Source: Sulfurospirillum sp. 1612 (GTDB lineage: Bacteria; Campylobacterota; Campylobacteria; Campylobacterales; Sulfurospirillaceae). From it: a DNA stretch of 64,000 nt. The stretch spans positions 558,001 through 622,000 of the forward strand of contig NZ_CP140614.1 of NCBI RefSeq assembly GCF_036556685.1, written 5' to 3'. The translations under genes and the position numbers were made by a program. Positions within the stretch are counted from its first letter, which is position 1. Each line of letters starts with the position of its first letter. The notes beneath the pieces were generated by a model. That model worked only from the letters and a program-made list of their open reading frames with translations. It searched no databases and was not told where the DNA came from. Shown in pieces: positions 1 to 64,000 of this stretch.

Positions 1-140
1 ACGCTATCATCTGTAAAGATCTCAAATTGCTTTTCAAAGAGAGTATACGTCTTCAAAAAGTATTCTCTAATTTCTGCTCTTTTTGCGGAGGTATCGTCAA
101 ATTTTAGTGCGATATTTTTTGTTATTAAGTTTTTTTGCAT
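1..140 (-). CDS. ovoA: 5' end of an OvoA-like 5-histidylcysteine sulfoxide synthase (partial)
   Basis: Only the first 46 codons lie in the window; the gene runs off the left edge on the minus strand. The segment KRAEIREYF...TYTLFEKQFE resembles the N-terminal DinB-like helix of OvoA/EgtB enzymes (pattern KREEIRxYFxxTxxLYExLF), iron enzymes that join cysteine to the histidine imidazole in ovothiol synthesis. Start: an ATG at 140 with AAAGGA five bases upstream; a second in-frame ATG lies at 143. The family call is from memory of the motif and rests on a short fragment. The gene is divergent from the YceI gene. Confidence 0.55.
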   Translation of the reverse strand, partial: MQKNLITKNIALKFDDTSAKRAEIREYFLKTYTLFEKQFEIFTDDS

Positions 141-247
141 CATGATCCTTTGTACATCTTTCGTGACTTGATGGTTTTAATCATAACGAAATTTATTAAA
201 CAAGCACCGCAATTGTATTTATTATGTATTTAAAATTCTTATATATC

Positions 248-276
248 TTGACATTGTTACTAATTAGTAATATAAT
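248..276 (+). promoter_or_regulatory. Sigma-70 promoter of the YceI gene
   Basis: TTGACA (248-253), a 17-bp spacer and TATAAT (271-276): both hexamers and the spacing match the vegetative consensus exactly, which is rare in this AT-rich genome. The start codon is about 107 bp downstream, giving a leader of roughly 100 nt. Confidence 0.8.
257..270. promoter_or_regulatory. Operator-like palindrome inside the YceI promoter
   Basis: TTACTAATTAGTAA is a perfect 14-bp palindrome filling most of the spacer between the -35 and -10 hexamers. A repressor bound there would exclude RNA polymerase. The size and TACT/AGTA half-sites would suit a MarR- or HxlR-type dimer, but no regulator gene is visible, so the regulator class is inference. 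Confidence 0.55.
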
Positions 277-382
277 CTTGGAATAGAATTTTAGTTGAAC
301 ACAAAATCGTAGTCTAAATGACAGCCTTTGTGTTTTCATTGTCAATAACAAGATTAGCTCATGCTAGAAAAAGGGGAGAAAG

Positions 383-949
383 ATGAAGAAGATAAGAGTA
401 TTTTTGATGATAATCGCGATGGCTAGTACGCTGTTTGCGAGTCATTATAATTTGGACAAAACCCATTCACACGTCTCATTCAAAGTCAAACACATGATGA
501 TATCTACAGTAGAAGGTCAGTTTAATAAATTTGACGGGAGTTTTGTTTATGATGAAAAAACCAAGAAACTCATCTCTATAAAAGGAACAGCCCAAACCGC
601 TTCAATCGATACCAAAGTTCTCAAAAGAGACAATCACTTACGAAGTGCCGATTTCTTTGATGCGACCAAATATCCTACGTTGAGTTTTGTATCGGATAAG
701 ATTCAAGGGGATAAAGTCTCCGGAAAGTTGACGATGCACGGCGTGACCAAAGAAGTGACTTTTAAACTCAATGTTGCAGGAACCATCACCGACCCTTGGG
801 GCAATGTCAGAACGGGATTGACACTAAGTGGTGAAGTGAATAGAAAAGATTACGGCTTGATGTGGAATAAAGCAATGGAGGCCGGTGGCGTCCTTGTCGG
901 AGATGATATTAAGATTAATATCGGATTAGAAGGTATCAAAACCAACTAA
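383..949 (+). CDS. YceI-family periplasmic protein
   Basis: 188 aa. A Sec signal peptide (MKKIR, hydrophobic stretch, FAS cleavage near residue 20) is followed by a full-length YceI lipocalin-like domain: the start YNLDKTHSHVSFKVKHM, the internal DATKYPTLSF and the GKLTMHGVTKEV segment are hallmarks of the family. YceI proteins are beta barrels that bind long isoprenoid or amphipathic molecules in the periplasm; the physiological substrate is usually unknown. A GGGGAG ribosome site sits 5 bases before ATG. It is monocistronic, driven by the strong palindrome-containing promoter at 248-276, so induction by a stress or ligand is plausible. The next gene converges with a 10-bp gap. Confidence 0.9.
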   Translation: MKKIRVFLMIIAMASTLFASHYNLDKTHSHVSFKVKHMMISTVEGQFNKFDGSFVYDEKTKKLISIKGTAQTASIDTKVLKRDNHLRSADFFDATKYPTLSFVSDKIQGDKVSGKLTMHGVTKEVTFKLNVAGTITDPWGNVRTGLTLSGEVNRKDYGLMWNKAMEAGGVLVGDDIKINIGLEGIKTN

Positions 950-959
950 GACGCAGTGG

Positions 960-1436
960 TTATTTTGTCTTAAATTCAAATATCGCGCCGACACTTCGGT
1001 CTGTTTTGTTGGCGATGATATTTGCATTCCATATCATGTTGCCCACGATACAAGAGGGTAGGGTGATATTTCCCTCATAAAGATTTTCTTTGACTTTTTT
1101 CAGTGTCGATTCATGAAAGCCCATGTTCATATTGGTTGCATAAACTTTGAGTGCGAGTTGGTCCGTATGGATGCCTTGTGTTACCACTTGAAACTGTAAG
1201 GGTTTCATCAAAGGGATGGAACGTGGCGTGATTGAGAGGGTCATCTCGCTTGAATCTTGAAGGGTGACATGACATTTTTCATCATGTAGGTCACAGTTTT
1301 TACTTTGTTTTACAAAATTTGTATTACCGACATACCATCTATAAATATCGCTCGAATCTATCAAAAAGTACGCAGATATCAATCCTAGAGCAACAATCTC
1401 CAATAAAAGTAATGTATAAAATCGTTTTGTTTTCAT
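960..1436 (-). CDS. Membrane-anchored periplasmic protein, FixH/YtkA-like, function unknown
   Basis: 158 aa. One N-terminal hydrophobic segment (residues 8-26) acts as signal anchor; the rest is predicted periplasmic. Two cysteines (CDLHDEKC, about 49-55) could form a disulfide or metal site. The C-terminal half (KVYATNMNMGFHESTLKKV..LYEGNITLPSCIVGNMIWNANI) has the beta-sandwich rhythm and the 'NMGxH ... G.Y...L..C..G.M.W' pattern reminiscent of FixH/YtkA-like domains, which assist copper or cytochrome oxidase maturation, but this is weak. It is divergent from nuoG across 181 bp. Confidence 0.6.
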   Translation of the reverse strand: MKTKRFYTLLLLEIVALGLISAYFLIDSSDIYRWYVGNTNFVKQSKNCDLHDEKCHVTLQDSSEMTLSITPRSIPLMKPLQFQVVTQGIHTDQLALKVYATNMNMGFHESTLKKVKENLYEGNITLPSCIVGNMIWNANIIANKTDRSVGAIFEFKTK

Positions 1437-1617
1437 GGCAAAAGTCTATCATTATATCGTTAAATATGTATTAAAAATAAAAGCGATATTTTTGTAATAT
1501 TCTTAGATTAATTATGAATTCTATCATAGATTTGACAGCTAGTTTAAAGTTTGTGCATTGTAGAATACACACAATATTTGAAATACAATACCAAGCTAAA
1601 CAAGGTTTTAAAATCAT

Positions 1618-3135
1618 ATGGTAACGATTACAGTTGACGGAAAAACAATAGAAACTGAGGATGGAGCATTGCTCATAGAGGTGCTACTAGCAAATGGCAT
1701 CAACATTCCTCATTTTTGCTACCATCCCGCTCTTGGAAAAGATGGAAATTGTAGGATGTGCATGGTGGAGATAGAGGGGAGTAAAAGACCCCAAATCGCA
1801 TGCGATACTCCAGCAAAAGAGGGCATGGTCATACGAACAAAGGGCGAAAGTATTGAGAGGGTCAAGCGCTCAATCTTGGAGTTAGAACTCATCAATCATC
1901 CGATTGACTGTCCTATTTGTGATCAAGCAGGAGAGTGCTCCTTGCAAAACTACTATATGGATGTCGGCTTGTATGACAGTCGGCTTGATACTCCCAAAGT
2001 TCATGGTAAAAAACATGAAGATCTCGGTGCCAATGTCGTGCTTGACCAAGAACGCTGTGTCTTGTGTACACGCTGTGTTCGCTTTACTTCCAATATCACC
2101 AAAACACACGAACTCGGTGTTCTGCAGAGAAACGACCATTCGGTGATTTCAACATTTCCTGGCACAAAACTCAGCAACCCTTATGCGATGAACGTGATTG
2201 ACCTCTGTCCGGTGGGCGCACTCACAAGTAAAGATTTCAGATTTCACAAACGTGTTTGGTTTTTAGAACCAGCTGAGGCAATATGTGATGGTTGTGCTCG
2301 CGGTTGTTCTTTGTATGTAGATCATCATCGTGATAAATACAAAGATGATATTATCTATCGTTACAGACCCCGGTTTAATGATGATGTCAATGGATACTTT
2401 ATCTGTGATTATGGAAGATTGAATTACAAAAAAGAGAATGAAAATAGACTGCTAAATGCCTACATTAGGGGAATGGAAAGTGAATTTGAATATGCTAAAT
2501 TAAAATTAGAGCGCATCATCAAACGATACGGCGCAAAGACGTTGATAGTGCTCTCTAGTAATCTGAGTCTAGAAGAGTACTACCGGTTTAAAAAACTCTC
2601 CACAAAACTGAACTTAGAACTCAACGCATACGATAATAATATTGACGAAAAATTTGGAGATGACTTTCTTAAGAAAAACGATAAAACAGCCAATAGAAAG
2701 GCCGTTGAACTTTTAGAAATTCCTCATACGCTCAGTGAATTAGAAGCGAGCCTTAAAGATAAGGAATTTGTCATGTTGGTAGGGCGTTCTGATTTCAACA
2801 TTATCAATAATCTTAATTACAAAGGCTCCATCGGCGTGCTGTGCTCACACGATTTCCAACAAAAAGACAAACTCGATATCGTCTTTCCAATCGTTTCCCA
2901 CACCGGAAGGGCGGGTTCTTTTATCAATTGTGATGGTTTTGTACAGTTTAGTCAATGTGAAATTAAAAAAGATATATTATCCGCAAAAATATTAGATTTG
3001 CTTGCTAGTATCCTCAATGACGGTATTGTCACATGTGAGGATGTCTGGGAAAAAGGTTTGGGAGATGAGCCTTTTTTGAAATCCATTCATTTTGATTTAT
3101 TGCAAACAAAAAGTCAAAAGATCGAGATGCTATGA
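1618..3135 (+). CDS. nuoG: NADH-quinone oxidoreductase subunit G (short form)
   Basis: 505 aa, peripheral-arm Fe-S subunit of complex I. Cluster ligands visible: [2Fe-2S] C34/C45/C48/C62; N5-type H94/C98/C101/C107; N4-type C147/C150/C153/C197; and an extra N7-type C223/C226/C230/C263. After residue 270 only a reduced remnant of the molybdopterin-like domain remains; typical NuoG is 750-900 aa. The stop codon is genuine and overlaps the next start by 4 bp, so this is a compact form, not an obvious truncation. The ATG has only a distant AAGG 12 bases upstream. First gene of the nuoGHIJKLMN operon. Confidence 0.92.
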   Translation: MVTITVDGKTIETEDGALLIEVLLANGINIPHFCYHPALGKDGNCRMCMVEIEGSKRPQIACDTPAKEGMVIRTKGESIERVKRSILELELINHPIDCPICDQAGECSLQNYYMDVGLYDSRLDTPKVHGKKHEDLGANVVLDQERCVLCTRCVRFTSNITKTHELGVLQRNDHSVISTFPGTKLSNPYAMNVIDLCPVGALTSKDFRFHKRVWFLEPAEAICDGCARGCSLYVDHHRDKYKDDIIYRYRPRFNDDVNGYFICDYGRLNYKKENENRLLNAYIRGMESEFEYAKLKLERIIKRYGAKTLIVLSSNLSLEEYYRFKKLSTKLNLELNAYDNNIDEKFGDDFLKKNDKTANRKAVELLEIPHTLSELEASLKDKEFVMLVGRSDFNIINNLNYKGSIGVLCSHDFQQKDKLDIVFPIVSHTGRAGSFINCDGFVQFSQCEIKKDILSAKILDLLASILNDGIVTCEDVWEKGLGDEPFLKSIHFDLLQTKSQKIEML

Positions 3136-4415
3136 GTTCAGTCTTGGTAATTATTGTAACGCTAAATATTCTCTTAGCGATTATATTCTCGTTAGGATTA
3201 GTGCCTGTTATGGTCTGGATTGAGCGTCGTGTGGCAGGATTTATTCAAGACCGATTGGGCCCTAATCGTTGTAATATAGGCGGTTTTCGTTTGGGTGGTT
3301 TGATTCAGTCTTTTGCTGATATGCTCAAGCTTGTATTTAAAGAAGATTTTAGCTCAAAAAGTATCAAAGAGCGTTTTATTTTCAAATTTGCACCTGCGAT
3401 TGTGTTTAGTTGTGCTTTTTTATCCTTTATGGTGATGCCATTTGCTGATAATCTCACAATAGGCGCTCACAGTTATATCATGCAAGCCTTACCGGTTGAT
3501 TTTGGAATCTTATGGTTTTTGGCTTTTGCTGGTTTGGGCGTGTATGGCATTATGCTAGGGGGTTGGTCAAGTAACAACAAGTACAGCCTCTTAGGCGCCA
3601 TTCGTGCTGGAGCCCAAGTGATTAGTTATGAGGCATCCATGACATTGGCATTGATATCGCTGCTCATCTCATACGGTTCGATTCATCTTGTAGAGATTGT
3701 GAATTTTCAATCGGGTACTTTTTGGGGTGTTATTCCTGCTTGGGGTATTTTTATACAACCTTTAGCCGCACTTATTTTTGTCATCACAGCATTTGCAGAA
3801 GCCAATCGTACGCCTTTTGATATCGCAGAAGGAGAGAGCGAGATTGTTGGGGGATTTCACACCGAATACAGTGCGATGAAATTTGGTCTATTTTTTGTCG
3901 GTGAATATGTGGCGATGAGTGCTTCGAGTGCCTTTATGGTGACGCTATTTCTAGGAGGTTATAATCTTCCTTGGGTCGGAACGGAGCTATTGAAAAGCAA
4001 TATGGATATCGTGATGGTTGCGATTATTATCATCTTGCCACTGTTAAGTTATAAGTTTAAAAATTGGATTTTTAAAAATAATACCTGGCCAGATGTCGAA
4101 GATAGTCGAAATCGAGAAAGTATCTGGCTGGTGCGGATTTTGGCAGGGTTGAATATCGTGATTATTGTACCTCTGGCCTATTTCTTAGTAGTGGGTCTCT
4201 CCCCAAATGCGGTGAGTATTGCGGTCATGATCATACAGATTGCGACATTTGCAATCAAGCTCTTGCTGGTGAACTTCTTCTTTGTTTGGGTGCGCTGGAC
4301 ACTACCGAGATTTCGATATGACCAACTACAAAATCTTGGATGGAAAGTATTGTTGCCATTATCGCTTGCCAATATTTTTATCACCGCGACGGTTGTCGTC
4401 GTATTTGGAGTATGA
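3132..4415 (+). CDS. nuoH: NADH-quinone oxidoreductase subunit H (extended)
   Basis: 427 aa membrane subunit that links the quinone chamber to the proton-pumping arm. Family signatures are present: ERRVAGFIQDRLGPNR near the N-terminus, the AEANRTPFDIAEGESEIVGGFHTEYS loop, and the C-terminal WVRWTLPRFRYDQL. The protein is about 100 aa longer than usual NuoH (about 325 aa). The surplus lies between the last conserved helices, about residues 285-370, and contains roughly two added transmembrane segments around a charged loop (NTWPDVEDSRNRES). The start overlaps the nuoG stop (ATGA). Confidence 0.93.
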   Translation: MSSVLVIIVTLNILLAIIFSLGLVPVMVWIERRVAGFIQDRLGPNRCNIGGFRLGGLIQSFADMLKLVFKEDFSSKSIKERFIFKFAPAIVFSCAFLSFMVMPFADNLTIGAHSYIMQALPVDFGILWFLAFAGLGVYGIMLGGWSSNNKYSLLGAIRAGAQVISYEASMTLALISLLISYGSIHLVEIVNFQSGTFWGVIPAWGIFIQPLAALIFVITAFAEANRTPFDIAEGESEIVGGFHTEYSAMKFGLFFVGEYVAMSASSAFMVTLFLGGYNLPWVGTELLKSNMDIVMVAIIIILPLLSYKFKNWIFKNNTWPDVEDSRNRESIWLVRILAGLNIVIIVPLAYFLVVGLSPNAVSIAVMIIQIATFAIKLLLVNFFFVWVRWTLPRFRYDQLQNLGWKVLLPLSLANIFITATVVVVFGV

Positions 4416-4416
4416 T

Positions 4417-4923
4417 ATGGGTGTAAAAATAGTACCACGACATGGCAATAGCCTCAAAGAGAAGTTATATTTGCCTGCCATTTATGGTGGGTTAAAAACA
4501 ACGATATCGCATTTTGTGACCAATTTAAAAGATACATCAAATATCAAAACGATGGCCTATCCTGAAGTGATGCCTGATGATATTACCGATCGATATCGGG
4601 GAATTCACAGATTAACAAAACGCAAAGATGGCAGTGTTCGATGTGTCGCTTGTTTTATGTGTTCGACCGCTTGTCCTGCTGATTGTATCTTTATCGAAGC
4701 GACGGAGCGTCATGATGGCGTTGATGAAAAGATGCCAGAAAAATTTTCGATTGATTTATTAGAGTGTGTTTTTTGTGGCGGTTGCGTGGAAGCATGCCCT
4801 TGTGATGCCATTCGTATGGATACGGGGATTTTCTCATTCATCGCAGAAAAACGAGAGGATTTTGTATTGGATAAAGAGGCACTTTTGGATAATAATGCTT
4901 TTGAGGAAAATGGCAATGACTGA
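4417..4923 (+). CDS. nuoI: NADH-quinone oxidoreductase subunit I
   Basis: 168 aa. Two 8Fe-ferredoxin motifs, C76/C79/C82/C86 and C117/C120/C123/C127, bind clusters N6a and N6b, the last relay before N2 and quinone. The start at 4417 is chosen because GGAG lies 6 bases upstream and the family begins there; an in-frame extension to 4282 would lie inside nuoH and has no family sequence. One base separates it from the nuoH stop. The 3' end overlaps nuoJ by 8 bp. Confidence 0.93.
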   Translation: MGVKIVPRHGNSLKEKLYLPAIYGGLKTTISHFVTNLKDTSNIKTMAYPEVMPDDITDRYRGIHRLTKRKDGSVRCVACFMCSTACPADCIFIEATERHDGVDEKMPEKFSIDLLECVFCGGCVEACPCDAIRMDTGIFSFIAEKREDFVLDKEALLDNNAFEENGND

Positions 4924-5422
4924 TGTGATGTTTGGAATACTGGGTCTTTTCGCACTCATCGGTGCCATTGGAATGATATATTTTGCTAATACAGTACACT
5001 CAGCTTTGAGTTTTATCGTGACAGTGTTATCGCTAGCTGGGTTGTATGCGCTACTTAGTGCACCATTTTTATTTATGGTTCAAATCATCATTTATGCCGG
5101 GGCTATTATTGCATTGTTACTTTTTATTATCATGTTTTTAAATATTCGAGAAGAACACCGTCCCAAAGAGCCCAATAAACTCATATTTATGCTGATAGCC
5201 GCCATGGTGCTCGCTCCTATGGATGTCTTATTATTTAAAGCGTTTTCCACGATATCAAATGTGAGTAATTTTGATAAATTAACGGATAATTTTGGATCAA
5301 TCAAGCGCTTGGGTGATGAATTATTCAACGGATGGCTGTTGCCATTTGAAATGATTTCCTTGCTACTTTTGGTGGCATTGGTGGGATCTATTGTATTGGC
5401 ACGAAAAGAGGAGAGAGAATGA
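4916..5422 (+). CDS. nuoJ: NADH-quinone oxidoreductase subunit J
   Basis: 168 aa, five transmembrane helices, membrane-arm subunit beside NuoK. The conserved helix-3 stretch FLFMVQIIIYAGAIIALLLFIIMFLNI is clear. Two in-frame ATGs exist (4910, 4916); 4916 is preferred because GAGGA is then 8 bases upstream, while 4910 leaves only 3. It overlaps nuoI upstream and nuoK downstream (ATGA), implying translational coupling. Confidence 0.92.
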   Translation: MTDVMFGILGLFALIGAIGMIYFANTVHSALSFIVTVLSLAGLYALLSAPFLFMVQIIIYAGAIIALLLFIIMFLNIREEHRPKEPNKLIFMLIAAMVLAPMDVLLFKAFSTISNVSNFDKLTDNFGSIKRLGDELFNGWLLPFEMISLLLLVALVGSIVLARKEERE

Positions 5423-5739
5423 TAGTCGTATCTTTTATGTCTTACATCCTTTTGGCAATATTGCTTTTTAGTATCGGGTTAATCGGTGTTGTGAGTCGGA
5501 AAAATATCTTTGTTATTTATATGTCCATTGAGTTGATGCTCAATGCCATAAATTTGATTCTTGTGACACTGAGCCGTCATTTTGCGACGATGGATGGTCA
5601 AATCATCTCCATGATGGTGATGGCAATCGCTGCGGCTGAAGCGACGGTATTTTTATCATTAATTGTGAGTCTTTTCAGGGTTAAGCGTTCGATTAATATC
5701 GATGATTACAACTCCTTGAAACAAAAGGATACGCTATGA
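5419..5739 (+). CDS. nuoK: NADH-quinone oxidoreductase subunit K
   Basis: 106 aa, three transmembrane helices, MrpC-like. Both membrane glutamates needed for proton transfer are present: one in SIELMLNAINL (helix 2) and one in AAAEATVFLSL (helix 3). GAGAGA serves as ribosome site. It overlaps nuoJ and nuoL by 4 bp each. Confidence 0.94.
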   Translation: MIVVSFMSYILLAILLFSIGLIGVVSRKNIFVIYMSIELMLNAINLILVTLSRHFATMDGQIISMMVMAIAAAEATVFLSLIVSLFRVKRSINIDDYNSLKQKDTL

Positions 5740-7619
5740 GTTCACATTTCTTAGCTTGGATTATATTAATCCCTCTTTTAAGTGCTTTGCTCCTTGGCGT
5801 GTTGTATCTGTTATCTATCAGCGTTAAAAAGCTCCCCAACAAAGTATTTACGCTTTTTGCGATTAGCGCACCACTGATAAGTTTTTTGATTGGTTTATTG
5901 TATTTTATCCAATTATATCATGGCAGTGATGTCTTTATCTATGAGCCTTATACCTGGCTTGATATCAACGGACATAGTATTAGCATGGGATTTCTTGGTG
6001 ATAAACTCTCTATTTTTATGGTGATGTTTATCACATTTATCGGTTTGATGATTCACATCTATGCAAGTGGTTACATGAAAGATGATGAGGGCTATGGCAA
6101 GTTTTTCTCATATTTTAATCTCTTTATGGCCTCCATGTTATTGTTGGTGTTAGGGGATAGTCCGATTATCATGTTTATTGGCTGGGAAGGCGTAGGATTG
6201 TGTTCTTATTTGCTGATTAGTTTTTATTTTACAGAGCCTCTTAATGTGGTTGCGGGAAATAAAGCTTTTATTGCCAATAGGGTCGGGGATTTAGGATTTA
6301 TTATTGGTCTGATTGTATTGTTCTTTTATGCCGGTCAATTGGGTTTTAATTATGCTGCATTGGAAGATTACATTCCTTTGGTACCGGTACCGGTTTTGAC
6401 ATTTATCGGCGTGATGTTATTTATCGGGGCGATGGGAAAATCAGCGCAGATTCCACTGTATGTCTGGTTGCCCGATGCGATGGCCGGCCCGACACCCGTT
6501 TCAGCTTTGATTCATGCTGCAACGATGGTGACCGCGGGTGTTTATATGGTGGCACGATTTCATTTTTTATATGATTTGATTCCTGATGTGGGTGTGTTTA
6601 TTGCTTATATTGGTGCGGCCACGGCGCTTTTTGCAGCGGTCATTGCCACCAAACAGACCGATATTAAGAAGATATTGGCTTATTCAACGATGTCGCAACT
6701 AGGTTATATGTTTATAGCTGTGGGATTGGGTGCTTATTCAAGTGGACTTTTTCATGTCTTCACGCATGCTTTTTTCAAAGCGCTTCTTTTTATGGGAGCA
6801 GGTGCGGTGATTGTGGCCTTGCATCATGAGCAAAATATTTTCAAGATGGGTGGCTTGCGACAACGACTGCCTTTGATTTATATTGTGATGCTGGTTGCTA
6901 ATCTTGCTATTAGCGGTATCCCTCCATTTGCAGGGTTTTTTAGCAAAGATGAGATTTTGCTCAAAGCATATGAACACCATCAATATTTGATTTACGGTAT
7001 TGGATTGTTTACAGCGGGATTGACCTCTTATTATATGTTTCGGCTCTTTTTTGTGACCTTTGAGGGCAAAAATTATACGCATCAACATATGCATCCTCTA
7101 ACTTGGAGCATGAAAGCACCGCTGATTGTCTTAGCTCTGGGAGCGACCTTTGCTGGGTTTGCCGGTTTGCCTGAGATATTTGGTGGATCTAATCAGATAG
7201 ACGCATGGTTAGAGGCCTGGAGTGGCGCAGCTATGAGTGTGTCGCACCAACAAGAGCTTATCTTGATGGCTTCTAGTGTTATCGTGGGTTTGGCGGGAAT
7301 ATTTGTGGCATATATCAAATTCTATCGATACGATTTCACACAAAGTGTGGAGTATACCGGTCTCATCTATAATAAATTTTATATTGATGAAATCATTGAC
7401 TTTTTGATTGTCAAACGTTTGCGACAGTTTAGCTCTTTTGTTGCTTTTACTTTTGATGATGGCATTATTGATGGCATTGTCATGGGACTCTCTCATGGAT
7501 TTATTAACCTAGGTAGGAGAGTTGGGAGGTTGCAGTGTGCCAATACACGAGCGTATGCCTTTTTTATGTTGTTGGGCTTGAGCTCTTTTAGTTTATATTT
7601 AATTTACGTGTTAGGATAG
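5736..7619 (+). CDS. nuoL: NADH-quinone oxidoreductase subunit L
   Basis: 627 aa, the distal antiporter-like proton-pumping subunit. The Mrp-type core is clear: MFIGWEGVGLCSYLLISFYF with the key Glu, AMGKSAQIPLYVWLPDAMAGPTPVSALIHAATMVTAGVY with the pumping Lys, and the KQTDIKKILAYSTMSQLGYM helix. The C-terminal about 110 residues include the lateral helix and a last transmembrane anchor. Length is normal (about 610-650 aa). The start overlaps nuoK by 4 bp. Confidence 0.95.
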   Translation: MSSHFLAWIILIPLLSALLLGVLYLLSISVKKLPNKVFTLFAISAPLISFLIGLLYFIQLYHGSDVFIYEPYTWLDINGHSISMGFLGDKLSIFMVMFITFIGLMIHIYASGYMKDDEGYGKFFSYFNLFMASMLLLVLGDSPIIMFIGWEGVGLCSYLLISFYFTEPLNVVAGNKAFIANRVGDLGFIIGLIVLFFYAGQLGFNYAALEDYIPLVPVPVLTFIGVMLFIGAMGKSAQIPLYVWLPDAMAGPTPVSALIHAATMVTAGVYMVARFHFLYDLIPDVGVFIAYIGAATALFAAVIATKQTDIKKILAYSTMSQLGYMFIAVGLGAYSSGLFHVFTHAFFKALLFMGAGAVIVALHHEQNIFKMGGLRQRLPLIYIVMLVANLAISGIPPFAGFFSKDEILLKAYEHHQYLIYGIGLFTAGLTSYYMFRLFFVTFEGKNYTHQHMHPLTWSMKAPLIVLALGATFAGFAGLPEIFGGSNQIDAWLEAWSGAAMSVSHQQELILMASSVIVGLAGIFVAYIKFYRYDFTQSVEYTGLIYNKFYIDEIIDFLIVKRLRQFSSFVAFTFDDGIIDGIVMGLSHGFINLGRRVGRLQCANTRAYAFFMLLGLSSFSLYLIYVLG

Positions 7620-7623
7620 TTTG

Positions 7624-9105
7624 ATGGATATTGGGCTTTTATCGATTATAATATTTTTACCATTATTGGTCTCTGTAATACTTTTAATACTTCCCATCAG
7701 TATGAAAGTGACGCGAAACATAGCATTTGCCACCACCATTGTCATCTTCTTTTTGTCACTCAGTATCTTTTTTAGATTTCAGCTTGAGGGTTATATGCAG
7801 TTTCGAGAGTTTCATCCTTGGATTAAAACCTATGGTATCTATTATAGCCTTGGAGTGGATGGTTTTTCTCTCATGATATTGATGTTGATTACGACTTTGA
7901 TACCGCTGGCCTATCTCTTCTTGTGGAAAACAAAGAAAGCCAAAGGATATTGGGCGAGTATGTTGATGATCCAAACTGGTGTCACAGGGACGCTACTCTC
8001 ACTGGATATGGTGCTCTTTTACTTTTTTTGGGAAGCGATGCTATTGCCGGTCTTTATGATTATTGGGATTTATGGCACCGGCAATAGAATATTTTCAACC
8101 ATCAAAATTACTATCTATACGATTATGGGATCGCTATTTATGTTGGTCTCTATCTTGTATTTAGGTGTGAAATTTTATCAAGAGTTTGGCATTTGGAGCT
8201 TTCAATTGAGTGATTTGGTACAGATTACCACACTCTCAAATACAGAGCAAGTTTTGTTATTCTTTGGTTTTATGATTGCCTTTGCTGTTAAAATTCCGCT
8301 CTTTCCTTTTCATACTTGGCTGCCTCAAACCTACTCCAATTCACCCACTGGTGGGGTGTTTTTACTCTCTGCTATTATGGCGAAACTTGGGATTTATGGG
8401 ATTGTGCGTTTTGTATTGCCACTCTTTCCGAAACAATACGTTGAATTTGCGCCATACTTTGTGGCTCTTGGGATTTTTGGATTGATTTATTTTGGAATTG
8501 CTGCTTTGATGCAACAAAATATCAAACGGATGTTTGCCTACTCTTCGGCGTCGCATTTGGGATTTATTACGGCGGGTATTTTCTCTCTCAATGCTTATGG
8601 TATGATGGGAGCCGCATTTTTGATAGTCGCGCATGCGATGGCTACGGGCGGACTGTTTTTGCTGGTGGGAACCATGGAGTATGATTTGGGAACGCGCACG
8701 ATTTCAGGACTTGGTGGTATCGCAAAAAAAGCACCTTATTTTACCGTCGCTTTTGCTTTGATGCTCCTCTCCATCGTCGGACTTCCTGGCACCAATGGTT
8801 TTGTATCAGAATTGTTGATTATCATGGGAGTATTTAAATACAGCCATCTCGCTGGTGTTATCTCTGCGATTACCGTATTGGTCGCCGCGAGTTTTATGTT
8901 TTGGTTATTTCAACGCGCGATACTAGTGAAAACGGATAATGATGTGAGCGGTATGAAAGATTTAGATAAAAAAGAGATTATCGGTATCTTTGCTTTGGCC
9001 GCCATTGTCATCGCGATGGGTATTTATCCTCACTGGTTTTTGTATAAGATTGAGCCGACGATACAACACTATTTAGTTGATATATTAAAAGTAGGATTAC
9101 ATTAG
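7624..9105 (+). CDS. nuoM: NADH-quinone oxidoreductase subunit M
   Basis: 493 aa antiporter-like subunit with about 14 helices. Signatures: FYFFWEAMLLPVFMIIGIYG, AFAVKIPLFPFHTWLPQTYSNSPTGG and QQNIKRMFAYSSASHLGF. The start is ATG 7624, with AGGA 7 bases upstream; a TTG at 7621 is in frame but too close to that site. It lies four bases after the nuoL stop and abuts nuoN directly. Confidence 0.94.
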   Translation: MDIGLLSIIIFLPLLVSVILLILPISMKVTRNIAFATTIVIFFLSLSIFFRFQLEGYMQFREFHPWIKTYGIYYSLGVDGFSLMILMLITTLIPLAYLFLWKTKKAKGYWASMLMIQTGVTGTLLSLDMVLFYFFWEAMLLPVFMIIGIYGTGNRIFSTIKITIYTIMGSLFMLVSILYLGVKFYQEFGIWSFQLSDLVQITTLSNTEQVLLFFGFMIAFAVKIPLFPFHTWLPQTYSNSPTGGVFLLSAIMAKLGIYGIVRFVLPLFPKQYVEFAPYFVALGIFGLIYFGIAALMQQNIKRMFAYSSASHLGFITAGIFSLNAYGMMGAAFLIVAHAMATGGLFLLVGTMEYDLGTRTISGLGGIAKKAPYFTVAFALMLLSIVGLPGTNGFVSELLIIMGVFKYSHLAGVISAITVLVAASFMFWLFQRAILVKTDNDVSGMKDLDKKEIIGIFALAAIVIAMGIYPHWFLYKIEPTIQHYLVDILKVGLH

Positions 9106-10605
9106 ATGAAATACGATGATATTATATATTTATTACCGCTTTTATCCGTAGGAGTCGGTGCTGTTGTCTTGATGTTGCTCAGCCCTATTAAAAGATTTGG
9201 TATTGGCAAATTGGCAGTAGTGACGATATTTTTCTTGGGGTTTGCACTCTTTTTCAATGCTTTAAATTATGGTGTTTTGTATTCGGTTTATCCTTATAAA
9301 GATCTCCTATCTTCGATGTTGATTGAAGATACATTTTCTGGCTACTTTACTACGATTATATTGGCCGGTGGCGTGATTACAGTGCTAGTGGGAACACACT
9401 ATTTTGAAAAGTCAAAAATGTTGCGAGGAGAACTCTTTTCTTTGCTTCTGTTCTCTGTTTTTGGGATGCTCTTATTGGTACAATCATCAGAATTATTTAC
9501 ATCCTTCATCGCTTTAGAAATTGCATCAATTTCTTTGTATGTCATGATAGGCTTTCAAAAGAACGATCTCAAAAGGGTCGAAGGAAGTTTCCGCTATTTA
9601 GTATTAGGCTCTTTGGCGGGAGTGGTGATGCTCTTGGGTATTACTTTGATTTATGCTCGCACGGGAAGTACCAATTTACTAGCAATAGGTCACTATATCA
9701 ATGCCCATCCTGATGAAAATATGCTCTTAGTAATCACCGGCGGTACTTTGATCATGATCACATTTTTGTTTAAAATATCAGCCTTTCCATTTCAAAATTG
9801 GTCTATGGATGTTTATGATGGCGCACCCCTACCGGTGACAGCGTTTATGGCCTCAACCTTTAAAGTGGCCATTTTTGGTTTTATGTTGCGAATAATACTG
9901 GTGGACTTTCAACAGTTTAAACCATTATTGAATCATATTTTGATTTACATCACGATACTGACACTACTGTATGGTAGTTTCTTGGCAATCTTTCAAACCA
10001 GTATCAAAAGAATGCTAGCTGCATCAAGTATCGTCCACACAGGATATCTCTTGATTGCTTTTGTCTCCATTGGTAGCATTGGAGAGGCATCTGCTACTTC
10101 GATTATCTTTTATCTCATCGCTTATTTTCTCTCCTCCATGGGAGCTTTTGGGATGCTCTCTTATATCGCATCAGATGATCATGTACGGGTGACGTATGAA
10201 GATTTTAGAGGATTTTCACACATTAGACCTTATATGGCGGCGATGATGGGGATTTTTATGCTCTCGCTTGCAGGTATTCCCTCCACGATAGGATTTATCG
10301 GGAAGTTTTATATCTTTGTGGGTGCAATCGAAACAGGCAATACCATCTTGGCTGTGGTAGGGATACTCGCAACGTTTGTATCGGTTTATTACTATTTTAA
10401 ACTGATTGCGTTGATGTATTTTTATCCAAGTTCTGAGATGACCAATGTCCCACCACTCAAGGGATTACCGCCACTTATCATCGGATTGATGGCCATCGCT
10501 GTTATTTGGGGCGGTATTGGTAATAGTATTATTTCCTATTTTCCGGGTGTTGATTTCTTGATTGATACGGCAAAACTGGCTTTTGAATCGCTATTTATTC
10601 ACTGA
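9106..10605 (+). CDS. nuoN: NADH-quinone oxidoreductase subunit N
   Basis: 499 aa, third antiporter-like subunit. Recognisable helices: FIALEIASISLYVMIGF with the conserved Glu, LFKISAFPFQNWSMDVYDGAPLPVTAFMAS with the pumping Lys, and TSIKRMLAASSIVHTGYLLIAF. AGGA is 9 bases before the ATG. Last gene of the plus-strand nuo operon; its TGA (10603-10605) directly touches the stop codon of the converging nuoF, leaving no room for a terminator. Confidence 0.94.
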   Translation: MKYDDIIYLLPLLSVGVGAVVLMLLSPIKRFGIGKLAVVTIFFLGFALFFNALNYGVLYSVYPYKDLLSSMLIEDTFSGYFTTIILAGGVITVLVGTHYFEKSKMLRGELFSLLLFSVFGMLLLVQSSELFTSFIALEIASISLYVMIGFQKNDLKRVEGSFRYLVLGSLAGVVMLLGITLIYARTGSTNLLAIGHYINAHPDENMLLVITGGTLIMITFLFKISAFPFQNWSMDVYDGAPLPVTAFMASTFKVAIFGFMLRIILVDFQQFKPLLNHILIYITILTLLYGSFLAIFQTSIKRMLAASSIVHTGYLLIAFVSIGSIGEASATSIIFYLIAYFLSSMGAFGMLSYIASDDHVRVTYEDFRGFSHIRPYMAAMMGIFMLSLAGIPSTIGFIGKFYIFVGAIETGNTILAVVGILATFVSVYYYFKLIALMYFYPSSEMTNVPPLKGLPPLIIGLMAIAVIWGGIGNSIISYFPGVDFLIDTAKLAFESLFIH

Positions 10606-11850
10606 TTATTTAACCAATGAATAAAACTCATCTTTGAATTTGCTAATATAGCTATCGATGATAAAGGCAACTGATGGGGCGAAGACACAGATGGTTTTGC
10701 CATTTAAAACATCACTGAGAGAAATCAGCGTATCCAAATCTTTTTTGGTCCCATGTCCATCTAAGATTTTGCCCATCAATTTGTCACTCCAGCCCACACC
10801 CTCACGGCATGGGGTGCATTGTCCGCATGATTCATGATGATAAAATTCAAAGAGATTTTTGACTACACTGGGCATAAAAACCGTATCATCCATCAAAATC
10901 ATACCACCAGTTCCCAGACTTGAGCCATGTTGTTTGAGGGATTCATAATCGAGCGTGATATCTTCGATTTCATCACCTCTTAAAACCGCACAGGAAGAAC
11001 CACCAGGAATAATGGCTTTGAGTTTTCTACCATCTTTCACGCCTTTTCCTACTTGATTGATAAAATCCAACATTCCCACGCCAAAAGGAATTTCATAAAT
11101 ACCAGGATGTTCCACATGGCCACTCATCCCAAAGAGCATGGTACCCGGACTTTGTTTGGTTCCAAATGCACGATACGCCTCATATCCTTCTTTGATGATG
11201 TATGGCACGCTTGCAATTGTCTCGACATTATTCACAACAGCGGGACAGCCATAAAACCATTCGGGTTCTTTGCCTTTTGGTTTGAGTCTTGGATGGCCTC
11301 TTTTGCCCTCGAGTGATTCGAGCAAGGCGGTTTTTTCACCACAGATATAAGCGCCCGCACCACGATGCAAGGTGATATCAAGTGCATAATCATGATCTAA
11401 AATCTTCGCTCCTAAAATCCCCGCTGCATACGCCTCATCGATGGCCTCTTGCATCCTTTTTGCCCAGAAAACATACTCACCACGGATATAAATATAAGCA
11501 TGATGCGCGTTGATGGCATAGCTTGAGCAGATAATACCCTCAATCAAAAGATGCGGATCGAATTCGAGTATTTGCCTGTCTTTAAAAGTTCCCGGTTCAC
11601 TCTCATCGGCATTGATGATGAGATAGGTGGGTTTGTCACTTGGATTGGGGATGAGATTCCACTTATCGCCAGCACTCGCTCCCCCGCCACCTTTTCCTCT
11701 TAGTCCACTTTTGCCAACTTCATTGACGACCTCTTTGGCACTCATACTAAAGAGCGTATCTAAAGAGGTATATCTTCCATTTGCTTGGGCTACTTTGAGT
11801 GTGTGTGAATCTGCAATATCAAAATTTTTACTGACTATTTTTTGTATCAT
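10606..11850 (-). CDS. nuoF: NADH-quinone oxidoreductase subunit F with atypical NADH pocket
   Basis: 414 aa, FMN and N3 [4Fe-4S] subunit. N3 ligands C342/C345/C348/C388, the NADESEPGTFKD segment and the GAYICGE loop identify it. The nucleotide pocket departs from the family: the usual GRGGAGFPTGLKW is GKGGGGASAGDKW (residues 52-64, Phe replaced by Ala58), the following W-x-F is W-x-L (Leu66), and GEET is GEKT (Lys173). In Thermus Nqo1 the corresponding positions, from memory Phe70, Phe78 and Glu185, contact NADH. FMN and cluster sites look intact. Electron donor may therefore differ from NADH (inference). The start overlaps the nuoE stop. Confidence 0.93.
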   Translation of the reverse strand: MIQKIVSKNFDIADSHTLKVAQANGRYTSLDTLFSMSAKEVVNEVGKSGLRGKGGGGASAGDKWNLIPNPSDKPTYLIINADESEPGTFKDRQILEFDPHLLIEGIICSSYAINAHHAYIYIRGEYVFWAKRMQEAIDEAYAAGILGAKILDHDYALDITLHRGAGAYICGEKTALLESLEGKRGHPRLKPKGKEPEWFYGCPAVVNNVETIASVPYIIKEGYEAYRAFGTKQSPGTMLFGMSGHVEHPGIYEIPFGVGMLDFINQVGKGVKDGRKLKAIIPGGSSCAVLRGDEIEDITLDYESLKQHGSSLGTGGMILMDDTVFMPSVVKNLFEFYHHESCGQCTPCREGVGWSDKLMGKILDGHGTKKDLDTLISLSDVLNGKTICVFAPSVAFIIDSYISKFKDEFYSLVK

Positions 11851-12338
11851 TTTGGTGTCTCTTCATGGGTTAAATTATCTAAAATCTCATGGACTTTTTG
11901 TTCGTCCAGATTTTGGACGTAATCATCATTGATGCAGATGCACGGTGCCGTTCCACAAGAACCCAAACACTCTACTTCTGTAATGGTAAATTTCATATCT
12001 TTTGTGGTTTCTCCTGCCTTGATACCGAGTTTGTTTTCGATGATGTGTTTGATATTTTCACTCCCTCTTAACATGCAAGAGAGTGTTTTACAAATTTGTA
12101 TGTTGTATTTTCCTACCGGCTCGAGATGAAACATCGTATAAAAGGATGCGATAGAATAGATATCCATTGGTGAGAGTTCCAATCTTTTGGCCAGATATTG
12201 CATGGCATCTTGTGAAATCCACCCCTCTTGATATTGTATCATCCAAAGCGCGGGGAGGGTGAGAGAATTTTTATTTGGGTAGCGCTTTAGAAGGTTGTTA
12301 AATTTTTTTTCATTCTCTTCATTAAATTCAAAATTCAT
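11847..12338 (-). CDS. nuoE: NADH-quinone oxidoreductase subunit E
   Basis: 163 aa thioredoxin-like [2Fe-2S] protein carrying cluster N1a, ligands C83/C88 and C124/C128. N-terminal helical bundle with the typical YPNKNSLTLPALWMIQYQEGWIS. It forms the electron-input module with NuoF; both being present separates this locus from Campylobacter jejuni, where NuoE/F are replaced by other proteins (established knowledge). It overlaps nuoF and nuoCD by 4 bp each. Confidence 0.94.
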   Translation of the reverse strand: MNFEFNEENEKKFNNLLKRYPNKNSLTLPALWMIQYQEGWISQDAMQYLAKRLELSPMDIYSIASFYTMFHLEPVGKYNIQICKTLSCMLRGSENIKHIIENKLGIKAGETTKDMKFTITEVECLGSCGTAPCICINDDYVQNLDEQKVHEILDNLTHEETPK

Positions 12339-13996
12339 CGATCCAATTCTCCTGCGATTATATTGAGACTTCCAAGTGTCAAGATAGCATCTGCTAGCAT
12401 TGCACCTTCTATGATGTCGGGGTATGATGCCATAGCGTTAAAGCATGGTGGCTTGACTTTGACTTTATAAGGCGTACCGGTGCCATCACTGATAATATAA
12501 AAGCCTAATTCGCCATTTCCGCCCTCAATCGCACGATAATACTCTTGTGCGGGGACTTTGACTCCTTCGTAGATGAGTTTGAATTGATTCATTAACCCTT
12601 CGATATTGTTATAAACATTGTCTTTATCTGGCAATGAGATGGCATGATTATCGACCTGATATCGACCTCCGGGTATAACACTCATCGCTTGATTGATAAT
12701 TTTGATACTTTGACGGATCTCTTCAAATCGCACCATGATGCGATCATAGACATCACCCGTGCTGCCTAGGGCAACATCAAAATCAAAGGTTTCATAATAA
12801 TAATACGGTTTGGCCACTCGAAGATCATAATTAACGCCGCTGGCTCTCAAGTTTGGACCGCTATAACCCCGATTGATAGCTTCTTCTTTTGTGACGACAC
12901 CGACGTTTTGGGTGCGATCATGAAAGATTCTATTGTGTTCGATTAATTTCAGTGAATCCGCAATTCCCTTTTCGACTTCTTTGATGCAAATACGTAAATC
13001 TTCTTCAAAATTATAGTAAAGATCATGAGTCATCCCGCCGATTCTCATGTAAGAATTAGTCAGCCTCGCTCCTGTGAGTTTTGAGAGGAGTTTATACGCA
13101 CTCTCTCTTGGATTGTAAAGATACCAATAATTCGTCAGTGCGCCCATATCGACTAAAATAGCTGCTAGACAGACCAAATGGTCGATGATTCGGGAGAGTT
13201 CACCGATGATAACTCGGATAAATTGACCTCGATCGGGTAATGTAATATCGAGCATGCCCTCTACTGTGTGAGCAAAAGCGATATTATTCAAAATGGCAGA
13301 GCAGTAATTGAGCCGATCGGTATAGGGTATGATTTGATTGTACGTGTGATTTTCACAAGATTTTTCAAAACCACGGTGCAAATAACCGATTTCGCTCACG
13401 GCTGTGACGATACTCTCACCCTCTAATGCGACAAAAGTACGAATCGTACCGTGGCTTGCAGGATGCGCAGGACCGAGATTTAAAAGCATCAAATCTTCGG
13501 CACTGTCATAACCTTTTTCTTTGAGTCTGGGATTCATCTCATCCATCAAATCATCGGTTTGGGTGCAGAGTTGGCCTTTGGTGATAGGATAATCTTTGCG
13601 TAGTGGAAATCCGATAAACTCTTTATGGTTGAGAATTCTTTTGAGGTTGGGATGACCTCTGAATTTTAATCCGTATTGATCCCATACTTCGCGTTCAGCC
13701 CAATTGGCTGCTTTAAAAATATCGGTAATTGATTCTATGATTTCATCTTCATTGATGTAGGCTTTTAGAGTAACGAGATTGACAAAACTCTCATCCCTCA
13801 AAAGATAAATGATAGCAAAACGTTTCGTTTTTTTTGTGGGATATTTTAGATAATCTACGGCGGTGATATCAACTAAATAATTAAAATTGAGATTGTTTTT
13901 GAGGTAAATTATCGCTTCTTTCATATGCTGTATATCTAGGATATAGTGGCCATCTTCTTGTTTAAAAGCAAATAATTTTTCAAATTGACTAAGCAT
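12335..13996 (-). CDS. nuoCD: Fused NADH-quinone oxidoreductase subunit C/D
   Basis: 553 aa. Residues 1-150 are NuoC (30-kDa type: WAEREVWDQYGLKFRGHPNLKRIL); residues 165-553 are NuoD (49-kDa type: NLGPAHPASHGTIR, the HRGFEKSCENHTYNQIIPYTDRLNY quinone-site region, and the C-terminal DPxLG-like SYPDIIEGAMLADAILTLGSLNIIAGELDR). NuoD provides the quinone-binding cavity with NuoB. The C-D fusion occurs in enterobacteria and some other lineages. It overlaps nuoB by 8 bp. Confidence 0.94.
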   Translation of the reverse strand: MLSQFEKLFAFKQEDGHYILDIQHMKEAIIYLKNNLNFNYLVDITAVDYLKYPTKKTKRFAIIYLLRDESFVNLVTLKAYINEDEIIESITDIFKAANWAEREVWDQYGLKFRGHPNLKRILNHKEFIGFPLRKDYPITKGQLCTQTDDLMDEMNPRLKEKGYDSAEDLMLLNLGPAHPASHGTIRTFVALEGESIVTAVSEIGYLHRGFEKSCENHTYNQIIPYTDRLNYCSAILNNIAFAHTVEGMLDITLPDRGQFIRVIIGELSRIIDHLVCLAAILVDMGALTNYWYLYNPRESAYKLLSKLTGARLTNSYMRIGGMTHDLYYNFEEDLRICIKEVEKGIADSLKLIEHNRIFHDRTQNVGVVTKEEAINRGYSGPNLRASGVNYDLRVAKPYYYYETFDFDVALGSTGDVYDRIMVRFEEIRQSIKIINQAMSVIPGGRYQVDNHAISLPDKDNVYNNIEGLMNQFKLIYEGVKVPAQEYYRAIEGGNGELGFYIISDGTGTPYKVKVKPPCFNAMASYPDIIEGAMLADAILTLGSLNIIAGELDR

Positions 13997-14522
13997 CCAG
14001 CCTTCCTTTAAATTCTCTTTTCGCTCTATTTTGGTGATATTTAGCCGGTTTGGCTTGGAGTTCTTGGATACGCATCAATCCATCCAAAAAAGCTTCAGGT
14101 CGCGGAGGACAACCAGAGACATAAACATCGACAGGAATAATCTCATCGATGCCTTGAAGGGTGGTGTAGTTGTCATAAAATCCACCACTACAAGCACAAG
14201 CGCCTGCGCTGATGACCCACTTGGGTTCGGTCATTTGATCGTAGATTCGCTTCAAAATCGGTGCTTGTTTATAACTCACGGTTCCTGCGATTATCATGAG
14301 GTCTGCTTGTCGGGGTGAAAATCGTACGACTTCAGCACCAAATCGTGAGATGTCAAATTTGCTTGATGCTACACTCATGAACTCAATTGCACAGCACGCA
14401 GTACCGAAGATATATGGCCACATTGAAGACTCTCTAGCCCAGGAGATTGCACTATCTAGTTTTGTCGTGATGACGGTATCGCCAAAGATCACATCTTCTT
14501 GTTTTGTTGAATTTATTGCCAT
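13989..14522 (-). CDS. nuoB: NADH-quinone oxidoreductase subunit B
   Basis: 177 aa, carries the terminal cluster N2. Ligands visible: the tandem cysteines in GTACCAIEFM, plus the GACACSGGFY and VSGCPPRPEA cysteines. The start at 14522 (MAINSTKQED) is preferred to an upstream in-frame ATG at 14633, because that extension runs through nuoA and an AAAGG site lies 7 bases before 14522. It overlaps the nuoA 3' end by 10 bp. Confidence 0.94.
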   Translation of the reverse strand: MAINSTKQEDVIFGDTVITTKLDSAISWARESSMWPYIFGTACCAIEFMSVASSKFDISRFGAEVVRFSPRQADLMIIAGTVSYKQAPILKRIYDQMTEPKWVISAGACACSGGFYDNYTTLQGIDEIIPVDVYVSGCPPRPEAFLDGLMRIQELQAKPAKYHQNRAKREFKGRLDA

Positions 14523-14875
14523 TTCAAAGCCTTTGCTTGATAAATATAAATAAGTCCTGCAATTAATAGTCCCATAAAAGTGAACATTTCTACAAGGCCA
14601 AAAACACCTAAAGATCGAAGATTGACAGCCCAAGGGAACATGAAGACAATCTCCACATCAAAAAGCACAAATAAAAGGGCCACAAGATAAAATTTGACAC
14701 TAAAGGCTTTATCACTTTTACCTATGGCTTTGCTGATACCACTTTCATAAGGAATGTTTTTATTTTTAGAGATTTTTTTTCTTGGACCTAGCTTACTAGT
14801 CGTCAAAAAAAGTATCGGAATCATGATGGCCAAAACCGCCACGATAACAGAGGATAAGAATAATTGTGAAGACAT
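14513..14875 (-). CDS. nuoA: NADH-quinone oxidoreductase subunit A
   Basis: 120 aa, three transmembrane helices. Hallmarks: the PYESG loop with its conserved Glu and FSVKFYLVALLFVLFDVEIVFMFPWAV. The start is placed at 14875 (MSSQLF), where AAGG precedes by 6 bases; an ATG at 14917 is in frame but adds an unrelated basic leader. First gene of the minus-strand nuoA-B-CD-E-F operon; its promoter must lie in 14876-15030, shared with the divergent gene at 15038. Confidence 0.93.
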   Translation of the reverse strand: MSSQLFLSSVIVAVLAIMIPILFLTTSKLGPRKKISKNKNIPYESGISKAIGKSDKAFSVKFYLVALLFVLFDVEIVFMFPWAVNLRSLGVFGLVEMFTFMGLLIAGLIYIYQAKALKWQ

Positions 14876-14996
14876 GTCGCGCCTTATTTTTATGAGATTA
14901 AAAACAGTGAACATCATAACAAAAGAAATTTAAAACAAAAGTAAAAAAAAAGAGTCAATTTAATAAATAAGGTGTCTATGAATCGTGAAAATATAG

Positions 14997-15002
14997 TATA
15001 AT
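14997..15002 (+). promoter_or_regulatory. Probable -10 box for the 15038 gene/alr operon
   Basis: TATAAT 36 bp before the start codon, preceded by an AT-rich stretch without a recognisable -35, as is common for Campylobacterota vegetative promoters. Confidence 0.5.
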
Positions 15003-15037
15003 TCCATTAAAAATATTAATATATAAAAAGGTACATC

Positions 15038-15274
15038 ATGATAGATAAAGAGACTATAGCAAAAGAGTTGGATACTTTGATTGAAATAAGAACAGATTTT
15101 TATGATTTTCTCGATGCAAATATCCCTAAAGATAAGCGTGAGATTAACTACGATTTTTCCAATAATCCGACACTAGATGCGCAACGGGTTTATGAACATT
15201 TTCACAAGCTTGATTATCAAGCTAGAAAATTGCGAGGGTACCTTGTCCAAGCTTATGATTTAAAAGCAGAGTGA
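15038..15274 (+). CDS. Small conserved hypothetical protein upstream of alr
   Basis: 78 aa, strongly charged and helical, with no signal peptide or membrane segment. Likely a soluble coiled or helical-hairpin protein (IAKELDTLIEIRTDFYDFLDANIP ... HFHKLDYQARKLRGYLVQAYDL). AAAGGT precedes the ATG by 7 bases. It ends 4 bp before alr, so the two are cotranscribed. I do not recognise a family. Confidence 0.75.
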   Translation: MIDKETIAKELDTLIEIRTDFYDFLDANIPKDKREINYDFSNNPTLDAQRVYEHFHKLDYQARKLRGYLVQAYDLKAE

Positions 15275-15278
15275 TATC

Positions 15279-16307
15279 ATGTCAAAGATACGCATAAACA
15301 AACAACATTTTTTTCACAATTTGGAATATTTGACACAAAAAGCAGGTGGCAAAGAAAAATTGATGGCGGTGTTAAAAGACAATGCTTATGGTCATGATCT
15401 GCTTATTATGGCAGGGCTTGCACGTGAGTTTGGCATCAAAAAAGCAGCGGTGAAGAATCTCGATGAAGCGTTGCAGATACAAGAGTATTTTGATGAGATT
15501 TTGATATTGGCCGATCATCCTCCTCACAGATTATATCCTGATAATATCTCGTTTGCTGCGCTTTCATTTGAGTTTCTCAAGACGTTTCCAAAACATGCCA
15601 ATATCCACTTAGCAATCGACACAGGAATGCACCGAAATGGGGTGCAGATGGATGAAATCGAAGCGGCACTGGCGTACATCAAAGCAAACGAACTCAATCT
15701 CAAAGGTGTCTTTACACATTTTAGAAGTGCCGATGAGATGAATGGTGAGCTGTTTTGGCAAAAAGAAAATTTTAAAGCAAGTAAAGCAAGAGTGCAACAA
15801 TGGATAGATGAACACAAAATGCAAATGCCAAATTTTCACTGCTGTAATTCAGCAGCACTTTTGCGCCAAGAGGGTGCACTTGAGGATGATTTTGCTAGAT
15901 GTGGTATTGCGATGTATGGATATACGCATATCGATAAACGCATTGGCACGTATGATCTCAAGCCTGTGATGTCATTGGTTGCTAATAGACTCAACACGCG
16001 AGTGCTACAAAAGGGGCAAAGAGTTGGTTATGGTGGAGTTTATGAAGCAAGAGAAGATACGGTGATTTCGACTTATGATATCGGATATGGGGATGGATTT
16101 TTCCGGTATGATGGCAGAGGAGATCTAAAAATCGCCAATGGGCAGAAAATTTTAGGACGCGTTTCTATGGATAGTATGTGTATTGCAGGAGATGCCGATG
16201 AGGTGTGTCTGTTTGATGATGCTACTGAGCTAGCAGAGTATTTCAGCACCATCACCTACGATGTCATCACCAAATTGATGCCATGGATCAAGAAAGAAGT
16301 GATATAA
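15279..16307 (+). CDS. alr: Alanine racemase
   Basis: 342 aa PLP enzyme that interconverts L- and D-alanine for peptidoglycan. The PLP lysine is K33 in MAVLKDNAYGHD, the opposing catalytic tyrosine lies in RVGYGGVYEA near residue 250, and RVSMDSMCI is the conserved C-terminal beta-domain segment. It is slightly shorter than the usual 355-370 aa, but both domains are complete. It follows the 78-aa gene with a 4-bp gap. Confidence 0.92.
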   Translation: MSKIRINKQHFFHNLEYLTQKAGGKEKLMAVLKDNAYGHDLLIMAGLAREFGIKKAAVKNLDEALQIQEYFDEILILADHPPHRLYPDNISFAALSFEFLKTFPKHANIHLAIDTGMHRNGVQMDEIEAALAYIKANELNLKGVFTHFRSADEMNGELFWQKENFKASKARVQQWIDEHKMQMPNFHCCNSAALLRQEGALEDDFARCGIAMYGYTHIDKRIGTYDLKPVMSLVANRLNTRVLQKGQRVGYGGVYEAREDTVISTYDIGYGDGFFRYDGRGDLKIANGQKILGRVSMDSMCIAGDADEVCLFDDATELAEYFSTITYDVITKLMPWIKKEVI

Positions 16308-16382
16308 CGCATCTCAGATAAATCGTTTATGAATCCATTACTTACCTAAAGTATCGTAAGAGAGGGTTAAGTATATTATGTA

Positions 16383-16388
16383 TATAAT
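16383..16388 (+). promoter_or_regulatory. -10 box of the nitroreductase gene
   Basis: TATAAT 26 bp upstream of the start codon, in GTTAAGTATATTATGTATATAAT context. No clear -35. The leader would be short. Confidence 0.5.
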
Positions 16389-16414
16389 CTTCAAAACAAA
16401 ACAAAGGTGATAAG

Positions 16415-17044
16415 ATGAGAAATGATTTTATGAAAGCCATGGATTTTAGACATGCATGCAAGGTGTTTGATGATACGAAAAAAATCTCTGATGAAGATAT
16501 GAGATACATCCTAGAAGCGGGTAGAAAATCGCCGTCTTCTTTTGGAATGGAAGCATGGAAATTTTTGGTAATTACCAATGATGCATTAAAAGAGAAGCTA
16601 AAACCCGCGTGCTGGAATCAAGTACAAATCACATCGTGCTCACACCTCGTACTTGTATTAGCAGGTATTGATAGTGTCAAGGTAGAATCAGGAGTTGTCG
16701 CCAAACGATTTAAAAGAAGAGCCATGCCTCAAGATAAACTTGATTTTTATCTTGGACTTTATGCTGAACATCTCAAAGATGTGTTGAATACGGATGAAAA
16801 TATCTACGCATGGACAGCAAGACAAACCTACATCGCAGCGGCTAATATGATGACAGCCGGAGCCTTTATCGGTATCGATTCGTGTCCGATAGAGGGATTT
16901 GACAAAAAACAAGTCGAAGAAATCTTGGGTCTAGATACAACCAAATATCAACTTGCAATGGTATTGCCTTTTGGATATAGAATCAATCCGCAATCTGAAC
17001 AATTGCGCCTCCCGTTTGATGAAGTGGTGGAATTTATCAAATAA
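16415..17044 (+). CDS. NAD(P)H-dependent nitroreductase, NfsB/RdxA-like
   Basis: 209 aa flavoprotein of the nitroreductase family. The N-terminal FRHACKVFDDTKKISDEDMRYILEAGRKSPSSFGMEAWKF is the FMN-binding start (R, S-S-x-G) and GAFIGIDSCPIEGFD is the NfsB/RdxA-type C-terminal signature, including the cysteine seen in Campylobacterota RdxA enzymes. Acts on nitroaromatics or quinones using NAD(P)H. Length matches RdxA/NfsB (about 210-217 aa). Monocistronic; an in-frame ATG six codons in is an alternative start. Confidence 0.85.
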   Translation: MRNDFMKAMDFRHACKVFDDTKKISDEDMRYILEAGRKSPSSFGMEAWKFLVITNDALKEKLKPACWNQVQITSCSHLVLVLAGIDSVKVESGVVAKRFKRRAMPQDKLDFYLGLYAEHLKDVLNTDENIYAWTARQTYIAAANMMTAGAFIGIDSCPIEGFDKKQVEEILGLDTTKYQLAMVLPFGYRINPQSEQLRLPFDEVVEFIK

Positions 17045-17076
17045 ACTCAAGCGTCACTTTATATTTCTTCATTTGT

Positions 17077-17104
17077 GAAACATTTGCACTTTGGCAAATG
17101 TTTC
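17077..17104. terminator. Perfect hairpin after the nitroreductase gene
   Basis: An 11-bp perfect stem (GAAACATTTGC / GCAAATGTTTC) with a 6-nt loop, 33 bp after the stop. Only a weak T-run follows (CCGTTTTT 10 nt on), so efficiency is uncertain. Confidence 0.5.
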
Positions 17105-17192
17105 CTCCACCGTTTTTCACTCTTTAAAACTAGACTGATTCATCACGAAAAGTTTCTCTCCAGAGCATAAGCCAATGAACAAATAGCATATC

Positions 17193-17221
17193 TTGACAAA
17201 GCGTACGATATTCAGTACAAT
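17193..17221 (+). promoter_or_regulatory. Promoter of yefM-yoeB
   Basis: TTGACA (17193-17198), 17-bp spacer, TACAAT (17216-17221): five of six -10 bases and all -35 bases match the consensus. The antitoxin start is 26 bp downstream. Confidence 0.75.
17203..17218. promoter_or_regulatory. Candidate YefM operator: two GTAC cores 12 bp apart
   Basis: CGTACG and AGTACA carry GTAC cores at 17203-17206 and 17215-17218, centre to centre 12 bp, overlapping the promoter spacer and -10. E. coli YefM binds paired TGTACA-type hexamers with the same 12-bp spacing (from memory), which supports autoregulation by the YefM-YoeB complex. Confidence 0.55.
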
Positions 17222-17247
17222 ATAAAAAATATAGTAAAGGGTTAGTT

Positions 17248-17520
17248 ATGACAAAAGTTATGTCGGTAAGTCAAGTTAGAGCAGATATTTACAATGTTAT
17301 GGATGAAACGGCACAAACTCATGAACCTGTACTTATTACGGGAAAAAGAAACAATGTCGTGATGCTTTCTCAAGAAGACTGGAATGCAATAGAAGAAACA
17401 CTATATTTAAACTCTATACCAAATATGGCATCTTCAATTCAAGAATCAATGAGTGCAGATGACAGTGAGTTTAGTGAAACTGTTGAATGGCAGAGTACAA
17501 AGTACTTTATAGTACGTTAG
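17248..17520 (+). CDS. yefM: YefM/Phd-family antitoxin
   Basis: 90 aa. N-terminal Phd/YefM fold that binds DNA (SVSQVRADIYNVMDETAQTHEPVLITGKRNNVVMLSQEDWNAIEETLYL), followed by a disordered acidic C-terminal tail that would wrap the toxin. AAGGGT is the ribosome site. Its last 34 bp overlap the toxin reading frame, coupling translation. The promoter carries candidate self-operator sites. Confidence 0.9.
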   Translation: MTKVMSVSQVRADIYNVMDETAQTHEPVLITGKRNNVVMLSQEDWNAIEETLYLNSIPNMASSIQESMSADDSEFSETVEWQSTKYFIVR

Positions 17521-17753
17521 CATTAAAAGATGCCAAAAAACTATCAAGTGCATCTTTAGATAAAAAAGCAAAAGAGCTTATTGAGATCATCAAAAAAGAC
17601 CCGTTTCAAAATCCACCTCCTTATGAAAAACTAGTAGGAAATTTACAAGGTTCATATTCAAGAAGAATAAATATACAGCATCGACTGGTTTATGAAGTAA
17701 AAGAAGATAATAAAGTAATAAGAATTTCTAGAATGTGGTCGCATTATGAATAA
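17487..17753 (+). CDS. yoeB: YoeB/Txe-family mRNA interferase toxin
   Basis: 88 aa, RelE-like ribosome-dependent endoribonuclease fold. Catalytic-type residues align with E. coli YoeB: E47 in YEKLVGNL, R60 and R66 in YSRRINIQHRLVY, and the C-terminal H86-Y87. Length is typical (84-90 aa). It lies directly beside the integrase relic and integron array, a common home for toxin-antitoxin pairs. Confidence 0.9.
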   Translation: MAEYKVLYSTLALKDAKKLSSASLDKKAKELIEIIKKDPFQNPPPYEKLVGNLQGSYSRRINIQHRLVYEVKEDNKVIRISRMWSHYE

Positions 17754-17798
17754 TAGGTTATTGCCAATATCTGAGCTCTTTATGCCATATATGTGAGA

Positions 17799-17987
17799 AT
17801 ATTGTTCTACCTCTGACTTTCCCATCTGCTCAGGATGTTTTTTATCATGATACAGTATATACTGTTTTGCCCAATTAGGTATAGGCTTTTTCTGTTTTGA
17901 GACTATAGCGCTTCACTCTGATCTTATCTCGTAAAATATCAAGTAACTTTTTGTCTTTCTGCAAAATATTTTCCCTAGTTTTAATGT
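17799..17987 (-). pseudogene. intI: Integron integrase (IntI) N-terminal relic, frameshifted and truncated
   Basis: Reading the minus strand from about 17987, the frame LLDILRDKIRVKRYSLKTE-KAYT is followed, after one extra base at 17874-17877 that creates TAA, by WAKQYILYHDKKHPEQMGKSEVEQY in the next frame. Together they match the core-binding domain of integron integrases (IntI1: [49 protein letters not shown]). The catalytic domain with its Arg-His-Arg-Tyr set and the intI patch are absent; the sequence breaks off 45 bp before the yoeB stop. The gene is dead, by a 1-nt insertion plus loss of the 3' two thirds. Confidence 0.85.
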
Positions 17988-18146
17988 CTTTTTATCACAA
18001 AATTATAGCTTATTTATTAATAGAATATTAAACATAATTCATATAATGCAAACATCGCATATCATTGTATTTATAGCAAAATTAAGTGTAGCATTACTAT
18101 AATATTGGTATTAATAAATAGTTGTATGTTGCCGCTTTGCCTCAAC
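17988..18146 (+). promoter_or_regulatory. Putative attI/Pc zone between intI relic and first attC
   Basis: No coding frame is seen. It contains TATAAT at 18098-18103 pointing into the array (candidate cassette promoter Pc, no good -35), and a perfect 11-bp hairpin (18121-18131 with 18143-18153) whose left arm begins GTTGTAT, a possible attI core. By position this is where attI and Pc belong in an integron; no attI consensus exists to confirm it. Confidence 0.45.
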
Positions 18147-18309
18147 ATACAACGGTCGGACTGAGCTCTAAACGAGCCACCAACCAATTGTCGTGCTCCG
18201 CTTCGCTACACACAACAATTGGCAGGAGTCTCACACCAAGGTATCTTCAGAAAATCACAAGTGAATTTTCTGAAATATACATTAGTGAAGCTCAGCCCGA
18301 CCGTTATAT
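18147..18309 (+). repeat. attC site a, 163 nt, with nested hairpins
   Basis: R'' ATACAAC (18147-18153) and R' GTTATAT (18303-18309) pair, as do GGTCGGACTGAGCT (18154-18167) and AGCTCAGCCCGACC (18289-18302) with one mismatch. The large terminal structure holds two more hairpins: 18184-18222 (CCAATTGT/ACAATTGG arms, loop CTCCGCTTCGCTA) and 18246-18274 (13-bp stem with one extrahelical base). The site is much longer than its neighbours and of another type. No gene lies between the candidate attI and this site. Confidence 0.7.
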
Positions 18310-18324
18310 TAAAAAGGGAAATTG

Positions 18325-18735
18325 ATGACACTTTCAGACTATGCTTCAATCGCGACCATAGGAGCATTTTTAGTAACACTAATATCACTAGCATTTTCAG
18401 CAAAACGTTATTTAGATATTAGAACAAGAGAGGAAGAGGTATTTAGATTTAAAACATATCATAGGCTATTAAAGACTATCAGTAAAGGTAGCGATGAAAA
18501 TGGTATTTTAAAATTAGTAAGTCAAGTTGCATATATTTATGAACTCCGAAATTTTCCTGAGTATAAAGATTTGACAAAGAAAACTTTAAATCAATTAAGA
18601 AAAGAATGGTCACATGATGAAGCATCAGATATTAAACCATTACTAAAAGAGGCGATAGATGATACTATTTCCGTTATCGAAGCTTCTTCAAAATATAACA
18701 AAACCTGGAGACAAATAGTTTACTTTAACGGGTAA
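18325..18735 (+). CDS. Cassette gene 1: small one-helix membrane protein, unknown
   Basis: 136 aa. One N-terminal transmembrane helix (residues about 6-27: ASIATIGAFLVTLISLAFSA), then a basic, helical cytoplasmic region. The ATG at 18325 has AGGGA 5 bases upstream; a TTG at 18322 is in frame but too close. The last 12-14 codons and the stop lie inside attC b, so the integron recombination site encodes the C-terminus. No family recognised. Transcription probably comes from upstream (Pc). Confidence 0.75.
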   Translation: MTLSDYASIATIGAFLVTLISLAFSAKRYLDIRTREEEVFRFKTYHRLLKTISKGSDENGILKLVSQVAYIYELRNFPEYKDLTKKTLNQLRKEWSHDEASDIKPLLKEAIDDTISVIEASSKYNKTWRQIVYFNG

Positions 18736-18761
18736 ACTATTTCTCAAGACAACCGTTATGA
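18693..18761 (+). repeat. attC site b
   Basis: 69 nt. R'' ATATAAC (18693-18699), R' GTTATGA (18755-18761). Perfect 11-bp central stem 18713-18723 / 18732-18742 with loop TTTAACGG. Recombination would fall after G18755. The stop codon of cassette gene 1 is in the loop and right arm. Confidence 0.85.
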
Positions 18762-18785
18762 ATATAAATATTCAAGGAGATAATT

Positions 18786-19019
18786 ATGGAAAGTAAATTA
18801 AATTTAAATGCTGGTGATACACTTAAACAGACTGAACATAAAATGAAAGGTCCTATGCAGGAAACCGATATATGGACATATGAAATACTTAATCAAGATG
18901 GAGAAGTTGTTGGTTCAGTAATACACAAAGACCACACAGCAATAAAAGGTTTTCGTAGAACTCAAAGTGTAGAACAAAAAGATAGTTCAGGAAATGTTAT
19001 TGTAAGTACATCGTGGTAG
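18786..19019 (+). CDS. Cassette gene 2: 77-aa protein, unknown
   Basis: 77 aa, hydrophilic, with a beta-rich middle (IWTYEILNQDGEVVGSVIHKDHTAIKGFRRTQSVEQKDSSGNVIVSTSW) and no signal or membrane segment. AAGGAG is 6 bases before the ATG. Such short single-domain proteins of unknown role are typical integron cargo. Its 3' end lies 10 bp before attC c. Confidence 0.7.
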   Translation: MESKLNLNAGDTLKQTEHKMKGPMQETDIWTYEILNQDGEVVGSVIHKDHTAIKGFRRTQSVEQKDSSGNVIVSTSW

Positions 19020-19029
19020 TGATTAAAAT

Positions 19030-19096
19030 TCATACAAGTACTAGGAGAGAAACAAGTAGCCTAGTGGTGACTTATTTCTCAAGGTAACCGTTATGT
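19030..19096 (+). repeat. attC site c
   Basis: 67 nt. Left end degenerate (TCATACAAG in place of yAAC-AA), then ACTAGGAGA; arms 19047-19057 and 19070-19080 (11 bp, one mismatch); right end CTCAAGGTAACC and R' GTTATGT (19090-19096). Confidence 0.8.
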
Positions 19097-19128
19097 GAAC
19101 AAGAAAACTATTATATATGGAGGGAATT

Positions 19129-19587
19129 TTGGAAAAAATAGATTATGAGTATGCAGGTTTTTGGGTTAGAGTTGGAGCAACATTGATAGATGTTGCTTTA
19201 TTATTAATGATTACATTACCGTTAACATTAATGATATATGGAAGCGATACAGTATGGAATAGCGAAGATATGATTTTAGGTCCAGCGGACTTTTTAATAA
19301 ATTATTCTTTGCCATTTTTTGCAACAATAATTTTTTGGATGTATAAATCAGCTACTCCAGGCAAAATGGTTTTACACTTAAAAGTTCTTGATGAAGAAAC
19401 AGGACATAAATTAACAATAGGACAAAGTATTGGAAGATACTTTGCATATATACCTGCTATGCTAATTTTTATGCTTGGGATATTTTGGGTGGCTTGGGAT
19501 AGGAAAAAACAAGGTTGGCATGATAAATTAGCTAGAACTGTCGTTGTGAGAAATAAAAAACGAACAGAAGATGTCAAGTTCACATAA
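19129..19587 (+). CDS. Cassette gene 3: RDD-family membrane protein
   Basis: 152 aa from TTG 19129. RDD domain: YAGFWVRVGATLIDVALLL with the Arg and Asp-Asp-type acidic residue in helix 1, a second hydrophobic segment, the amphipathic SATPGKMVLHLKVLDEETGHKLTIGQSIGRYFAY, and a third helix ending in WAWDRKKQGWHDKLARTVVV. RDD proteins are three-helix membrane proteins, in some cases transport-linked. TTG is preferred because GGAGGG (19119-19124) precedes it by 4-5 bases; the upstream ATG at 19117 overlaps that site. The stop lies inside R'' of attC d. Confidence 0.82.
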   Translation: MEKIDYEYAGFWVRVGATLIDVALLLMITLPLTLMIYGSDTVWNSEDMILGPADFLINYSLPFFATIIFWMYKSATPGKMVLHLKVLDEETGHKLTIGQSIGRYFAYIPAMLIFMLGIFWVAWDRKKQGWHDKLARTVVVRNKKRTEDVKFT

Positions 19588-19649
19588 CAATTACTAGGAG
19601 ATAAATAAGTAGCCTAACGGCGACTTATTTATCAAGATAAACGTTAAAT
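19582..19649 (+). repeat. attC site d
   Basis: 68 nt. R'' ACATAAC (19582-19588), ACTAGGAGA, 11-bp perfect arms 19600-19610 and 19623-19633 with loop AGCCTAACGGCG, right end TCAAGATAAAC, R' GTTAAAT (19643-19649). The cleanest site and a good template for the array's consensus. Confidence 0.88.
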
Positions 19650-19666
19650 GAAAAAGGAAACTTAAA

Positions 19667-19858
19667 ATGTCAAAAACATATAGATTGTTTATCAGTCATT
19701 CATGGGCATATGGAGATGCATATGACAAGGTAGTAAATATGATAACAAGCCAAGGAATTAAATTTTATGATCATTCTGTCCCACGCCATGACCCAATTCA
19801 TACAAATTGAACAGATAAACCACTATTTGGTATAACAAAAACTAGGAAAGAAATATGA
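19667..19858 (+). pseudogene. Cassette gene 4: TIR-like (MTH538/ThsB-like) gene, truncated
   Basis: An open frame of 47 codons (19667-19810) starts RLFISHSWAYGDAYDKVV and ends SVPRHDPIHTN, then TGA. This is the N-terminus of the TIR-like domain once called DUF1863/MTH538, the fold of Thoeris ThsB and related signalling proteins (family motifs FISHSW and the SVP...DPIHTNG stretch). The codon after IHTN should be Gly (GGA); here it is TGA, and reading through gives TDKPLFGI, as the family continues, before the frame ends inside attC e. So the gene has both a nonsense change and a 3' truncation at the recombination site. Full-length relatives are about 130-200 aa. Confidence 0.7.
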
Positions 19859-19900
19859 AGCCAAAGTGCGGCTTCATATTTTTCAAGACACCCGTTAGGT
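19830..19900 (+). repeat. attC site e
   Basis: 71 nt. R'' GTATAAC (19830-19836), AAACTAGGAAAG, perfect 12-bp arms 19851-19862 and 19870-19881 (AAATATGAAGCC), loop AAAGTGC, right end TTCAAGACACCC, R' GTTAGGT (19894-19900). Confidence 0.87.
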
Positions 19901-19913
19901 AATAAGGGAACAA

Positions 19914-20606
19914 ATGCATAATATCGAAGATAATATAATGAATTTTTTTCAGCAGTTAATTAGTGATGAAAATCATAGATACAAATCATGGGAACATTGT
20001 TTTTTGTATTTTTCACAAGATGTTAATCAAATTGACAAAGAAATAGCTTGTTTACATCTATCATTTTATCTTGCAAGTTGGGGTATGTATAGAGGTTCAA
20101 GTTTTCTTCTATGGCAAGATTATCTGATTCATGATAAAGTTGTTGAAGAGATATTAAAGTATAAACATCTGCAAAATATTGATTTTGATAATTTTGATGT
20201 AAAAGATAAAAATTTTAAAGATATTTTTGAGTTATCAAATTTTATAGAAAATTGGTATCCATCCAATATTAAAAATATTCCAGAGAAACCTGACAAAGTT
20301 ATTAATGTGACAGACACTTTATTAACTAAAATTTTATTGGGAACGCTTGGTTGTATTCCTGCATATGATAGATTTTTTAAAGATGGATTAAAAATAAAAA
20401 ATATACAACCATATACTAAATTATCAAAAAAAAGTTTTTTAGAAGTAGTTAAATTTTATCAAGAAAATAAAAATGACTTTTTAATAGTTCAAGAAAACAT
20501 TGAGGAGAAAATTCGAATAAAATACCCTATAATGAAATTGGTTGATATGTATTTCTTTACTCTAAGTTTTGCATCATATAACAAATCATTGGAGAGAAAT
20601 ATTTGA
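19914..20606 (+). CDS. Cassette gene 5a: conserved hypothetical protein
   Basis: 230 aa, soluble, no signal. The segment HLSFYLASWGMYRGSSFLLWQDYLIHDKVVEEIL (about residues 45-78) has the look of a conserved, little-studied family in which a helical core with SWGMYRGS recurs; I know no function. The C-terminal helix-rich part includes LGTLGCIPAYDRFFKDGLK. It starts ATG 14 bp after attC e and overlaps the next gene by 4 bp (TTGA), so the two form one translationally coupled unit in one cassette. Confidence 0.75.
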   Translation: MHNIEDNIMNFFQQLISDENHRYKSWEHCFLYFSQDVNQIDKEIACLHLSFYLASWGMYRGSSFLLWQDYLIHDKVVEEILKYKHLQNIDFDNFDVKDKNFKDIFELSNFIENWYPSNIKNIPEKPDKVINVTDTLLTKILLGTLGCIPAYDRFFKDGLKIKNIQPYTKLSKKSFLEVVKFYQENKNDFLIVQENIEEKIRIKYPIMKLVDMYFFTLSFASYNKSLERNI

Positions 20607-21508
20607 AAGAAGATGAACTTATAGAAAACTTTACAGATATTATTCAACCAAATATTGATGATATAAAAAATATGATTAATAGTACAAACAACAAACTGTT
20701 TACCCTTAATTCCATTCTATTTATCATAGTTCTCGGTGCACTCTTTTTAACTAACCATTTTAACTTACACATTATATTTTTTATTATGACATTATTTATT
20801 TCAGTAATGATTTCTTATCTAGGAAATTATACATTTAACTATGAATATCATGATATTTTAGAAAGAACTATTTTCCCAAAAATTTTAAATATTTTAGTCA
20901 AAGATGGAAGTTTTACTATTAATACACATTTAGAAGAAGATGCTAAAAATTCAGATATTTTTTCTATATATGAATATTTCATTGCTTCTGCAACTATTCA
21001 AAGTAAATGGTCTATCCAATTTGCTTTGAATAACAGGCAGATACATATTTCTTCTACTTATATTGATTTATCAGACATCAATAATCCAGCAGTACCCTTT
21101 TCAGATAAAAACAAAGGTTTATTTATAACTATTGAAAATATTGACTTTTGTAATTCAGAAATTTATATTTTTGAAAATAAATTATTACATTCTATGAAAG
21201 AAGTTTCAAAAATATTAAAAAAAGATTTGACTAATGATAATTCTTTATATGATAAATTTACAGTTGTATCAAAAACCTTAAACAAAGAGTCCAAAAACAA
21301 GATAGTTCAAATACTAAACTTGTTTAATCAAGATGTGTCAATTACACTGAGAAAAAATAAAATGTATATATTTGTACACAAAGAGTTTACTTGTTTTGAT
21401 GCAAATTATTATACAAATGGTAGAATACCTAGTTATTTTGATTATATTGAACTTTTAAAAATTAAAAATTCAATTGAAGAGGTTATAGCAATAACTAAAG
21501 AAGTTTAA
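20603..21508 (+). CDS. Cassette gene 5b: membrane protein, DUF3137-like
   Basis: 301 aa with two adjacent N-terminal transmembrane helices (about 33-50 and 54-72) and a large cytosolic domain. The order 'ILKDGSFTINTHL ... YEYFIASATIQ... FSDKNKGLFITIENIDF ... ILKKDLTNDNSLYDKFTVVSKTLNKESKNKIVQILN ... MYIFVHKEFTCFD' recalls DUF3137 proteins; the assignment is moderate. TTG start with GGAGAG 6-7 bases upstream. The stop lies inside attC f. The partner is the gene just upstream; together they occupy the array's only clear two-gene cassette apart from mazEF. Confidence 0.7.
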   Translation: MKEDELIENFTDIIQPNIDDIKNMINSTNNKLFTLNSILFIIVLGALFLTNHFNLHIIFFIMTLFISVMISYLGNYTFNYEYHDILERTIFPKILNILVKDGSFTINTHLEEDAKNSDIFSIYEYFIASATIQSKWSIQFALNNRQIHISSTYIDLSDINNPAVPFSDKNKGLFITIENIDFCNSEIYIFENKLLHSMKEVSKILKKDLTNDNSLYDKFTVVSKTLNKESKNKIVQILNLFNQDVSITLRKNKMYIFVHKEFTCFDANYYTNGRIPSYFDYIELLKIKNSIEEVIAITKEV

Positions 21509-21569
21509 CAAAACATAGTAGCTAATAAATTATCTAGCGGCAATTATTAGCTATCTTCAGTCGTTAAAC
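21503..21569 (+). repeat. attC site f
   Basis: 67 nt. R'' GTTTAAC (21503-21509), R' GTTAAAC (21563-21569), fully complementary. Arms TAGCTAATAA-A-TT and AATTATTAGCTA pair with one extrahelical base, the feature integrases use to choose the strand. Its first 21 bases (21504-21524) recur exactly in site i at 25518-25538. Confidence 0.85.
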
Positions 21570-21586
21570 ACACAAAAGGGTTAAAA

Positions 21587-22498
21587 TTGAAAAATAAATT
21601 TACTTTATATATAAAAATATTTCTCTTCATATTTTTTATATTTTCTAACGGATATGCAAAAAGCAATACAAATTCACCGAACAATGAACTTGAAATTTTT
21701 AAAGCAATCGATTCAAAAGATTATGAAAAAATTAATAATCTTTTAAAAAATGGAGTAAGCCCTTGTTTAAAAAGAGAGAAAAAATATGAAACATATACAA
21801 ATGTAGATTTTGCTTTTAATCATGCAATTATCACAGGTGATATCAAAATTGTAAAATCTTTTTTACCATATATTGAAAATATCACAAAACCTTCTTGTTT
21901 ATATAATCCTTCTCTCTTTTATGCGATCAAAAATGATGATGTCAAAATGATCCAATTTTTAATAGATAGTGGAGCTGATGTTAATTTTCCAACTAAACTA
22001 TATAGAAAAGAGACACCTATTCAAGAAGCATTATTAGAAAGAAAAATACATTCTGCTCAGAAACTCATAGATAATGGTGCGAGTATAGATAAAAATATAG
22101 GTTTTCAATCATTAGAACTTGCCATAAAAAATTTAAATATTAAAGTTGTACAATTTTTAATTGATAACAAATATGATGTAAACTTTCAAAATAAAGACGG
22201 AAATACTATACTACATCTCATGGCGATGGGGATCGTAGAAAAAAATTTACAAAGTATCGAAACATATATTGAGAAAAAAGAATATATTAAACGATTCCCT
22301 GATACTTATGTAAAAGCTCAAGAACAGGTAAAAAGACTAAAAACTAATTTTAAAAATTATTCTAAAATAGCGAAACTTCTGTTACAAAACGGAGCCGATA
22401 CTAAACTAAAAAATAATGCTGGTAAAACACCATTAATGATTGCCAATGAAAACAATACCGATACAATGCTTGAAGTTTTAAAAAATGCAAAACAATAA
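21587..22498 (+). CDS. Cassette gene 6: secreted ankyrin-repeat protein
   Basis: 303 aa. TTG start 7 bases after AAGGG. A hydrophobic signal sequence (residues 4-24, ending NGYAK) targets it for export. Then ankyrin-type repeats: about residues 36-58, 108-135 (MIQFLIDSGADVN), 142-165 (SAQKLIDNGASID), 175-205 (VVQFLIDNKYDVNFQNKDGNTILHLMA) and 260-295 (IAKLLLQNGADTKLKNNAGKTPLMIA), with a helical insert between the last two. Ankyrin repeats mediate protein binding; a periplasmic partner is unknown. Confidence 0.85.
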   Translation: MKNKFTLYIKIFLFIFFIFSNGYAKSNTNSPNNELEIFKAIDSKDYEKINNLLKNGVSPCLKREKKYETYTNVDFAFNHAIITGDIKIVKSFLPYIENITKPSCLYNPSLFYAIKNDDVKMIQFLIDSGADVNFPTKLYRKETPIQEALLERKIHSAQKLIDNGASIDKNIGFQSLELAIKNLNIKVVQFLIDNKYDVNFQNKDGNTILHLMAMGIVEKNLQSIETYIEKKEYIKRFPDTYVKAQEQVKRLKTNFKNYSKIAKLLLQNGADTKLKNNAGKTPLMIANENNTDTMLEVLKNAKQ

Positions 22499-22509
22499 AT
22501 ACATAAAAT

Positions 22510-22579
22510 GTCTAACAAAAACGAGGAGACCAATAATTTACCCTAGCGGGAAAATTATTGCTCACGATAAACGTTATCT
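22510..22579 (+). repeat. attC site g
   Basis: 70 nt. R'' GTCTAAC (22510-22516), AAAACGAGGAGA, arms 22531-22543 and 22548-22560 (13 bp, one A-A mismatch), loop TAGC, right end CTCACGATAAAC, R' GTTATCT (22573-22579). Confidence 0.87.
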
Positions 22580-22592
22580 AATCAAATACAAA

Positions 22593-22621
22593 TTGACATC
22601 CCAATGTAATTACAATATAAT
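22593..22621 (+). promoter_or_regulatory. Internal cassette promoter and operator of mazEF
   Basis: TTGACA (22593-22598), 17-bp spacer, TATAAT (22616-22621): exact consensus. The spacer holds the perfect palindrome TGTAATTACA (22605-22614), and ATAATTACA repeats over the -10, a likely MazE-MazF autoregulatory site. AAGGAG follows for mazE. Confidence 0.8.
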
Positions 22622-22639
22622 TACACAAAGGAGTTTATT

Positions 22640-22900
22640 ATGACAACACTTACAAAGATTGGAAACTCACAAGGAATTAGAATTCCTAAACCATTAATAC
22701 AACAAGCACACCTTGAAAATGTAAATTTAGAACTAGAAGTTTTAGAAAATGGTTTATTAATAAAACCAATAAATAATACAGATAGAAGCACATGGAAAGA
22801 AAATATTGAAAAAGTTATTTCTAATCATAAAGGAGTTGAAGACGAAGGTGTTTTAGATGACTTACTTAATGATAATGACTTGGAAGACTGGCAATGGTAG
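22640..22900 (+). CDS. mazE: MazE/AbrB-type antitoxin
   Basis: 86 aa. N-terminal swapped-hairpin AbrB/MazE DNA-binding fold (MTTLTKIGNSQGIRIPKPLIQQAHLENVNLELEVLENGLLIKPI) and an acidic C-terminal tail that would block the toxin. The TAG stop overlaps the mazF start by 7 bp. It has its own consensus promoter, so it is expressed regardless of cassette position. Confidence 0.9.
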   Translation: MTTLTKIGNSQGIRIPKPLIQQAHLENVNLELEVLENGLLIKPINNTDRSTWKENIEKVISNHKGVEDEGVLDDLLNDNDLEDWQW

Positions 22901-23220
22901 TAGATATCAAAAGGTTTGAAATACACTTGGTAAAGTTAAATCCTACAGTTGGTTCTGAAATTCAAAAAACAAGGCCATGCATTGTAGTTTCTCCAAACGA
23001 GATGAATGTTTTAAAAACCGTAATAGTTGCACCTATGACCTCTAAAGGTTTTGATTTTATATTTAGACCCAAAATAAAGTTTGACAAGAAAGATGGATTA
23101 GTGTTACTAGATCAGATTAGAACAGTTGATAAAACAAGACTTGTAAAAAAGCTTGGAGATGTTGATACAGCAACATCAAAAGAAATTTCAAAAATGCTTA
23201 TTAATATGTTTGAATTGTAA
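22894..23220 (+). CDS. mazF: MazF/PemK-family mRNA interferase
   Basis: 108 aa endoribonuclease toxin. Hallmarks: VKLNPTVGSEIQKTRPCIVVSPNEMN (catalytic Arg in TRP), VIVAPMTSKG (catalytic Thr), and DGLVLLDQIRTVDKTRL. Length is normal (about 105-115 aa). Together with mazE it may stabilise the array against loss. Confidence 0.92.
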   Translation: MVVDIKRFEIHLVKLNPTVGSEIQKTRPCIVVSPNEMNVLKTVIVAPMTSKGFDFIFRPKIKFDKKDGLVLLDQIRTVDKTRLVKKLGDVDTATSKEISKMLINMFEL

Positions 23221-23510
23221 TCAAATGATAGAAAATATGATATATTACAAAGCGTTCAGTTTAAAACAAAATATACTCAAGAAAATGAAACCGTAAAAAG
23301 CTAAAACAAAAAGGACTTAATGAATATTTTGATACAATGACATCTTTACAGCAAAGAGATAAAAGCATAAAAGAAGCGGTGCAGGGTGGCTATAAGCAAA
23401 GTGAAATCGCAGAGTTTTTGCAACTCTCAGGAACAACGATATCTAAAATTATGGCAAAGCTTAGTCCATGAAAAATAGGTTATTCCCAATACCTAACCCC
23501 TTTTTTATTA
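23221..23510. other. Scrambled stretch between mazF and partial attC h
   Basis: No intact gene. 23254-23297 has a TTTAAAAC ... ACTCAAG ... ACCGTA order faintly like a worn attC; 23301-23471 is a transposase-tail relic; and 23475-23494 repeats, with 18 of 20 bases, a stretch just after yoeB (17753-17772). Confidence 0.4.
23301..23471 (+). pseudogene. Tail of a REP-associated (Y1) transposase, relic
   Basis: An open frame ending SLQQRDKSIKEAVQGGY..QSEIAEFLQLSGTTISKIMAKL-SP resembles the helix-turn-helix tail found at the end of RAYT/Y1 transposases (RDxAIxEAxxxGxYxxxEIAxHxGLHxSTVSRIV). Nothing of the HUH nuclease domain (HxH and Tyr) is present upstream. A small stand-alone DNA-binding ORF from ATG 23337 (44 aa) is possible but less likely. 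Confidence 0.5.
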
Positions 23511-23530
23511 GCTCATTTTAACCGTTAAAC
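23511..23530 (+). repeat. attC site h, right half only
   Basis: GCTCATTTTAACC-GTTAAAC keeps the right-end pattern and R' (23524-23530). ACCTAAC (23491-23497) could be an R'' remnant, but no arms lie between, so the left half was lost, probably with the event that left the transposase tail. Confidence 0.55.
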
Positions 23531-23552
23531 CAACACAAAGGAATATAGTAAA

Positions 23553-25522
23553 TTGCAAAGATCTTATTACTCCAATACAATTAGTAAATTTATTACAGAG
23601 AATACAAACACAATTCTTGGTGAACTAGCACGACATCACAATCATGCCTTAGAGGATTTACAAAGAAATGCATGGATAAAACAAATTGATATATTAAAAC
23701 AAGCATTTTACAATTATAAAGATGGTCATATTTTCTTTGAATTTGCAATTCCTAGAATGGGAAAGCGTGTTGATAATATTATAATTATTAATGATTCAAT
23801 ATTTGTTATTGAATTTAAAGTTGGTTCAACAACATATGACAATAATGCGATAGAGCAAGTTATAGACTACTCACAAGACTTAAAAAACTTTCATGAAGGT
23901 AGTCATACTCAAAAATTATTTCCCATACTTATTGCAACTGAAGCAAAAAGTTTTGAAAGTAAAATTGAGCCATTACAAGATAAATTATATAAACCTCTTT
24001 TTGCAAATAAAAACTCTATTTTAAGCACAATAGAAGAATGTCTAAAGTTAGAACGAGTAGATAATATAGATCCGTTAATATGGGAAAACTCAATCTATAA
24101 ACCAACTCCAACTATTATTGAAGCAGCTCAAGCATTATATAAAGGTCATAATGTTAAAGAGATTTCTAGATCAGATTCTGGTGCTATAAATTTGTCTATT
24201 ACAACAGATAAAATTAACCAAATTATAAATAGTTAGAAACAAATAAGAAATCAATTTGTTTTATTACAGGGGTTCCAGGTGCAGGCAAAACACTAGCAGG
24301 CTTAAATATTGCAAATGAAAGGATGAATATTGATGAAAACGAACATGCAGTTTTCTTATCAGGAAATGGTCCACTAGTTGATGTATTAAGAGAAGCTCTC
24401 ACAAGGGACGAAGTTAATAATGCAAAAAAGAAAGGGCAAAAGCTAACAAAAAGAGAGGCTGCAATTAAAACACATGCTTTTATTCAAAATATTCACCATT
24501 TTCGCGATGACTCATTAGGTACAGCTAAAGCACCAATTGAAAAAGTAGTAGTATTTGATGAAGCTCAAAGAGCTTGGAATCAAGGGCAAACAAGCTCTTT
24601 TATGAAAAGAAGAAGAGGACTAGATAATTTTGAGTCATCAGAACCAAGATTCTTAATTGATGTAATGAATAGACATCAAGACTGGTCTACAATCATTTGT
24701 TTAGTAGGTGGCGGACAAGAGATAAATACTGGTGAGGCAGGATTAGAAGAATGGATTAGTTCGTTAAAAAATCATTTTCATGACTGGAATATATATTTAT
24801 CAAATTCGATAATAGAAGATAAAAACTATTTGAAAGATAATGCATTAAAAGAGTGGTTACACGAAAATGCCACTATAGATAAAAACTTACACTTATCCGT
24901 TTCAGTTAGATCTTTTCGCTCAGAGAAGCTATCCGACTTTATTCACTCTATTTTAGATATTGACACAACAAAGGCTAGACGTTTATATAATGACTTTTTA
25001 AAAAATGATTATCCTATATTGGTTACAAGAGATTTTGAAAAAGCAAAAAAATGGTTAAAATCAAAAGCAATTGGAAGTGAAAGAAGTGGTGTAGTTGCAT
25101 CATCTGGAGCATATCGTTTAAGGCCATTTGGGATAAATATAAAAAATCAGATTGATGCTCCCGTTTGGTTTTTAAACAATAAAGATGATATTAGATCTTC
25201 GTATTTCAATGAAGAAGTGGCAACTGAATTTGACATTCAAGGACTTGAACTTGATTGGACATGTGTATGTTGGGATGGAGACTTTTATTTTCACAACAAC
25301 CAATGGATGTTTAGAAAATTCAAGGGTACAAAATGGCAAAATATAAATAAAGAGATCATAAAAAATTATTTATTGAATGCTTATAGAGTTTTACTTACGA
25401 GAGCCAGACAAGGGATGATTATATTTATACCTAATGGATCATTAGATGACCAAACAAGGTTACCAGAATTTTATGATGAAACCTATGAATATATTAGGAA
25501 GATCGGTATACAAGAGCTTTAA
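23553..25522 (+). pseudogene. Cassette gene 8: nuclease-helicase (PD-(D/E)XK + DUF2075), frameshifted
   Basis: Two adjoining frames make one protein of about 655 aa. Frame 1 (TTG 23553 to TAG 24236, 227 aa) holds a PD-(D/E)XK-type site: Asp in GKRVDNIIII and E-x-K in VIEFKVG. Frame 2 resumes at 24237 with KKSICFITGVPGAGKT (Walker A), then VVVFDEAQRAW (Walker B), a GGGQEINTGE segment and a C-terminal LLTRARQGMIIFIP motif VI: a DUF2075 (schlafen group-3-like) helicase core. One missing base near 24233-24237 splits them and the Walker A precedes the next ATG (24323), so no active fusion is made unless the frame shifts. Similar architectures act in phage defence (Nhi-type, from memory). Confidence 0.8.
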
Positions 25523-25568
25523 CAAAACATAGTAGCTACTATCTATCTCAAAAGTAGAACCGTTGATG
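25517..25568 (+). repeat. attC site i, terminal and degenerate
   Basis: Left end CTTTAAC plus AAAACATAGTAGCTA is identical to site f over 21 bases; the middle is only a TAGTAGCTACTA palindrome, and the right end CTCAAAAGTAGAACC-GTTGATG is worn. It marks the array's distal edge. From 25569 to 25637 I see no gene, only a minus-strand open stretch of about 30 codons with no start. Confidence 0.55.
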
Positions 25569-25637
25569 TTCCCAAATATATCAATAAAACTCATAGCCTC
25601 ATGATAATCTTTGATAAGTTCATCGATACATAAAAAA

Positions 25638-26504
25638 TCAAGCTGCTTTGGTCTTTTTTATTTGTGAATAGCCATTGACAAAAATCGCCGAAACGACAAA
25701 TGCGCCACCGATAAGTGTGCTGCTAGGGACTACTTCTCCTATAAAAAGCCAGAGCCAGACGGGAGCTAGTGTGGTTTCTACCGTAGAGAAGATGCCAACT
25801 TCAGCAGAGCTTATATATTTTGTAGCCCCATAGATAAAATACATTGCGACAACTTGCATCATGCCCATCAAAAAGAGCCAGAAAATGCTCATAAGCGGTA
25901 TGTCAAAGGGATTTTTTGCTATGAAGCCCATGACCGTCATCAAAAAAAATCCACTCAATGAGATGAGTAAGTAATGAGAAAAATGAGGAAATTTTCTCAG
26001 AAGCGTAAGCTGAAGCCCCATTGCCACAGCTAAAAGAATACCCAAAAAATCACCAAGCAAATTTCCCCCAAGATTGACAGAGTTTTGCACGATGAGAAAT
26101 ACTCCAAAAAAAGATAAAAAGATGGCTAAAAGGGTCTCTTTCTTCACTTTTTCTTTTAAAATAAAATATGAAAAGATAGCGGCAAAAAAAGAGGAGGTTG
26201 CCAAAAGAACGACGGTATTAGCGGCGATTGTGTATTTTACTGAAAATACAAACAAAGAAGTACCAATTCCCGATATCAAAGAGATGCAAATGATAATAAA
26301 GATGCTTTTTTTATCTTTAGGGATCACATCTTTTTTGCCTTTTATGAGCATGAAAGAAAACATGATTAAGCCCATAAAAAGACCTCTATAAAAAGAGATG
26401 ATAGAAGCATCTGTGTTGGCCAACCGGACAAGAAGCGCATCAAAACTTATAATTCCAACACCAAAAGCGGCAAAAAACATGCCTTTTAATCTAGTATTTA
26501 ACAT
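25638..26504 (-). CDS. DMT-superfamily (EamA) permease
   Basis: 288 aa, ten predicted transmembrane helices in two EamA repeats (each ending with the typical LKEKV / IGEVVPSSTLIGGAFVV pattern). Likely a metabolite exporter or importer; substrate cannot be read from sequence. It ends about 70 bp from the integron's last attC and faces it, so it probably marks the original chromosomal border. Confidence 0.88.
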   Translation of the reverse strand: MLNTRLKGMFFAAFGVGIISFDALLVRLANTDASIISFYRGLFMGLIMFSFMLIKGKKDVIPKDKKSIFIIICISLISGIGTSLFVFSVKYTIAANTVVLLATSSFFAAIFSYFILKEKVKKETLLAIFLSFFGVFLIVQNSVNLGGNLLGDFLGILLAVAMGLQLTLLRKFPHFSHYLLISLSGFFLMTVMGFIAKNPFDIPLMSIFWLFLMGMMQVVAMYFIYGATKYISSAEVGIFSTVETTLAPVWLWLFIGEVVPSSTLIGGAFVVSAIFVNGYSQIKKTKAA

Positions 26505-26637
26505 GAAAGTATAGGGAGTGTAAAGTTCATTATTTATCCAATTATCTATGAGATGTATGTGTTTTATTTGAGTGAAATTATACCATTATTGACTCTTTTA
26601 TCCCTTTAATCATTGTTTCATAGTTTTGTGGTTACAA

Positions 26638-26643
26638 TATAAT
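26638..26643 (+). promoter_or_regulatory. -10 box upstream of the DUF2779 gene
   Basis: TATAAT, 71 bp before the start, with TTGTTT at a loose 19-bp spacing as a weak -35. This would drive the nuclease-helicase pair. The rest of 26505-26714 shows nothing else. Confidence 0.45.
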
Positions 26644-26714
26644 TTCTAAATATAAACTTATAGGATTGTGATGGATAGCTTAATTTCAACATTTTTTAAA
26701 AGGTTACGATTTCA

Positions 26715-28193
26715 ATGAATCTATCAAAATCCCTCTACACCAAAGCCATCCAATGCCCCAAATCCTTATGGCTCAAAAAGTACAAGCCAGAGGTTTTAAC
26801 CCCGCCAGATGCCAGTGCACTTGCACGGTTTGAGACGGGCAATGTCGTGGGCGATTTGGCGTGTGAGTTGTTCCCAGGTGGTCGAGAGATTCCTTATGAT
26901 TCACGGGATTTTAAAAGCATGGCACAACGGACGCAAGCATACTTGGAAGAGGGCGTTGAAAACATCTATGAGGCGACATTTATCTATGATGGTATCGTGG
27001 TGATGGTGGATATCCTGCGCCAAACGCCTGAGGGCTTGGCGCTTTATGAGGTGAAGAGTTCCACCGATGTGAAGCCAATCTATCTACATGATGTCTCCAT
27101 CCAGCTTTATGTTTTGGAATCTCTTGGCTATACGGTACGTGCTTGTCATGTCGTGCATATCAATTCTGGTTACGTGCGAGATGAAATGCTAGAGTTGGAC
27201 AAGCTCTTTATGGTGGTGGATGTGAGCGATGCGGTGCAACAGATGCAAGCCTCGATTCCACAAAAGTTAGAGGAGTTTAAAACATACCTAAGCGATAGTC
27301 TCCATGAACCTGACATCGACATCGGCAAACACTGCAATCATCCCTACGAGTGCGATGCAAAGGCGTATTGCTGGAAAACCCAGCGCCATATTCCAGAGTA
27401 TAGCGTCTTTAATATCTTCAATCTCGGCAGTAAAAAACAACAACAACTCTATGCCCAAAACATCATCATGATAGAAGATATTCCCGATGATTTTGCGATG
27501 ACATCTATCCAAAAACAAAAGGTTGACAACTGGAAAATGCAGCGCACATTTATAGATCATGATGCGATTGCTGAGTTTTTGGAAACACTGAACTATCCGC
27601 TATATTATCTAGATTTTGAGACTTTTGTGCAAGCTATCCCTTTGTGGCGTGGTGTGAGTCCCTACCAACAGATACCGTTTCAGTATTCACTTCATATAGA
27701 AGATGCTGATGGTACTTTGGCACATCGAGAGTTTTTGGCGCAATCTGGAAGTGACCCAAGACGTGCTTTGGCAGAGAAGTTGGTGGCAGACATACCGTGT
27801 CATGTCGATGTGTTGGCTTATAATATGAGTTTTGAAAAACGGGTGATTGCTTCACTGGCTACGCAGTTTGAGGATTTGTCAGAACCGCTGATGTGCCTCC
27901 ATGACAATATCAAAGACTTGATGATACCCTTTCAAAAAGGACACTACGCCACTCCGCTTATGAAGGGTAGCTACTCGATCAAATATGTCTTACCAGCCCT
28001 CGTCCCACAGATGGAGCAAGCCTACAAACAATTAGAAGGCATCCAAAATGGCGGCGATGCCATGAATGCTTTCGCATCGCTACATGACAAGAGTGAACAA
28101 GAGCAAAAAAAAGTGCGCGCGCAGTTGCTAAAATACTGCGAACTCGATACTCTGGCGATGGTGCGGGTACTGGGGAAATTAAAAAAGATATAG
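26715..28193 (+). CDS. DUF2779 protein: Fe-S PD-(D/E)XK nuclease plus DEDD-type exonuclease
   Basis: 492 aa. N-terminal Cas4/AddB-like half: first Cys in KAIQCPKSLW (C14), E-x-K site in LYEVKSS (about 116-118), and the three-Cys cluster HCNHPYECDAKAYCW, together a likely [4Fe-4S] site. C-terminal half: RNase-H-like exonuclease with D/E in YYLDFETF, LAYNMSFEKRVI and D in YCELDTLAMVRVL, plus the family string SYSIKYVLPALVP. So two nuclease folds in one chain. Codon use is GC-richer than the helicase 8 bp downstream, a hint that the two had different histories. Not recognised as a named defence system. Confidence 0.85.
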   Translation: MNLSKSLYTKAIQCPKSLWLKKYKPEVLTPPDASALARFETGNVVGDLACELFPGGREIPYDSRDFKSMAQRTQAYLEEGVENIYEATFIYDGIVVMVDILRQTPEGLALYEVKSSTDVKPIYLHDVSIQLYVLESLGYTVRACHVVHINSGYVRDEMLELDKLFMVVDVSDAVQQMQASIPQKLEEFKTYLSDSLHEPDIDIGKHCNHPYECDAKAYCWKTQRHIPEYSVFNIFNLGSKKQQQLYAQNIIMIEDIPDDFAMTSIQKQKVDNWKMQRTFIDHDAIAEFLETLNYPLYYLDFETFVQAIPLWRGVSPYQQIPFQYSLHIEDADGTLAHREFLAQSGSDPRRALAEKLVADIPCHVDVLAYNMSFEKRVIASLATQFEDLSEPLMCLHDNIKDLMIPFQKGHYATPLMKGSYSIKYVLPALVPQMEQAYKQLEGIQNGGDAMNAFASLHDKSEQEQKKVRAQLLKYCELDTLAMVRVLGKLKKI

Positions 28194-28201
28194 GACCCTT
28201 G

Positions 28202-30892
28202 ATGAATATCGACAAATACTTAATATTGATCAACGATAAGGATAAAACACAAGAGATTGAGAAGATTGATGTTGAAGCAAACAAAATAAAAATTAAATAC
28301 ACTACGAACAATAAAATCTATTTATACAATAAACACAAGGTTTCAATACTACAAGATCCTAAGCCAATTGATCCTAATGCTTATTTGATTTATTTAGGAG
28401 AGGTGTGTTTGTTTAATATTTCTAAAATATTAGATTTTAAAACTCATCTGAGAATCTTTCATGATAATGGGAAAGTTTTTACTTACAATAAAGCGAATCT
28501 ACGTTTTGAAAAAAATGCTCTTATGTATGTAAATACAAAAAATACACTGCTATATTTAAAAGAATTGGCTAAAAGTATAAAAAATGAAGAGAATGATTTT
28601 TTAGATAAGCAATATGAAAAGATTGATTATATTAGCGAAGATAGTATCTTTGCAAAATATTTACGACGTGAACCTATCCAAAAAAATAATTTTAATCGGG
28701 TAAAAATATTTCCATTTGGATTGAATTTGAGTCAAGAGATGGCGGTAAATCAGGCATTGACGAACCAAATGAGCATTATCGAGGGACCACCAGGCACAGG
28801 AAAAACTCAAACTATTTTGAATATCATTGCAAATTTAATGATGAATAATAACACAGTTGCTGTTGTTTCCAACAATAACGCAGCCATTCAAAATATTTTT
28901 GATAAGTTAGATGCCAAAGATTTATCTTTTTTTACGGCGATGCTCGGCAATAAAGATAATCAAGAAGCTTTTTTTCTAAATCAAAATGAAGATTATCCTA
29001 AAATGCAAAATATTTCTAAAACAGATTTCGTTCTTGAGCAAAAAAAGCTTGAAGAGGATATCGAACATATAAAAACTTTATTACATGCTCACAATCAGCT
29101 TGCAAAACTCTCGCAAGAATTAGATTCTCTGCTAATAGAACAAAAATATTTTATGAGATTGTATACCCTCAAAGCTATTAGTATTGATGATGAGCAGTAT
29201 TTTCTAAATTACACTTTAGAAGAGATAATATCATTCTGGGCTGACTTGGAAGATTTGCAAAGTCAAAACAAAACAGTCAATCTTTTTTTTAAAATCAAGG
29301 CTATATGGAAATATAGACTATTTCATTTTTCTATTTATTCGCATCCTATAGATGATATTATTATATTTTTACAAAAATGTTTTTATATTATTAGAGCAAG
29401 GACGTTAAACAAGGAGATTTTAGAATTAAAAAACCTTTTGAAGAATTCTAACTTTGAAGCGCTACTCGAACAACATAGAACGAAATCAATGGCATTATTT
29501 AAGTCATATTTATCGAAAAGATATGATTATAAAATGAAAAGAACAAGATTTGATAGTGATATTTTGTGGAAAGATTTCAATAGCTTTATCAAAGAATATC
29601 CCGTGATTTTAAGTACGACACATTCTTTGAAAAATTGTACAGGAAAAAATTTTTTATACGATTATCTGATTATAGATGAAGCGTCACAGGTTGATATTGT
29701 TGCCGGTGGACTTGCCTTGTCTTGTGCCCGAAATGTTGTTGTTGTTGGTGATTTAAAGCAACTGCCTCATATCATACCTCGTGAATTAAAAAATCAGATT
29801 GACAGTATTTTTGATCATTATTCTTTAAATCCCTCCTATCATTACGCAAACAATTTACTTTTATCTGTTTCAAAATTATTTAATGAAGTGCCAAGAACAT
29901 TGTTAAAAGAGCACTATAGGTGCCATCCAAAAATTATAGATTTTTGTAATAAGAAATTTTATAATAACGAGTTAATTATCCTAACAAAAGATACAAAGAA
30001 GACGTCTTCGCCTCTGATTTTATATAATACAGCAGAGGGAAATCATGCGAGGGGAAAATATAATCAGCGTCAAATTGATATTATTAAAAACGAAATATTA
30101 ACACGTTTACATGTTGATAGTTTGGGAATTATTTCGCCTTTTCGCAAGCAAATCGATAAATTATGCGAAGAAATTAATCAAAACGCAAATATCGAAATTG
30201 ATACAGTGCACAAATACCAAGGAAGAGAAAAAGATGTGATTATTATCACAACAGTTGTTGATCAGGAAAACGAGTTTGCCGATGATCCAAATTTGCTAAA
30301 TGTAGCTATTTCAAGAGCGAAAGATCAACTTTATGTTGTCATATCTGATGATCAAAAAAATAAAAATATGAAAGATTTGGTTTCTTATATAAAATATAAT
30401 AATTTTGAGATCAAACAAAGTAAAATTTACTCTATATTTGATCTACTATATCAGAGTTATGCTCCCGTTTTGACAAAGTATCGCTCTAAAATAAAAAATA
30501 TTTCTAAATACAAATCAGAAAATTTGATGAATATTATAATCGAAAATATATTGAATAATGAGCATTATAATTATTTGGACAAAGTTCTTAATTTCCCGTT
30601 GAATCATTTAATCCAAGATACCAGTATCTTAAATGAAAAGGAATTGAAATTTGTACAAAATCCTTTAACTCATATAGATTTTTTGATATATAATAAAATC
30701 TGCAAAGAAGCTGTACTGGCGGTCGAAGTAGATGGCGTTGCTTTTCATGAAAATAATCCCATCCAGTTAGAAAGGGATAAATTAAAAGATCTCATTTTAG
30801 AAAAATATAATATTCCAATGATACGATTTGCCACCAATGGCAGTGAAGAGGAAAAAAAATTACTTCGCAAGTTACAAGAGATAAATGCTTAA
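28202..30892 (+). CDS. SF1 (Upf1/Dna2-like) helicase with C-terminal nuclease-like domain
   Basis: 896 aa. AAA_11/AAA_12-type helicase: motif I EGPPGTGKTQTI (about 196), a helical insertion of about 250 residues, motif II YLIIDEASQVD (about 498), motif III VVVGDLKQLP, and motif VI LNVAISRAKDQLYVVIS (about 695). The last about 110 residues (HIDFLIYN..AVLAVEVDGVAFHEN..QLERDKLKD..YNIPMIRF) look like the Vsr/DUF2726-type PD-(D/E)XK fold. The start is ATG 28202 (AGGA 6 bases upstream), 8 bp after the DUF2779 stop. Acts on DNA or RNA; pairing with a two-domain nuclease suggests a defence or repair unit. Confidence 0.88.
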   Translation: MNIDKYLILINDKDKTQEIEKIDVEANKIKIKYTTNNKIYLYNKHKVSILQDPKPIDPNAYLIYLGEVCLFNISKILDFKTHLRIFHDNGKVFTYNKANLRFEKNALMYVNTKNTLLYLKELAKSIKNEENDFLDKQYEKIDYISEDSIFAKYLRREPIQKNNFNRVKIFPFGLNLSQEMAVNQALTNQMSIIEGPPGTGKTQTILNIIANLMMNNNTVAVVSNNNAAIQNIFDKLDAKDLSFFTAMLGNKDNQEAFFLNQNEDYPKMQNISKTDFVLEQKKLEEDIEHIKTLLHAHNQLAKLSQELDSLLIEQKYFMRLYTLKAISIDDEQYFLNYTLEEIISFWADLEDLQSQNKTVNLFFKIKAIWKYRLFHFSIYSHPIDDIIIFLQKCFYIIRARTLNKEILELKNLLKNSNFEALLEQHRTKSMALFKSYLSKRYDYKMKRTRFDSDILWKDFNSFIKEYPVILSTTHSLKNCTGKNFLYDYLIIDEASQVDIVAGGLALSCARNVVVVGDLKQLPHIIPRELKNQIDSIFDHYSLNPSYHYANNLLLSVSKLFNEVPRTLLKEHYRCHPKIIDFCNKKFYNNELIILTKDTKKTSSPLILYNTAEGNHARGKYNQRQIDIIKNEILTRLHVDSLGIISPFRKQIDKLCEEINQNANIEIDTVHKYQGREKDVIIITTVVDQENEFADDPNLLNVAISRAKDQLYVVISDDQKNKNMKDLVSYIKYNNFEIKQSKIYSIFDLLYQSYAPVLTKYRSKIKNISKYKSENLMNIIIENILNNEHYNYLDKVLNFPLNHLIQDTSILNEKELKFVQNPLTHIDFLIYNKICKEAVLAVEVDGVAFHENNPIQLERDKLKDLILEKYNIPMIRFATNGSEEEKKLLRKLQEINA

Positions 30893-30895
30893 GGC

Positions 30896-30917
30896 AAAAG
30901 GGGATCTCCCCTTTTTA
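30896..30917. terminator. Bidirectional intrinsic terminator
   Basis: AAAAGGGG-ATCT-CCCCTTTT hairpin with A-run on one side and T-run (TTTTT) on the other, placed between the converging helicase and DEAD-box genes. Confidence 0.85.
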
Positions 30918-30922
30918 TAATC

Positions 30923-32239
30923 TTATCTTTTGGCTTTTTTCTCTTTTCTTTTTTTCATGGTTGCTTTTCTTGCAGCGTTTCTGTCGTTTGCCTTTTTCTT
31001 TCTCATGCCTGCGACATTGTTGGCTGTTTTACTTCTTTTTTCAGTACTTCGTTCGATTTTGCCTTGGATGGTGTTTTTTCTGGCTTCTTTTTCTACCCAA
31101 TCTTTGGGCTCATAACCTTCAAAAAATTCGACTTTTAGTCCATATTTGAGGAGGCGCTCAATATTTTTCAAAACACTTTTTTCCTCTTTGCAAACCAAAG
31201 AGATAGCCTCGCCCTCATTGCCCGCTCGACCGGTTCTACCGATTCGATGGATGTAATCTTCTGCCTCTCCTGGGAGCTCATAATTGATGACATGAGGGAG
31301 CTCTTCGATATCCAAACCTCGAGAAGCGATATCGGTGGCGACGAGGACACGAATGGTTCCGGCTTTGAAATCTTTGAGTGCTTTGGTGCGCTTGGTGTGC
31401 GCCTTGTCCCCATGCAAAATCAGTGTTTTTAAGCCACTTTTCTCAAGGTATTCTCCTACTTCATCAGCACTTTTTTTCGTTTTTGTGAAAACCAACACTT
31501 GATGCCAATTTCGAGAACCTATCATGTAAGATAACAATGCAGCTTTTTTATCTTGGTCACATATATAAATCGTTTGTTTTACTTTTCTTGCCAAATCGCC
31601 TTGATTGTTGATTTCCACTTTGATTGGCTTATTCAAGGCAAGTTCTGAGAATCTTTTCACTGCTTTGCTCAGTTCCACGGAAAAAAGCAAGGTTTGGCGT
31701 TTTTTAGGAATCATGCCAGAGAGCGTCTTGATCTCTTCCCAAAATCCCATATCTAAAATTCTATCAGCTTCATCATAGACGAGGGTTTCTACTTTTGAAA
31801 GATTGAGATTTCCCTGTTCGATATGTTCTAGTAAACGCCCCGGTGTTGCCACCAAGATATCGATGCCACGAGCGAGTTTTCTGATTTGTGGTGCAAATTT
31901 GACGCCACCAAAAATTGCGCAACTCTCTAGGGCAAGATTTTTGCCATAAACCTCAATACTGTCTCCCACTTGTGCCGCCAACTCTCTCGTGGGTACTAAG
32001 ATGAGGACTTTGATGGCTCTTTTTGTTTTTTCTTTGGTCTGTTTTTTGGATAGTAATTGCAAAATAGGGAGTGCGTATGCGGCGGTTTTGCCCGTCCCTG
32101 TTTGTGCTGTGGCCATCACATCTTTTCCCTCTAAGACCAAAGGGATTACTTTTTTTTGTACTGGTGTTGGTTTTGTATAGCCTAATTCACCGATAGTGGT
32201 GAGCAATTGCGGCACTAAGCCTAGTTTTTCAAACGACAT
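30923..32239 (-). CDS. rhlE: DEAD-box RNA helicase, RhlE-type, with altered motif III
   Basis: 438 aa. Two RecA domains: Q motif GYTKPTPVQKK, motif I AQTGTGKT, Ia PTRELAAQ, Ib TPGR, motif II DEAD (DEADRILDMGF), and IV-VI (ATDIASRGLDIEELPHVINY, HRIGRTGRAG), then a Lys/Arg-rich tail that binds RNA. Motif III, normally SAT, reads SVE (LLFSVELSK), a change at a position that couples ATP hydrolysis to unwinding. The start at 32239 (MSFEKLGL) has AGGAA upstream; a longer in-frame extension to 32458 runs into the next gene and is not family sequence. Confidence 0.9.
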   Translation of the reverse strand: MSFEKLGLVPQLLTTIGELGYTKPTPVQKKVIPLVLEGKDVMATAQTGTGKTAAYALPILQLLSKKQTKEKTKRAIKVLILVPTRELAAQVGDSIEVYGKNLALESCAIFGGVKFAPQIRKLARGIDILVATPGRLLEHIEQGNLNLSKVETLVYDEADRILDMGFWEEIKTLSGMIPKKRQTLLFSVELSKAVKRFSELALNKPIKVEINNQGDLARKVKQTIYICDQDKKAALLSYMIGSRNWHQVLVFTKTKKSADEVGEYLEKSGLKTLILHGDKAHTKRTKALKDFKAGTIRVLVATDIASRGLDIEELPHVINYELPGEAEDYIHRIGRTGRAGNEGEAISLVCKEEKSVLKNIERLLKYGLKVEFFEGYEPKDWVEKEARKNTIQGKIERSTEKRSKTANNVAGMRKKKANDRNAARKATMKKRKEKKAKR

Positions 32240-32309
32240 CAATATTTCCTTATTTTTTTGTATTGTATCTAAAAAATTATATAAGGAGTGAGAATTGAAA
32301 TGATAGAAT

Positions 32310-33509
32310 CTAAACGCATTCACCTTTAAAATATATTTTGAGTAAAAATGGCGGCACAATCGTCGTGATAATGATGACAAATATAAGCATCGCATAGATC
32401 TCATTAGGGAGTATCCCACTGACCCTTCCCATCTCCGCAAAGATGAGACCGACTTCACCTCTTGGTATCATCGATATACCGATTAGCGCATTATTCTTTG
32501 CACATTTTTGTATGATGAAAAAAGCACCTAGAAATTTTGAAATAAATGCAATCGAGATAAATGAGAGTCCCATAATCCAAAAGGAGGTGGAAGTAAAATC
32601 TATAACTCTGAGATTGACAGATAGACCCACCATCACAAAAAATATTGGTGTGAAGATTTGAATGATTGGTTTCATGTTTTTCTTCACATCCTCAAGCAGC
32701 AATTCATTCGCTCCCAAAAATGAGCCAAAAGGCAAGAAAAACCGGCGAGAAAGTGCGATTCCGGCTGCAAAAGAACCTAAGATTGCCGGTGCTCCGACTA
32801 AATGTGACAGATACGACAATAGCAATATCAGTGAGATGATAATCGTAGGAATATATCCAGGGACCAGTTCTTTTCCATGAAATTTATGTATCAAAAAGGA
32901 GAGTGCTTTAGCAAAGATTGGCGCTAGGATTAAAAACATGAGTATCATGCCCGCCACGGAGATGGTGTGACTAAAATCTGCTTGACGAGAGATTGAAAAG
33001 TCATAAATAAAGACCAATAAAATAATTCCAATAATATCATCGATTACCGCAGCTCCGATGACGATTTGTGCGATATTTGTCTTTTCCATGTGGATGTCTC
33101 TTAGTACGCGTAGCGTGATTCCAATACTCGTCGCGGTGAGAGTTCCCCCGATAAACAAAGCGATGTCAAATGATAATCCAAAAAGATAAAAAGCAGTCAA
33201 AATTCCAAAACAAAAAGGCAAGATAACACCCAGTACCGCGACGATTAATGAGCGCATCCCCGCATGTTTTAATCGTGTAAAATCTGTTTCGATTCCGACT
33301 TCAAATAGAAGCAAGATGATGCCGATTTCTGCTAATATTTTCAATATTTCATTGGGTTGTACGATGCCCAAAATAGACGACCCGAGAAATATCCCGGCAA
33401 AAAGCTCACCAAGAACAGAAGGCACACCAAGCCTAGCAAAGAGTTCACCAAAAATTCTAGCTACTATCAAAATCAAGAAAAGGGTTAAGAAAAAATTATG
33501 TGCTTCCAT
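32310..33509 (-). CDS. Monovalent cation:proton antiporter, CPA2 family
   Basis: 399 aa, about 12-13 transmembrane helices, no C-terminal TrkA domain. The ion-site double aspartate is in AAVIDDIIGI (about 155), and FEVGIETDF, TLTATSIGITLRVL and MIPRGEVGLIFAEMG are KefB/NapA-type signatures. Exchanges Na+ or K+ for protons. TATAAT lies only 5 bp before the ATG and there is no ribosome site, so the transcript may be leaderless or the promoter may lie further up. Confidence 0.88.
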   Translation of the reverse strand: MEAHNFFLTLFLILIVARIFGELFARLGVPSVLGELFAGIFLGSSILGIVQPNEILKILAEIGIILLLFEVGIETDFTRLKHAGMRSLIVAVLGVILPFCFGILTAFYLFGLSFDIALFIGGTLTATSIGITLRVLRDIHMEKTNIAQIVIGAAVIDDIIGIILLVFIYDFSISRQADFSHTISVAGMILMFLILAPIFAKALSFLIHKFHGKELVPGYIPTIIISLILLLSYLSHLVGAPAILGSFAAGIALSRRFFLPFGSFLGANELLLEDVKKNMKPIIQIFTPIFFVMVGLSVNLRVIDFTSTSFWIMGLSFISIAFISKFLGAFFIIQKCAKNNALIGISMIPRGEVGLIFAEMGRVSGILPNEIYAMLIFVIIITTIVPPFLLKIYFKGECV

Positions 33510-33635
33510 GCCATATTATACTATTTTTTAGCCAAAGAATCGTCTCATGATACAAGATTTGCACACGATCTTTTGTTTTTATGAATAAGGGTGTTACGAA
33601 GGGTGAAGGCGTTCATGGTTTTAGGCACACTGTGC

Positions 33636-33675
33636 TATAATACTCTGATATAGTGAGACTCTTGTCTGTTATAAT
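33636..33675 (+). promoter_or_regulatory. Two tandem -10 boxes upstream of the small ORF/33787 gene
   Basis: TATAATACTC occurs at 33636-33645 and again at 33670-33679; the second has an extended -10 (TG-T-TATAAT). -35 elements are weak. Both read toward the small ORF at 33698. Confidence 0.5.
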
Positions 33676-33697
33676 ACTCCACAAAGGAACCCATCAA

Positions 33698-33790
33698 ATG
33701 TTTGAATTCACCAATCAATCAACCCCTGCAATACTACATCATACACCCCTGGTCATCGCTACTATTGATGTGAAAAGAAGCCAAATATGA
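33698..33790 (+). CDS. Small ORF (30 aa), possible leader peptide
   Basis: ATG with AAAGGA 9 bases upstream, downstream of two TATAAT boxes; the peptide begins MFEFTNQST and ends VKRSQI. Its TGA overlaps the ATG of the next gene (ATGA), the same coupling seen in the window's real operons. No homologue recognised; it may be a leader peptide, a small protein, or the worn N-terminus of something else. Confidence 0.5.
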   Translation: MFEFTNQSTPAILHHTPLVIATIDVKRSQI

Positions 33791-35178
33791 ATAAAAAGCT
33801 TATCTTCTTTATTCTCATCATCATAATAGTAGCATTGGCATTTCCGGCGTATGAAAATCAGCGCGTCGAGCAGATTATCGCACAAAAAAAGGCCGTGCTC
33901 CATGCGGAAGGGATTGATTTGAGTATTGAACCTAAAGAAGGCTATTTTGTCAGTATCAGAAAATTCAACCTGACCCTTCAAAAGGGAGAAGTCATAGCGT
34001 TGATGCTGAAAGAAAATTTAGTGAGATTCTACCCTTTGTATAAAGATTCAATAGAAGCTTATTTTAAAAAGAATCAAACAACGATTGCCCAGAGCTTAGA
34101 AGGTATGCGATTTTCAGGTTTTATTACTGTGGATAATTTGATGCTAAATAAGCCAAAATTACGGATAGTGCTGAAAGAATTACCAACAATTTTGATGCAA
34201 GATATCAAAAATGACCCCTCAGCTTCTTCTATTGTATTGCCTTGGTTAGACCATGGTCTCATCGCATTTAAAGTTGTTTTCAACCAAGATGGTTCACTTG
34301 AGCACATTGCGATGCGAAATTTTGATGAAAAATTCACATCAGGCATAAAAAAAGAAGCAAATCATATCCAACTGCTAGGAAATCAACTCATGGTTTTAGA
34401 TAAAAATAGTGGTGAATTTCAGATGCAAAAGGCATCAATAGAAAGCAAAAATAGAGCACAAAAACAAACCGTGTTGATGCAACTCAAAGATTTAAAATAT
34501 CAATTTCAATATGATGATATGCTCCATGAATCTTCCAATCTCAATATCGGTGATTTTGTCATTAACCTCAATGACACACAAAAAAGCACCAAATTTTCAA
34601 TAAATAATTTTACCGTTAATAGTCATAGTGATTCAGACAAAGAGAAGACAAATTTTATGGCAGAGTACAAGATTGGCGCGATGAACTTTTTGGGATACCA
34701 ACAGCTTCTTAAACTACACCAATTAAATCTCAAAGTGACGTTTAGTGGTCTCAATACGCCTGCAGTAAAATCATTTATCCGCACATATGGACATAAAATA
34801 ACCCAGCAACCACCCAATCAAATGTTTTTACAAAATGATGTGATGGCAATAATAAACCAGGGATTTAATCTAAAAGTAGATGGCGGTATCAACGAGACTC
34901 AGTATGCAATTTTTGCGCTAAAAGCTTTTGATTTTTCAATCAATCTAAAAGTCGCTCCAAACACGCTCAATAGCAATTCTCAACCTGAGGAATTTGAGCA
35001 ATTTATATCGATTAGCTCAGATATCATGATAACACAAAATGATATCGATCAACTCTCTGTCATCAATCCAAAGTTAGTAGAAGAACTCAAAAAATATGCC
35101 AAAAAAGATGGGGATCATCTCTTGTTTCATATCGTATTGGATAAATCAAAAATTTCCATCAACGATAAAGAGTTATAA
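33787..35178 (+). CDS. Membrane-anchored periplasmic protein, DUF945/YdgA-like
   Basis: 463 aa. An N-terminal signal anchor (residues 3-20, LIFFILIIIIVALAFPAYE) and a long beta-rich periplasmic region with a repeated 'SINNF / LNIGDFVINLND' pattern of the kind seen in YdgA/DUF945 and AsmA-like proteins. No cysteines or catalytic motif stand out. The gene is coupled to the small ORF. The family assignment is weak. Confidence 0.6.
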   Translation: MNKKLIFFILIIIIVALAFPAYENQRVEQIIAQKKAVLHAEGIDLSIEPKEGYFVSIRKFNLTLQKGEVIALMLKENLVRFYPLYKDSIEAYFKKNQTTIAQSLEGMRFSGFITVDNLMLNKPKLRIVLKELPTILMQDIKNDPSASSIVLPWLDHGLIAFKVVFNQDGSLEHIAMRNFDEKFTSGIKKEANHIQLLGNQLMVLDKNSGEFQMQKASIESKNRAQKQTVLMQLKDLKYQFQYDDMLHESSNLNIGDFVINLNDTQKSTKFSINNFTVNSHSDSDKEKTNFMAEYKIGAMNFLGYQQLLKLHQLNLKVTFSGLNTPAVKSFIRTYGHKITQQPPNQMFLQNDVMAIINQGFNLKVDGGINETQYAIFALKAFDFSINLKVAPNTLNSNSQPEEFEQFISISSDIMITQNDIDQLSVINPKLVEELKKYAKKDGDHLLFHIVLDKSKISINDKEL

Positions 35179-35187
35179 CTAAAATCA

Positions 35188-35214
35188 CATAGGGGCACGA
35201 TTCTTGCCTCTATG
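35188..35214. terminator. Hairpin after the 33787 gene
   Basis: A 10-bp stem (CATAGGGGCA / TGCCTCTATG, one G-T wobble) and 7-nt loop, 10 bp past the stop; no clear T-run. Nothing else is recognised in 35215-35381. Confidence 0.4.
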
Positions 35215-35381
35215 CTTTGGATGGACAAGAACGGCGAGAGAGAAATCTAGATTTTAAAAATGCCAGTGGTATATTTTATAATAGTATCATGATAGATTGT
35301 ACGCTTGCAAAAGAAAATTCTAGATTTTGCAATTGAGAGTATTTATGGTACCGGGAAGAATGTTAGAAATGGTGTTGATGG

Positions 35382-36086
35382 CTATTGTAAAATAATATAA
35401 AACAGTACCATGAAGTAGTGCGAGATACTGCCTGCGAGTACAAAAAAGTGCCAGATTGTATGGAAAAAATGTTTTTCATCCTTGACATAAAAAATGATAC
35501 CAAAGGTATAAAACAATCCCCCTAAGAGCATCAGTAGTAATCCGCCTATTGGCATCGCATGGACAATAGGATTGACCGCTACGATAATCAACCATCCCAT
35601 GATAACATACAAAATCAACGAAAGCATTTCAAATCGTCTAGGATAGAGAAATTTTAACGCCACACCAAAGGCCGCAATCGCCCAATTGATACCAAAAAGG
35701 CTCCAGCCCCAAGGTCCGTGAAGCGTGATAAGTGTGATGGGCGTATAGGTTCCTGCAATCAAAAAGTAGATAGAAGCGTGGTCAAAGATTTGTAAAATTT
35801 TCTTTACCTTTCTTTTCCTGGCCGCATGATAAAAGGTAGAAGAACCATACATGATAATCAAAGTCGCACCATATATCGCCGATGCAGTGATGCCAGTCGC
35901 ATTGGAATGATAGGCCGCTATGATGACCAATATGACTAAGCCTGCGATACTAAATAACAGACCAATGCCATGGCTTATGGCATGCCAAATCTCTTCTGTG
36001 ATAGAAAAATTATTGATATTTGTCTCAAAAAAGGTTTGGTCTTTTTTTAAAGAAAGATAATCCCGTCGATTCCGTTTAGTGCGCAA
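35382..36086 (-). CDS. trhA: Hemolysin III/PAQR-family membrane protein TrhA
   Basis: 234 aa, seven transmembrane helices. Signatures: EEIWHAISHGIGLLF, the metal-site YGSSTFYHAA, the DHASIYFLIAGTYTPI loop and HTIWHFFVLAGSISHYF. Bacterial TrhA-type proteins affect membrane energetics or lipid homeostasis. TTG start with GAGGA about 9 bases upstream; the first 40 bp overlap the preceding gene's end, and no alternative start occurs before residue 30. Confidence 0.88.
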   Translation of the reverse strand: MRTKRNRRDYLSLKKDQTFFETNINNFSITEEIWHAISHGIGLLFSIAGLVILVIIAAYHSNATGITASAIYGATLIIMYGSSTFYHAARKRKVKKILQIFDHASIYFLIAGTYTPITLITLHGPWGWSLFGINWAIAAFGVALKFLYPRRFEMLSLILYVIMGWLIIVAVNPIVHAMPIGGLLLMLLGGLFYTFGIIFYVKDEKHFFHTIWHFFVLAGSISHYFMVLFYIILQ

Positions 36087-36406
36087 AATTCTATATCCTC
36101 TTCACTGTTTCCGATGAGTAAAATCTTGGCATCATACATATAATCATCGGCTATTTGTTGTGCTATGGTTGAAAAACCTTTACTCACCAAAAGAAAAGAT
36201 GCCTGCGATGCAGCCGCCAAAACCAACTCGACTATTGTCGTCACTTGGATGGCAAAGGTGAGCTGTTGGTCTTTGGCGTAGGTGATGATTGTTTTGTCAA
36301 AATCACTTAAAATGATGGAGTTTGGTGGTGTGTTTTTGATCTCATCTATAGAAGTCACTTTATAAAACTGTTGATTTTCGATGAAAGAGTGGTGAAATAT
36401 TAGCAT
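36047..36406 (-). CDS. Conserved hypothetical protein, HAD-like segments
   Basis: 119 aa from ATG 36406, whose first base overlaps the stop of the gene above (TAATG). SIILSDFDKTIITYA (about 37-51) resembles the HAD nucleophile motif DxDxT, and KILLIGNSEEDIEFCALNGIDGIIFL resembles the GDxxxD end, but the protein is shorter than an active HAD phosphatase and the middle is reduced. Could be a small HAD-like or a Campylobacterota-specific protein; function unknown. Confidence 0.65.
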   Translation of the reverse strand: MLIFHHSFIENQQFYKVTSIDEIKNTPPNSIILSDFDKTIITYAKDQQLTFAIQVTTIVELVLAAASQASFLLVSKGFSTIAQQIADDYMYDAKILLIGNSEEDIEFCALNGIDGIIFL

Positions 36407-36633
36407 TATTTGAGACCGGCACACTCTTTAGAACAGTAAAATTTACCATCTTTGATGATGGCATCTTTTTCACTGACAAAAACCGAACACTTTGCACATT
36501 CTATCATGGTGTCCCCATCTATTTTTTTCTTTTTATCATTTTTTGGAGGGACAGATTTTGTCCTTGATGCTTTAAAAAACACTATATATATAAACCATGC
36601 AATTGCTGCAAAGAGTAACCATTTCATAATCAT
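36406..36633 (-). CDS. PP0621-like small membrane protein with Cys motif
   Basis: 75 aa. An N-terminal transmembrane helix (KWLLFAAIAWFIYIVFF) then a basic stretch and a CxxC ... CxxxC pair (CAKCSVFVSEKDAIIKDGKFYCSKEC), a likely zinc ribbon. Matches the PP0621-type family. The start overlaps the rsmG stop (ATGA) and AAGGA is 8 bases upstream. Confidence 0.75.
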   Translation of the reverse strand: MIMKWLLFAAIAWFIYIVFFKASRTKSVPPKNDKKKKIDGDTMIECAKCSVFVSEKDAIIKDGKFYCSKECAGLK

Positions 36634-37211
36634 TTAAAAGTTCCTTCGGTTTTCATGAGGAGGTAATTTCGATTACCATTTTCATAAATCCTATAATTTT
36701 CAAGATTTTTAATCTCGTCTTGGACACGCGTCCCTTTGTAAAATAGCAGGGTGGTTTTGGCTGAGATAAAGTTTTGGCAGAGTTTCAAAAGCATCTCTGT
36801 TTTTGTGACGGCTCGTGAACAAACCAAATCTGCCTCAAAAGGCGCAACCGCTTCAACGCGTTGTGAAATTATATCAACATTTTTTAAATATAACGAAGTT
36901 TTGGCCAGATGTAAAAAAGCACTCTTCTTTTTGATGGGTTCAAAAAGAGTAAAATGAATCTGCGGTAATGCCATCGCCAAGATGAGTCCAGGAAACCCAG
37001 CGCCGCTTCCCACGTCGATAGCCTGTTCGATATGAGGTGGCAAAAAAGGTATCGGATAGATACTGTCTTCGATATTAAAACGGATACTATCGGAGTCTTT
37101 GGCTCCGGTGATATTGTGTATTTTATTGTAGCTTAAGATGAGTTTTGTGAAATTTTCACATTTTTTCGTAAAATCATCGGCTATTTCATAGTTGTTTTTT
37201 GTTGCGCTCAT
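36630..37211 (-). CDS. rsmG: 16S rRNA m7G527 methyltransferase
   Basis: 193 aa, SAM-dependent methyltransferase acting on G527 of 16S rRNA. Motif I AIDVGSGAGFPGLILAMALP (about 64-83), FEPIKKKSAFLHLA, and VCSRAV are the RsmG/GidB signatures. Slightly short for the family (about 205-215) but complete. First of a minus-strand run with the PP0621-like, HAD-like and trhA genes. Confidence 0.9.
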   Translation of the reverse strand: MSATKNNYEIADDFTKKCENFTKLILSYNKIHNITGAKDSDSIRFNIEDSIYPIPFLPPHIEQAIDVGSGAGFPGLILAMALPQIHFTLFEPIKKKSAFLHLAKTSLYLKNVDIISQRVEAVAPFEADLVCSRAVTKTEMLLKLCQNFISAKTTLLFYKGTRVQDEIKNLENYRIYENGNRNYLLMKTEGTFK

Positions 37212-37218
37212 GATAAAA

Positions 37219-38118
37219 TTATAACCGATGTTTGATTGATTTAAACTTTATATTGTTTAAGATCTTCACAGCATAAAGTGTCATCACCGTACCAATGATG
37301 ATAGAGATACCGATATGCTCATGTAGAAAAATTGCACTGAGCAATATGGCAGAAAAAGGCACTAAGAATATAAATGAGCTCACATTACCCGCACCCAATC
37401 GCTCAATTCCCAGAAAATATACGGTATTGGCGAAGGTGGAGGCGACAATTGAGATGACCAGCATATTAATCCAAAAAATCGTATCAAATCCACTGTAATG
37501 AATAGCATGAAAATCAACAAAAAATATACCATCGAGTACGACTGTAATCACATAAATATAAAAGCTAAAGACAATAGGTGAAATCTTTCTTGATTTGGAA
37601 CTGATGATGGTAAAAATAGGCCATAAAATTGATGCAAATAAGAAATAAAGGTTTTGAATCACCAAGATGTCTTTGAGGTGTGAATCCCAGATATCCAACA
37701 TCGTCAAAACTCCGATTGCTCCCAAAGATAAGGCAAAGTAATCTTTTTTCTTGGCATCTCTTGAGCCAAATATAGCTAAAATCACAAAGGTGTTGATTGG
37801 AATCATCGATGTGACAAGCGCCCCACCGAGTGCCGCGGTTCCAAATTTGGTCCCCAAGAAAAAGTACTTCATATAAGCGATAAATGCTATCGAAGCGAAG
37901 AGTGCTAGCATGAATGTTTTGAGATCAATTTTCAGAGATTTTTTGAGTATCATGATGACGGGAAGCAGCGTGATAGCGGTGATTCCAAAGCGTATAAATA
38001 TCATATCAAATTCATCGATATAGGAACTGAGAACTTTGACATTAACCCATGATGCACCCCAGCTGAACATGGCGAAGAACAGCATGATATAAAATATATT
38101 TTTGTCTCTTTGTTCCAT
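37219..38118 (-). CDS. DMT-superfamily (EamA) permease
   Basis: 299 aa, ten helices in two EamA repeats (MFSWGASWVNVKVLSSY in helix 1; ERLGAGNVSSFIFLVPFSAILLSAIFLHEHIGISIIIGTVMTLYAV at the end). Probable small-molecule exporter; no substrate evidence. It is not closely similar to the other DMT gene at 25638. Confidence 0.88.
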   Translation of the reverse strand: MEQRDKNIFYIMLFFAMFSWGASWVNVKVLSSYIDEFDMIFIRFGITAITLLPVIMILKKSLKIDLKTFMLALFASIAFIAYMKYFFLGTKFGTAALGGALVTSMIPINTFVILAIFGSRDAKKKDYFALSLGAIGVLTMLDIWDSHLKDILVIQNLYFLFASILWPIFTIISSKSRKISPIVFSFYIYVITVVLDGIFFVDFHAIHYSGFDTIFWINMLVISIVASTFANTVYFLGIERLGAGNVSSFIFLVPFSAILLSAIFLHEHIGISIIIGTVMTLYAVKILNNIKFKSIKHRL

Positions 38119-38191
38119 TAAGGTTCCTTAAAAATTAGAATTTGAGCTAGCGCGCTCTTATTTGAACATAGTATGTAAATAATACGGTCTT

Positions 38192-38755
38192 TTAAAATAA
38201 GTGTCCCATCTCATCTTTTTTTGTTTTGAGATATTTATCATTGTATTTGTTAGATTTGATGATGATTGGGATACGTTCTGTGATTGTGACATTTTTCAGG
38301 CTGGCTATCTTTTGTGGATTATTGGTCAAGAGTCTGATAGATGTAATATTAAAATGTGCCAAAATCGTCTCCACCACCTCATAATGCCTTTGGTCGGCTG
38401 CAAATCCTAGTTGATGGTTGGCCTCTACTGTATTGAGTCCTTTATCCTGTAAGGCATAGGCATTGACTTTATTCAAAAGACCAATATCACGTCCCTCTTG
38501 TCTGAGATAGATAATCATACCGGTGTTTTCATTGATGGTGTGAAGCGCGGTGGTGAGTTGGTCGCCACAGTCACACTTCAAACTGCCGATGGTATCGCCC
38601 GTTAGACATTCACTGTGAATACGCACGATAGGGTTGTCACTCAAAGGCTCTTTGAATATGACAAGGTGCTCTTTGATACCTTCTTTGAAGGATTGAATTT
38701 TAAAATTTCCATATTTTGTGGGAAGATTGGCTACTTCTGATATCTCGATTTTCAT
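38192..38755 (-). CDS. ribA: GTP cyclohydrolase II
   Basis: 187 aa, first committed step of riboflavin synthesis. Zinc ligands C50, C61 and C63 in HSECLTGDTIGSLKCDCGDQL, GMIIYLRQEGRDIGL with the catalytic Arg, and LLTNNPQKI. A stand-alone RibA, not fused to RibB. Lies alone, divergent from the HD-GYP gene. Confidence 0.93.
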   Translation of the reverse strand: MKIEISEVANLPTKYGNFKIQSFKEGIKEHLVIFKEPLSDNPIVRIHSECLTGDTIGSLKCDCGDQLTTALHTINENTGMIIYLRQEGRDIGLLNKVNAYALQDKGLNTVEANHQLGFAADQRHYEVVETILAHFNITSIRLLTNNPQKIASLKNVTITERIPIIIKSNKYNDKYLKTKKDEMGHLF

Positions 38756-38915
38756 TGTTTCTTGACCTTTTCTAATTAACTTCTATAACTCTTATAATTA
38801 TTAAGCTTAATATGTTAGAATTTTTATTTTTTAGATATATGAAAATGTATTTTATCGAATAATATAAAAAAAGATGTTTAAATCAAAAATGAGTATTTAA
38901 AAAGTTTTGGGGTAG

Positions 38916-40487
38916 ATGATGAATATTACAAATAGAGTGAGATTAAGTTTCTTGCTTATTACGGTTATTGTCATTTTTTTGGGCGCGATTAATTCGATTG
39001 TTTGGCTTCAAATCAAAGACAACCATCTCTCTCGTAAACATTTAGCGAGTCTTATTTTTATACAAGAACAGATGGATGCATTCACGAAAGATTTAATTGA
39101 TTCAACAACTCTCAAAGAGATTGATGTGATCAATCAACACTATTTGGAACACAAAAAAAAGTTTGATAGAACAAAAACAATGTTTTTAGATCATCACTAT
39201 TTTACTTTGAGAAAAACTTTTATTGATGAGAGCAATAATAGTATCTTGCGTCAAAATATGCAGATACTCTTTCAGAATGAAAAAAAGATTGAAACAGCAT
39301 TCAATCAGCTTGTCAATTTGCATCAAAACAAGATTTATCTACGCAAAGATTTTAACAAAAGCTATCTCCAGGAAGCACAATTAAGAAAAAAGATAAAAAA
39401 AGCAGTTTTGCAAACAAAAGATTTTAAAGCGATTCAAATTTTTGGTGAGATTGCCGTGTACAGCAAAGAGACACTATATCAGAAAAAAGACCATGCCTCG
39501 CTTGATCATTGGCTCTTTTATATTGATGCCTTAAAAAAATATCAAAAATCTTCCTCTTTGAGTCAATATGAGTCGGTCGTCAAAACACTAGGTTCGAGTG
39601 CTATTAATATTGCGATGATTGATAAAAAAATTAATCGACTCTCGCATGAGATTTTTCACACTATCCATCAAAATAGAAAAGTCAATGCTTTTATGCGCAC
39701 GAAGATTGAAAATATTACGATGCATTTTATTGATTCGACGAGCATATTCATCTTAGTCGTGCTTATTTTCCTTCTTTTTTTTATTGTCTTTTTTGAATAT
39801 CGTACGAGTCATGTTGTCGCGTTATCAGTGGATGAGATTGAAGCAAAAGTTCAAGAGGGATTAAAAGAGATTACCAAACTGGATAAAGAGATTATCGAAA
39901 CCCAAAAAGAGGTCATTTTCACGATGGGAACCATCGGGGAACAACGCAGCAAGGAGACGGGTAATCATGTCAAAAGAGTGGCGGAGTATTCCAAACTTTT
40001 TGCTAGATTTTATGGTTTGAGTGAAGAAGAGACAGAGATGATAGGTCAAGTCTCTCCGATGCATGATATTGGCAAGGTAGCAATTCCTGATTCGATTTTG
40101 AATAAACCGGGAAAATTAAGTGATGCAGAGCGCGAGATCATGAACACCCATACAACTTTGGGATATGAAATGCTAAAAGGCTCCAACAAAGCCCTGCTAA
40201 AGATGGCTGCCATCGTAGCGAAAGAACATCATGAGAAGTGGGATGGGAGTGGCTATCCTGAGAAAAAAGCGGGCGAGGAGATTCATATTTTTGGTCGTAT
40301 TACCGCGATTGCTGATGTCTTTGATGCACTAGGGAGTGATCGGGTCTATAAAAAAGCATGGAAGGATGAGGATATTTTCACACTTCTCAAAGAGGAGCGA
40401 GGACGCCACTTTGAACCCAAACTGGTGGATATCTTCTTTGAGCACATGGATGAATTTCTCAAAATCCGTGATACTTTCAAAGATTGA
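38916..40487 (+). CDS. HD-GYP sensor protein 1 (putative c-di-GMP phosphodiesterase)
   Basis: 523 aa. An N-terminal helix (about 8-30), a periplasmic helical sensor of about 250 residues, a second helix (about 270-292), a short coiled-coil (VDEIEAKVQEGLKEITKLDKEIIETQKEV), then the HD-GYP domain: H383-D384 in MHDIGK and HHEKWDGSGYP at 438-448. HD-GYP domains hydrolyse c-di-GMP; the sensor ligand is unknown. It is a near twin of the next gene in the last 200 residues. Two adjacent ATGs (38916, 38919) are possible starts. Confidence 0.88.
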   Translation: MMNITNRVRLSFLLITVIVIFLGAINSIVWLQIKDNHLSRKHLASLIFIQEQMDAFTKDLIDSTTLKEIDVINQHYLEHKKKFDRTKTMFLDHHYFTLRKTFIDESNNSILRQNMQILFQNEKKIETAFNQLVNLHQNKIYLRKDFNKSYLQEAQLRKKIKKAVLQTKDFKAIQIFGEIAVYSKETLYQKKDHASLDHWLFYIDALKKYQKSSSLSQYESVVKTLGSSAINIAMIDKKINRLSHEIFHTIHQNRKVNAFMRTKIENITMHFIDSTSIFILVVLIFLLFFIVFFEYRTSHVVALSVDEIEAKVQEGLKEITKLDKEIIETQKEVIFTMGTIGEQRSKETGNHVKRVAEYSKLFARFYGLSEEETEMIGQVSPMHDIGKVAIPDSILNKPGKLSDAEREIMNTHTTLGYEMLKGSNKALLKMAAIVAKEHHEKWDGSGYPEKKAGEEIHIFGRITAIADVFDALGSDRVYKKAWKDEDIFTLLKEERGRHFEPKLVDIFFEHMDEFLKIRDTFKD

Positions 40488-40555
40488 AACCTCTCAAAGA
40501 TGCCATGATTTTTCTCTGATGTTTCGCCTTGTATTCATAAGTATTAAGAATACTA

Positions 40556-40564
40556 TGGTAAAAT
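40556..40564 (+). promoter_or_regulatory. Extended -10 promoter for HD-GYP 2
   Basis: TGG-TAAAAT, preceded by AGTATTAAGAATACT (palindromic halves). The same arrangement, AGTATTAAG...TATGGTAAAATT, precedes hemB, so the flank was copied together with the gene. Confidence 0.5.
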
Positions 40565-40707
40565 TTTTATAAATTTACCAAAAATGTATTTTATCTATCA
40601 TATTAAAAACGTTTTCAACATCAATATTTAAGTTTTAAAATAGCTTCTTAAAGTGCGCGTGACATGTGATATAAATAACATCAATCCAATAAATTGTTGA
40701 GGATTCC

Positions 40708-42276
40708 ATGGACATCAAAAAAATAGTCAAATTAAGTTTTCTACTGATATTAATACTCATCATATTGGTAGGAATTCTTAATTATGTCGTATTGCGCCAA
40801 ATTAAAAATAATAGTTTTTCCCAAAAATATATCTCCGAATTGGTTCTGTTACAAGAGCAGATGAATCTATTGTCCAAAGATTTGATGAATACCAATGAGC
40901 TCAACAAACTGAAAACCGTACAGGTACAGTTTACACAAGCGGAGCAAAACTTTGAATCGGTCAAAAAGATTTTTCTAAATAACCCGAGCGCTCTTTTAGA
41001 TGAACTATTTTTTGATATTCACAGTGACAAAAACCTAAGTCAAAAACTTCACATGCTTTTTAAAAATGAGAAAGATATAGAAAAAGCGTTTCGACAAGCC
41101 TACACCCTGCACCAAGAGAAAATCCATCTGATGAATCAGTACAAATCCGAATACCCAATAGAAATACGAATCCGACAAGAACTTGAAAACAAGGTATTGC
41201 AAACAGGGGATTATGTCTTGATTAGTGATTTTGGAAACCTTAAATATTACAGTAAAGAAGCACTCTATCAAAACAAAAGTCTCATGCCTTTAGACCAATG
41301 GCTGATTAGAATAAACGACATCAAAAATAAAACCAATATCAAACAATTTGATGCATATATTAACATAGTCAAATCACTACGTTCAAAAGTCTATCGTATT
41401 CATCAAATCAACTTGAGTGAAACTAAAATATTAGAAAATATTTTTAAAATTCTTAAACAAAACAATCGTGTTAATGCTCAAATCCAACATCGAATAGAGA
41501 CCATTTCTTCGGGGTTTATTACCTCTTCAAACTTTTTTGTACCCATACTTCTAGGTGTGGTGATTTGTTTCATTTTGTATTTGGCTTATCGTGTTAATAA
41601 AAATGTTGGCTTGTCGGTAGATGAGATTCAAAGGCGCGTTGAGATGGGATTGGATGAGATTAATAAACTGGATAAAGAGATTATCGAAACCCAAAAAGAG
41701 GTCATTTTCACGATGGGAACCATCGGGGAACAACGCAGTCGTGAGACGGGTAATCATGTCAAAAGAGTGGCGGAGTATTCCAAACTTTTTGCTAGATTTT
41801 ATGGTTTGAGTGAAGAAGAGACGGAGATGATAGGTCAAGTCTCCCCGATGCATGATATTGGCAAGGTAGCAATTCCTGATTCGATTTTGAACAAACCCGG
41901 TCGTCTTGATGAACAAGAACGCACCATTATGGATACCCACGCGACGCTAGGATATGAGATGCTAAAAGGCTCCAACAAAGCCCTGCTGAAGATGGCTGCC
42001 ATCGTAGCAAAAGAGCATCATGAGAAGTGGGATGGGAGTGGTTATCCTGAGAAAAAAGCGGGCGAGGAGATCCATATTTTCGGTCGTATTACCGCGATTG
42101 CTGATGTCTTTGATGCACTAGGGAGTGATCGGGTCTATAAAAAAGCATGGAAGGATGAGGATATTTTTGTGCTATTCAAACAAGAAAAAGGTCGACATTT
42201 TGAACCCAAATTGGTGGATATCTTTTTTGAGAACTTGGATGAATTTCTCCAAATCCGCAATCGTTTAAAAGATTAA
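40708..42276 (+). CDS. HD-GYP sensor protein 2 (putative c-di-GMP phosphodiesterase)
   Basis: 522 aa, same plan as its upstream neighbour: N-terminal helix, periplasmic sensor, second helix (about 274-296), coiled-coil, HD-GYP with H382-D383 and HHEKWDGSGYP from 437. The catalytic half is almost identical to that of the first gene at DNA level, including long unchanged runs, while the sensor halves are well diverged. This suggests a duplicated gene with different inputs and one output. Own promoter just upstream. Confidence 0.88.
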   Translation: MDIKKIVKLSFLLILILIILVGILNYVVLRQIKNNSFSQKYISELVLLQEQMNLLSKDLMNTNELNKLKTVQVQFTQAEQNFESVKKIFLNNPSALLDELFFDIHSDKNLSQKLHMLFKNEKDIEKAFRQAYTLHQEKIHLMNQYKSEYPIEIRIRQELENKVLQTGDYVLISDFGNLKYYSKEALYQNKSLMPLDQWLIRINDIKNKTNIKQFDAYINIVKSLRSKVYRIHQINLSETKILENIFKILKQNNRVNAQIQHRIETISSGFITSSNFFVPILLGVVICFILYLAYRVNKNVGLSVDEIQRRVEMGLDEINKLDKEIIETQKEVIFTMGTIGEQRSRETGNHVKRVAEYSKLFARFYGLSEEETEMIGQVSPMHDIGKVAIPDSILNKPGRLDEQERTIMDTHATLGYEMLKGSNKALLKMAAIVAKEHHEKWDGSGYPEKKAGEEIHIFGRITAIADVFDALGSDRVYKKAWKDEDIFVLFKQEKGRHFEPKLVDIFFENLDEFLQIRNRLKD

Positions 42277-42356
42277 AATCAAAACCCTCAAATAGTGCTA
42301 TGAAGCGCTTTATATTCAATATCTTCATGGATGTTTTAAAAGTATTAAGTATATTA

Positions 42357-42365
42357 TGGTAAAAT
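42357..42365 (+). promoter_or_regulatory. Extended -10 promoter for hemB-argF
   Basis: TGG-TAAAAT preceded by AGTATTAAGTATAT, 46 bp before hemB and matching the promoter before HD-GYP 2. Confidence 0.5.
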
Positions 42366-42410
42366 TCCCATTTTTACAAAACTGTATTTACGCCAAGATA
42401 AGGAAACAAG

Positions 42411-43391
42411 ATGTTTAAAAGATTTAGAAGATTACGAATGAATAAAAATTTAAGAGATTTAGTAAGAGAAAACCATCTCTCAATTGATGATTTTATTTAT
42501 CCTTTATTTGTCAAAAACGGAAAAAATTTAAAAAAAGAGATTGATTCAATGCCCGGAGTTTATCAAATGAGTATTGATGAAGTCCTCAAAGAGTGTGAGG
42601 TGTTGAAATCCTTGGGTATTTACTCTATTGTTTTATTTGGAATCCCTGATGTCAAAGATAGTATTGGAAGTGATGCTTTGTGTGAACACGGAATCATCGC
42701 CTCGGCGATCAAAGCGATCAAAGAAGCCCATCCTGATATGTTTGTCGTGAGTGATTTGTGCTTTTGTGAGTTTACCGACCACGGACATTGTGGGATTTTG
42801 GATATGGAACACGAAACGGTTGATAATGACGCAACCTTAGAAATTTTACAAGAACAAGCACTCGTCCATGCGCGCGCCGGTGTCGATATGATAGCCCCAA
42901 GCGGTATGATGGATGGCATGATTGAAGCACTCAGAATGGCTCTTGACAATGAAGGATATATCAATCTTCCGATTATGAGTTATTCTACAAAATTTGCCAG
43001 TGCCTATTATGGTCCATTCCGTGATGTAGCAGAATCAGCGCCGAGTTTCGGAGATCGTAGAAGTTATCAAATGGATCCAGCCAATCGCAGAGAAGCGGTG
43101 GCAGAGTCGATTGAAGATGAAGCACAAGGTGCCGATATTTTGATGGTAAAACCCGCTTTAGCGTATTTGGATATTATCCGTGATGTGCGAGATAATACTA
43201 GCTTACCATTGGCCGTTTACAATGTCAGTGGCGAGTATGCGATGCTGAAAGCTGCCGCAAAAGCCGGTGTGATTGATTACGAACGTGTCATGATGGAGAC
43301 GATGCTAGCTTTCAAACGTGCGGGAGCCGATATTATTATTAGTTATCATGCTAAAGAAGTTGCAGCAATTTTAGGGAGGAAAGACTCATGA
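42411..43391 (+). CDS. hemB: Porphobilinogen synthase (delta-aminolevulinate dehydratase)
   Basis: 326 aa. Condenses two 5-aminolevulinate molecules to porphobilinogen in heme synthesis. Active-site lysines K194 ([19 protein letters not shown]) and K247 ([13 protein letters not shown]); zinc cysteines C117, C119 and C127 in [16 protein letters not shown] make it the Zn-dependent type. Overlaps argF by 4 bp. Confidence 0.95.
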
Positions 43392-44308
43392 GACATTTTC
43401 TATCATTATATGATTTTACAAAAGAAGAGATACTAGAGATTATGGAGCTTGGCATCAAAATCAAACGCGAAGCCAAAGTGAAAAATTATATCCCTTATCT
43501 TCAACACCAATCCCTTGGGATGCTTTTTGAAAAAAGCAGCACACGAACACGGGTAAGTTTTGAAGTCGGCATTCACCAACTCGGAGGACAAGGTCTATTT
43601 TTATCCTCAAATGACTTACAACTTGGTCGAGGAGAGCCGATGAAAGACTCCGCTCGCGTCATTAGCCGTATGGTTGATATGGTGATGATACGCACCTATT
43701 CGCAAAAGATTTTGGATGAATTTGCGGCCTATTCCAAAGTGCCCATCATCAATGGATTGACCGATAAATACCATCCCGTACAACTTTTAGCTGATTATTT
43801 GACGATGATTGAATATGGTAAAGACAAAAATCCAATCGTCGCTTATGTCGGTGATGGTAATAACATGACACACTCATGGATGATGTTAGCTGGTAAATTG
43901 GGATTTGAACTCAGAATCGCCACACCAAAGGGGTATGAACCTCTCGAAGAGATTAAAAATGATGCCAAAGAATTGTGTGCGAAAAGCGGCGGTAAAGTGA
44001 GCTATCATCTAGATCCAAAAGAAGCAGTCAAAGGTGCCGATATCGTGACAACAGATACATGGGTGTCGATGGGGCAAGAGTCGGAAAAAGAGAAAAAAAT
44101 GCGAGATTTCAAAGGCTTTATCGTGGATATGGATTTGATGTCTTTAGCCAAAGATGATGCGATATTTTTGCATTGTTTGCCGGCGTATCGAGGATATGAA
44201 GTCAGTGAAGAGGTATTTGAAAAATACGCAGATGTGATTTTTGATGAAGCAGAAAACCGACTGCATGCTCAAAAAGGTTTAATGGTTTGGCTAGACAAAG
44301 AGCGATAA
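43388..44308 (+). CDS. argF: Ornithine carbamoyltransferase
   Basis: 306 aa. Makes citrulline from ornithine and carbamoyl phosphate. Carbamoyl-phosphate loop [15 protein letters not shown], the [11 protein letters not shown] segment, and the HCLPAYRG ornithine-site loop are present. Coupled to hemB by an ATGA overlap. A weak AT-rich hairpin (TACTATA/TATAGTA, 44312-44332) follows. Confidence 0.94.
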
Positions 44309-44343
44309 ATATACTATACTAAAAATATAGTAATAAAGAAAAT

Positions 44344-44640
44344 CTCTCGATAAGGTCGAAGCACAAGTTCGAGGAATTTTGTTGGATTTGATTCAGCAAA
44401 AAGGAGATAGATCAAATAACTCTCGACAAGGTCGAAGCACGAGTTCGAGGAATTTTTGTTGGACTTGATTCAGCAAAAAGGAGATAAATCAAATAACTCT
44501 CGACAAGGTCGAAGCACGAGTTCGAGGAATTTTGTTGGATTTGTTCAACAAAAAGGAGATAAATCAAATAACTCTCGACAAGGTCGAAGCTTTAGTGAGA
44601 GGAATTTTTGTTGGACTTGTTCAACAAAAAGGAGATATTA
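44344..44640 (+). repeat. Four tandem 75-77-bp repeats, each with a ribosome-binding site
   Basis: Units begin CTCTCGA at 44344, 44420, 44497 and 44572 (periods 76, 77, 75) and end with AAAAAGGAGATA. The fourth unit's AAGGAG is the real ribosome site for the gene at 44643. Each unit also holds CTCGA...TCGAG inverted arms. In one frame each encodes a stretch like LDKVEAxVRGI, but T-run length changes break the frame between copies. Reads as repeated copies of the gene's own leader. No CRISPR-like spacers: the whole 76 bp is repeated. Confidence 0.85.
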
Positions 44641-44642
44641 AT

Positions 44643-45134
44643 ATGAAACAACAAGTAAATATATTTGATAAGATAGAAGATATAGAAGAGTATATTGGCG
44701 ATAAAAATAGAAAATATGAAACGGTGATAGAGATTGCAAAGACTGATGATCCCAGTGTCAAGACATTGAGTCTTAAAAGTGGCAGTTGGGATGGAAAAGA
44801 GCCGTGGTTTATCATCGACGAAGACCAAAAATTACATACGATGATCTCTATCGATTCGATTCATAAACTGATTGATAATTTTAAGCAATTACAACAAGAC
44901 AATTTTGATTTGAAACTGGAAAAGACGATTTTGCAACATGTTCCGATTGATTTTCAAGATGTTTGGACTGTGGCGATGGATGAGATTAAAAAAATGGCGA
45001 TTAAAAATAGCAAAGCAAAGAGTCTAAATATTGATTTGGAAAAATTGCTACGAAAGATCAAACGAGAGCATCCGAATTTGTTCTTGAATCTCAAAGATTT
45101 ATTCATGGGACAAGATATGTCCACCAATGCATAA
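44643..45134 (+). CDS. DUF2603 (UPF0763)-like protein
   Basis: 163 aa, acidic, soluble. The core TLSLKSGSWDGKEPWFIIDEDQKLHTMISIDSIHKLIDNFKQLQQDNFDLKLEKTILQHVPIDFQDVWTVAMDEIKKM fits the Campylobacterota DUF2603 family as I remember it; function unknown. The start at 44643 has AAGGAG 8-9 bases upstream; the frame is open further up through the fourth repeat, but no good start occurs there. Sits between argF and hemN. Confidence 0.7.
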   Translation: MKQQVNIFDKIEDIEEYIGDKNRKYETVIEIAKTDDPSVKTLSLKSGSWDGKEPWFIIDEDQKLHTMISIDSIHKLIDNFKQLQQDNFDLKLEKTILQHVPIDFQDVWTVAMDEIKKMAIKNSKAKSLNIDLEKLLRKIKREHPNLFLNLKDLFMGQDMSTNA

Positions 45135-45160
45135 CTAACTGATAATAAGGTTTATATAAA

Positions 45161-46534
45161 ATGATAGATTTTGAAATGTTTTCCAAGTATTCCAAGCCCG
45201 GACCTCGCTATACGAGTTATCCGACGGCACCTGAGTTTAATGAAAGTTTTAATGCTGAGAGTTATGTGAAAATTTTAGAGAATCAAGATAAAAAGAGAAA
45301 GCTTTCACTATATTTTCATCTTCCTTTTTGTAGGAGTGCTTGTTATTTTTGTGGATGCAACGTGGTCTTTACGAGCAAAGAAGATAAAAAAGAGCGCTAT
45401 ATCGGGTATCTCGAAAAAGAGTTAGCGATACTCTCTGGTCATCTCGATACCAACAGAGAAGTAATCCAAATGCATTTTGGTGGAGGGACGCCGACGTTTT
45501 TCAGTGCAGAACAGTTAGAGCGCATTATTGCATTAATCCGAAAACATTTCCCTAATTTTGCTAAGGATGCAGAGATAAGTTGTGAGATTGACCCGCGATT
45601 TTTGACGCAAGAACAGGTGAGCGTTTTAGTAGCGGGTGGATTTAATCGTGTGAGTTTTGGAGTACAAGATTTCAATGAATCAGTACAAAAAGCCGTGCAC
45701 CGAATCCAACCTTTTGAAGTGACAGACAACGCGGTAAAAATGGCACGTGCTGCGGGAATAAAATCAGTGAATATGGATCTCATTTATGGGTTGCCGTATC
45801 AAACGTTGGAAACCTTTAAAAAGACTTTGGAATTGTCACTCAAACTGAACACCGACCGTTTTGCTGTGTTTAATTATGCGCATGTGCCATGGATGAAAAA
45901 GACCATGAGAAAAATCGATGAAACCACACTTCCGACTCCCAGTGAGAAACTGGCTATTTTGAAATATACGATTGATTATCTCAGTTCAAATGGATTACGT
46001 ATGATTGGGATGGATCATTTTGCTAAACCTGAAGATGAACTTTTCTTGGCGATTGACAAAGGTGAATTACACCGTAATTTCCAAGGGTATACCACAAAAG
46101 GTGGTGCTGATTTAGTGGGTATCGGACTCACAAGTATCGGCGAAGGGGTTCATCATTATGTTCAAAACTACAAAGATATGAGTCTTTATGAAAATGCGAT
46201 TGATGCGGGTCAATTACCCGTTCATAGGGGATTAATATTGAGTGACGATGATGTGCTGAGAAAAGCCGTCATCATGGAGATGATGAGCAACTTCAAACTT
46301 GATATCGCAAAAATCGAAAAAGAGTTTGGTGTCGATTTCTTTGATTATTTTCAAGATGCTATCGATGAATTATCCCCTTTTGTTGAAGAAGGATTGGTCG
46401 ACATTCACAAAAAGAAGAAAAAAATCACGGTCAATACCACCGGAACACTACTAATCCGAAATATTGTGATGCCATTTGATGCCTATCTCAAAAAAATACC
46501 TGAATCAAAACGACGTTTTTCAAAGACGGTATGA
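45161..46534 (+). CDS. hemN: Oxygen-independent coproporphyrinogen III oxidase
   Basis: 457 aa radical-SAM enzyme that makes protoporphyrinogen IX without oxygen. [4Fe-4S]/SAM cysteines C57, C61, C64 plus C66 in FCRSACYFCGC match HemN, and HFGGGTPTFFS and SFGVQDFNESVQKAVHRIQP are HemN signatures. It overlaps the next gene (ATGA). Confidence 0.94.
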   Translation: MIDFEMFSKYSKPGPRYTSYPTAPEFNESFNAESYVKILENQDKKRKLSLYFHLPFCRSACYFCGCNVVFTSKEDKKERYIGYLEKELAILSGHLDTNREVIQMHFGGGTPTFFSAEQLERIIALIRKHFPNFAKDAEISCEIDPRFLTQEQVSVLVAGGFNRVSFGVQDFNESVQKAVHRIQPFEVTDNAVKMARAAGIKSVNMDLIYGLPYQTLETFKKTLELSLKLNTDRFAVFNYAHVPWMKKTMRKIDETTLPTPSEKLAILKYTIDYLSSNGLRMIGMDHFAKPEDELFLAIDKGELHRNFQGYTTKGGADLVGIGLTSIGEGVHHYVQNYKDMSLYENAIDAGQLPVHRGLILSDDDVLRKAVIMEMMSNFKLDIAKIEKEFGVDFFDYFQDAIDELSPFVEEGLVDIHKKKKKITVNTTGTLLIRNIVMPFDAYLKKIPESKRRFSKTV

Positions 46535-47799
46535 TGTTTGAATTTAAAACGACTACTGATGACTGCATCAAATGCGGTAAATGCATCCCCACGTGTACCA
46601 TTCATAATGTCAATATGGATGAGGTCACCTCTCCCCGTGGTTTTTTAGATCTCTTAGGCGCCTATCAAAGGGGTGATTTAGAACTCGATAAAAATGCCAA
46701 AGATATCTTTGAAAGCTGTTTTTTATGTACCAATTGTGTAGATATTTGTCCGAATGATTTACCGGTAGATATGGTGATTGAACAAGTGAGAAATGATATC
46801 CGCAAAAAATATGGCTTGGCATGGTACAAGCGACTGGCTTTTTTCCTACTTCGTAATAGAAAAATTATGGACATAGCTGCCAAATTTGGTTTTATGTTTC
46901 AAACATGCGGTTTCAAAAAAGTAGAATCTCAAAGTGCTATGGTGACACGAAAATTTCCGATTATCAAGATGGATAGAATGGTACCAAGTTTGAAGCGCAA
47001 AAGCTTTTTAAACTCTCATCCTGATGTCATCAAAAACGGAGGCAAAGGCAAAGTAGGTATTTTTATCGGATGTCTGGCCAATTACATGTACACCGATATC
47101 GGTAAGGCCCTTTTAGAGATTTTAAAAGTACTCGAAATTGATGCGTATTTGATTAAACAACAAAAATGTTGTGGTGCCCCTTCTTATTTTACTGGTGATT
47201 TTGACAGTGTGGATAAACTGGCTAAATTTAATATCGAGTATATCGAAGGGTTTATGGATGATTTAGATGCCATTATCATCCCTGAAGCAACTTGTAGTGC
47301 GATGATCAAAGAAGACTATGCACACTTTTTTCATGATCAACCCGAATGGAAAGCACGAGCAGAGCGCATTAAGCCGCATATTTATATGGCCAGTGAATAT
47401 TTAGAAAAGAAAACAAACTTGGCTGAAGTGTTATCAAAAAAAGCCAAACAAAAATTCTCTGTCACCTATCATGATCCTTGTCATGCTAGAAAAATGCAAG
47501 GCATCTTCCAAGAACCACGCCATCTTCTTGCTCAAAATTATGAGATGAGAGAGATGAGTGACCCCAATCGCTGTTGCGGTTTTGGCGGCGTTACGATGCA
47601 AACTGAAAAATATCATTTAGCAAAAGCTGCGGGATTACCAAAGGCGGCGATGATAAAAGAGACAGAGGCCACTTATGTGAGTGCTGAGTGCAGTGCCTGT
47701 CGGATGCAAATCAGCAACTCGATGTATTTATCTGATGTCAATAATGTGACATTCAAAAATCCAATAGAACTCATCGCGCAAGCGTTAAAGGAACAATAG
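46531..47799 (+). CDS. GlcF/HdrB-like Fe-S oxidoreductase in the heme cluster
   Basis: 422 aa. Two N-terminal ferredoxin motifs (C12/C15/C18/C22 and C63/C66/C69/C73) and two CCG domains (KCCGAPSYFTG near 210, RCCGFGGVTMQ near 350), the architecture of GlcF, GlpC and LldE. No flavin partner gene is adjacent. It overlaps hemN and abuts hemJ, so it is cotranscribed with two consecutive heme-synthesis steps; a role as electron acceptor for porphyrinogen oxidation is inference. Two adjacent ATGs. Confidence 0.8.
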   Translation: MMFEFKTTTDDCIKCGKCIPTCTIHNVNMDEVTSPRGFLDLLGAYQRGDLELDKNAKDIFESCFLCTNCVDICPNDLPVDMVIEQVRNDIRKKYGLAWYKRLAFFLLRNRKIMDIAAKFGFMFQTCGFKKVESQSAMVTRKFPIIKMDRMVPSLKRKSFLNSHPDVIKNGGKGKVGIFIGCLANYMYTDIGKALLEILKVLEIDAYLIKQQKCCGAPSYFTGDFDSVDKLAKFNIEYIEGFMDDLDAIIIPEATCSAMIKEDYAHFFHDQPEWKARAERIKPHIYMASEYLEKKTNLAEVLSKKAKQKFSVTYHDPCHARKMQGIFQEPRHLLAQNYEMREMSDPNRCCGFGGVTMQTEKYHLAKAAGLPKAAMIKETEATYVSAECSACRMQISNSMYLSDVNNVTFKNPIELIAQALKEQ

Positions 47800-48366
47800 A
47801 TGGAATACTACCAATATATCTTAATCTTTCATATTATGTCTTTTATGTCATGGATGGCGGGACTGTTTTATCTTCCGAGACTTTTTGTTTATCATGAGGA
47901 ACATTTAGATAAGCCGGATTTTAAAAAAGTAGTAGAAATCCAAGAATACAAACTCTACAAATACATCGATGCTCCAGCGATGATTGCGACAGTGCTCAGT
48001 GGGGTGACGATGTTTGTCCTCAATCCGGCACTTTTTGAAAGTGGCATGTGGGTGTATGCTAAGATTATAGCAGTTATTGCTTTGATTGGATATGACCTCT
48101 CTATGAATCACTACCGCAAGCAATTATTGCTAGATACGTGTACAAAAAGTGGAAAATTCTTTCGTGCTTATAATGAGTTTCCTACACTATTATCCATTTT
48201 GATTGTGACCTATGTCGTGCTAAAATCAGTACCGGTTATCTTCACGGTGTTAATGCTGATTGTTTTTGCTATTATTGTCTTTGTTTTGTTTAAACATGCC
48301 AAAGCCCCTAATCTAAAAGTAGCAGAAGAGGAACGCTTAGAACTCAAAAGGGATGAAGCGTTTTAA
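47800..48366 (+). CDS. hemJ: Protoporphyrinogen IX oxidase HemJ
   Basis: 188 aa, four or five helices (UPF0093/HemJ). The N-terminal HIMSFMSWMAGLFYLPRLFVYH carries the essential His and the WxxGLFYLPRLFVYH signature. It oxidises protoporphyrinogen IX to protoporphyrin IX, one step after HemN. Starts directly after the Fe-S gene's stop. Confidence 0.9.
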   Translation: MEYYQYILIFHIMSFMSWMAGLFYLPRLFVYHEEHLDKPDFKKVVEIQEYKLYKYIDAPAMIATVLSGVTMFVLNPALFESGMWVYAKIIAVIALIGYDLSMNHYRKQLLLDTCTKSGKFFRAYNEFPTLLSILIVTYVVLKSVPVIFTVLMLIVFAIIVFVLFKHAKAPNLKVAEEERLELKRDEAF

Positions 48367-48421
48367 AAATTCATCAATATCGCGGTGCGATGGGATGAAA
48401 ACGCTTGTGTAAAGGAAGATT

Positions 48422-49240
48422 ATGACCTATTGGAATCACATTTATGCTCACCTTGATCCCATAGCATTTTCAATCGGCAGTGTTGGCGTACATTGGTATG
48501 GCATCATGTATGTTTTAGCACTGCTCACCGCCCTTGGTGCGGCGAAGTATTTTGTCAAAAAAGATAAGATGGGCATCGATGATAAAACGCTGGATAATTA
48601 TTTTATTTGGGTGGAAATCGGTGTCATCCTCGGTGCAAGATTGGGCTATATCCTCTTTTATGATCCTCGTACTACTTATTATGTGACGCACCCATGGCAA
48701 ATTTTTAATCCATTTTTAGATGGCACGTTTGTTGGAATTAGCGGGATGAGTTATCATGGCGCCATTGTAGGATTTTTGTTGGCGACGTGGCTTTTTGGCA
48801 AAAGACATAAAATTAAAACTTTGATTTTATTGGATTTAGTGGCTATTAGTGTTCCTTTTGGTTATATATTTGGAAGAATCGGCAATTTTTTAAATAAAGG
48901 ATTGGTGGGTAGAGAGACCGATGTGCCATGGGGAATTTATGTTGATGGCACGTTAAGACATCCATCTCAGCTTTATGAAGCAGTGTTGGAGGGATTTTTA
49001 ATCTTTGTTTTTTTCTACTTTTATAGAAAGAAAAAACATTTTGATGGAGAGCTGATTGCCCTTTATGGAATGCTCTATTCTCTTGCTAGATTTATCGCCG
49101 AATTCTTTCGCCAACCCGATGTACAGCTAGGTTTTGTGTTAGAAGGCTGGATGAGTATGGGGCAAGTATTGTCTATCATGATGGCATTGATATCACTCGT
49201 TTTATATGTTTATCTCGCACAAAAAGCAAAAAAAACATAA
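48422..49240 (+). CDS. lgt: Prolipoprotein diacylglyceryl transferase
   Basis: 272 aa, seven helices. Adds diacylglycerol to the lipobox Cys of prolipoproteins. Signatures: [35 protein letters not shown] and [22 protein letters not shown]. 55 bp after hemJ with its own AAGGAA ribosome site. Confidence 0.93.
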
Positions 49241-49310
49241 ATATACTTTACCTTTTTGATTAAAAACTCCTTTCTTTTTTATCATAATTTATTTTTTTAT
49301 TAAACAGTTG

Positions 49311-49319
49311 TGTTATAAA
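49311..49319 (+). promoter_or_regulatory. Extended -10 promoter of frdCAB
   Basis: TG-T-TATAAA in a very AT-rich 145-bp gap, 67 bp upstream of frdC. No good -35, so an activator or UP-like element may help. Confidence 0.5.
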
Positions 49320-49385
49320 ATGACATAATTTCGGTTTAATAAAAAAAGTTGTAACATAATAATAAATTCATCAAAAGGATTAAGC

Positions 49386-50171
49386 GTGAGTGACCTTATC
49401 GAAGGCTTTTTGGGTAAAAGTGTGGAGGGTAGAAAGAGTAGAATACCAGCGAAACTTGACTATTTGCAAAGTGCAACGGGATTGTTTCTAGCTCTTTTTA
49501 TGTGGGGGCATATGTTCTTTGTCTCTTCCATTTTAGTAAGCAAAGATTTTATGTACACCGTGACTAAAATGTTTGAAGGTTCTTTTTTTATAAAAGGCGG
49601 CAATCCCTTTATTGTTTCCGTGATCGTGGCTATTGTCATCTTGATCATTGTGATTCATGCGGGACTTGGGATGCGAAAATTCCCTGCAAACTTTAGACAA
49701 TATCAAGTCTATAGAACGCACATGAAGATGATGAAACACGAAGATACCACATTGTGGTTCATCCAAGCATTTACAGGTTTTGCGATGTTCTTTTTGGCAT
49801 CTGCTCATGTATTTTTGATGTTGACACGACCAGAAACTATCGGGCCATACGGTTCAGCCGATAGAATGGTGAGTGGTTGGATGTGGCCAATTTATCTATT
49901 ACTTCTTTTAGCCGTTGAGTTTCATGGAAGTATCGGACTTTATAGGTTATCTGTCAAATGGGGTTGGTTCGAAGGCACGGATGCAAAAGCAACACGGGCA
50001 AAACTTAAAAAATTCAAATGGGCCATCACGATATTCTTTTTAGTGCTAGGGCTTGCAACGTTGGCAGCTTATATGAAAATAGGTTACGAACACAGAGACC
50101 AAGTTGGCCAGAGGTATCACCCTGTCGCACAAATAAACATGACACAAAATAATATCAAGATTGGGGCATAA
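49386..50171 (+). CDS. frdC: Fumarate reductase cytochrome b subunit
   Basis: 261 aa, five helices, diheme. Four heme-ligand histidines H42, H91, H141 and H180 occur at the spacing of Wolinella succinogenes FrdC (44/93/143/182). E64 and E178 match the Wolinella glutamates implicated in menaquinol oxidation and transmembrane proton transfer (E66, E180). GTG start with AAAGGA 8-9 bases upstream. Confidence 0.94.
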   Translation: MSDLIEGFLGKSVEGRKSRIPAKLDYLQSATGLFLALFMWGHMFFVSSILVSKDFMYTVTKMFEGSFFIKGGNPFIVSVIVAIVILIIVIHAGLGMRKFPANFRQYQVYRTHMKMMKHEDTTLWFIQAFTGFAMFFLASAHVFLMLTRPETIGPYGSADRMVSGWMWPIYLLLLLAVEFHGSIGLYRLSVKWGWFEGTDAKATRAKLKKFKWAITIFFLVLGLATLAAYMKIGYEHRDQVGQRYHPVAQINMTQNNIKIGA

Positions 50172-50174
50172 AAG

Positions 50175-52154
50175 ATGAACATAAAATATTGTGATGCACT
50201 AGTTATCGGTGGCGGTCTTGCAGGTTTACGAGCGGCTGTTGAAGCGCAAACAAAAGGGTTAAGTACTACAGTTTTAAGTTTAGTTCCGGTTAAAAGATCG
50301 CACTCAGCAGCGGCACAAGGCGGTATGCAAGCGAGTCTTGGAAATTCAAAAATGGGACGTGGTGATAATGAAGATGTCCATTTTGCAGATACCGTAAAGG
50401 GAAGTGACTGGGGATGTGATCAAGAAGTCGCACGAATGTTTGTGACCACAGCACCAAAAGCAATCCGTCAACTTGCTGGTTGGGGTGTGCCGTGGAGTCG
50501 TATTTCAAAAGGTCCTAGAGAAGCGGTTATCAATGCACAACGCACAACCATCGTCGAAGATGATGAGACACATGGTTATATTCAGTCTCGTGACTTTGGT
50601 GGTACGAAAAAATGGAGAACCTGTTTTACTTCAGATGCAACCGGACATACCATGTTGTACGGTGTGGCGAATGAGGCATTAAAACGCGATGTTAATATTG
50701 AAGATAGAAAAGAAGCCATCGCTTTGATCGTGGATAATGACCAATGTTATGGTGCTATTGTGCGTGATTTGATTACCGGTGAATTGAGTGCGTATGTTGC
50801 CAAAGGTACTCTCATTGCTACTGGTGGATATGGTAGAATTTACAAACAAACTACCAATGCGGTTATTTGTGAAGGAATTGGCGCGGCGATTGCGCTTGAA
50901 ACGGGTATCGCAAGATTGGGTAATATGGAAGCGGTACAATTTCATCCGACTCCAATCGTACCTTCAGGGATTCTTTTGACAGAAGGATGTCGTGGGGATG
51001 GTGGAATTTTACGAGATGTCGATGGACACCGATTTATGCCAGATTACGAACCTGAGAAAAAAGAATTAGCGAGCCGTGACGTTGTGAGTCGTCGTATGAT
51101 GGAACACATCCGAAATGGTAAAGGTGTTCACTCTCCTTATGGCGATCATCTTTGGTTGGATATCTCGATTTTAGGAAGAGAACATATCGAGAAAAACCTA
51201 AGGGATGTTCAAGAAATCTGTAAAATATTTAATGGTATTGACCCAGCAGATGAAGGTCCAAAAGGTTGGGCACCGGTGCTTCCGATGCAACACTACTCTA
51301 TGGGTGGTATCAAAACAAAACCGACCGGTGAATCTCCTACATTGAAGGGACTATTCTCTTGTGGTGAAGCGGCATGTTGGGATATGCATGGATTTAATAG
51401 ACTCGGTGGAAACTCTGTGGCTGAGACCGTTGTCAGTGGTATGATTGTCGGAGATTATTTTGCTGATTATTGTGCCGATACTGAGATTGATATTAGCACA
51501 AAAGTGGTTGAAGATGCATTGGAAAAAGAACAGAATTATTTGAATTCTCTTTTAGAAAAAGAGGGTAAATACAACATCTATGAAATTAAAAATAAGATGA
51601 AAGACATCATGTGGGAAAAAGTGGCTATTTTTAGAGATGGTGAAACACTTGATCTTGCTGTCAAAGAGTTGCAAGAGTTATATCGTGAGGCCAATAACAT
51701 TACGGTAAAATCAAAAACTCTCAGTGCTAATCCTGAGCTTGAAGAAGCTTACCGCGTTCCTAAAATGCTCAAAATCGCATTGTGTGTTGCACTGGGTGCC
51801 CGTGAGCGAACAGAGAGTCGAGGGGCACATTATAGAGAAGATTATCTCAAAAGAGATGATGCTAACTGGCTGAAACGAACATTGACTTCTTGGAAAGAGG
51901 GCGCTGACCTACCAACAATCGAATATGAAGAGTTGGATATCATGAAGATGGAAATGCCACCAGCGTTTAGAGGGTATGGTGCTAAAGGGATGATTATTGA
52001 AAATCCACTAAGCCTCAAACGACAAGAAGAAGTGGATAAAATCAAAGAAGAGATGGAAGCGGCTGGAAAAGACAGATATGAGATTCAAGAAGCTTTGATG
52101 CATTTTGAATTGCAACCACATTATAAAGCTAAAAATGAAAGATTTGGAGATTAA
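50175..52154 (+). CDS. frdA: Fumarate reductase flavoprotein subunit
   Basis: 659 aa. Rossmann [13 protein letters not shown], covalent-FAD His43 in [16 protein letters not shown], the substrate loop [23 protein letters not shown], and the FAD-site [10 protein letters not shown]. Reduces fumarate to succinate in the cytoplasm. Three bases after frdC. Confidence 0.95.
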
Positions 52155-52155
52155 A

Positions 52156-52875
52156 ATGGGAAGAGAAATAACGATAAAAGCACTAAAGTATAATCCAAAT
52201 TCAAAGGTATCAAAAGCTCATTTCGCGGAGTATAAATTAGAAGAAACTGATGGGATGACCCTGTTTATTGCCTTGAGTAAGATTCGTGAGACACTTGATG
52301 CGGATCTCTCCTTTGACTTTGTATGTCGTGCGGGTATTTGCGGAAGTTGCGGTATGATGGTCAATGGTACTCCAAAACTGGCATGTCGTACTCTGACTAA
52401 AGATTATGAAAGTGGCGTGATTCAACTCATGCCAATGCCGGCATTTAGACTCATCAAAGATTTATCTGTCAATACCGGTGAGTGGATGGATGGTATGAGC
52501 AAGCGAGTGGAAAGCTGGGTACATTCAAGCGAAGAACCTGATTTTTCAAAATTGGAAAAACCAATCGAACCTCAAGTGGCAGAAGACACCTTTGAACTTG
52601 ACCGTTGTGTTGAGTGTGGTATTTGTGTTGCTGCTTGTGGTACAAAACTCATGAGACCTGATTTCGTCGGAGCGGTTGGCTTAAACCGTGTTGCACGATT
52701 TAGAATGGACCCTCATGATGAACGTACTGATGAAGATTTTTATGAGTTAGTGGGTGATGATAATGGTATCTTTGGATGTATGAGTTTACTCGCCTGCGAA
52801 GATAATTGTCCAAAACATTTGCCACTACAAAGCAAAATCGCTTATATGAGACGAAAACTCGTCGCCCTACGTTAA
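52156..52875 (+). CDS. frdB: Fumarate reductase iron-sulfur subunit
   Basis: 239 aa, the same length as the Wolinella protein. [2Fe-2S] ligands C57/C62/C65/C77 and the [11 protein letters not shown] and CEDNCPKH sets for [4Fe-4S] and [3Fe-4S]. The start is 52156: GGAG lies 7 bases upstream; a longer frame to 52105 only re-reads the end of frdA. Last gene of frdCAB. Confidence 0.95.
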
Positions 52876-52882
52876 TCAAGTA

Positions 52883-52924
52883 TAAGAGAGTCACCTCTTT
52901 GATGGCTCTCTTAAATTTTCGTTT
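52883..52924 (+). terminator. Terminator after frdB
   Basis: 11-bp stem TAAGAGAGTCA / TGGCTCTCTTA (one wobble) with a 9-nt loop, followed by AATTTTCGTTTT. Confidence 0.7.
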
Positions 52925-53029
52925 TAATATTTAAAATATTCCTATTACATAACTTTTCTTGATATAATACTATCATCATGATCTCGAATTTCAAATACAA
53001 TATTTTGAAAATCAGCGTGAATAATCTCT

Positions 53030-55426
53030 GTGGGAACGGTACGCGTGTATATATTAAATGATTTTTTTCTCTTGGCATGGAATGAAGAAAGTGATGCCAT
53101 TGAAGACTTGGCAGAAACATTACAAAACAAAATAGCAGTGACCTATCAAAATCACTATGAAGATTTTTGTGATAGTTGTGTGATTTTATTTATTATCAAT
53201 CATGACAACATCGACAAAATCACACAAATTGATACCTTTTCTTCTTTGTTCGGTGGTATGTTTGCCAACCAAGAGGTGAATCAAAACCTGATTTTAAAAG
53301 CTCAAAAACAGACATTGAAATTTGTAGAAGAACAGGGCAATTTGGAATTGAACCAGCAAATCAAATCACGCTTTGAAATATTGAGAAAAGAGGGCATTAT
53401 CTCCTATTATATTAGTCGTCGATTGATTGGACTCTTTTCACTTATCAAAGAGAAAAAACGCAAGGTTGAAACCCTCGCGATTAAAACAGCACAAAAAGAT
53501 GACCTATTTTATAAAAATGCGCTCAATATTTTAAACACCGGTATCGAAAATCTCAAAATTTGTATGCAAGATGAATATTTTATCAATCGATTGGATTTGT
53601 GTCAGCAAAAATTAAAAGATGAAAAACTCTCCATCGGTATCACCGGCGTGATGAATGCTGGAAAATCTACCATGTTAAATGCTCTCTTAGGAGAAGAGAT
53701 TCTTGGGACATCGGTCGTCCCAGAGACGGCGAATCTCACCATTTTAAAATATGACAAGAGACGACACGCAAAGGTTTATTATTGGAATCAACACGAATTT
53801 GAGAAAATTGTAGAATCAGCCGATGACTCGCCTAGCATTAAAAAATTCGTGCAAGAAACGCAAGAGGCATTTGGTGATAAACTGGATGATTACATCACCA
53901 AGAGTGGAAAAACCGAAGAGATAAAAATCGAAGATTTGCATTTTTATACCTCGGCAAAAGCGTCAAAGAAAAAGTGCAATCTTGTCAAAAGTGTGGACCT
54001 TTATAGTGATTTGGAATTTTTAAAAGATGGCGTAGAGATTGTCGATACACCGGGTTTAGATGACCCGATTATCCAAAGAGAAGAGATTACGCTGCAATAT
54101 ACGCTTGATTGTGATTTGATGATTCATCTGATGAATGTGAACCAATCTGCAACCAAGAAAGATGTCGATTTTATCATTGATTCGATTGTGTATCAAAATG
54201 TTGCGCGACTTTTGATTGTCATCACACGCATTGATACGGTGAGTGAAGCAGAACTCAAAGAGGTGGTGGCGTATACAAAAAGAGGCATCAAAGAGCGATT
54301 GGAAGCACAAAATAAATCAGCAAAATTGCAATTGATTTTAGACAAGATAGATTTTATACCAATATCGGCCAAGATGGCGCTTTTCCATAAACAAGGAAAG
54401 GCTGATATTGCGCTAGAAAAAGGTTATGATTTAGAGAAAACAGGCTTAGGTCAGATTGAGGCCTATTTGACAAAAGTTCTCTTTTCACAAGAGAGTGCCA
54501 AAGCCAGTCTTGTTATCGATAGCAATTTGATTGAGATTTTAGCTGTTCTTGCGCAAAGTGAGAAAAATTTCCGCGAAGAGATTGAACTCTTAGGCAAATC
54601 CAAAGAGGAAATTCAAGAAGAATTTGATGCCTATCAAAAGCAAAAGGCAGAGCATTTATCTATATTAGAACAGATTGAAACTACGATAAAAGAGAGTCAA
54701 ATTGAGCTTAAATTGTATTTTAAAACGCTTGAGCAATTCTCTCATGATGCCCTATGGAATTTGAAAAATATCATCAAAAGACGGGTGGTTGATGATGTCT
54801 CTTATGAGTTGCGAAAAAATAAAAAACTTCCAAAAAATGAGCGAATAGAGTACTTTGTGCAAACGGGTATCAAAGATGGATTGGTTGATTTAGCACGAGA
54901 TTATCGTTTTGAATTTCAAAAGAAGATGCAAGTATCTTATGAACATCTTAAAGAGAGTTTTTCAGGTATTGAGGATCATGATAATATCCAAAATGACGCT
55001 TTTGATTCACAAGACTTTTTTGATAAATATCTGAAACAATTTATGATTTTTCAAAACAGTGATGCCTTGCTTAGTGCTATCAATACGGCTATCAAAAAAT
55101 ACGCTAACAAAAATCTAGAAGCATTGGATTTGGCGCTTGATGCTTTATTGAAAGAGGCATTTGAAACGATTCAAATCTCATTAGATGACCGCTTGATGGA
55201 TCTCAATCATGAGTTATTAGAACATTTTGTAATCGTAGCTACCAATCGGGTCGATGTGATTAAAAATCAGATCAATATGAAAGATAAAATTATTCAAGAA
55301 AGCCAACAATTAATCGCGCGCTCTTCTGCTGAAAAAGCACAAAAAACCGAAGCCCTAGAGAGCCGACTTGATGTATTGGGAACCATTAAAAAAGATTTAT
55401 TACGTTTGCGTGAGAGGGTGAGATGA
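53030..55426 (+). CDS. Dynamin-like GTPase 1
   Basis: 798 aa. After about 190 helical residues: P-loop GVMNAGKSTMLNALL (about 206-220), switch SVVPETANLT, G3 VDTPGLDDP and G4 ITRID, then long helical stalk segments ending in a coiled coil. Bacterial dynamin-like proteins remodel or tether membranes. Starts at GTG 53030; GTG 53045, with GGGAACGG before it, is an alternative. It overlaps its partner by 4 bp. Confidence 0.88.
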   Translation: MGTVRVYILNDFFLLAWNEESDAIEDLAETLQNKIAVTYQNHYEDFCDSCVILFIINHDNIDKITQIDTFSSLFGGMFANQEVNQNLILKAQKQTLKFVEEQGNLELNQQIKSRFEILRKEGIISYYISRRLIGLFSLIKEKKRKVETLAIKTAQKDDLFYKNALNILNTGIENLKICMQDEYFINRLDLCQQKLKDEKLSIGITGVMNAGKSTMLNALLGEEILGTSVVPETANLTILKYDKRRHAKVYYWNQHEFEKIVESADDSPSIKKFVQETQEAFGDKLDDYITKSGKTEEIKIEDLHFYTSAKASKKKCNLVKSVDLYSDLEFLKDGVEIVDTPGLDDPIIQREEITLQYTLDCDLMIHLMNVNQSATKKDVDFIIDSIVYQNVARLLIVITRIDTVSEAELKEVVAYTKRGIKERLEAQNKSAKLQLILDKIDFIPISAKMALFHKQGKADIALEKGYDLEKTGLGQIEAYLTKVLFSQESAKASLVIDSNLIEILAVLAQSEKNFREEIELLGKSKEEIQEEFDAYQKQKAEHLSILEQIETTIKESQIELKLYFKTLEQFSHDALWNLKNIIKRRVVDDVSYELRKNKKLPKNERIEYFVQTGIKDGLVDLARDYRFEFQKKMQVSYEHLKESFSGIEDHDNIQNDAFDSQDFFDKYLKQFMIFQNSDALLSAINTAIKKYANKNLEALDLALDALLKEAFETIQISLDDRLMDLNHELLEHFVIVATNRVDVIKNQINMKDKIIQESQQLIARSSAEKAQKTEALESRLDVLGTIKKDLLRLRERVR

Positions 55427-57444
55427 GTATTTTCAATCAATTTATAACCACATACAAAACAGAGTTTCTAAGTGAAAAACCGGTCTTTGATGCCTCCTTG
55501 CTTGGGTTATTAAAAAAGGTGAGTTATCTCTTGCTTGATGATACACTCTCTCCTTCTGTGCAGATGAAACAGGCATTGGACAAATTGAAAATCAGAGTAA
55601 AAGAGCCTATGAAAGTGGCGATTACGGGGCAATTTTCCAGTGGTAAATCAACCTTTCTCAATGCCTTGCTTGCCAAAAGTGTTTTGCCCACCGGTATCAC
55701 TCCGGTAACCTCAAAAGTCAATTATATTCGCTATGGCGAAGAGTTGCGGATTCGAGTAAAATACAAAGATGGACGAGATGAGTATCATGATATTGATAGT
55801 ATCCATCGCTTTACAGATCAACGCATTGGTGTAGAAGATATCGATTATTTGATACTCTATTCGCCTTTGAACATGCTCAAAGATATTGTATTTGTGGATA
55901 CACCAGGACTCAATTCCGGCGCCAATGCTGACACACAAACGACGATCAAGGTGCTCAAAGAAGTCGATGGTATCATTTGGCTGACTTTGATTGATAATGC
56001 GGGTAAAATGAGTGAAGCGGCTATTTTGGAACAGTACCTCTCCAAATACAAAAATAAATCTTTGTGTGTGTTAAATCAAAAAGATAAATTTTCACCTCAA
56101 GAAGTCGCCCAAAGCGTGGCCTATGTCCAAGAGACATTTCAGCAATTTTTTAGCCAAGTCGTTCCGATTTCTGCAAAACAAGCTCTGGCTTCAAGAAGTC
56201 ATGATAAAAATGCTCTGATGGAGGAAGCGCTCGAAGAATTTTTGGCTTCCATTGACACAAAACTGCATGAGAATATGCAAGCCTCTTCTTTGGAATTTTT
56301 AGAAGATGCTTATCGCCGGTATGAGGAAAAGTTAAGTGGTATCAGGGCGATGGATTTGCGTGAAAATATCAAATTATCACAAGAATCAAATATCCAAAAT
56401 GTTATCGATTTTATTAAAAATGAAATCCAACCCAAGGCGATTGAATCCAAAGAGTTTGCCATCAAAAAAGAGTTGAAAAATATTTGTCAAAAAGTGACCC
56501 AACAGTATGAATTGTTCTTGGATATTTATGACGAACTTATCGCCAAAATCGAGCAATTTGATGCCGAAATCAAAGTAGAATTTAGCAAGGCCAAAAATAT
56601 TTTTGCACAAGAGTTGCTAAAAGCATATCGAGAGATAGAACAAATTATCGAAACCATCGCCGGAGAGATTTATGCCCATGTTGAGGAACAAACTCGTGTG
56701 CGATTTGCGAAAGAGAAAAAAGGCTTTTTAAAACAAGAAGAGTATTATAAAAAAATCGAATACAAATACAAAAAAATCAATGCAGATTCGGCATATAAAA
56801 CACTCTTTTATGATGATGATTTGGTCGGGAAAAAATTCAAAAGATACGTGCGAGATATAGTGGCGATAGAAGAAAAGGTTAATAAACGAAACCAAGAAGT
56901 CTATCAGGATTTTGAAGAGCAAATTTTTAGATGGCACAGCTCATATAGTATCATCCGAAAGAAAGAAGAGGTACATTCTGATATTGAGTTTGCCAATATG
57001 AGGAAATTTGCCGCACGGGTGTATGAACATATTTTGAAACCCTATCATGATGAAGTGCTTGACTCAGCTTCTCATGTTAGCTCAAACTTCACACATATAC
57101 GCAGTGCTATCAAGTTTAATTATCAAAATGCCACCGAGGCCTGTATCTCATTTTTGAATAATAAAATAGAGAGTTTTGCCCTGCTTTATGAATCCAATCC
57201 GACGCGTTTTTCACTCTATAATCCAAATTTGGACGAGATTAAACAAAAACTTTCAGAGAGTTTTTATATGTATGAATTGAAAAATCTCATGAGCTCAAAT
57301 CGTACCTTTTTGAGTCAAGAGTATGAGCGACTCTCTCATCGTTTTGAAGAGATTAAAAATCAAAAGATAGACTTTATCAACAGTCGCAAGAATCGACATG
57401 AAAAGATCATCGAGCGACTCAATCAATGTCGAGAAGAGCTCTAA
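55423..57444 (+). CDS. Dynamin-like GTPase 2
   Basis: 673 aa. P-loop GQFSSGKSTFLNALL (69-83), switch TGITPVTSKVNYIRYG, G3 VDTPGLNSG and G4 LNQKDKFS; the rest is helical stalk. In Campylobacter jejuni an adjacent DLP1/DLP2 pair forms a heterotetramer that tethers membranes (established knowledge); the same pairing is likely. Its last 4 bases overlap the converging AI-2E gene. Confidence 0.88.
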   Translation: MSIFNQFITTYKTEFLSEKPVFDASLLGLLKKVSYLLLDDTLSPSVQMKQALDKLKIRVKEPMKVAITGQFSSGKSTFLNALLAKSVLPTGITPVTSKVNYIRYGEELRIRVKYKDGRDEYHDIDSIHRFTDQRIGVEDIDYLILYSPLNMLKDIVFVDTPGLNSGANADTQTTIKVLKEVDGIIWLTLIDNAGKMSEAAILEQYLSKYKNKSLCVLNQKDKFSPQEVAQSVAYVQETFQQFFSQVVPISAKQALASRSHDKNALMEEALEEFLASIDTKLHENMQASSLEFLEDAYRRYEEKLSGIRAMDLRENIKLSQESNIQNVIDFIKNEIQPKAIESKEFAIKKELKNICQKVTQQYELFLDIYDELIAKIEQFDAEIKVEFSKAKNIFAQELLKAYREIEQIIETIAGEIYAHVEEQTRVRFAKEKKGFLKQEEYYKKIEYKYKKINADSAYKTLFYDDDLVGKKFKRYVRDIVAIEEKVNKRNQEVYQDFEEQIFRWHSSYSIIRKKEEVHSDIEFANMRKFAARVYEHILKPYHDEVLDSASHVSSNFTHIRSAIKFNYQNATEACISFLNNKIESFALLYESNPTRFSLYNPNLDEIKQKLSESFYMYELKNLMSSNRTFLSQEYERLSHRFEEIKNQKIDFINSRKNRHEKIIERLNQCREEL

Positions 57445-58484
57445 ATATCTAAGCCCTTTTCTTTGATGGTTTTAAACATCGTCATCAAAGAGATAAAAAG
57501 TGTGGTAATAGCAGGTCCTAAAATCATACCCCAAAACCCAAACGTGGTAAGCCCTGCGAGGATTGCAAAAAAGACTAATAACTCGTTAATATTGGCTTTG
57601 ACGGTGGAGAGCTTTTCATTGATAAATTTGATAATGAGCGGCTTGATAAAGGTATCGGCGACGATAGAAATCACGATGATAGAGTATATGGCGATACTAA
57701 AACCTGCGAGATAGTTGCCATTGGCAAATTCATAGGCACTCAAAGGAACCCACATCAAGGCGCCCCCGACGATAGGAATCAAAGAGGCAAAGCCGTAGAA
57801 AATACCGAGTAACAATCCATTGTATCCAAAGATGACACCGATAATCGCAAACAAAATACCTTCAAAAATAGCTGTTGCTAAAATAGAATAAAAGACGACA
57901 CTCATGACGTTGGAAACTTCACCAAATACCAAATCAATCTCTTCTTCTTTCATCGGAAGCAGGGTTTTGAAATAGTTGCCCAGTTCATAAGAGCGTAAGG
58001 TCACAAAGAAATAAAACACCAAAATCAAGAGCATATCTTTTAAGAAATTGGCACTATTTTTCCCAATAAGTCCTAAATAAGAAATCATGTTTTTAGTAAT
58101 ATTGGCCAAATCAATGTTGTTGATAAATTCATCAATACTGGTTTTCAAAAACATCAAACTTTTAGGCAGCGTGTAGTGGAGATTTTGAATATAAGCGATG
58201 GTGCTATCTACGATTTTAGGATTAAAGTTATTAATGACTTCGCCCGCTGATGTAATGATATAGATAATCGGAGCGAAAAATAACAAAAATAAAAAAATTG
58301 TCGAGATGGTGGCAGATAAAACTTGGTGATGAACGTATTTGTTGATATACGTGTTGATTCTATACGTTGCGATGGAGAGTAGAGATGCGACGGTAATCAC
58401 CACCAAAAAGGGCTGATAGAGTCGCAATATCCAATAAAGAACAGCCAAAAAAATACCAATCAAAAACAATCTTTGTAAATTCAT
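57441..58484 (-). CDS. AI-2E family transporter (UPF0118)
   Basis: 347 aa, about eight helices with the family's central soluble stretch and C-terminal signature ([41 protein letters not shown]). Substrates vary (autoinducer, ions, or metabolites); none can be assigned here. The start overlaps the ruvB stop by 4 bp. Confidence 0.88.
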
Positions 58485-59503
58485 AGTAAGGTTTCTCCAA
58501 AGAGCCCATCTGATTCTAGGGGCGTGAGTTTAAAAAGTTCGTAACACTTTCTACTTGCGATTCTTCCTTTTGCGGTGCGTTGCATGTAGCCATTGGCTAA
58601 CAAATAAGGCTCAATCACATCTTCGATTGTCCCCTCATCTTCGCTCAAAGCAGCCGCTATGGTGCTAAGACCGAGTGCTTTACCTCTGGATTCCACTAAG
58701 AGTTTCAAAAATTTGATATCCAGTTCATCAAAACCCAGCTCATTGACACCCAGTTCACTGAGCGCATAATCGGTGCGTTCTTTGCTGATGGTCTCTTCGT
58801 GTTCTACATCGGCAAAATCTCGTACTCTTTTTAAAAGTCTCAATGCGATTCTTGGTGTCCCTCTTGATCTTCTAGCAATTTCAAGCGCACCCTCTTTGAG
58901 GCACTCTTTACCCAGATGATGGGAGGCTTTGGTGATGATTTGAGAGAGTTCTATTTTGTCATAAAATTGCAGTCTAAAATGCATTCCAAAACGATCTCGA
59001 AGCGGGGAGCTAATCATCCCTGCACGGGTGGTCGCTCCGATTAGCGTGAACTTTGGTAGGTCGATTTTGATTGTTTGTGCGGCTGGTCCACTGCCGATGA
59101 TAATATCCAATCGAAAATCTTCCATAGCCGAATAGAGAATCTCCTCAATAGCAGGAGAAAGTCTATGAATTTCATCAATAAAGAGGATATCGCCCTCTTC
59201 AAGATTGGTAAGAATAGCGGCTAAATCGCCACTTTTATCAATCATCGGTGCAGCCACCATCTTAATATTGGTCTCCATTTCGTTGGATATGATGTAGGCT
59301 AATGTGGTTTTACCCAAGCCCGGAGGTCCGAAAAACAATACATGATCAAGACACTCTTCTCGTTGTTTGGAAGCTTTGATAAACACCTTCAAATTTCTCT
59401 TGATTTGCTCTTGACCGATATAGCCTTCCCACGATGTAGGTCTGAGTGATTTTTCGTATTCATTTTCAAATGATATTTTGTCAATCTCTACAATGCGTTC
59501 CAT
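58481..59503 (-). CDS. ruvB: Holliday junction branch-migration ATPase RuvB
   Basis: 340 aa. N-terminal [14 protein letters not shown], Walker [15 protein letters not shown], Walker [10 protein letters not shown], sensor [10 protein letters not shown], Arg-finger region [20 protein letters not shown], and the C-terminal winged-helix domain. Together with RuvA/C it resolves recombination intermediates. The start overlaps the panB stop by one base. Confidence 0.96.
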
Positions 59504-60285
59504 TAGTATGTATGCTCTTCTGCTGGGAATTTTCGGGTTTTGACCTCTTGGACATAAGCATCAAGCGCTTCTTCGATGAGGCGATGTCCATCAAGATAGC
59601 GTTTGACAAATTTGGGTTGAAATTCATTGAAAAAACCAAAAGCATCACTCCATACTAACACTTGGCCATCGGTACCAGAACCCGCACCTATGCCAATAGT
59701 CGGAATCGTGATACTACGACTGATTTCTTCAGCAACAGAGGCGATAACCCCCTCAATGACGAGGCAAAAGGCACCGGCTTCTTCTACGGCTTTGGCATCT
59801 TCTATGAGTTTTTTGATTTCCTCTTCTTTGCGCCCTTTGACTTTATAGCCTCCCTCGCTTCTAACAAATTGTGGCATCAATCCAATATGCCCCATAACAG
59901 CGATTGAGTTATCCGTGAGGGCTTTGATGATGGCGGCACGCTCTTTGCCTCCTTCGATTTTCACAGCATGAGCACCACTCTCTTGATAGACACGGGAAGC
60001 ATTTTTTAGCGCAGTTTTAGCATCGGTATACGTACCAAAAGGCATATCGCAGATGATAAAGGTATCTTTGGCCCCCGCACAGACTGCTTTGGTATGATAG
60101 ATCATGATATCCATCGTAGCGCTGAGGGTATCGGCTGCTTTGTTGAAGCTCATATTTAAACTATCTCCGACTAAAATCATGTCGACTTTTTTATCAAATA
60201 TTGAAGCAAAAAGTGCATCATATGCTGTAATCATGACAAGGGGAGTTTGGGACTTTGATGCTTTTATGGATGTTATGGTTTTCAT
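59503..60285 (-). CDS. panB: 3-methyl-2-oxobutanoate hydroxymethyltransferase
   Basis: 260 aa TIM barrel, first step of pantothenate synthesis. Mg-binding DSLNM and E in [15 protein letters not shown], and [18 protein letters not shown] are PanB signatures. First gene of panB-ruvB-AI-2E. Confidence 0.95.
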
Positions 60286-60327
60286 ATATAATCACCTAAC
60301 GGTTTTTATATTATTTTATCAAAAAAA

Positions 60328-60341
60328 TGGTACAATTGTAC
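60328..60341 (+). promoter_or_regulatory. Extended -10 with overlapping palindrome before the Hpt gene
   Basis: TGG-TACAAT (60328-60336) overlaps the perfect 12-bp palindrome GTACAATTGTAC (60330-60341). A repressor bound here would block the start site. It serves the Hpt-trpA pair. Confidence 0.45.
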
Positions 60342-60389
60342 TTAACTAACAGCTTAAAATAAGTATTTGTAACATTTTGAGGGAGTTTT

Positions 60390-60800
60390 ATGGGTTTGTA
60401 TTCGCAGTTGGAATTGGATTTTGATATTGATATTGTCGATGATTTTATCAATCACTATTCTATCATGTGCGAAAATATGGAACCCTTGATTATTAATCTC
60501 TCAAAATCAGAATATTATGAAGACAACATCAAAGAATTATTTCGGATATTTCACAACTTAAAATCAGCAGGGAGTTTTCTGAAGCTTGACCCGATTGTCA
60601 AACTCGCTTCATTGTGCGAAGATGTCACAGAAGAAGCACGTGTTTTAAAGGGGCCAGCAAGTGAAGCATTTGTCGATTGGTTGTTGCTTGTGAGTGATCA
60701 ATTTAATATTTACCGAAAAGATGTCGAACACGATGCAGAATATTTTAGCCTGTTTAATCCACTTATTATTAAAGTGCCCTTAACATTGGAAGTATCATGA
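60390..60800 (+). CDS. Hpt-like histidine phosphotransfer protein
   Basis: 136 aa, all-helical. LFRIFHNLKSAGSFLKLDPIVKLASLCEDVTEEAR (about residues 50-85) matches the Hpt motif around the phosphorylatable His (HxLKGxAGxL; H55). No kinase or regulator gene is adjacent. ATGA overlap couples it to trpA, an unexpected pairing. Confidence 0.65.
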   Translation: MGLYSQLELDFDIDIVDDFINHYSIMCENMEPLIINLSKSEYYEDNIKELFRIFHNLKSAGSFLKLDPIVKLASLCEDVTEEARVLKGPASEAFVDWLLLVSDQFNIYRKDVEHDAEYFSLFNPLIIKVPLTLEVS

Positions 60801-61534
60801 AAAAACTCATAGCCTATATCACAGCCGGATATCCTGATCCGAATTTTACAACTGATTTGGCGCTCTCTTTGCAAGAAGCAGGTGTCGATATACTGGAACT
60901 CGGAATTGCCTTTTCTGACCCTGTGGCCGATGGCCCGGTTATCGAAGAAGCCAATCTAAGATCGTTACAACAGGGTTTCAAGATGAAGAAACTCTATGAC
61001 ATGACGCAAGAAATTGCGCCCAAAATGGAGACGTTTTGGATGGGGTATTTTAACTCATTCTATGCGCAAGGAGTACAAAATATCTCCCAAATAGCACGAG
61101 ATTTAGGTGTAAAGGGTTTTATCATCCCAGATTTACCTCATGAAGAATCCCGTGTATATCAACCGATTTTTCAACAACACCAACTCTCTCTTGTCAATTT
61201 TGTCGCTCCCACAGATGGAAAAGCACGGATTGCAAAAATCATCGAAAAGAGTCAAGGATTTATCTATCTAGTCGCGTATGCGGGTATTACCGGTTCAGGT
61301 ACAGCAGAAGATCTCAGTAGTGTCATCTCTGAAATCAAAGCCACCAGCCAGACGCCACTTTATATCGGTTTTGGTGTTGATGAAAAAAGTGCAAAAGAAA
61401 AATCAAAAGGTGTTGATGGCGTCATAGTCGGTAGTGCTTTTGTGAAAGTCTTGCTCGATGATTCTCTCTCACACAGTGAAAAAATTAAAAAGATTTGTGC
61501 CAAGGCACGAGTGATTAAAGAGGCGATTAACTAG
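60797..61534 (+). CDS. trpA: Tryptophan synthase alpha subunit
   Basis: 245 aa TIM barrel that splits indole-3-glycerol phosphate. Catalytic E34 and D45 (ILELGIAFSDPVADGP) keep the 11-residue spacing of Salmonella E49/D60, and YLVAYAGITGSG and GFGVDE form the phosphate site. trpB is not nearby, so the trp genes are dispersed. Confidence 0.94.
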   Translation: MKKLIAYITAGYPDPNFTTDLALSLQEAGVDILELGIAFSDPVADGPVIEEANLRSLQQGFKMKKLYDMTQEIAPKMETFWMGYFNSFYAQGVQNISQIARDLGVKGFIIPDLPHEESRVYQPIFQQHQLSLVNFVAPTDGKARIAKIIEKSQGFIYLVAYAGITGSGTAEDLSSVISEIKATSQTPLYIGFGVDEKSAKEKSKGVDGVIVGSAFVKVLLDDSLSHSEKIKKICAKARVIKEAIN

Positions 61535-61549
61535 AGAAAATCTAGTTAA
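61527..61549. terminator. Hairpin at the trpA/MMPL convergent junction
   Basis: TTAACTAGA-GAAAA-TCTAGTTAA, a perfect 9-bp stem that contains both stop codons. No U-tract, so termination is uncertain. Confidence 0.4.
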
Positions 61550-63974
61550 ACGCTTTAAATTTTATCAATAACTTCGGAAGCAACAACAAGGCACTAAGCA
61601 GTGCTGAGAACATCACTAAAATCGTCAATAAACCAAAATAAATCGTCGGTATGAAATTGGAAAATACCAAAATCGAAAATCCCAAAATAATGGCAAGCGA
61701 AGTATAAAACATCGCAAAACCAATACTATTGTGGGAGCGTTCCATCGCTTGGATATAATCATGATCTTTGGCATACTCTTTTTTAAACCGGTAAATATAA
61801 TGAATCGTATCATCCACCCCAATACCAATACTAATAGAAGCGATAGTGATGGTCATGACATCCAATGGGATATTAGAAAATCCCATAACAGCAAAGATAA
61901 TACTCACAGGAATCAGATTGGAAATGATTGCAATCGTTGATATTTTGATAGAGCGAAACAAAAGGATAAACATCAAAAAGAGGATGATGACCACCGCACC
62001 GAGGGTGAGTATTTGTGATTCAAACAAAGATTGCAACATATTGTTATACAATACCATGAGACTAGTCAGTCTAAATTTGATCTCTTTGTTATCGATGACT
62101 TTTGGGAGCTCTTTTTGTAATTTTTTCAAAAATGCATCGCGACGTAAGTCAGGATTTGAGTCAATGACTCGCATCGCAAAGCGCACTTCATTGTCTTGGA
62201 TATTGACAAACGGATTGAGGATGATATCACGAAATTTTTGAGGAATTTGTTTGTAAAGTACCGCCAATTCAAAGGTATCAAGATTTTTGTTATCGTTGAG
62301 TTTTTTAGCGACTTCTAAAACAGTACCAAATGATTGCACACTACCGATTTCTTTCAATGATTCCAAATAGTGTTGTATGTTGCGAATGGTTTCCATTTTA
62401 TTGGGGGAAAACCAGTATTGATTTTGATTTTCACTCTGTCGAAATTCATTTTCAAATTCATCAAATGAATCCGCAGAAGGTGCAGGCTTTTTCTCGGTTT
62501 TGAATTTGACAATCAAATCAAGTGGAGTGGTACCTCCTAATTTTTGATCGATGACTTTCATGCTTTGGTAAATTTGGGTGCTTTGTTTGAAATAGTTGAT
62601 GAAACTATTCTCAACTTTTAATTTCGTCGCACCATAGAGGGACAAGAGTGTCATCACCACAGCGGATATCAAGATGGCGTTGCCGTGATTTTTAACCAAA
62701 GCAGCGCAAAAATGTGTGATACCAGAGCCTATACTATTTTGGCCTGCTGCGTTTGCATCTCTTTTGAAAAGCATCATCGCAGCAGGAAATAATATAAAGG
62801 CAATAAAGAGTGACGTTGCCACGCCAATACTCATCATATAACCGAGATTAATAACTGGCTTAAGGTCAGCTAAGATTAAAGAGCCAAATCCTGCAATGGT
62901 TGTGATGATAGCATAAAAAGAGGGCTTTGCTTTGGAGGTGACGGTCTCTAGGAGCAACTCTTTTTGAGACCAATCATAGGCATTGGCAAGCTCACGATAG
63001 CGTACGATTAAATGCAAGATGATGGAAATCGTGATGATGAGTTGCAGTGAGATGTAGTTGGAAGATATCACCGTGACATCCCAGCCAAAGAGTCCAAGGA
63101 ATCCTGTTGTAAATACCACAGAAACGATGGAGACAAACACGGGAATGAGGACGAATTTGATTTCTTTAAAGATAATAAATAGCGTGGTGATTAAGAGCAA
63201 TAATAAAACGCTACCATAAATCATCAAATCATTTTTAATAAAATGAATCATATCATTGGCAATCATATTGACCCCGCCTAGAAAAATCTTGGCATGATTT
63301 TGATATTTTGCGATGATGTGACGAATGTTGACAATAGTATCATGATCGATATTCCGGCGGAGATCTTTGTATTTTTTAAAGTTTTTATTGAGCTCTTCAA
63401 GTGCGGTACTATCGCCTTTTGCACGCAAAATATTACGCTTTTTTATAAAATCCTCATATTTGATATCGGGCTTGAGATTGATGAGGAGTGCGGTCGTTTT
63501 AAAATCCTTGCTGAGGAGATTATTCTTGTAAATAGGACTGGTTAAAAACTCTTTTTTTGCTAAGGTTTTGTTGACGTCTTTATCACTCAAGGTGGGTATC
63601 TTTTCGAGTAACTCTTTGAGTGGGCGGGGTGGACTTTGTAGGAGCGGCACATTGAGCATGGAAATAACACTAGTAATCTCAGGTAATTTTTTCAAATCTT
63701 CACTCATTTGCTTCAACGTATCTAAAGAGCGCTTTGAGAGTAGGGGGGAATTAGGTGTGTAGGTGATGACTAAAAAATTTGGCATATAATAGCGTTCACT
63801 TACAGCACGATAAAAAGCGAGATCTTTATCATTGTCCAACAAAAGACTGTCAGCGGAAGCATCGATACTCAGTTTGGTCGAAAAATATCCAAAGACTACT
63901 GTAAAAATCGCCAATAAAAACAGGACGATTTTCGGGAATTTTAGTATGACATTACTATAAAAAGAGCGAATCAT
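61542..63974 (-). CDS. MMPL/RND-superfamily exporter
   Basis: 810 aa. An N-terminal helix, a large periplasmic domain, a six-helix bundle (about 250-410), a second periplasmic domain and a second bundle (about 650-805) with SIGIGVDDTIHYIYRFKKEYAKDHD, the sterol-sensing-type signature. Probable lipid or hydrophobic-molecule exporter. No membrane-fusion or outer-membrane partner lies within the window, though the gene starts only 26 bp from its right edge. The final 26 bp hold only the upstream edge. Confidence 0.88.
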   Translation of the reverse strand: MIRSFYSNVILKFPKIVLFLLAIFTVVFGYFSTKLSIDASADSLLLDNDKDLAFYRAVSERYYMPNFLVITYTPNSPLLSKRSLDTLKQMSEDLKKLPEITSVISMLNVPLLQSPPRPLKELLEKIPTLSDKDVNKTLAKKEFLTSPIYKNNLLSKDFKTTALLINLKPDIKYEDFIKKRNILRAKGDSTALEELNKNFKKYKDLRRNIDHDTIVNIRHIIAKYQNHAKIFLGGVNMIANDMIHFIKNDLMIYGSVLLLLLITTLFIIFKEIKFVLIPVFVSIVSVVFTTGFLGLFGWDVTVISSNYISLQLIITISIILHLIVRYRELANAYDWSQKELLLETVTSKAKPSFYAIITTIAGFGSLILADLKPVINLGYMMSIGVATSLFIAFILFPAAMMLFKRDANAAGQNSIGSGITHFCAALVKNHGNAILISAVVMTLLSLYGATKLKVENSFINYFKQSTQIYQSMKVIDQKLGGTTPLDLIVKFKTEKKPAPSADSFDEFENEFRQSENQNQYWFSPNKMETIRNIQHYLESLKEIGSVQSFGTVLEVAKKLNDNKNLDTFELAVLYKQIPQKFRDIILNPFVNIQDNEVRFAMRVIDSNPDLRRDAFLKKLQKELPKVIDNKEIKFRLTSLMVLYNNMLQSLFESQILTLGAVVIILFLMFILLFRSIKISTIAIISNLIPVSIIFAVMGFSNIPLDVMTITIASISIGIGVDDTIHYIYRFKKEYAKDHDYIQAMERSHNSIGFAMFYTSLAIILGFSILVFSNFIPTIYFGLLTILVMFSALLSALLLLPKLLIKFKAFN

Positions 63975-64000
63975 AAAAATCTAATTTTTAATATCTGCGA

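Follow-up and report, generated by a model that had tools for sequence, protein, structure and literature searches.

A decayed chromosomal integron of the Campylobacterales type whose first unit is probably a gene-less, attC-only cassette

In bacteria, cassettes are shuffled mainly by integrons, which have been studied mostly in Vibrio, Xanthomonas and the clinical class 1 elements. The strand that the integrase, IntI, uses is the bottom one. The VCR-type attC of Vibrio cholerae is long and carries a large terminal structure. Among the closest described counterparts of the elements presented here are the ORF-less cassettes of Vibrio and of oral integrons (PMC11014356, PMC6557892), which likewise have no gene and in some cases stand first in the array; in the available parts of these papers they are studied as promoters, and a conserved multi-copy family folding over its whole length is not described there. 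The sRNA-Xcc1 cassette of Xanthomonas (PMC12444791) is similar in being a non-coding cassette-borne sequence spread among species, but according to the available text it accompanies symE and points against the direction of the array. The copies of our elements that were searched gave no Rfam match. Integrons of Campylobacterota are mentioned in the accessible parts of PMC2426708, PMC8618304 and a table of PMC10295459, the first of which also reports that intI pseudogenes are frequent in integrons. Our literature search on Campylobacterota integrons returned mentions of this kind and found no description of their attC or attI.

We have analyzed a stretch of 64,000 nucleotides (the window) from a Campylobacterales genome consisting of one 2.38-Mb contig, and found in it a decayed chromosomal integron (Table 1). 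Like sedentary chromosomal integrons and CALINs, it has homogeneous attC sites between gene cassettes in one orientation, intI on the opposite strand and an attI with a promoter. It differs in having an intI remnant only, a recognisable attI and a gene-less, self-complementary cassette in the first place. As in a CALIN, there are at least two attC (six by our model R2) and no IntI above the family cut-off in the genome, where the best partial match (55 bits) lies within a longer recombinase gene. The fuller reading is of a sedentary Campylobacterales-type integron, now without its integrase, whose first unit is an attC-only cassette multiplying via IntI; we consider this quite probable.

Table 1. 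Features of the integron locus, in positions of the window.
Feature	Position	Strand	Evidence
intI remnant, N-terminal residues 2-54 in two frames, remainder of gene gone	17799..17958	-	tblastn
attI with -10-like box (TATAAT 18098-18103), crossover G at 18121	18098..18123	+	comparison with intI-bearing relatives
gene-less cassette s1, family A; 5' hairpin 18121-18153, then branched attC-like stem 18151-18305	18121..18305	+	
cassette gene 1, no known family, TTG start	18322..18735	+	ORF; no Pfam or NCBIfam above cut-off
attC s2	18692..18760	+	R2 65.1 bits, E 1.1e-12
cassette gene 2, 77 aa, no known family	18786..19019	+	ORF; no family above cut-off
attC s3	19026..19094	+	R2 49.7 bits, E 3.8e-9
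cassette gene 3, RDD-family membrane protein	19117..19587	+	Pfam RDD E 7.4e-26
attC s4	19581..19647	+	R2 73.8 bits, E 1.1e-14
cassette gene 4, truncated start of TIR-domain protein	19667..19810	+	59% identity, 43 residues, annotated TIR-domain protein
attC s5	19829..19898	+	R2 60.2 bits, E 1.5e-11
cassette gene 5a, no known family	19914..20606	+	ORF; no family above cut-off
cassette gene 5b, TTG start, no known family	20603..21508	+	ORF; no family above cut-off
attC s6	21501..21568	+	R2 50.9 bits, E 2.1e-9
cassette gene 6, ankyrin-repeat protein	21587..22498	+	Pfam Ank_2 E 3.7e-33
attC s7	22508..22577	+	R2 76 bits, E 3.2e-15
cassette 7, MazE-like antitoxin and MazF/PemK toxin	22640..23220	+	Pfam MazE_antitoxin 4.3e-7, PemK_toxin 2.5e-28
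degenerate attC s8, 3' end alone recognisable by eye	23470..23530	+	not listed by R2
cassette 8, Schlafen-group-3 helicase, candidate defence family PDC-S41, two frames, split near 24236	23553..25522	+	
degenerate attC s9, array end	25516..25571	+	R2 10.4 bits, E 4.7

A first-pass annotation had proposed an IntI fragment on the minus strand, and this fragment is real. The IntI of a relative of the same genus matched by tblastn with residues 2-27 and 30-54 at 17958-17799, in two frames (69% and 56% identity, combined E 5e-15), and the DNA of the remnant is 70-76% alike to the intI starts of relatives. Since intI is cut to about 53 codons in two frames, the integron is non-functional as it stands. 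Across the order, IntI above the family cut-off was found in 60 of 398 Campylobacterales genomes. The attI lies between the remnant and the array, with the cassettes leading away from it. It has the form found in relatives, TATAATGTTCnTTGAATAAATA/GTTA, with a spacing one base longer, and a pattern search of the genome allowing up to 3 mismatches did not recover it; the attI type is common to relatives and not peculiar to the window. Synteny of the array was approached via the EamA neighbour, for which no close orthologue was found in 9 other genomes of the genus (best match at most 31% identity). An IntI, formerly local or supplied in trans, would have inserted cassettes at attI (18121) through recombination between this site and the bottom strand of the cassette attC in its folded state. 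About eight gene cassettes would thus have accumulated behind the attI promoter, intI and several cassettes decaying later. Excision and integration by IntI at this locus are predicted activities.

The first unit, s1, measures about 182 bp and starts at the attI crossover with a hairpin (arms of 15 nt, with two mismatches in the window copy), followed by a branched stem of 155 bp. A fold of 18150-18306 gave z values of -8.0 for the top and -10.6 for the bottom strand. Its nhmmer profile (171.6 bits for s1) has homologues in Campylobacterales, which we call family A. The boxes, imperfect folded stem and covariation of an attC are present, with AAC/GTT cores and arm positions complementary at 13 of 14 in the window copy, and we regard s1 and its family as a predicted attC and a candidate for recombination; R2 gave it 10 bits on the minus strand and did not recognise it as attC. 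Family A shares with the VCR a long attC and a large terminal structure, but at 154-162 nt from R'' to R' it exceeds the VCR in length, it has branches, and the R boxes continue into a 5' hairpin that occupies what is left of the cassette. When the 20 full copies are each read from their own start, every one of the six frames meets a stop in at least one copy. In the host genome we found the window copy only, beside its dead intI (best 2 candidates per genome scored). The first-pass annotation had missed s1 as a separate gene-less cassette.

Family A was matched in 26 of the 398 genomes (E <= 0.01) and a second family, B, in 29 (E <= 1e-5), with the best 2 candidates per genome scored in both cases. 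Whole-genome copy numbers are lower bounds, drawn from the best 150 candidates for the models R1 and R2 and from up to 5 or 2 per genome otherwise, and several contigs end within A or B, hiding copies. Most copies whose start is intact begin at an integron junction. Leaving out four duplicate loci, the upstream junction was assigned in 22 of 27 such copies of A (attI in 12 by script and 3 by eye, a normal attC in 5, B in 2) and in 32 of 33 of B (attI 10, normal attC 21, A 1). When 1.51 Mb of loci, some of them chosen for their likeness to A or B, were scanned for the architecture alone, 49 matches came out; 46 were A or B, and one mononucleotide shuffle gave none. In G365 we counted 12 or more copies of B, spread over 12 different contexts: nine are letter-identical over 154 nt, and in the 73 bases preceding the copies no pair has fewer than 11 differences. 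Copies of A, too, are identical over 187 nt within this genome and within locus L070.

Of the attI sites beside intI, 17 of 62 hold a hairpin cassette, as against 2 of 37 where intI is lacking (Fisher p 0.008); the two sets were drawn in different ways. The first comes from 99 intI loci, of which 77 had the motif, 66 could be read and 62 continued for at least 36 nt beyond it, and the second was picked from an attI pattern scan, dropping 4 chance-like sites, 1 duplicate and loci with intI pieces. Neither A nor B was found in plasmids, nor A in phages, and exact-match scans of viral contigs gave no B left arm, A right arm or attI. A 17-base piece of B in 7 viral contigs was rejected, the other arm being absent from all of them and the B profile giving no match.

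The bottom-strand consensus fold of A (14 of 18 copies, the 4 with a GAT start being left out) contains 73 pairs, 30 of them with Watson-Crick changes on both sides; for B (20 copies) the figures are 56 and 25. These cell counts are not independent events, as the copies are related by descent. The bottom strand was the stabler in 18/18 A and 20/20 B copies. Even in the fold chosen for the top strand, A-C cells exceeded G-U cells (20 to 9 in A, 15 to 1 in B). The wobble pairs fall on the bottom strand, an asymmetry equally expected of an antisense RNA and of DNA acting as bottom strand.

From these patterns we read A and B as putative mobile cassettes that consist of an attC alone and are moved by IntI. 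In them the R' and R'' boxes would have been lengthened into the hairpin, the remainder being one long branched attC stem, and therefore, by prediction and covariation, the entire single strand should be able to fold on itself. Such elements may be unusually good IntI substrates. They would leave from one strand, the other keeping a copy through replication, and re-enter at attI or behind an attC, so multiplying in integrons without a gene and, presumably, without benefit to the host. We suggest, with slightly more doubt than belief, that the integrons of Campylobacterota have their own parasites, "dumbbell" cassettes made of an attC and no gene (at least A and B, and a possible third in locus L014). 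Selected for complete bottom-strand folding, these would exploit IntI to multiply in arrays and to move from one integron to another. The integron would then have its own MITEs, and we know of no smaller non-autonomous element in integrons. If they are parasites, they would allow the attC folds most suited to copying to be measured directly, and would mark integron activity in uncultured bacteria. An element of this class would invert the idea of the cassette, which becomes the recombination site alone.

The strongest competitor, unlikely in our estimation but far from negligible, is that the host keeps A and B for a regulatory or RNA function: as a structured leader or small RNA made from the attI promoter and stabilising or tuning the array transcript, or as an antisense RNA from the other strand. 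Many attI have a TATAAT-like box 16-22 nt ahead of the junction, and a first-position element would therefore form the 5' end of the transcript. The loops and inner segments of both families are conserved in sequence beyond the need of a bare attC, which could point to an RNA or protein-binding role, and regulatory gene-less cassettes are reported in the available parts of PMC11014356 and PMC6557892. But in all 38 copies the top strand folds worse than the bottom, the sense strand has more A-C mismatches than G-U pairs, many copies stand within arrays distant from attI, and the elements are rarer at attI without intI. Rfam gave no family for A (window and four loci) or B (three loci): there was no match in the window at gathering scores, none in 17700-25700 at E <= 1, and none at E <= 1 over the A and B copies searched, with three sub-threshold matches elsewhere. 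A known structured RNA was rejected on these results as the identity of A and B. Were they regulatory, Campylobacterota arrays would carry interchangeable control modules.

We find it improbable that A and B are promoter cassettes driving the next gene, like the gene-less cassettes of Vibrio. The elements do stand ahead of the next cassette, and promoter activity is common in the Vibrio cassettes according to the available part of PMC11014356. The same text holds promoters in gene-less cassettes not to be predictable in silico, and what speaks against this reading is correspondingly weak: the window copy contains one promoter-like match, the 451-bp region has 3 where chance would give 1.9, and no convincing promoter or terminator stands out by pattern. 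The base composition in G365 (G+C of 56.5% in B and 48.1% in A versus 30.4% in the loci) is also weak evidence against it.

Very improbable is a third explanation, in which s1 is the attC left over after deletion of a cassette gene. The window array is clearly decaying, but at the attI and attC junctions of other genera we again find a unit of similar length (183-193 nt aligned), in which none of the frames stays open across all copies. Mobile attC-only cassettes are our preferred reading of A and B.

The remaining sites of the array are of a more ordinary kind. Six (s2-s7) are well formed, of 66-70 nt, and R2, run unfiltered over 18 kb, gave them 49.7-76 bits (E 4e-9 to 3e-15); R2 was built from 76 sites of other genomes seeded via R1, that is via the window sites, and is not wholly independent of them. 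They have the boxes, imperfect folded stem and covariation of attC. Folded as single-stranded DNA they gave z of -2.0 to -5.6 against dinucleotide shuffles, while the values for s8 (-0.9 and -1.8) and s9 (25518-25566; 0.35 and 0.26) were not significant. The nine sites of one kind first described therefore come down to six complete ones, with s8 and s9 degenerate and s1 a 155-bp branched structure. The single consensus attributed to them holds by eye for sites 2-5 and 7 and more loosely for site 6. Standard pairs filled 83.3% of the pair cells in the six window sites versus 75.0% after shuffling, and 89.0% versus 74.2% in the 76 sites of relatives, where 13 of 21 pairs had two-sided changes in an alignment fitted to the model.

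The chromosomal integron first proposed stands, but the attC type is not its own. R1 matched in all 20 array-side regions beside intI (20 genomes, 5 families) and of 80 named intI loci, many of them ending before the array is reached, 18 gave attC with R2; the type is therefore shared within the order. Together with the IntI clade and the attI consensus, the attC model provides a parts list for a little-described branch of integrons. Attention was also paid to attC-like sites as frequent outside the array, and none were seen among the scored candidates of the genome: R1 and R2 listed just these six and one weak mirror match each (best 150 of 689 and of 1316 candidates). Being palindromic and repeated, the sites could recall ordinary genome-wide REP-like repeats, a reading that this confinement to the array and their position beside intI in relatives rule out for practical purposes.

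Among the cassette genes, gene 4 had no Pfam match and no relevant PDB match, and gene 5b had no match in plasmids. The two halves of cassette 8 scored 278.6 and 609.9 bits with PDC-S41, and SLFN-g3_helicase matched at 6.4e-70.

We consider it likely that the array in the window is a decayed integron of a type found across the Campylobacterales, and that its first cassette belongs to a widespread family of gene-less, self-complementary elements placed by the integron integrase (IntI). The array (18307-25566) has a G+C content of 28.3% versus 36.7% across the window. Nine attC sites (s1 to s9) had been proposed here in the first-pass annotation, and six of them, s2 to s7, held. Each site was folded as DNA against 200 dinucleotide shuffles, and these six gave z-scores from -2.0 to -5.6, together with 49.7-76 bits under R2, a covariance model trained with no window sites. 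The folds of s8 (only -0.9 and -1.8) and s9 (0.35 and 0.26) were weak, and s1 (-8.0 on the top, array-sense strand, -10.6 on the bottom strand, the one used by IntI) is a separate cassette.

The sites are not of a type peculiar to this genome, as had been proposed. A covariance model trained on s2-s7 (R1; 83.3% of pair cells standard, 75.0% when shuffled) had matches in all 20 array-side regions adjoining intI of 20 other genomes from five families, a few of these intI genes being cut or carrying a stop. R2 was built from 76 sites of these regions and one further locus (L017), located upstream of intI as expected of an array, and is not wholly independent of the window because the window-derived R1 picked its training sites. 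Its alignment had 89.0% standard pair cells against 74.2% shuffled, and two-sided change at 13 of 21 pairs. On 80 named intI loci, many in contigs with a short array side, R2 gave 42 matches across 18 loci. Nor were the repeats scattered genome-wide, the finding that the annotation had set against an integron: with the best 150 of 689 (R1, E up to 1) and of 1316 (R2, E up to 5) candidates scored, each model found seven places in the window's own genome, s2-s7 and one weak mirror. R1 or R2 matches of 128-135 nt, where 66-70 is usual, appeared in eight loci (L046, L047, L078, L092, L101, L128, L169 and L172) and may represent a third class of attC by length.

The minus-strand IntI fragment was confirmed by the IntI of G213, a genome of the same genus: residues 2-27 of this protein align in one frame and residues 30-54 in another, at a combined E of 5e-15. 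The remainder of intI is missing from the window. Over the whole genome there were no IntI-family matches above the cut-off, and the four partial ones (best 55 bits) fall within two genes for recombinases (366 and 378 codons). Loci bearing intI have at the crossover TATAATGTTCnTTGAATAAATA followed by GTTA, in most cases some 260 bp away from where intI begins; this motif is present in 77 of 99 intI loci, 66 of these readable as attI, the insertion site beside intI. In the window this element is one base longer. The cassettes carry an RDD membrane protein, an ankyrin protein, a MazEF pair, the start of a TIR-domain protein ended early by a stop and a PDC-S41 candidate-defence helicase split into two frames; four cassette proteins matched no family over the cut-off. 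Intact and broken cassettes beside an intI remnant reveal decay.

Features of the integron region and its surroundings (window positions)
Feature	Position	Strand	Remark
YefM/YoeB-type toxin-antitoxin pair	17248-17753	+	Phd/YefM 6.7e-16, YoeB 2.9e-12; adjoins the intI remnant, in the place expected for the missing part
Stretch next to intI break	17749-17775		by eye, resembles the left part of degenerate s8 (23471-23497) over ~25 bases: AATAGGTTATT-CCAATA-CT
intI remnant	17958-17799	-	
-10-like box of attI	18098-18103		
attI crossover	18121		
s1, folded stretch of the gene-less first cassette	18150-18306		
Weak R2 match	20575-20658	+	21.4 bits, E 0.013, at gene 5a/5b boundary; perhaps a worn attC, 5a and 5b once separate cassettes
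Helicase-like protein	28199-30892	+	near the array, outside it; resembles MkoA/MkoC defence models in part (best 170.8 bits)

Of 398 Campylobacterales genomes, 60 have an IntI that passes the curated cut-off of NCBIfam TIGR02249 and 95 have a match at E <= 1e-20, some of which resemble ordinary recombinases. In a draw across the phylum the count was 5 of 121 at E <= 1e-40, so integrons are concentrated in some families. A scan of named genomes for the G213 IntI yielded 117 confirmed stretches; most of the 80 loci retained carry the labels Sulfurimonas, Sulfurovum, Sulfurospirillum, Campylobacterales, Campylobacteraceae, Helicobacteraceae or Arcobacter. From this distribution and scan it follows that the window array belongs to an order-wide integron type. 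Two of the loci (L138 and L139) are from Methylococcales sponge symbionts; their IntI shares 63% identity with the Campylobacterota clade and their attI has that clade's form, yet no attC was listed there by R2 at E <= 0.001. A transfer between phyla is possible.

As for novelty, suspected in the annotation, the integrons of the phylum are already in print: consulted parts of PMC2426708 and PMC8618304 mention them for epsilonproteobacteria and Campylobacterota, and those of PMC10295459 include a table in which Sulfurovum and Sulfurimonas have In0 or CALIN. What may still be undescribed are the sites, since the open-licence PMC matches listed, in the portions consulted and with subscription papers and preprints outside this scope, held no description of Campylobacterota attC or attI, and likewise none of dumbbell or attC-only cassettes. 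Campylobacterota are not among the 11 taxon attC models in the part consulted of PMC8352920, and the words campylobacter and epsilon are absent from the main text of the IntegronFinder 2.0 paper (PMC9024848).

The family of s1 (A) was detected with 18118-18310 as DNA query: 26 of the 398 genomes matched at E <= 0.01, the best E being below 1e-7 in 11 including the window's own, and additional copies were gathered by nhmmer. The 20 full copies aligned run from a hairpin at the crossover G (arms of 13-14 nt, e.g., GGTCGCGCTGAGC / GCTCAGCGCGACC) through inner hairpins to the next GTT, cut after its G. None of the six frames is stop-free across all 20, and the core is GAT/ATC instead of GTT/AAC in L173, L174, L181 and L182. 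Scanning for such arms uncovered a second family (B) of about 155 nt (arms GGGGGCGCGGGT / ACCCGCGCCCCC), which 29 of the 398 genomes carry at E <= 1e-5. A script assigned the upstream junctions of 30 A copies to attI (12), attC (5) or B (2), with 3 truncated and 8 unassigned, three of which (L006, L070, L115) are attI variants on reading, leaving 5. For B (34 rows) the figures were 21 attC, 10 attI, 1 A, 1 unassigned and 1 truncated. In four more regions of single-contig genomes (L183, L185, L187, L188) B likewise stands at an attI motif, and the stretches fetched contain no IntI match. Shortened B elements occur in L041 (near attI) and L241, and more hairpin types at attI in the set of L041, L241, L014 and L203, that of L014 with a GGT/ACC core.

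Both families appear to have moved recently. One genome (G365) has at least 12 B copies, whose arrays are separated by about 1.5 Mb in its record; nine of 12 share one and the same 154-nt sequence, from which the remaining ones depart at 1-3 positions. Any two of these copies differ at 11-58 of the 73 bases ahead of them, and the bases behind are not the same either, so that a single B sequence has come to stand in twelve separate contexts. Copies of A are also letter-for-letter the same across 187 nt in L070, where one lies at attI and the other behind attC, and in G365. Here recent copying into the junctions of integrons has left direct traces. Hairpin elements stand behind 17 of 62 readable attI beside intI versus 2 of 37 motif-found attI without intI (p 0.008), a contrast that is supporting only, the two sets having been drawn differently; the figure for sampled GTT positions is 12 of 2047.

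In consensus folds made per strand, the bottom strand was the more stable in A (14 copies; -104.7 versus -81.1 kcal/mol) and B (20 copies; -81.7 versus -44.8), as it was in single-copy DNA folds of 18/18 A, 20/20 B and 64/76 normal attC. Bottom folds, chosen to favour G-U, had 80 G-U against 3 A-C cells in A and 101 against 1 in B; in the stricter count on top folds A-C still exceeded G-U, by 20 to 9 and 15 to 1. Normal attC, with a fixed pair set, leaned the same way (A-C 71, G-U 35). Selection on the folded bottom strand is established for attC sites, and the asymmetry fits it; an antisense RNA would give the same.

Tentatively, and at somewhat less than even chance, we read the spread of A and B as selfish; selfish copying would account for their multiplicity, identity, small size, junction specificity and lean to live intI. 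Conserved loops point to some added function; a host-serving role as RNA or leader seems unlikely. Promoter-bearing gene-less cassettes are known (PMC11014356 and PMC6557892, parts consulted), and a promoter role for A and B is highly doubtful.

The attI motif with its -10 box was found, allowing up to 3 mismatches, in 109 of 398 Campylobacterales genomes, often several per genome, with the reversed pattern matching 10 of 398 and a few hits (e.g., L193, L195, L197, L217) resembling chance. By lists copied by hand, 64 of these genomes are without an IntI of at least 90 bits. Such orphan loci of attI, promoter and cassettes could be relics, or else promoter sites that became domesticated. Among 20 loci (L222-L241), 11 have R2 attC sites, L222, L225 and L226 keep the intI-attI spacer, and in L237 and L240 attI seems to lie directly behind a host gene.

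What the first reader, a model, noticed from the sequence alone, without database searches (positions are those of the whole stretch)
26715..30892. Two-gene nuclease plus helicase unit beside the integron: a candidate defence system
A DUF2779 protein with a Fe-S PD-(D/E)XK half and an RNase-H-like half is followed 8 bp later by a large SF1 helicase with its own nuclease-like tail and a 250-residue insertion. Three potential nuclease sites and one motor in one operon, in an accessory island, is the composition of nucleic-acid-targeting defence. I do not recognise it as a named system. The two genes differ in base composition, suggesting recent assembly.
Basis: inference. Interest (0 to 1): 0.72.

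Follow-up and report, generated by a model that had tools for sequence, protein, structure and literature searches.

The report
Two defence-island nucleases sharing one operon
Two intact bacterial genes for DNA- or RNA-cutting enzymes, one of them with a helicase motor, sit in one operon and keep company with anti-virus genes, but across bacteria they usually live apart, so this looks like a local pairing of two separate defence-type genes rather than a new two-part system.

Summary
A DUF2779 protein (26715-28193, +) is followed 8 bp later by an SF1B helicase (28202-30892, +). Structure models and invariant residues support three nuclease sites (Cas4-like Fe-S PD-(D/E)XK, DEDD-type 3'-5' exonuclease, DUF2726/Vsr-like tail) and one UPF1/IGHMBP2-like motor.

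The helicase is an accessory gene, and its Campylobacterota relatives sit among known defence genes far more than control stretches do. But the two genes are not a dedicated system. Of 397 Campylobacterota genomes, 32 carry the helicase, 89 carry DUF2779, only 4 carry both, and 3 have them adjacent. In 80 further helicase loci DUF2779 adjoins it once. Trees require repeated gain or loss of the pairing. The GC contrast recurs in all four pairs, so it does not show recent assembly.

Best reading: two self-contained, separately mobile defence-type enzymes that repeatedly meet, mostly in a Campylobacterota locus marked by an accessory SbcCD-like pair and exchangeable defence cargo. The helicase-nuclease family is widespread (643 of 5,426 complete E. 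coli genomes), has no name in PADLOC or NCBIfam, and is the more interesting half. Anti-phage function is inferred, not shown.

The parts
26715..28193 (+). DUF2779 gene, 492 aa: Cas4-like Fe-S PD-(D/E)XK nuclease fused to a DEDD-type 3'-5' exonuclease
   Evidence: Pfam PF11074; model and fold matches; invariant catalytic residues
26715..27395 (+). N-terminal PD-(D/E)XK nuclease domain with four cysteines (C14, C207, C213, C219), residues 1-227
   Evidence: VIA-align Z 14.2 to Cas4 7mi5/7mi4; D99, E112, K114, Q130 and C207/213/219 invariant, C14 nearly so
27591..28190 (+). RNase H-like DEDD exonuclease domain, residues 293-492
   Evidence: VIA-align Z 15.2 to the DNA polymerase alpha exonuclease-like domain; D300, E302, D401, Y474, D478 invariant
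28194..28201 (+). 8-bp intergenic spacer; AGGA (28192-28195) overlaps the stop codon and lies 6 nt before the helicase ATG
   Evidence: sequence; equally short spacers in G135 and L174
28202..30892 (+). SF1B helicase-nuclease gene, 896 aa from ATG
   Evidence: AAA_11/AAA_12; UPF1/IGHMBP2-like model
28526..30445 (+). helicase core, residues 109-748
   Evidence: VIA-align Z 28.1 to IGHMBP2 4b3g, Z 21.6 to Dna2 5eax; GPPGTGKT and other motifs invariant
29018..29521 (+). predicted helical insertion between N-terminal RecA motifs, about residues 273-440, poorly conserved
   Evidence: model secondary structure; alignment
30668..30880 (+). C-terminal DUF2726 / Vsr-like PD-(D/E)XK tail, residues 823-893
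   Evidence: PF10881 in 36 of 36 homologues; D826, E842, H849, Q855, K862 invariant
30896..30916 (+). hairpin AAAAGGGG-ATCT-CCCCTTTTT directly after the helicase stop, probable terminator of the operon
   Evidence: read directly; not called by the consensus scanner

Best explanation
Two self-contained nucleic-acid-degrading enzymes of the defence-island type happen to share an operon here. The helicase gene encodes a single-protein helicase-nuclease: a UPF1/IGHMBP2-like SF1B motor (by family 5'-to-3') loads on single-stranded phage nucleic acid, translocates or unwinds, and feeds it to its own DUF2726/Vsr-like PD-(D/E)XK tail. The DUF2779 gene encodes a Cas4-like Fe-S nuclease joined to a DEDD 3'-5' exonuclease, a two-site end-degrading enzyme. 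It is a habitual part of defence loci, often near an accessory SbcCD-like pair, and works with whatever neighbours it has. Shown: gene structure, folds by prediction, conserved active sites, accessory distribution, defence neighbourhood of the helicase, lability of the pairing. Inferred: polarity, substrate, nuclease activity, anti-phage action, co-transcription.
For: Helicase beyond the phylum sample: 80 loci from many phyla without any conserved partner; DUF2779 adjacent only in L174 and three genes away in L204. Phylum: 32 helicase genomes, 89 DUF2779 genomes, 4 with both against 7.2 expected. Trees: the four paired genes fall in four places on the DUF2779 tree and need four changes on the helicase tree; close relatives L015/L016 and L018/L019 differ in pairing. 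Defence context: 77 helicase neighbours match 67 PADLOC families at 1e-20, including type I restriction genes, type IV restriction, GajA/GajB, HamA, mads and PDC-S06; 77 control proteins from arbitrary positions in the same phylum match 16, which look like housekeeping paralogues. DUF2779 loci: an SbcC-like gene within the fetched flank in 26 of 70, with Ppl, Mokosh MkoA, dGTPase, SIR2-HerA and Gabija beside it. E. coli homologue: 643 of 5,426 genomes, chromosomal, apparently a single gene, and in one case about 4 kb from a TerB/ATPase/helicase trio. Active sites conserved.
Against: No phage test exists. Three loci (window, G135, L174) keep the same order with spacers of about 6-8 bp, which is tighter than island cohabitation alone predicts. 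Within the Campylobacterota helicase clade of eight rows 4 are paired. A repair role has not been excluded for either protein.
Confidence: 0.6

Rival explanations
1. A dedicated two-gene system: a split Dna2-like machine in which the helicase supplies single strands to the Fe-S nuclease and exonuclease of the DUF2779 partner.
For: Same order and 6-8 bp spacing in window, G135 and L174; neighbours also in G281. The combination Fe-S RecB-type nuclease plus SF1B helicase is that of Dna2 (helicase model Z 21.6 to Dna2), and COG2251, a related family with the same nuclease-exonuclease layout, is often fused to AAA domains (PMC3985635).
Against: 28 of 32 helicase genomes and 85 of 89 DUF2779 genomes lack the other; reversed order in G281; pairing changes between closely related helicases; the helicase already has its own nuclease tail in 36 of 36 homologues.
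Confidence: 0.2
2. DNA repair or end-processing genes, not defence: both proteins serve recombination or broken-fork repair in the host.
For: Fold relatives are Dna2, Cas4 and polymerase proofreading domains; SbcCD-like neighbours of DUF2779.
Against: Sporadic distribution, broken copies in some genomes (G186, G261), and clear excess of restriction and other defence genes beside the helicase compared with control stretches.
Confidence: 0.13
3. An RNA-targeting defence enzyme: the helicase tracks on phage or host RNA and the tail cuts RNA on activation.
For: The closest solved relatives are RNA helicases or RNA/DNA helicases (IGHMBP2, UPF1, Sen1).
Against: The tail belongs to the PD-(D/E)XK/Vsr-like group, mostly DNA endonucleases (family knowledge), and Dna2, a DNA enzyme, is also close.
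Confidence: 0.07

Closest known systems
Mokosh (MkoA/MkoC)
   Same: SF1 AAA_11/AAA_12 helicase; best PADLOC match of the helicase (MkoC 1.1e-50, residues 282-716)
   Different: No PLD nuclease or kinase domain; tail is DUF2726; 896 aa against a 1,136-position model
Hhe (DUF4011 helicase with Vsr-like nuclease)
   Same: SF1 helicase and a Vsr-like nuclease tail in one anti-phage protein
   Different: No DUF4011; NCBIfam Hhe score 96.8 against a cut-off of 2000
Dna2 and COG2251/TM0106-type nuclease-helicases
   Same: Fe-S RecB-type nuclease plus SF1B helicase; COG2251 also carries a DEDD exonuclease domain (PMC3985635)
   Different: Here two polypeptides, found apart in most genomes, and the helicase has a second, different nuclease
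Cas4
   Same: Fold and cysteines of the DUF2779 N-terminal half
   Different: Fused to a DEDD exonuclease; window protein has no PADLOC Cas4 hit
Nhi-like single-gene nuclease-helicase (PDC-S41 / SLFN-g3 helicase)
   Same: Single-protein helicase-nuclease defence logic; a split copy lies just upstream at 23553-25522
   Different: Different helicase family (SLFN-g3) and an N-terminal rather than C-terminal nuclease

Membership tests
Pfam DUF2779 (PF11074) | profile match over the cut-off | tested here: met
   150.8 bits against a cut-off of 23.3
Mokosh | SF1 helicase of the COG1112 type | tested here: met
   AAA_11/AAA_12 and partial MkoA/MkoC matches
Mokosh | PLD nuclease domain in the system | tested here: not met
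   no PLD family among Pfam matches of 36 helicase homologues or of the DUF2779 protein
Hhe | DUF4011 and full-length score over the cut-off | tested here: not met
   96.8 bits against 2000; no DUF4011 match
Nhi | DUF2075/SLFN-g3 helicase domain over its full length | tested here: not met
   only 24.7 bits over residues 190-247
Dna2 / COG2251 nuclease-helicase | nuclease and helicase in one chain | tested here: not met
   two ORFs with an 8-bp spacer
Dna2 / COG2251 nuclease-helicase | SF1B helicase core and Fe-S RecB-type nuclease both present | tested here: met
   fold matches and invariant residues
Cas4 | cas gene neighbours (cas1, cas2) | not tested
   no CRISPR search was made; the neighbouring genes that were identified are not cas genes
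dedicated two-gene system | the two genes occur together in most genomes that have either | tested here: not met
   4 of 32 and 4 of 89 genomes; 1 adjacent in 80 loci
anti-phage system | protects against phage | not testable with these tools
   needs plaque assays

The most novel reading that the evidence does not exclude
In Campylobacterota an accessory Mre11-Rad50-like (SbcD-SbcC) pair together with the DUF2779 nuclease-exonuclease forms a shared DNA-end-sensing and degrading platform into which different effector modules (the helicase-nuclease of this window, Gabija, SIR2-HerA, Mokosh, Ppl, dGTPase) are swapped. The window's pair would be a detached piece of such a platform.
Probability: 0.17. 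Interest if true: 0.7.

Novelty: new variant of a known kind. Interest (0 to 1): 0.45.

Why it matters
The helicase-nuclease is an unnamed single-gene family found across Bacillota, Bacteroidota, Spirochaetota, Pseudomonadota and Campylobacterota, and in about 12% of complete E. coli genomes. It can therefore be tested directly in laboratory E. coli. DUF2779, still of unknown function, gains a structural identity (Cas4-like plus proofreading-type exonuclease) and a defence-locus context with an accessory SbcCD pair. The case also shows that tight spacing and GC contrast in one genome do not establish a system.

Tried and rejected
Recent assembly inferred from GC: rejected, since DUF2779 is richer in GC than the helicase in all four pairs (45.0/28.5, 51.0/31.7, 27.1/22.9, 32.7/22.7) and richer than its surroundings in nearly all of the loci printed. 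Helicase as a core gene: rejected. A conserved partner of the helicase other than DUF2779: none found among neighbours within three genes in 80 loci. Phage-borne copies: a viral-contig scan gave six loci, all partial matches. Literature: no paper in the library describes DUF2779 in phage defence (6 hits), nor was a DUF2726 helicase of this kind apparent (2 hits, titles and abstracts only). Sequence search of DUF2779 against solved structures gave nothing useful. Foldseek against PDB found Cas4 but only weakly (1.3e-4). No consensus promoter scan result was used, because sites were not specific (29 found, 19 expected). Whole-genome download was not available. Searches for the window's transporter and antiporter genes in genus relatives gave no match, so the empty site could not be compared.
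Full report
Observation. The two ORFs exist and are intact: DUF2779 at 26715-28193 and the helicase at 28202-30892 (ATG; a TTG one codon upstream is also possible), both + strand. The spacer is 8 bp. AGGA overlaps the stop codon and lies 6 nt before the ATG, so coupled translation is plausible (inference). A hairpin with a T run follows the helicase stop at 30896-30916 (read directly), and the next genes are convergent. Pfam gives DUF2779 (2.9e-44) for the first protein, and AAA_11, AAA_12 and DUF2726 for the second.

Anatomy of the first protein. An AlphaFold model from 36 homologues has mean pLDDT 94. VIA-align matches residues 1-227 to Cas4 (Z 14.2) and residues 293-492 to the exonuclease-type domain of family B DNA polymerases (Z 15.2). 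Invariant residues include D99, E112, K114, Q130, C207, C213, C219, D300, E302, D401, Y474 and D478; C14 and E374 are nearly invariant. A published survey of the RNase H-like superfamily places DUF2779 among the presumed 3'-5' exonucleases, notes a PD-(D/E)XK-like DUF83 domain in it, and describes the related COG2251 as often fused to AAA domains (PMC3985635).

Anatomy of the second protein. The model (pLDDT 88.6) has an N-terminal region of strands (1-105), a UPF1/IGHMBP2-like core (109-748; Z 28.1 to IGHMBP2, 27.5 to UPF1, 21.6 to Dna2), a helical insertion at about 273-440, and a C-terminal DUF2726 tail. DUF2726 is matched in 36 of 36 homologues, with D826, E842, H849, Q855 and K862 invariant. 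All of this is prediction and conservation; no activity is shown.

Are they a unit? In 397 Campylobacterota genomes the helicase occurs in 32 and DUF2779 in 89. Four genomes have both; 7.2 are expected if independent. In three of the four (the window, G135, G281) the genes are neighbours; in G132 they are 77 kb apart. Window, G135 and L174 share order and a spacer of about 6-8 bp; G281 has the opposite order with 0.8 kb between. So when both are present they are linked more than by chance, yet neither depends on the other. On the DUF2779 tree the four paired genes need four label changes, which starred branches force; on the helicase tree they need four, of which three are forced. Close relatives L015/L016 and L018/L019 differ in pairing. 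The pairing is labile.

Composition. GC is 45.0% against 28.5%. The same direction is seen in the other three pairs (51.0/31.7, 27.1/22.9, 32.7/22.7), and DUF2779 is richer in GC than its surroundings in nearly every locus printed. The contrast therefore looks like a property of the two families and does not date the assembly.

Defence context. I compared 77 neighbours of the helicase in 20 Campylobacterota loci with 77 proteins from fixed arbitrary positions (600 kb) in 20 genomes of the same phylum. PADLOC families at 1e-20: 67 against 16. The helicase set includes type I restriction and methylation subunits, a type IV restriction enzyme, GajA/GajB, HamA, mads proteins and PDC-S06. The control set consists of matches that look like housekeeping paralogues (cysteine desulfurase-like, FtsH-like, UvrD-like, my inference). 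The count is of families, not loci, and the two sets of genomes overlap only partly, so it is a rough control. In the wider set of 80 neighbours from other phyla, scanned without a control, I saw single cases of Zorya, type III and type IV restriction, DISARM/Druantia-type methylases, BrxA and others.

E. coli. A homologue from plasmid pB39_V (37% identity) is found in 643 of 5,426 complete E. coli genomes, all on chromosomes, annotated only as 'AAA domain-containing protein'. In the three strains looked at it stands in front of a PAPS-reductase/IbrB pair in stretches with many IS elements, and in one strain about 4 kb from a TerB / ATP-binding / DEAD-helicase trio that resembles Shango (the name Shango rests on my own knowledge of its gene content).

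DUF2779 context. In 26 of 70 DUF2779 loci an SbcC-like gene lies in the fetched flank; the typical order is SbcD - SbcC - cargo - DUF2779 - cargo. This SbcC is itself accessory: 52 of 397 genomes at 1e-40. The cargo includes Ppl, MkoA, dGTPase, a DpdF/GajB-like 1.6-kaa helicase, PDC-S06, and SIR2-HerA and Gabija. Two of the four DUF2779-helicase pairs (G135, G281) lie in such loci, and L174 starts with the end of an SbcC gene. The window's own genome has an SbcCD-dGTPase locus elsewhere, at 1557537, without DUF2779. A platform function for SbcCD plus DUF2779 is a hypothesis; a simple insertion hotspot would give the same map.

Mechanism. The most likely reading is two independent enzymes: a single-protein helicase-nuclease that degrades invading nucleic acid while translocating, and an end-directed nuclease-exonuclease that works beside various defence modules. 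Shown: genes, folds by model, active-site conservation, distribution, context. Inferred: substrates, polarity, phage restriction, co-transcription. The split-Dna2 rival keeps 20% because of the tight and recurrent spacing.

Comparison. The helicase is not Mokosh (no PLD), not Hhe (no DUF4011; 96.8 bits against 2000), and not Nhi (SLFN-g3 match only local). The DUF2779 protein has no PADLOC hit; 16 of 36 homologues hit a Cas4 model weakly. I therefore call the helicase a new variant of the helicase-nuclease kind of defence candidate, and the pair a local arrangement.

Noticed in passing
23553-25522: A Nhi-like nuclease-helicase gene (PADLOC candidate PDC-S41; 2.4e-83 and 1.3e-183 for its two parts) is split into two ORFs in different frames just before its Walker A motif, so it looks frameshifted.
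   Followed up: partly
18719-25569: attC-like repeats separate the small AT-rich ORFs, and the last one follows the Nhi-like gene, which therefore looks like a gene cassette. No integrase-like ORF was seen in the window and no gene in the genome passes the integron-integrase cut-off: a CALIN-like array.
   Followed up: partly
22640-23220: MazE-like and PemK/MazF-like toxin-antitoxin pair inside the array.
   Followed up: no
L095:2157-11789, L098, L103, L107, L154, L074, L077, L174: Accessory SbcD-SbcC-like pair with exchangeable defence cargo (Ppl, Mokosh, Gabija, SIR2-HerA, dGTPase, PDC-S06), often with DUF2779; present in 52 of 397 Campylobacterota genomes.
   Followed up: partly
L008:7495-11418 and L009:7495-11417: On Aliarcobacter plasmids DUF2779 is followed after 18 bp by a 1308-aa MkoC-like helicase (split into two ORFs in L009), and an MkoA-like kinase-helicase lies upstream in L008: another helicase next to DUF2779.
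   Followed up: no
L174:8548-9993: The DUF2779 copy paired with the helicase in Sulfuricurvum STA_65 starts MTLSKSLWLKKY and so appears to lack the stretch that holds Cys14, which might break the Fe-S site.
   Followed up: no
L189, L223: Two helicase relatives lie near the same 600-aa protein family (cluster of L189|6 and L223|3, start 'IPEIQRPFVWD', DUF262-like in look).
   Followed up: no
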